Assembly (NCBI GenBank): GCA_945867185.1
Contig: CAMBHM010000040.1
Span: 1-10,096, forward strand
From: Legionella genomosp. 1
Lineage (GTDB): Bacteria; Pseudomonadota; Gammaproteobacteria; Legionellales; Legionellaceae
Direction: 5' to 3'
DNA: 10,096 nucleotides
Under the pieces are notes generated by a model, which was not told the origin of the DNA, did not search any database, and saw nothing but the letters and a program-made list of their open reading frames with translations. Shown piece after piece: positions 1 through 10,096 of the stretch (positions within the stretch are counted from its first letter, which is position 1; every line of letters begins with the position of its first letter). The position numbers and the translations under genes were made by a program.

Positions 1-148
1 CTAAAACAGCATCGAGCATTTGTCGATGTTGCCCTGTTACACACACTTTAGACTGAATATGTGGTGATGCTTCAAGTCGTTTGATGACGGGCGCCATTTT
101 GATGGCTTCAGGGCGTGTACCAAACACGCATAAGGTCTTTAATGACAT
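1..148 (-). CDS. wecB: UDP-N-acetylglucosamine 2-epimerase (non-hydrolysing), 5' part only
   Basis: The ATG at 148-146 opens a frame running off the left edge; 49 codons are present, reading [20 protein letters not shown] and continuing to [15 protein letters not shown]. The [12 protein letters not shown] block near residues 9-20 and the TGQHRQML block near residues 38-45 are hallmarks of the non-hydrolysing UDP-GlcNAc 2-epimerase family. These cytoplasmic enzymes interconvert UDP-GlcNAc and UDP-ManNAc, a precursor for enterobacterial common antigen, O-antigens and capsules. A GGA about 6 bases upstream (157-155) can serve as ribosome binding site. It is the first gene after an ops element, so it probably heads an RfaH-dependent operon extending left of the window. 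Roughly seven-eighths of the protein is missing because of the window edge, not because of a mutation. Confidence 0.93.
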
Positions 149-164
149 AACAAATCCGTTTGTA

Positions 165-180
165 GGCACGCTACCGCCCT
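165..180 (-). promoter_or_regulatory. ops element (RfaH recruitment site)
   Basis: Read on the minus strand, 180-165 is AGGGCGGTAGCGTGCC. It contains the complete GGCGGTAGCGTG core (178-167) known from enterobacterial rfb, waa and capsule operons, where paused RNA polymerase exposes it to recruit RfaH. It lies 16 bases before the wecB ATG and about 215 bases after the rfaH stop codon. The preceding bases (TTAAAATCCA) loosely resemble the downstream half of the JUMPstart element. I found no second copy of the core on either strand in the window. The match is seen directly; function is inferred from the adjacent rfaH homologue. Confidence 0.85.
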
Positions 181-330
181 TGGATTTTAAAAGGTCAATT
201 TCCAAAGAACGACTAGTGATATCAAGGTGGGAAAAAACTGCGATCTTCCCTGGGAGTTACTCTCTACATCAACATCTTGTAGCTGATAGCTTGTCTGCAA
301 AATCTATCGATGATGCAGGACGCCTGGACC

Positions 331-347
331 CCGTGAACAAGTCACGG
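331..347. repeat. REP-like hairpin in the rfaH-wecB gap
   Basis: CCGTGA at 331-336 pairs perfectly with TCACGG at 342-347 around a 5-base loop (ACAAG). On the minus-strand transcript two further G-U pairs are possible. The flanks (GGACC before, AACGTC after) resemble the REP-type palindromes common in gammaproteobacterial intergenic DNA, but only one copy is present here. It could also simply be a structure in the leader between rfaH and ops. Confidence 0.45.
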
Positions 348-362
348 AACGTCGAGACTAAA

Positions 363-375
363 GAGGGCGGCCCTC
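363..375 (-). terminator. weak hairpin after rfaH, possible attenuator or terminator
   Basis: GAGGG and CCCTC flank a 3-base loop, starting 18 bases after the rfaH stop codon. On the minus strand only TTT follows, so the U-tract is poor. If it terminates at all it is likely leaky, which would let some rfaH transcription continue into the ops leader of wecB. Confidence 0.3.
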
Positions 376-393
376 CATTCAGGCTGTATCTCA

Positions 394-888
394 CTACCCT
401 GCCACTGCATACACGGGCAGCTCAACGTGCTGTTCACGGTTAAATAAGTTAATCAATAGGCAAACGCGCTCTTCGCCTGTTGTGGCAGTGACCATGGCTT
501 CTATGTCTTTAAAGCATCCTTCCGTAATCAAGACTCGTTGACCTGGTGTAAACAGGGGTTCAGCCGCCTTACCGTGCAGACGTTCGCATTGACGCTGGAT
601 GCCCTCGACGATATTGTGGGAAAGACTTGCTGGGACGCCATTAAAATAAACGATTCGACTGACGCCACGCGTTGATCGAATGGTGGACCAATTCTCTGTG
701 GAGTCTAGTAAGATAAACAAATAATGAGGAAACAAGGGCGCTATGACAGCATGGATACTGCCAGCTATTTTTCGTTTTACAGGATAGGTCGGGTGAAAAC
801 AACGATACCCTTGATTATTTAAATTCGCTTCAGCTCGAAAGCTTTCTCGTGGTTTGCATTGCACTAAATACCATCGTCCATCGGTCAC
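394..888 (-). CDS. rfaH: RfaH-type transcription antiterminator (specialised NusG paralogue)
   Basis: This 164-residue protein has the length of E. coli RfaH (162). The N-terminal NGN domain (about 5-100) begins WYLVQCKPRE, and contains LFPHYLF (52-58) and STRGVSRIVYFNG (72-84). A KOW-type C-terminal domain (about 113-164) carries GQRVLITEGCFKDIEA. RfaH binds RNA polymerase paused at ops, suppresses pausing and Rho termination, and couples ribosomes to long polysaccharide operons. By my alignment K12, R18, T73 and R74 match ops-contacting K10, R16, T72 and R73 of E. coli RfaH, whereas His20 is replaced by N22. The start is GTG at 888-886, preceded by AGGGGG (903-898) with a 9-base spacer; there is no better start. 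An ops element lies just downstream in front of wecB. Ordinary NusG is excluded by the RfaH-like TRGVS and ITEG blocks and the context. Confidence 0.92.
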   Translation of the reverse strand: MTDGRWYLVQCKPRESFRAEANLNNQGYRCFHPTYPVKRKIAGSIHAVIAPLFPHYLFILLDSTENWSTIRSTRGVSRIVYFNGVPASLSHNIVEGIQRQCERLHGKAAEPLFTPGQRVLITEGCFKDIEAMVTATTGEERVCLLINLFNREQHVELPVYAVAG

Positions 889-916
889 AGCGTACAGCCC
901 CCTGCCTCAATCATTT

Positions 917-939
917 GGTTTCTTTTGCTTTAAGAAACC
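917..939. repeat. 8-bp inverted repeat in the rfaH leader
   Basis: GGTTTCTT (917-924) and AAGAAACC (932-939) form a perfect 8-bp stem with a 7-base loop. No U-tract follows in the direction of rfaH transcription, so it is a leader hairpin rather than an obvious terminator. It ends about 14 bases before the rfaH ribosome binding site. A regulatory role is possible but unsupported. Confidence 0.4.
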
Positions 940-988
940 TATTCCTTAAAAAAATCCATCTTTCTACATTGCTATGTTGCTGGGGTTG

Positions 989-1017
989 AGTCTACGACAG
1001 ACATTTGAGATTGTCTA
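989..1017 (-). promoter_or_regulatory. candidate sigma70 promoter for rfaH
   Basis: On the minus strand TAGACA (1017-1012; five of six against TTGACA) is separated by exactly 17 bases from TAGACT (994-989; four of six against TATAAT). It starts 3 bases after the lipA stop codon and would give a leader of about 95 bases before the rfaH GTG. This would separate rfaH from the lipA run. The call rests on pattern matching only. Confidence 0.4.
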
Positions 1018-1019
1018 GC

Positions 1020-2006
1020 CTATAAACCCAGATTATTTCGCTTAAATACACGGTCAGCGCGATAGCTCGATCGCACGAGCGGGCCTGAAGCCACTTCATA
1101 AAATCCTTGCTGTAATCCTATCTCACGAAATTCCGAAAAACGCTCTGGAGTGACGTATCGAGCAATAGGTAAATGATGCTTTGTGGGCTGTAAATATTGT
1201 CCTAATGTCAGAATGTCCACCTGATGATCTCGGATGTCTTGCATGGTTTGAATGATTTCCTCATCGGTTTCCCCAAGCCCGAGCATCAAGCTTGTTTTCG
1301 TCAACACGTCTTTCCGATAGCGCTTGGCAAACGCCAATACTTGCAATGTCTGCTGGTATCCTGCTCGATTATCCCGAACAGGATGGGTGAGCCGTTCTAC
1401 GGTTTCTACATTTTGTGCAAAAACATCCAACCCACTGTCAAGTAATAATGCGACATCGTCATGACAACCTTGAAAGTCTGGAGTTAATGCTTCGATTTTT
1501 GTTTTTGGAGAACGCTGTTTGATGGCACGAATGGCTTCCGCGTAATGTTCGGCCCCACCATCTGGTAGATCATCTCGATTCACTGAGGTCAGGACGACAT
1601 AACCAAGATTCATCAACGCCACGGTTTTTGCCGTATTCTCCGGCTCTTCTTTATCTAACCATCCATGCGGATTACCTGTATCGACCGCACAAAATCGACA
1701 GGCCCGGGTGCAAACAGATCCCATCAGCATAATAGTCGCAGTGCCATGTGACCAGCACTCCGAAATATTCGGACACTTGGCTTCCTCACAGACCGTTGAT
1801 AAGCGGTGTTTTTTAACCTGCTCTTTAACCTCAGAATAAGCACTAGTCGTTTGACTCACGATACGTAACCACTTGGGTTTTTCAAGCCGCTGATGCTCGA
1901 CACCTGCGGACTTCACCCCATCTTTAATGGCCACGATGCCGTCAGTGGTTTTATATTTATGACCACTTTCTACGACAATGGAAATATCACTTAGTTTACT
2001 CATCAC
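1020..2006 (-). CDS. lipA: lipoyl synthase (radical SAM)
   Basis: LipA inserts two sulfurs into protein-bound octanoyl groups to form the lipoyl cofactor of pyruvate and 2-oxoglutarate dehydrogenases and the glycine cleavage system. At 328 residues it is normal length (E. coli 321). The auxiliary cluster ligands are C73, C78 and C84 ([12 protein letters not shown]). The radical-SAM motif CTRACRFC gives C99, C103 and C106. The C-terminal RSSY (312-315) supplies the conserved serine ligand. [13 protein letters not shown] and LTLGQYLQP are further family blocks, so the enzyme looks intact. Two ATGs in tandem (2006 and 2003) follow AAGGG; the second has the more usual spacing, so the protein may begin one residue later. 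The start is 4 bases after the LAB_N stop, implying cotranscription with two envelope genes. No lipB is visible here. Confidence 0.96.
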
Positions 2007-2010
2007 ACCC

Positions 2011-2301
2011 TTATGCGTGTTGCAGTTTCTGGGCTCGTGCCGAGCGCTCCCGCTGAATGAGAAATAAATTTCTAGAATAAATCAAAACACCTGTAGATTG
2101 CCCTAAAATAAAGACGATGTCTCGTTTGTAAATCGAATATAACAACAGTGTAATACCCCCTAACAAACTCAAATACCAAAATACAACGGGAATAACACTG
2201 CGCTTTTCTTTCTCACTGATCAACCACTGAACGATAAATCGAGCGGAAAAAATGGCCTGACCAATCAATCCAACACCAAGCCATACATACTCACTGTTCA
2301 T
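2011..2301 (-). CDS. free-standing LAB_N (lipid A biosynthesis N-terminal) domain membrane protein
   Basis: This 96-residue protein is almost entirely membrane segments (about 6-28, 36-57 and 61-80). Its signature runs from [13 protein letters not shown] through FWYLSLLGG, then [13 protein letters not shown], which matches the LAB_N family (PF07578). The family name comes from occurrence at the N-terminus of some lipid-A-disaccharide synthases. Stand-alone versions commonly neighbour polyprenyl-phosphate GT2 enzymes and lipid-A-sugar transferases, and their biochemical role is unclear. The start overlaps the end of the GT2 gene by 11 bases and has a strong GGAGGT site, so the two are probably translationally coupled partners in the inner membrane. 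No ArnT-like transferase is seen in the window. Confidence 0.88.
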
Positions 2302-3016
2302 ATTGTTCTACCTCCGGAGCACAAGGACGTTTGATAAGCCAACGCACGCCTATTAAGTCATAGATCCCAACGAACAACCGATTCATAACACCATATTTAG
2401 AAAGCCCATGCAGTCGTGGGCGGTGATGAACCGGAACAATGACGAGTTGAAATCCCGCGCGTTTAAATAAGGCAGGTAAAAATCGATGGACATGATTAAA
2501 GTGAGGCAAAGCCAAAAATGCCTCTCTTGAAAACAATTTCAAACTACATCCGGTATCAGGACAACCATCGTCCAAAATCCAACGCCTGATCCCATTCCCA
2601 ATAGTTGAAGAAAGCTTCCGTAACGGATGATCTTGCCTTTTTTTACGATGACCCAACACAACGGTCCGTGGATGATGATGTGCTAACAGAAAGGGGATGT
2701 CGGCAGGATCGTTTTGCCCGTCCCCATCTAAAGTGACCAATAAAGAGTAACGAGCAGCTTTTGCACCGGTCAATAAGGCCGCACTTTGACCTGCGTTTTT
2801 TTTATGACAAACAACCCGTACCTTGCATTCGGCACGAGCCAATGCTTGTAAGCGAGCAACGGTTTTATCCGTACTGCCATCATCAACAAAAATGACCTCA
2901 AACTGCTCGACAGTGTTTGATAATGTCGCTGAAATTTCATGATACAACGCGGTGACGTTGTCGACTTCATTATACACCGGAATAATGACCGATAATTCGC
3001 TGTGCTTCACTGACAA
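2291..3016 (-). CDS. GT2 family glycosyltransferase, polyprenyl-phosphate sugar synthase-like
   Basis: The 241-residue protein has a GT-A fold signature: LSVIIPVYNE (8-17), FVDDGSTDKT (43-52), NAGQSAALLTG (74-84) and the metal/nucleotide site LDGDGQNDP (96-104). HHRPRLHGLSKYG near 197-209 resembles the motif of dolichol-phosphate mannose synthase, ArnC and GtrB enzymes, which move a sugar from a nucleotide to polyprenyl phosphate on the inner membrane's cytoplasmic face. Unlike GtrB or ArnC it ends soon after this domain with no clear paired membrane helices, so it resembles the soluble DPM1-type form. The neighbouring LAB_N protein might supply the membrane part. The start is TTG at 3016-3014, chosen because AGGGGAAA lies just upstream; GTG at 3010 is the alternative. 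The donor sugar cannot be told. Confidence 0.88.
   Translation of the reverse strand: MSVKHSELSVIIPVYNEVDNVTALYHEISATLSNTVEQFEVIFVDDGSTDKTVARLQALARAECKVRVVCHKKNAGQSAALLTGAKAARYSLLVTLDGDGQNDPADIPFLLAHHHPRTVVLGHRKKRQDHPLRKLSSTIGNGIRRWILDDGCPDTGCSLKLFSREAFLALPHFNHVHRFLPALFKRAGFQLVIVPVHHRPRLHGLSKYGVMNRLFVGIYDLIGVRWLIKRPCAPEVEQYEQ
2310..2315 (-). promoter_or_regulatory. strong ribosome binding site of the LAB_N gene
   Basis: GGAGGT on the minus strand sits 8 bases before the LAB_N ATG (2301-2299), inside the 3' end of the upstream GT2 gene. It fixes this ATG as the start and supports coupled translation. Confidence 0.75.
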
Positions 3017-3083
3017 CGCTTTCCCCTACAGACTACAAAAATAAAGTGCAGTATAGCATGCTCTCTAGCGATGGGCATCCCTC

Positions 3084-4658
3084 TTAAAAGGACTTCGTCC
3101 AAGACAACAATACAGAGGGAGTGGACTGTATGCCTGATCCACTCAGAGACTGTAAATAGGCCACTTGTCCTGAGAGTTTCCCCAAGTCTCTTGGCATCGT
3201 AAACGATCGGCTGAGTGAGAGCCACAACACATTTTGACGGCTAAATGGGTAGCCTATCTCTCGCGTCGTCCCATACTGATTTAGTTGGATATAGCGCACG
3301 AGAAAACTATCGCTGCTGCCACTGGTTTCGTTTAAAATGCCCCCCACTGTATAGCCTGTGGCTTCCGAACCCAGCGTGCTACCTATCAATTGTCCATAAT
3401 ACACATAGGGATACCCACCCCCATAAATATTATTCACAAACTCCCCCCAGAAATAATACGCATATTGATGGGTATACTCAAATTCTGCATACAATCGCAT
3501 CAATTGATTCTTAAGAGAAAACCAGGTGCTCGTGCCAGCTAGAAATGCTGTTCGGGCAGGTATAGGAGGATTCAACTTTGGAAAAACAGAATGCCAGGCA
3601 TTATAAACGCCCATATAAGAATTCGAGGGGATGCGATCATTGAAAGTGGTTTGAAGATAAAGGTTAGCCGGCACACGCATGGTTTTATATAAATTCCAAT
3701 CAGCCGTTGCCTCCCATAGCTCATTCCCCGGCGTATTTCTGTTACAATACGCTGCACCATAAATGTTGGGATCACAATTATCATCGGCCGTTAATAAATT
3801 GCTCACCATTCGCCAATTCAGTGGGCGCTCATCCCCTGCGAATAACGACGATCGCGATAGACTCAACTGCAAACTTTCTAAGGGACGTACCGCTAAATTA
3901 AATAACCAAATCAACGGATGGGCTTGTGGCACATCAGCCCCCCCCATGGACAGTGACGTCGTGAGCGACCAGGGCCCTATCCAACTCAGCCACGCAGTAT
4001 CAAAAGGAAGCGACTCCATCCTGCGAAACGTCAACTTCGCGAGAGGCGGGGGATTAGAGGACAAGACCATGCTGCTTGAGTATCCTGGCCCCCACCAATT
4101 ATTTAACTTATCGATCCCAAGGGCCCAATTCCCCAAAAAACCATACGCATAGGAATCATCCAAGTGCACATTTTGTGTGACATCGTTGTACTTCCCATAA
4201 TCCAAAGCTAATTTGCCTGCCCAGTGATTCCCTTGTTTTTCAACAGCGGCGCCCCCTTGAAAATCGCTTCTTGGTTGATAGTCAAAGGTTCTAAATGGAT
4301 TTATCTTGTGGCCCCCACTTAAATATGCCGCAGGCTTTAGGGTGCGTTGTATCGCACTGCGGTATTGAGCAAGCACTCTGAAATAAGTCTGTTGGACAAA
4401 GGAAGGGGCTAATTTGATCTGCTCCTTGGAATCATCGCACAATAAGGCCGGGCCAATGTCGTTCCAGGATAAGGGCCAGGTAAGAATAGGGGCTCGAATA
4501 AACCCGTAATCGGCTAGCAAAGTGATGTCGCTTTTGGTAGCGAGAGTGGCAGAGGAGTCCCACGCCTCACTCGGGGTGAGCCAGGGACCACTGAAGGCAG
4601 AAGAGATACAAGCTAAAGATAACACACACATTCTTACGACATTTTTATAAGACATCAT
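3084..4658 (-). CDS. capsule assembly Wzi-family outer-membrane protein
   Basis: From the chosen start the protein has 524 residues. A signal peptide comes first: MMSYK, a hydrophobic stretch to about residue 20, and likely cleavage after AFS near 23 before GPWLTPSE. The mature part is rich in alternating aromatic and polar segments and ends in Phe, as expected of an outer-membrane beta-barrel. WALGIDKLNNWWGPGYSSS followed by SNPPPLAKLTFRR is the Wzi-family hallmark. E. coli Wzi (about 480 residues) is a lectin-like barrel that attaches capsule to the cell surface. ATG at 4670 would add four residues but lacks a ribosome site. The ATG at 4658 has GGA a few bases upstream, and 4655 is also possible. 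No lipobox is convincing. It lies 67 bases before the GT2 gene on the same strand and diverges from wzm, fitting a role in surface retention of the exported glycan. Confidence 0.85.
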   Translation of the reverse strand: MMSYKNVVRMCVLSLACISSAFSGPWLTPSEAWDSSATLATKSDITLLADYGFIRAPILTWPLSWNDIGPALLCDDSKEQIKLAPSFVQQTYFRVLAQYRSAIQRTLKPAAYLSGGHKINPFRTFDYQPRSDFQGGAAVEKQGNHWAGKLALDYGKYNDVTQNVHLDDSYAYGFLGNWALGIDKLNNWWGPGYSSSMVLSSNPPPLAKLTFRRMESLPFDTAWLSWIGPWSLTTSLSMGGADVPQAHPLIWLFNLAVRPLESLQLSLSRSSLFAGDERPLNWRMVSNLLTADDNCDPNIYGAAYCNRNTPGNELWEATADWNLYKTMRVPANLYLQTTFNDRIPSNSYMGVYNAWHSVFPKLNPPIPARTAFLAGTSTWFSLKNQLMRLYAEFEYTHQYAYYFWGEFVNNIYGGGYPYVYYGQLIGSTLGSEATGYTVGGILNETSGSSDSFLVRYIQLNQYGTTREIGYPFSRQNVLWLSLSRSFTMPRDLGKLSGQVAYLQSLSGSGIQSTPSVLLSWTKSF

Positions 4659-4872
4659 TGTTACATCCATGAAAAGAAATGCCAGTGAGCGAGCCTACGA
4701 ACCCTATTTCCCCCTCACCCTAACCCTCTCCAGATAACGAATGAGGGGATCTTCTACCTATGAAGACAGACTTGATCCTCAAGCCATAAATTGCTACTGT
4801 CAGCTTGCTTTCAGTGTCTTTTTCAATTTTTTACCGATGTATTTGAGCATATAACAAAAAGGATGTCGATGT
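4659..4872. other. divergent intergenic region between wzi-like gene and wzm
   Basis: These 214 bases should hold the start signals for both neighbours. A REP-like hairpin sits nearer the wzi-like gene. TATAAC (4850-4855) could be the -10 box for wzm, but no good -35 stands at the right distance (only T-rich sequence near 4827-4833). I find no convincing promoter for the wzi-like gene. There is no ops core here, so wzm-wzt is not an obvious direct RfaH target. Confidence 0.5.
4709..4750. repeat. REP-like dispersed palindrome
   Basis: CCCCTCA (4711-4717) pairs perfectly with TGAGGGG (4742-4748). The left side reads CCCCTCACCCTAACCCTCTC, a sequence type I recognise as a frequent intergenic repeat in many proteobacterial genomes. 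The right arm is shorter than in typical copies. Only one copy lies in this window, so the dispersed status is inferred. Confidence 0.6.
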
Positions 4873-5646
4873 ATGCTGAGCACACTTTGGAATTATCGTC
4901 ATTTTATAAATGGCGCTGTCAAACGCGAGTTGCAATCTCAATATAGTAAATCCTTGCTGGGTACTGCGTGGATCATCATGAATCCCTTGTATATGTGTAT
5001 CCTTTATTCCTCTATTTTTTCATCGCTGATGACACAAACCGTCAGTAAACAATCCTACACTATCTATCTCGCTGCGGGATTATTGGCCTGGAATTTTTTT
5101 ATTGATATTTTGAATCGCTCCCAAATCATCTATCCCGCTTACGCCACTATCATCAAACAACATCGCTTTCCCTTATTGTGTTTGTCAGTGATTGTCTTGA
5201 TTCTAGCCAGCCTTGATTTTTTTGTTTCTTTTGGGTTGTTTACGGGCTATTTAATAGCCACTCATGCGTTTCCTGGCTGGTGTTTCTTCGCCCTATTTCC
5301 CGTCTTGCTTCTCCAAGCAGCGTATGCACTGACATTAGGGACCCTGTTAGGGATCTTAAATCTCTTTTTTAGGGACATTGGAAAAGGTCTAACCCTCTTT
5401 CTACAACTATGGTTCTGGATGACCCCTATCGTCTACACCATACACCAAGTACCTGAAACACTGCAGATTTTGCTCTTCTACAATCCTCTCACCGCATTGA
5501 TGCGTGCTTATCAAACCATTTTAGTCGATCAAACATGGCCGATGTGGCACCCTTTGTTGTTTCCACTCTTCATCACGCTCTTCTTGATGGGATTTTTTTT
5601 ATGGCGTTACCGACAACATGCCATGGATATTTTGGATGAATTCTAA
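4873..5646 (+). CDS. wzm: ABC-2 type polysaccharide exporter permease (Wzm-like)
   Basis: This 257-residue inner-membrane protein matches the usual Wzm/KpsM length (about 260). An amphipathic N-terminus (YRHFINGAVKRELQSQYSKS) precedes LLGTAWIIMNPLYMCILYS, the typical opening of the ABC-2 transporter domain. About six hydrophobic segments follow, with NLFFRDIGKGL before the fifth and WFWMTPIVY and FYNPLTALMRAYQ near residues 175-215, all characteristic of the family. With its ATPase it moves undecaprenyl-diphosphate-linked glycan to the periplasm. An AAGGA site lies 9 bases upstream of the ATG, and the TAATG junction with wzt shows coupling. KpsM of capsule systems is the main alternative, but the long partner ATPase favours Wzm. 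Confidence 0.93.
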   Translation: MLSTLWNYRHFINGAVKRELQSQYSKSLLGTAWIIMNPLYMCILYSSIFSSLMTQTVSKQSYTIYLAAGLLAWNFFIDILNRSQIIYPAYATIIKQHRFPLLCLSVIVLILASLDFFVSFGLFTGYLIATHAFPGWCFFALFPVLLLQAAYALTLGTLLGILNLFFRDIGKGLTLFLQLWFWMTPIVYTIHQVPETLQILLFYNPLTALMRAYQTILVDQTWPMWHPLLFPLFITLFLMGFFLWRYRQHAMDILDEF

Positions 5647-6875
5647 TGCCAGCCATTGAAGTGACCCATGTGAGCAAAGCCTACAAACAGTATGCCTCGC
5701 TCAAAGGACAATTGGCAGAGTGGCTGCTTGGCGGTCTTAAAACCACCCATACTTTGAATTGGATCCTCTCTGACATCCATTTTTCTGTGAACCCTGGCGA
5801 AGCGGTGGGGATCGTCGGAATGAATGGGGCAGGCAAAAGTACCTTGCTAAAAATCATCACTGGCACCTCTTACCCAACGATAGGCAGTGTCACCACACAT
5901 GGCCGCGTCTGTGCCCTGCTCGAACTGGGTGTTGGTTTTCATCCTGACTGTACTGGGCGTCAAAATGCTGTAACCATCGGACAGCTTATGGGCTATAGCA
6001 CGGCAGACATCCGCCGCTTTCTTCCTACGATAGAAGCCTTTGCTGAAATAGGCCCCTATATCGATCGAGCGATCCGAGTCTATTCCAGCGGCATGAAAAT
6101 GCGTTTGGCATTCGCTATTGCTACCACTATGACGCCAGATGTGATGATTATTGATGAAGCCTTAACCGTTGGTGATGGCTATTTTCAACATAAATGCTTC
6201 AAGCGTATTCGTGAATTGCTTGCACAGGGCACGGCCCTACTCTTTGTCTCCCATGACAATACCGCGGTCACTGCTCTGTGTGATCGCGCACTCCTTTTAC
6301 ACCAAGGCAATATTGCCATGCAAGGACCTCCTGAGTCGGTGATGAATTATTACAAAGCCCTCTTGGCAGATTTTGAAGCCAAACAAATACAACACCACGC
6401 GCAGCCCAATGGAAAATTTCAAACCATTTCTGGTACCAAAGAAGCCTCTGTTCTGGAGGTTCAGCTGCTCAATGAGAACCAAGAGATCATAAAGAACGTT
6501 TCTGTCGGCGACATGGTCACGCTTAAAATCTTAGTGCTTGCAGCCGTAGCATTATCTGATTTAACGATTGGTTATGAAATAAAAGATGTATTCGGACAAC
6601 CCATTTTTGGGACCAATACGCACCATTTAGACCATCCTCTCACGCACATTGCGAGCCAAGAGATTCTGGACTATCGGTTTCGATTCGCAGCCAATCTGGG
6701 AATAGGAGAGTACTCTATTTCTGTAGCCTTGCATTCATCTTATGATCATTTAGAGAAAAATTATGAATGGCGAGATTTGGCGTTGACATTTAGCGTGACC
6801 AACAGGGATAAGGCTTCTTTTCTGGGTACTTCATGGTTGCCGCCGTTGCTAGAATGCACCAGACATCGCACGTGA
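5646..6875 (+). CDS. wzt: polysaccharide ABC transporter ATPase with C-terminal glycan-binding domain (Wzt-like)
   Basis: The 409-residue protein has an N-terminal ATPase of about 235 residues with Walker A GMNGAGKS (58-65), ABC signature YSSGM (146-150), Walker B DVMIIDEA (165-172) and switch VSHD (201-204). LLELGVGFHPDCTGRQN (91-107) is typical of the Wzt/TagH branch. Residues about 265-395 form a predicted beta-rich domain (VLEVQLLNENQEII, then VSVGDMVTL, YEIKDVFGQPIFGTNT and LGIGEYSISVAL) matching Wzt_C (PF14524). In E. coli O9a this domain binds the modified non-reducing end of the finished O-chain before export. Its presence implies a glycan terminated by a capping group, but no capping enzyme lies in the window. 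Its start shares one base with the wzm stop. Its last 27 bases overlap the convergent GT4 gene. Confidence 0.94.
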   Translation: MPAIEVTHVSKAYKQYASLKGQLAEWLLGGLKTTHTLNWILSDIHFSVNPGEAVGIVGMNGAGKSTLLKIITGTSYPTIGSVTTHGRVCALLELGVGFHPDCTGRQNAVTIGQLMGYSTADIRRFLPTIEAFAEIGPYIDRAIRVYSSGMKMRLAFAIATTMTPDVMIIDEALTVGDGYFQHKCFKRIRELLAQGTALLFVSHDNTAVTALCDRALLLHQGNIAMQGPPESVMNYYKALLADFEAKQIQHHAQPNGKFQTISGTKEASVLEVQLLNENQEIIKNVSVGDMVTLKILVLAAVALSDLTIGYEIKDVFGQPIFGTNTHHLDHPLTHIASQEILDYRFRFAANLGIGEYSISVALHSSYDHLEKNYEWRDLALTFSVTNRDKASFLGTSWLPPLLECTRHRT

Positions 6876-8321
6876 CAAACGAAGCTGCTCAAAAAAATGA
6901 TCCCATTGCGGTTGAATGGTCTTTTTTTGATAGCGTTTGGCCTGAAGCAAGCCCTGTTCTCGTAACAAAGGAGCCCTTTCATTATTCGGGACAAGCAGTG
7001 ACGCAATGGTATCGGCTTGTTTCTCTGCTGAGTATGGATCGAAATAAAGGGCTCCTTGCCCATAAATCTCACGATGTACTGGAATATCGGAAGCAACCAC
7101 TTTGCCACCACATGCCATCGCCTCAATACCGCTCAAATCAAACCCCTCCTTGACAGAAGGACACACAACGCAGGCAGCACCTTGATAAAGAAGTCGTAGA
7201 CTTTCTATAGGTACCTTTTGCAAGTGAAACAAATCCCCGCGCCGTTGCCAAGGTCGCATGGCCGTCAGAATAGGCTCCACTTGCCAGCCCAGATCTCCCA
7301 CAAGAATCAGCTTTACAGGCCTCTTCAATTGCCGACAAGCCAGCTCCCAGGCGCGAATCAGTCGGATTTGATTTTTTCGTGGTTCAATCGTTGAAACCAT
7401 CATCACATAACGTAAATTAGGATCGGAAAGATGAGACTGATAGAACGCCTCCTCACTGTCCTCTGATCCACCCATTGCACGTCGTGATGAATCAGCATAT
7501 TGACGAATGATCTCCGTGAGATGACGCATCGTCGTTGACTCTTCAAAATAATGGGGGGAAATACTATCATGTATCACCTCCGAACGCGTTTCTAATGTAG
7601 GAAACGTATACAATAAATCATGACGAACCGCTTCGCTTGTGCAAATAAAGATACCCGTCTTAGCATTGGCACAGAGTGCTTGATAATGAGAGGCTTGATG
7701 GGGCTTTGGATGATCAATGAGATGCGGGACAAACAAAGGGACTGCGTCATGATACCGTATCACCAACTGTGTCTTCCTATCTACACGCCCGGGAAAAGGT
7801 GTTTGTACAAACAAGACATCGTAACCACGCGTAGCAATCTTCGGAAACAGGGATCGACACTTCATCATATAAAGCGTATGACGCGAAAAGGAAATACATC
7901 GAAACAAAGCACTGGTAATACGTTCAAATTCATCGACATTCAATGTTTTTGAGAACAACTGCTCCCACAAAAAATCCTCAAACCCTTTCGCATGAAAATA
8001 AGCCATTGGTATGGATAACCCCAACATGTTTTTCACTGACGTACGGAACAGGTTGATGGCAACTTTTCCTTTTTCCATAAAAGACATTCCGACAGGATCT
8101 AACGTTGCAATAATAAACTGCGACAAATGATTGACGGTTTGATGGGGGTTTTGACGGGTTGTCCTAAATGACACAGTTGGCACGTCCGCGCTGAGTAAGC
8201 CCGTTGCATGAACCTGCGGTAACTCAAGAAAATAAGAAAACAAAAGCCGTGTTTCTTGTGGAATTCCTGCAAATCCATAAAAACACGGATGAAGCTCCAT
8301 CAAAACTTGCAATTTCTCCAT
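6849..8321 (-). CDS. GT4-family (GT-B fold) glycosyltransferase, possibly mannosyltransferase
   Basis: From the ATG at 8321 the protein has 490 residues. The C-terminal half is a clear group 1 glycosyltransferase domain: VSTIEPRKNQ (309-318), LILVGDLGW (338-346), and KEGFDLSGIEAMACGG (391-406), containing the E-x7-E pair E392 and E400 that binds the donor nucleotide. VVASDIPVHREIYG then leads to ALYFDPY. The EGFDxSGIEAM form with SDIPVHREIYG recalls mannosyltransferases of mannan-type O-antigen clusters; that is a tentative inference. The N-terminal half (FAGIPQETRLLF) fits an acceptor-binding domain. The frame stays open upstream to 8441, but those 40 codons come from a palindrome. TAAGGT sits 5 bases before the chosen ATG and the family-like sequence begins MEKLQVLME. 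It presumably extends the glycan exported by Wzm/Wzt. Confidence 0.9.
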   Translation of the reverse strand: MEKLQVLMELHPCFYGFAGIPQETRLLFSYFLELPQVHATGLLSADVPTVSFRTTRQNPHQTVNHLSQFIIATLDPVGMSFMEKGKVAINLFRTSVKNMLGLSIPMAYFHAKGFEDFLWEQLFSKTLNVDEFERITSALFRCISFSRHTLYMMKCRSLFPKIATRGYDVLFVQTPFPGRVDRKTQLVIRYHDAVPLFVPHLIDHPKPHQASHYQALCANAKTGIFICTSEAVRHDLLYTFPTLETRSEVIHDSISPHYFEESTTMRHLTEIIRQYADSSRRAMGGSEDSEEAFYQSHLSDPNLRYVMMVSTIEPRKNQIRLIRAWELACRQLKRPVKLILVGDLGWQVEPILTAMRPWQRRGDLFHLQKVPIESLRLLYQGAACVVCPSVKEGFDLSGIEAMACGGKVVASDIPVHREIYGQGALYFDPYSAEKQADTIASLLVPNNERAPLLREQGLLQAKRYQKKTIQPQWDHFFEQLRLSRAMSGAF

Positions 8322-8325
8322 ACGA

Positions 8326-8331
8326 ACCTTA
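8326..8331 (-). promoter_or_regulatory. ribosome binding site deciding the GT4 start
   Basis: TAAGGT on the minus strand places AAGG 5 bases before the ATG at 8321-8319. No similar site precedes the ATG at 8441. This supports the shorter protein and leaves the palindrome untranslated. Confidence 0.6.
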
Positions 8332-8444
8332 CTTGGTTTGACCGCAATCATCGTGTTGCTATCTTTAACTTGCTCATGCGAGCAATGCTCAAAATCGCAA
8401 GTCAACGATAGCAACACGATGATTGAAGCCACTTGTTTCAACCG
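8331..8444. repeat. imperfect 14-bp direct repeats bracketing the palindrome
   Basis: ACTTGGTTTGACCG (8331-8344) ends exactly at the left edge of the 81-bp palindrome. ACTTGTTTCAACCG (8431-8444) lies 5 bases past its right edge. They agree at 11 of 14 positions and are exactly 100 bases apart. They might be decayed insertion footprints, paired binding sites, or chance. Confidence 0.35.
8345..8425. repeat. 81-bp near-symmetric palindrome in a divergent intergenic region
   Basis: CAATCATCGTGTTGCTATC (8345-8363) is the perfect 19-bp reverse complement of 8407-8425. Inside, ACTTGC (8368-8373) pairs with GCAAGT (8397-8402), and the centre GAGC-AAT-GCTC (8380-8390) is symmetric about base 8385. 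An alternative small hairpin, TTGCTC-ATGC-GAGCAA (8370-8385), is possible. The whole unit could form a long interrupted hairpin or cruciform. It lies between the starts of the GT4 and permease genes, so transcript termination of either is unlikely. An operator, a miniature mobile element or a small structured RNA are possible. No known family was recognised. Confidence 0.85.
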
Positions 8445-8461
8445 ACATGGGGGTCTACACT
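8433..8461 (+). promoter_or_regulatory. weak promoter candidate for the DevC-like permease
   Basis: TTGTTT (8433-8438) and TACACT (8456-8461) are separated by 17 bases. Each box matches consensus only partly (three and four of six). It sits just right of the palindrome and would give a leader of about 95 bases. Low-confidence pattern match. Confidence 0.22.
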
Positions 8462-8563
8462 ACGTTTCACTGACGCGTGGATCATCCATCCATCAACAAC
8501 ACGAAGTTAAAGCGCATGACAGGGACTTTCAAACACACACCGACTCGAACAAAGCAGTTTAGC

Positions 8564-9700
8564 ATGCTGACGATTGCTTTCAAGATGTTATTAAACAGCA
8601 AGAAAAAATTCATTGGTATGGTGATTGGTGCGACCTTTTCTGCTTTCATTCTCATGCAACAGCCTGCTATTTATCAAGGCGTGACGGATCGTCTGGTGGC
8701 GCAGATCCTCAGTATTCATGAAGTTGACTTATGGGTGATGGATAAAAAATCAGCCTCATTCGATCAACCCACGCATTTCAATACGCTGGATCTCTATCGC
8801 ATCAAAAGTGTGCCTGGCGTACTTTGGGCTGTTCAATTATACAGAATGTGGATCCCCTTGAAACACGATAAAACGCATAAAACCATGGGATGGGAAATGC
8901 TTGGCGTCGACTCTACACGATTGATAGGTTTACCTAAAACAATGATGTTAGGCGCGCGTTCAACGATTCATCATTCCAATTCAGTGATTATTGATGGATA
9001 TAGTTTAAAACAATATGAAACCGCGTCCAAAAAAACCATTTCATTAGGTGATCAACTCGAGACCGCTACCAATCATTGGACAATCACTGGCATCACCAAA
9101 CCCTTTCGAACCTATGCTTATGAGCCAAAGGTCTATATCGTGAGCAGCCACATCCCGCATATTGGCGAATACGCCTCTTTTATCCTAGTCAAGGTCAGCC
9201 CTTCTTATGACAGCCAGCGTGTGGCCAAAGCCATTCATCACATAACGGGCTTTGATGCCCTTACCCCCAACCAGTTTGCAGATCGGGCCATGCATTTTTA
9301 TAGTAAACAAACGCCTATCATTATCAACTTTATTTCCGTTGCAGTATTAGGGTTCATCATTGGTCTTATCATGATGTGGCAAATTTTCAGTAATTTCATT
9401 TTGACGCATCTTCATCAATTTGGCATGTTAAAAATGCTTGGCGTCTCTAATGCAATACTTATCCTCATGGTCTCTGCCCAAGCGACCATCACTGGTGGCT
9501 TGGGGTATCTCAATGGCCTATTCTTAACCATCGTCTTTGGTCTTATTTTTTATGACACGATCATCGCGTTCCATCTCACTTGGGAAATCGCTTTGCTGGG
9601 TGCACTCGGTACTGTGATCAATATCGCACTTTCCTCTTACTTTGGTATTCGAAAAGTCTTACGATTAGATACCATCGACTTATGTCGTGATGCCAATTGA
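8564..9700 (+). CDS. FtsX/MacB-fold ABC transporter permease (DevC-like)
   Basis: From the ATG at 8564 the protein has 378 residues. One N-terminal membrane helix (about 16-32) is followed by a large periplasmic region that begins ILSIHEVDLWVMDK. Three C-terminal helices (about 252-281, 296-330 and 340-360) form the FtsX domain, with HQFGMLKMLGVS (284-295) as the usual cytoplasmic loop. This topology is that of type VII (MacB/LolC/DevC) exporters, which extrude substrates or drive periplasmic machinery rather than import. DLWV after the first helix and the overall pattern are closest to DevC of DevBCA glycolipid exporters. The frame is open back to 8477, but residues before MLTIAFKMLL look non-native; the Shine-Dalgarno site is weak at either start. 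The gene overlaps its ATPase by one base. The substrate is unknown. Confidence 0.82.
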   Translation: MLTIAFKMLLNSKKKFIGMVIGATFSAFILMQQPAIYQGVTDRLVAQILSIHEVDLWVMDKKSASFDQPTHFNTLDLYRIKSVPGVLWAVQLYRMWIPLKHDKTHKTMGWEMLGVDSTRLIGLPKTMMLGARSTIHHSNSVIIDGYSLKQYETASKKTISLGDQLETATNHWTITGITKPFRTYAYEPKVYIVSSHIPHIGEYASFILVKVSPSYDSQRVAKAIHHITGFDALTPNQFADRAMHFYSKQTPIIINFISVAVLGFIIGLIMMWQIFSNFILTHLHQFGMLKMLGVSNAILILMVSAQATITGGLGYLNGLFLTIVFGLIFYDTIIAFHLTWEIALLGALGTVINIALSSYFGIRKVLRLDTIDLCRDAN

Positions 9701-10096
9701 TGATAACACCACCTACTTTATATTGTGCTAACATTTCTAAACGATACCCCATCAGTAAAGCCTCTGTGTCTGTTTTAGAGCAGGTTTCTCTTACTTTGGA
9801 TCCAGGGGAAATAGGCATGCTTGTCGGCCCCTCCGGATGTGGCAAAACAACTCTACTGATGATAGCCGGCGGGATTTTGGCTCCAGACGATGGGATCTGT
9901 CAGATCTGCGACCAGAACTTATTTACAATGCCCGCCCCAAAAAAAGTAGCCTTTCGAGCCACACACATCAGTTTTCTATTTCAACACCTACACTTATTCC
10001 CTGCCTTAACGGCCCTTGAAAATCTCGCCCTACCGCTACTCATTGATGGGGTAAGTCCTGCTTTGGCTTATCAAAAAGCAGAATCCTTGATGATCC
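9700..10096 (+). CDS. ABC transporter ATP-binding protein (DevA/LolD/MacB-like), 5' part
   Basis: ATG at 9700-9702 shares a base with the permease TGA stop (TGATG), showing translational coupling. The 132 codons present begin MITPPTLYCANISKRYP and contain Walker A GPSGCGKTT at about 43-51, followed by LLMIAGGILAPDDG. The Q-loop region reads FLFQHLHLFPALTALENLALPL (about 92-113), typical of the LolD/MacB/DevA branch. The signature motif, Walker B and switch lie beyond the right edge. It should power the adjacent FtsX-type permease. A membrane-fusion partner (DevB-like) is not in the window and might follow. Confidence 0.92.
   Translation, partial: MITPPTLYCANISKRYPISKASVSVLEQVSLTLDPGEIGMLVGPSGCGKTTLLMIAGGILAPDDGICQICDQNLFTMPAPKKVAFRATHISFLFQHLHLFPALTALENLALPLLIDGVSPALAYQKAESLMI

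What the first reader, a model, noticed from the sequence alone, without database searches (positions are those of the whole stretch)
149..888. rfaH homologue directly beside an ops element that leads wecB
The ops core is complete and correctly oriented, and lies between rfaH and wecB. In E. coli rfaH is unlinked to most of its targets, so here the regulator and a target leader are adjacent. The key ops-contact residues of RfaH mostly match, but His20 is replaced by Asn. If the weak hairpin at 363-375 is leaky, rfaH and its target could also be cotranscribed, making a feed-forward unit.
Basis: partly seen in the sequence, partly recalled or inferred. Interest (0 to 1): 0.7.

Follow-up and report, generated by a model that had tools for sequence, protein, structure and literature searches.

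The report
Polysaccharide regulator encoded beside its target
A transcription regulator (RfaH) that in E. coli works at a distance is here encoded right next to the DNA signal that recruits it at the head of a surface-polysaccharide operon, an arrangement that recurs in Legionella relatives and Pseudomonas, together with a hairpin that abuts the signal.

Summary
rfaH (888-394, minus) is followed 215 nt later by a perfect ops, GGCGGTAGCGTG (178-167, minus), 18 nt before a wecB-like gene (ATG at 148; cut off by the contig end). It is the only exact copy in the incomplete genome. The arrangement recurs: of 69 related RfaH loci, 45 have an ops within 250 nt downstream and 48 within 1 kb. In 112 Legionellaceae genomes rfaH occurs in 11, the ops-plus-hairpin element in 10 of those and, partially, in one other. 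It lies where pause hairpins lie; Rfam's JUMPstart model misses it. His20-to-Asn is ordinary (32 of 49); E48A and F130V, at autoinhibition positions, are more telling. Likeliest: a dedicated RfaH acting on the operon beside it, probably cotranscribed (inferred). A 2026 preprint proposes cis-encoded RfaHs lacking some ops-binding residues; this one keeps most, plus a perfect ops. New variant of a known kind.

The parts
394..888 (-). rfaH (specialised NusG paralogue), GTG start, 164 aa
   Evidence: TIGR01955 156.9 bits over cut-off 144.5; in a set of 11 rows with Legionellaceae RfaHs at 99/99 support
167..178 (-). ops element GGCGGTAGCGTG
   Evidence: exact match; only exact copy in the genome held
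177..208 (-). hairpin abutting ops: 5' arm 208-201 TCTTTGGA, 3' arm 184-177 TCCAAGGG (its last two bases are ops G1 and G2)
   Evidence: p 0.01 in 200 shuffles; pairing across 40 leaders; model R1 61.1 bits (the window is one of the model's own sequences); RNA minimum energy -4.2 kcal/mol up to the base before ops and -10.6 through ops
1..148 (-). wecB-like gene (UDP-N-acetylglucosamine 2-epimerase), first 49 codons, cut off by the contig end
   Evidence: TIGR00236 62.8 bits over model positions 1-47; no further piece found in the genome
149..166 (-). 18-nt spacer from ops to the wecB start; no strong Shine-Dalgarno seen (best by eye ACGGA)
   Evidence: read from the sequence
363..375 (-). weak hairpin GAGGG-CCG-CCCTC followed by TTT, between rfaH and ops
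   Evidence: read from the sequence; not listed as terminator-like by the scan
323..347 (-). palindrome CCGTGACTTGTTCACGGGGTCCAGG in the rfaH-ops gap; by eye like intergenic palindromes in the gaps of L057 and L058
   Evidence: single copy in this genome at up to 3 mismatches
989..1017 (-). weak promoter-like site upstream of rfaH (9 of 12), the only minus-strand one in 1-1100
   Evidence: 3 sites on both strands against 1.8 in shuffles, so not evidence by itself

Best explanation
A cis-encoded RfaH-ops module. rfaH lies at the head of a surface-polysaccharide operon whose leader (hairpin, ops, then wecB) follows directly. RNA polymerase transcribes the leader; the nascent hairpin forms about 11-12 nt behind the RNA 3' end when the enzyme pauses at ops U11 and limits backtracking. 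RfaH made from the adjacent gene binds the exposed ops in the non-template strand, stays on the polymerase, excludes NusG/Rho and helps ribosomes load, so the long operon is transcribed to its end. Shown here: the gene, the ops, the hairpin, their recurrence and co-occurrence, and long same-strand runs of genes after ops in relatives. Inferred from E. coli: recruitment and its effect. Inferred only: cotranscription of rfaH with wecB, and the anti-backtracking role of the hairpin.
For: Exact ops, right strand, 18 nt before an epimerase gene. 45 of 69 RfaH loci have ops within 250 nt downstream on the same strand; about 0.016 expected for all 69. Four further loci (L062, L064, L070, L112) have GGCGGTAGCGTA 72-144 nt after rfaH. 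In 112 Legionellaceae genomes the hairpin-ops element is found in 10 of 11 rfaH genomes and, apart from one partial hit (G116), in none of the other 101 (strict filters). Hairpin: 95.8% of 309 cells paired and 27 doubly changed cells, neither reached in 500 shuffles. First ORFs after ops in relatives include phosphoglucose isomerase, Polysacc_synt_2, UDP-sugar dehydrogenase, epimerases, DegT, low-molecular-weight phosphatase and an ABC transporter; rmlA-like in 13 of 39 mostly Pseudomonas loci and wecB-like in L107, read from the translations. ops-contact residues K10, R16, T72 and R73 are kept. A hairpin 11-13 nt upstream of a pause is proposed to inhibit backtracking (PMC10268239, passages); the ops-paused RNA ends at U11 (PMC11001881, passages).
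Against: No expression data. The window's 215-nt gap is the longest in its clade (and sequence) and could hold a promoter that the sigma-70 scan misses. wecB is truncated, so the operon's length here is unknown. H20 and R23, two of the four residues whose side chains touch ops in E. coli, are both Asn. The two covariation measures least misled by relatedness do not stand out: 4 pairs with a change on both sides (107 of 500 shuffles reach it) and 11 further pair types (73 of 500). Not every first ORF after ops is a polysaccharide gene: L168 has a nucleotidyltransferase-substrate-binding-like ORF, and several of the 39 ORFs do not look like polysaccharide genes. Of 11 rfaH-bearing Legionellaceae genomes, G113 lacks the element, and G055 has it beside a truncated rfaH copy while its intact rfaH has none. 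Across the class 61 of 274 genomes have an RfaH relative, but R1 lies next to rfaH only in G000 and G048 (strict filters, compared by coordinates).
Confidence: 0.7

Rival explanations
1. Separate transcription units: rfaH ends at the weak hairpin 375-363, wecB has its own promoter in the 215-nt gap, and RfaH reaches ops in trans; the genes are neighbours only because they travel as one locus.
For: The window's gap is long enough for a promoter; a G+C-rich hairpin follows rfaH; G091 (L117/L169) has a second ops 4.3 kb downstream, which cotranscription with rfaH alone does not explain.
Against: No promoter-like site in the gap on the minus strand; many relatives have gaps of 43-80 nt, much of which the hairpin occupies.
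Confidence: 0.3
2. The cassette is a relic: rfaH and ops persist but no longer act, or act on a truncated operon.
For: G055 holds a truncated rfaH copy, ops and what reads like a wecB remnant; wecB here is cut off by the contig end and the genome is 76% complete.
Against: The window's rfaH is intact and above the family cut-off, and its ops is perfect.
Confidence: 0.08
3. The hairpin-ops RNA has a second job, for example as a short leader RNA that titrates RfaH like E. coli RirA.
For: RirA is a 73-nt RNA from the waaQ leader that binds RfaH through its ops (PMC6358824, passages); its annotated span covers the waaQ ops.
Against: No evidence of a short transcript here; it does not exclude the main explanation.
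Confidence: 0.1

Closest known systems
E. coli RfaH with ops/JUMPstart leaders (rfb, wza, waaQ)
   Same: Same protein family and identical ops 12-mer. Two of the three leaders (rfb, waaQ) can form a hairpin that overlaps ops G1 in the same way, with weaker support (p 0.08 each); wza gives only a weaker one (p 0.21). waaQ and rfb are reported to lack a ribosome-binding site (PMC6358824, passages).
   Different: E. [quoted passage not shown] Here the regulator adjoins its one detected target, the hairpin loop is longer, and Rfam's JUMPstart model does not match.
Putative monomorphic, cis-encoded RfaH homologues (2026 preprint PMC13015549; abstract, sections 8 and 9, passages read)
   Same: rfaH beside an LPS or polysaccharide operon; a change at autoinhibition position E48; AF2 gives a beta-barrel CTD.
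   Different: [quoted passage not shown] Here K10, R16, T72 and R73 are kept, and a perfect ops with hairpin lies beside the gene. 'Legionella' and 'Pseudomonas' do not occur in its main text; its supplements were not read.
UpxY (Bacteroides), TaA (Myxococcus), LoaP
   Same: NusG paralogues encoded in or next to the operon they control (PMC7593976, PMC7819879, passages).
   Different: Different families: NF033644 UpxY 65.8 against cut-off 100, LoaP 45.2 against 125. TaA was not compared. Use of an E. coli-type ops by these families was not examined.

Membership tests
RfaH (TIGR01955) | Score over NCBI's curated cut-off | tested here: met
   156.9 bits against 144.5; the second RfaH model, PRK09014, gives 121.8 against 124, just under
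RfaH (TIGR01955) | ops-contact residues K10, H20, R23, R73 (with R16, T72) | tested here: inconclusive
   K10, R16, T72 and R73 kept; H20 and R23 are both Asn. Asn at 20 occurs in 32 of 49 ops-linked homologues, the window included, so it does not exclude ops use
RfaH (TIGR01955) | Exact ops in the leader of a target operon | tested here: met
   178-167 minus; that the operon is a target is inferred
RfaH (TIGR01955) | Autoinhibition with an alpha-helical CTD (E48-R138 bridge, F130) | tested here: inconclusive
   E48 is Ala, F130 is Val, R138 kept. AF2 gives a beta CTD but also for L072, which keeps E48 and F130, so the model does not discriminate
JUMPstart RNA (Rfam RF01707) | Match to the covariance model | tested here: not met
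   0 matches in the window at gathering and at E up to 1; 0 of 37 genomes over cut-off (G002 below it, 26.7 bits), E. coli control rings
JUMPstart RNA (Rfam RF01707) | Stem-loop directly upstream of ops | tested here: met
   8-bp helix aligned with three E. coli leaders, 95.8% of cells paired; two of five covariation measures do not exceed shuffles. It may work like a JUMPstart; it is not filed as an Rfam member
Monomorphic cis-acting RfaH (PMC13015549) | Loss of key ops-binding residues | tested here: inconclusive
   H20N and R23N, but K10, R73, R16 and T72 remain; which residues the preprint's proteins lack is in a supplement that was not read
Monomorphic cis-acting RfaH (PMC13015549) | Activity without ops | not testable with these tools
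   Needs a reporter assay
UpxY (NF033644) | Score over the curated cut-off | tested here: not met
   65.8 against 100

The most novel reading that the evidence does not exclude
A surviving intermediate in RfaH evolution: an RfaH that still works beside its own gene, already addressed to one ops, but not (or weakly) autoinhibited. Its specificity would come from gene position plus a hairpin-latched ops pause, not from a fold switch. This would separate 'gaining ops recognition' from 'gaining autoinhibition' and from 'moving to trans'.
Probability: 0.3. Interest if true: 0.75.

Novelty: new variant of a known kind. Interest (0 to 1): 0.55.

Why it matters
RfaH is described as the trans-acting, monocistronic case among specialised NusG paralogues. 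These genomes show RfaHs with most ops-contact residues encoded directly before a perfect ops, in Legionellaceae and Pseudomonadaceae. That is the arrangement one would expect between cis-acting NusG paralogues and the E. coli system, and it makes the order of evolutionary steps testable. The hairpin also suggests that natural ops pauses may be hairpin-assisted: a 2024 structural study treats the ops-paused complex as distinct from hairpin-stabilised ones (PMC11001881, passages), and from the passages read I cannot tell whether its template included such a hairpin. Practically, hairpin plus ops beside rfaH may help to find the start of polysaccharide operons in these groups.

Tried and rejected
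Genome-wide list of ops-led operons: only one exact 12-mer; the second GGCGGTAGNNTG (C96:3504-3515) was not followed up, and the one-mismatch places are at background against the reversed pattern, so no wider regulon is claimed.

His20-to-Asn as a sign of altered specificity: rejected, since Asn is common beside perfect ops.

Rfam JUMPstart: no match in the window or, at gathering score, in 12 of the 69 relatives; G002 sub-threshold only, 26.7 bits.

AlphaFold test of the CTD fold: beta for the window's protein but also for L072, which keeps E48 and F130. PMC9247905 (passages) reports that AF2 and three other methods gave mostly beta CTDs for six proteins with RfaH-like spectra, while PMC13015549 argues that such predictions can be meaningful. 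I treat it as inconclusive; no E. coli control was run.

Link between cis-encoding and loss of E48/F130: rejected as general. The 39 ops-linked loci outside the Legionellaceae clade keep F130 (39 of 39) and mostly E48 (34 of 39).

Adjacency as a rule for all RfaH: rejected. I fetched 40 of the 61 class-level RfaH loci with about 0.7 kb downstream; 4 of 40 had an exact GGCGGTAGNNTG. With model R1 those four sites score 14.9-20.1 bits, against 61.1 for the window, so they show at best a poor version of the hairpin.

Repeat in the gap as a multicopy element: single copy in this genome.

Rows: in the covariation count the rows L075, L079 and L103, which MAFFT shifted by one column, were kept; L106 and L113, present in the first alignment, were left out of the second, as were near-duplicate Pseudomonas leaders. 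First correction made on re-checking: the odds of the best explanation went from 0.72 to 0.70 because two covariation measures do not exceed shuffles.

Full report
What is there. The window is the end of contig C40 of an incomplete genome (1.446 Mb, 207 contigs, 76% complete). Its RfaH groups with Legionellaceae RfaHs (99/99 support, 11 rows). On the minus strand rfaH (888-394) is followed by 215 nt, then ops GGCGGTAGCGTG (178-167), 18 nt, and the ATG of a wecB-like gene at 148 that runs off the contig. The protein passes the NCBIfam RfaH cut-off (156.9 against 144.5 bits). The 12-mer is the only exact copy in the genome held; the number of near-matches elsewhere does not exceed the reversed control pattern (48 against 91).

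Is the adjacency more than chance? The window's RfaH was used to fetch 69 related loci from a genome collection. In 49 of 69 an ops (GGCGGTAGNNTG) lies downstream on the same strand: 45 within 250 nt, 48 within 1 kb, 25 within 80 nt; median 79.5 nt among those within 1 kb. About 0.016 hits within 250 nt are expected for all 69 (even base composition). Four of the remaining loci (L062, L064, L070, L112) carry GGCGGTAGCGTA 72-144 nt after rfaH. The loci come from Legionellaceae, Pseudomonadaceae and some other Gammaproteobacteria. The set was chosen by similarity to this RfaH and holds many close Pseudomonas, so the counts are not independent events. On a tree of 71 proteins (69 loci, window, E. 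coli) the ops-linked label (48 loci within 1 kb plus the window) needs 8 changes, of which strongly supported branches force 5, against 18.8 for shuffled labels.

Of 112 genomes, 11 have rfaH at E up to 1e-12, and the hairpin-ops model R1 (below) hits 11, of which 10 are rfaH genomes (strict filters; R1 was built from some of the same loci). The eleventh, G116, is a partial match (27.6 bits, model 4-30). By coordinates the element follows an intact rfaH directly in 9 of the 11 rfaH genomes; in G055 it follows a truncated rfaH copy while the intact gene elsewhere has none, and in G113 rfaH is followed by a UDP-sugar dehydrogenase gene without ops. G010 carries the GGCGGTAGCGTA form beside rfaH (29.7 bits) and an exact copy on another contig. 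The exact 12-mer alone occurs in 20 of 112 genomes: 10 of 11 with rfaH and 10 of 101 without.

Limits of the pattern. In 274 genomes of the class, 61 have an RfaH relative and 10 an R1 hit (strict filters). Only the window's genome and G048 have both side by side, by coordinates. Of 40 of those 61 RfaH loci that I fetched with about 0.7 kb downstream, 4 have an exact GGCGGTAGNNTG; with R1 these four score 14.9-20.1 bits against 61.1 for the window. Adjacency with this hairpin is therefore typical of some lineages and not of RfaH at large.

The missed element. An inverted repeat abuts ops: 208-201 TCTTTGGA with 184-177 TCCAAGGG, whose last two bases are ops G1 and G2 (p 0.01 in 200 shuffles). 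In Pseudomonas the arms typically read CTCAGGA/TCCTGGG, so the letters change while the pairing is kept. Over 40 leaders, three of them E. coli rfb, wza and waaQ, 95.8% of 309 cells pair (87.4% in shuffles), 27 cells are changed on both sides (8.4), the covariation score is 0.409 (0.259), none of these reached in 500 shuffles, and slid versions pair in 21-66% of cells. Against this, the two measures that the tool describes as least misled by relatedness do not stand out: pairs with a change on both sides, 4 against 2.9 (107 of 500), and further pair types, 11 against 9.6 (73 of 500). Whole clades share one state, so the independent compensatory events are few. Three misaligned rows were kept. 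In single leaders outside these groups the support is weak (E. coli rfb and waaQ p 0.08, wza 0.21; L060, L071, L083 and L108 0.36-0.81). A conserved stem-loop in JUMPstart elements was noted in 2010 (PMC2864571, passages). Rfam's JUMPstart model finds nothing in the window even at E up to 1, and nothing over its cut-off in 37 genomes, while the E. coli control rings.

Mechanism. The ops-paused RNA ends at U11 (PMC11001881, passages). Counting from the sequence, the stem base lies 11-12 nt upstream of it. Hairpins 11-13 nt upstream of a pause are proposed to inhibit backtracking (PMC10268239, passages). I infer that the hairpin keeps the ops-paused polymerase in register, so that ops stays exposed for RfaH; this is untested. 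RfaH recruitment, exclusion of NusG/Rho and ribosome loading are taken from E. coli (PMC5995543 passages; PMC7593976 section 11 and passages; PMC7819879 passages). In relatives with enough contig, long runs of same-strand genes follow ops. The first ORFs include phosphoglucose isomerase (L166), Polysacc_synt_2 (L167), UDP-sugar dehydrogenase (L173), sugar epimerase/dehydratase (L171, L174), DegT (L177), a low-molecular-weight phosphatase (L176) and an ABC transporter (L053); but L168 starts with a nucleotidyltransferase-substrate-binding-like ORF, and in L172 I scanned a later ORF (UDP-sugar dehydrogenase), not the first. In 39 mostly Pseudomonas loci the next ORF reads as rmlA-like in 13 and wecB-like in L107; some others do not look like polysaccharide genes (named from the printed translations). 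Cotranscription is inferred: gaps in relatives are often too short for a promoter, and the only promoter-like minus-strand site in 1-1100 lies upstream of rfaH, at a number (3 on both strands) close to shuffles (1.8).

The protein. K10, R16, T72 and R73 are kept; H20 and R23 are Asn. Alanine at H20 or R73 strongly weakened the ops response of E. coli RfaH (PMC2871177, passages), but Asn at 20 occurs in 32 of 49 ops-linked homologues (window included), so it cannot be fatal. More interesting are E48A and F130V. In E. coli E48A destabilises the autoinhibited state, and F130V was one of two changes (with I93E) reported to lock RfaH active (PMC12168481, passages). Val at 130 is found in all 11 members of the Legionellaceae clade and E48 is missing in 8 of 11. 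AlphaFold gives a beta-barrel CTD, but also for L072, which keeps E48 and F130; the test is inconclusive.

What is known. Cis-encoded NusG paralogues (UpxY, TaA, LoaP) are established, and rfaH genes near envelope genes were reported for several clusters (PMC7593976 section 11). A March 2026 preprint (PMC13015549; abstract, sections 8 and 9 and passages; [quoted passage not shown] The present case differs in keeping most of them together with a perfect ops and hairpin next to the gene. I met no description of this rfaH-ops adjacency in Legionella or Pseudomonas in ten full-text searches of open papers; most listed papers were seen only as listings, and subscription papers and supplements were not searched.

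Verdict. It is a new variant of the RfaH/ops system: cis-encoded, ops-addressed and probably hairpin-assisted, with a possible loss of autoinhibition that deserves a test.

Noticed in passing
L164 / L174 (G055:C39:1-20000): A truncated second rfaH copy is followed by hairpin, ops and what reads like a wecB remnant, while the intact rfaH of that genome lies on another contig without ops.
   Followed up: partly
L062, L064, L070, L112, L155: The ops variant GGCGGTAGCGTA recurs beside rfaH, so the last G of ops may not be strictly required.
   Followed up: partly
L163 / L170 (G113): rfaH followed after a few dozen bases by a UDP-sugar dehydrogenase gene with no ops: possibly a cis-encoded RfaH that lost its signal.
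   Followed up: no
L117, ops at 6600 and 10858: Two hairpin-ops elements 4.3 kb apart in one locus, the first after rfaH and the second before an epimerase-like gene.
   Followed up: partly
window 8345-8363 / 8407-8425: A perfect 19-bp inverted repeat near the starts of the divergent ORFs at 8441 (minus) and 8477 (plus), seen by eye; possible operator or terminator.
   Followed up: no
window 4873-6875: An ABC exporter pair of the O-antigen/capsule/teichoic-acid type (matches under the curated cut-offs) near glycosyltransferases: a second polysaccharide region on the same contig.
   Followed up: no
Pseudomonas loci such as L093, L095, L098, between rfaH stop and ops: A G+C-rich hairpin without a T run lies between rfaH and the ops hairpin in several loci (seen by eye).
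   Followed up: no
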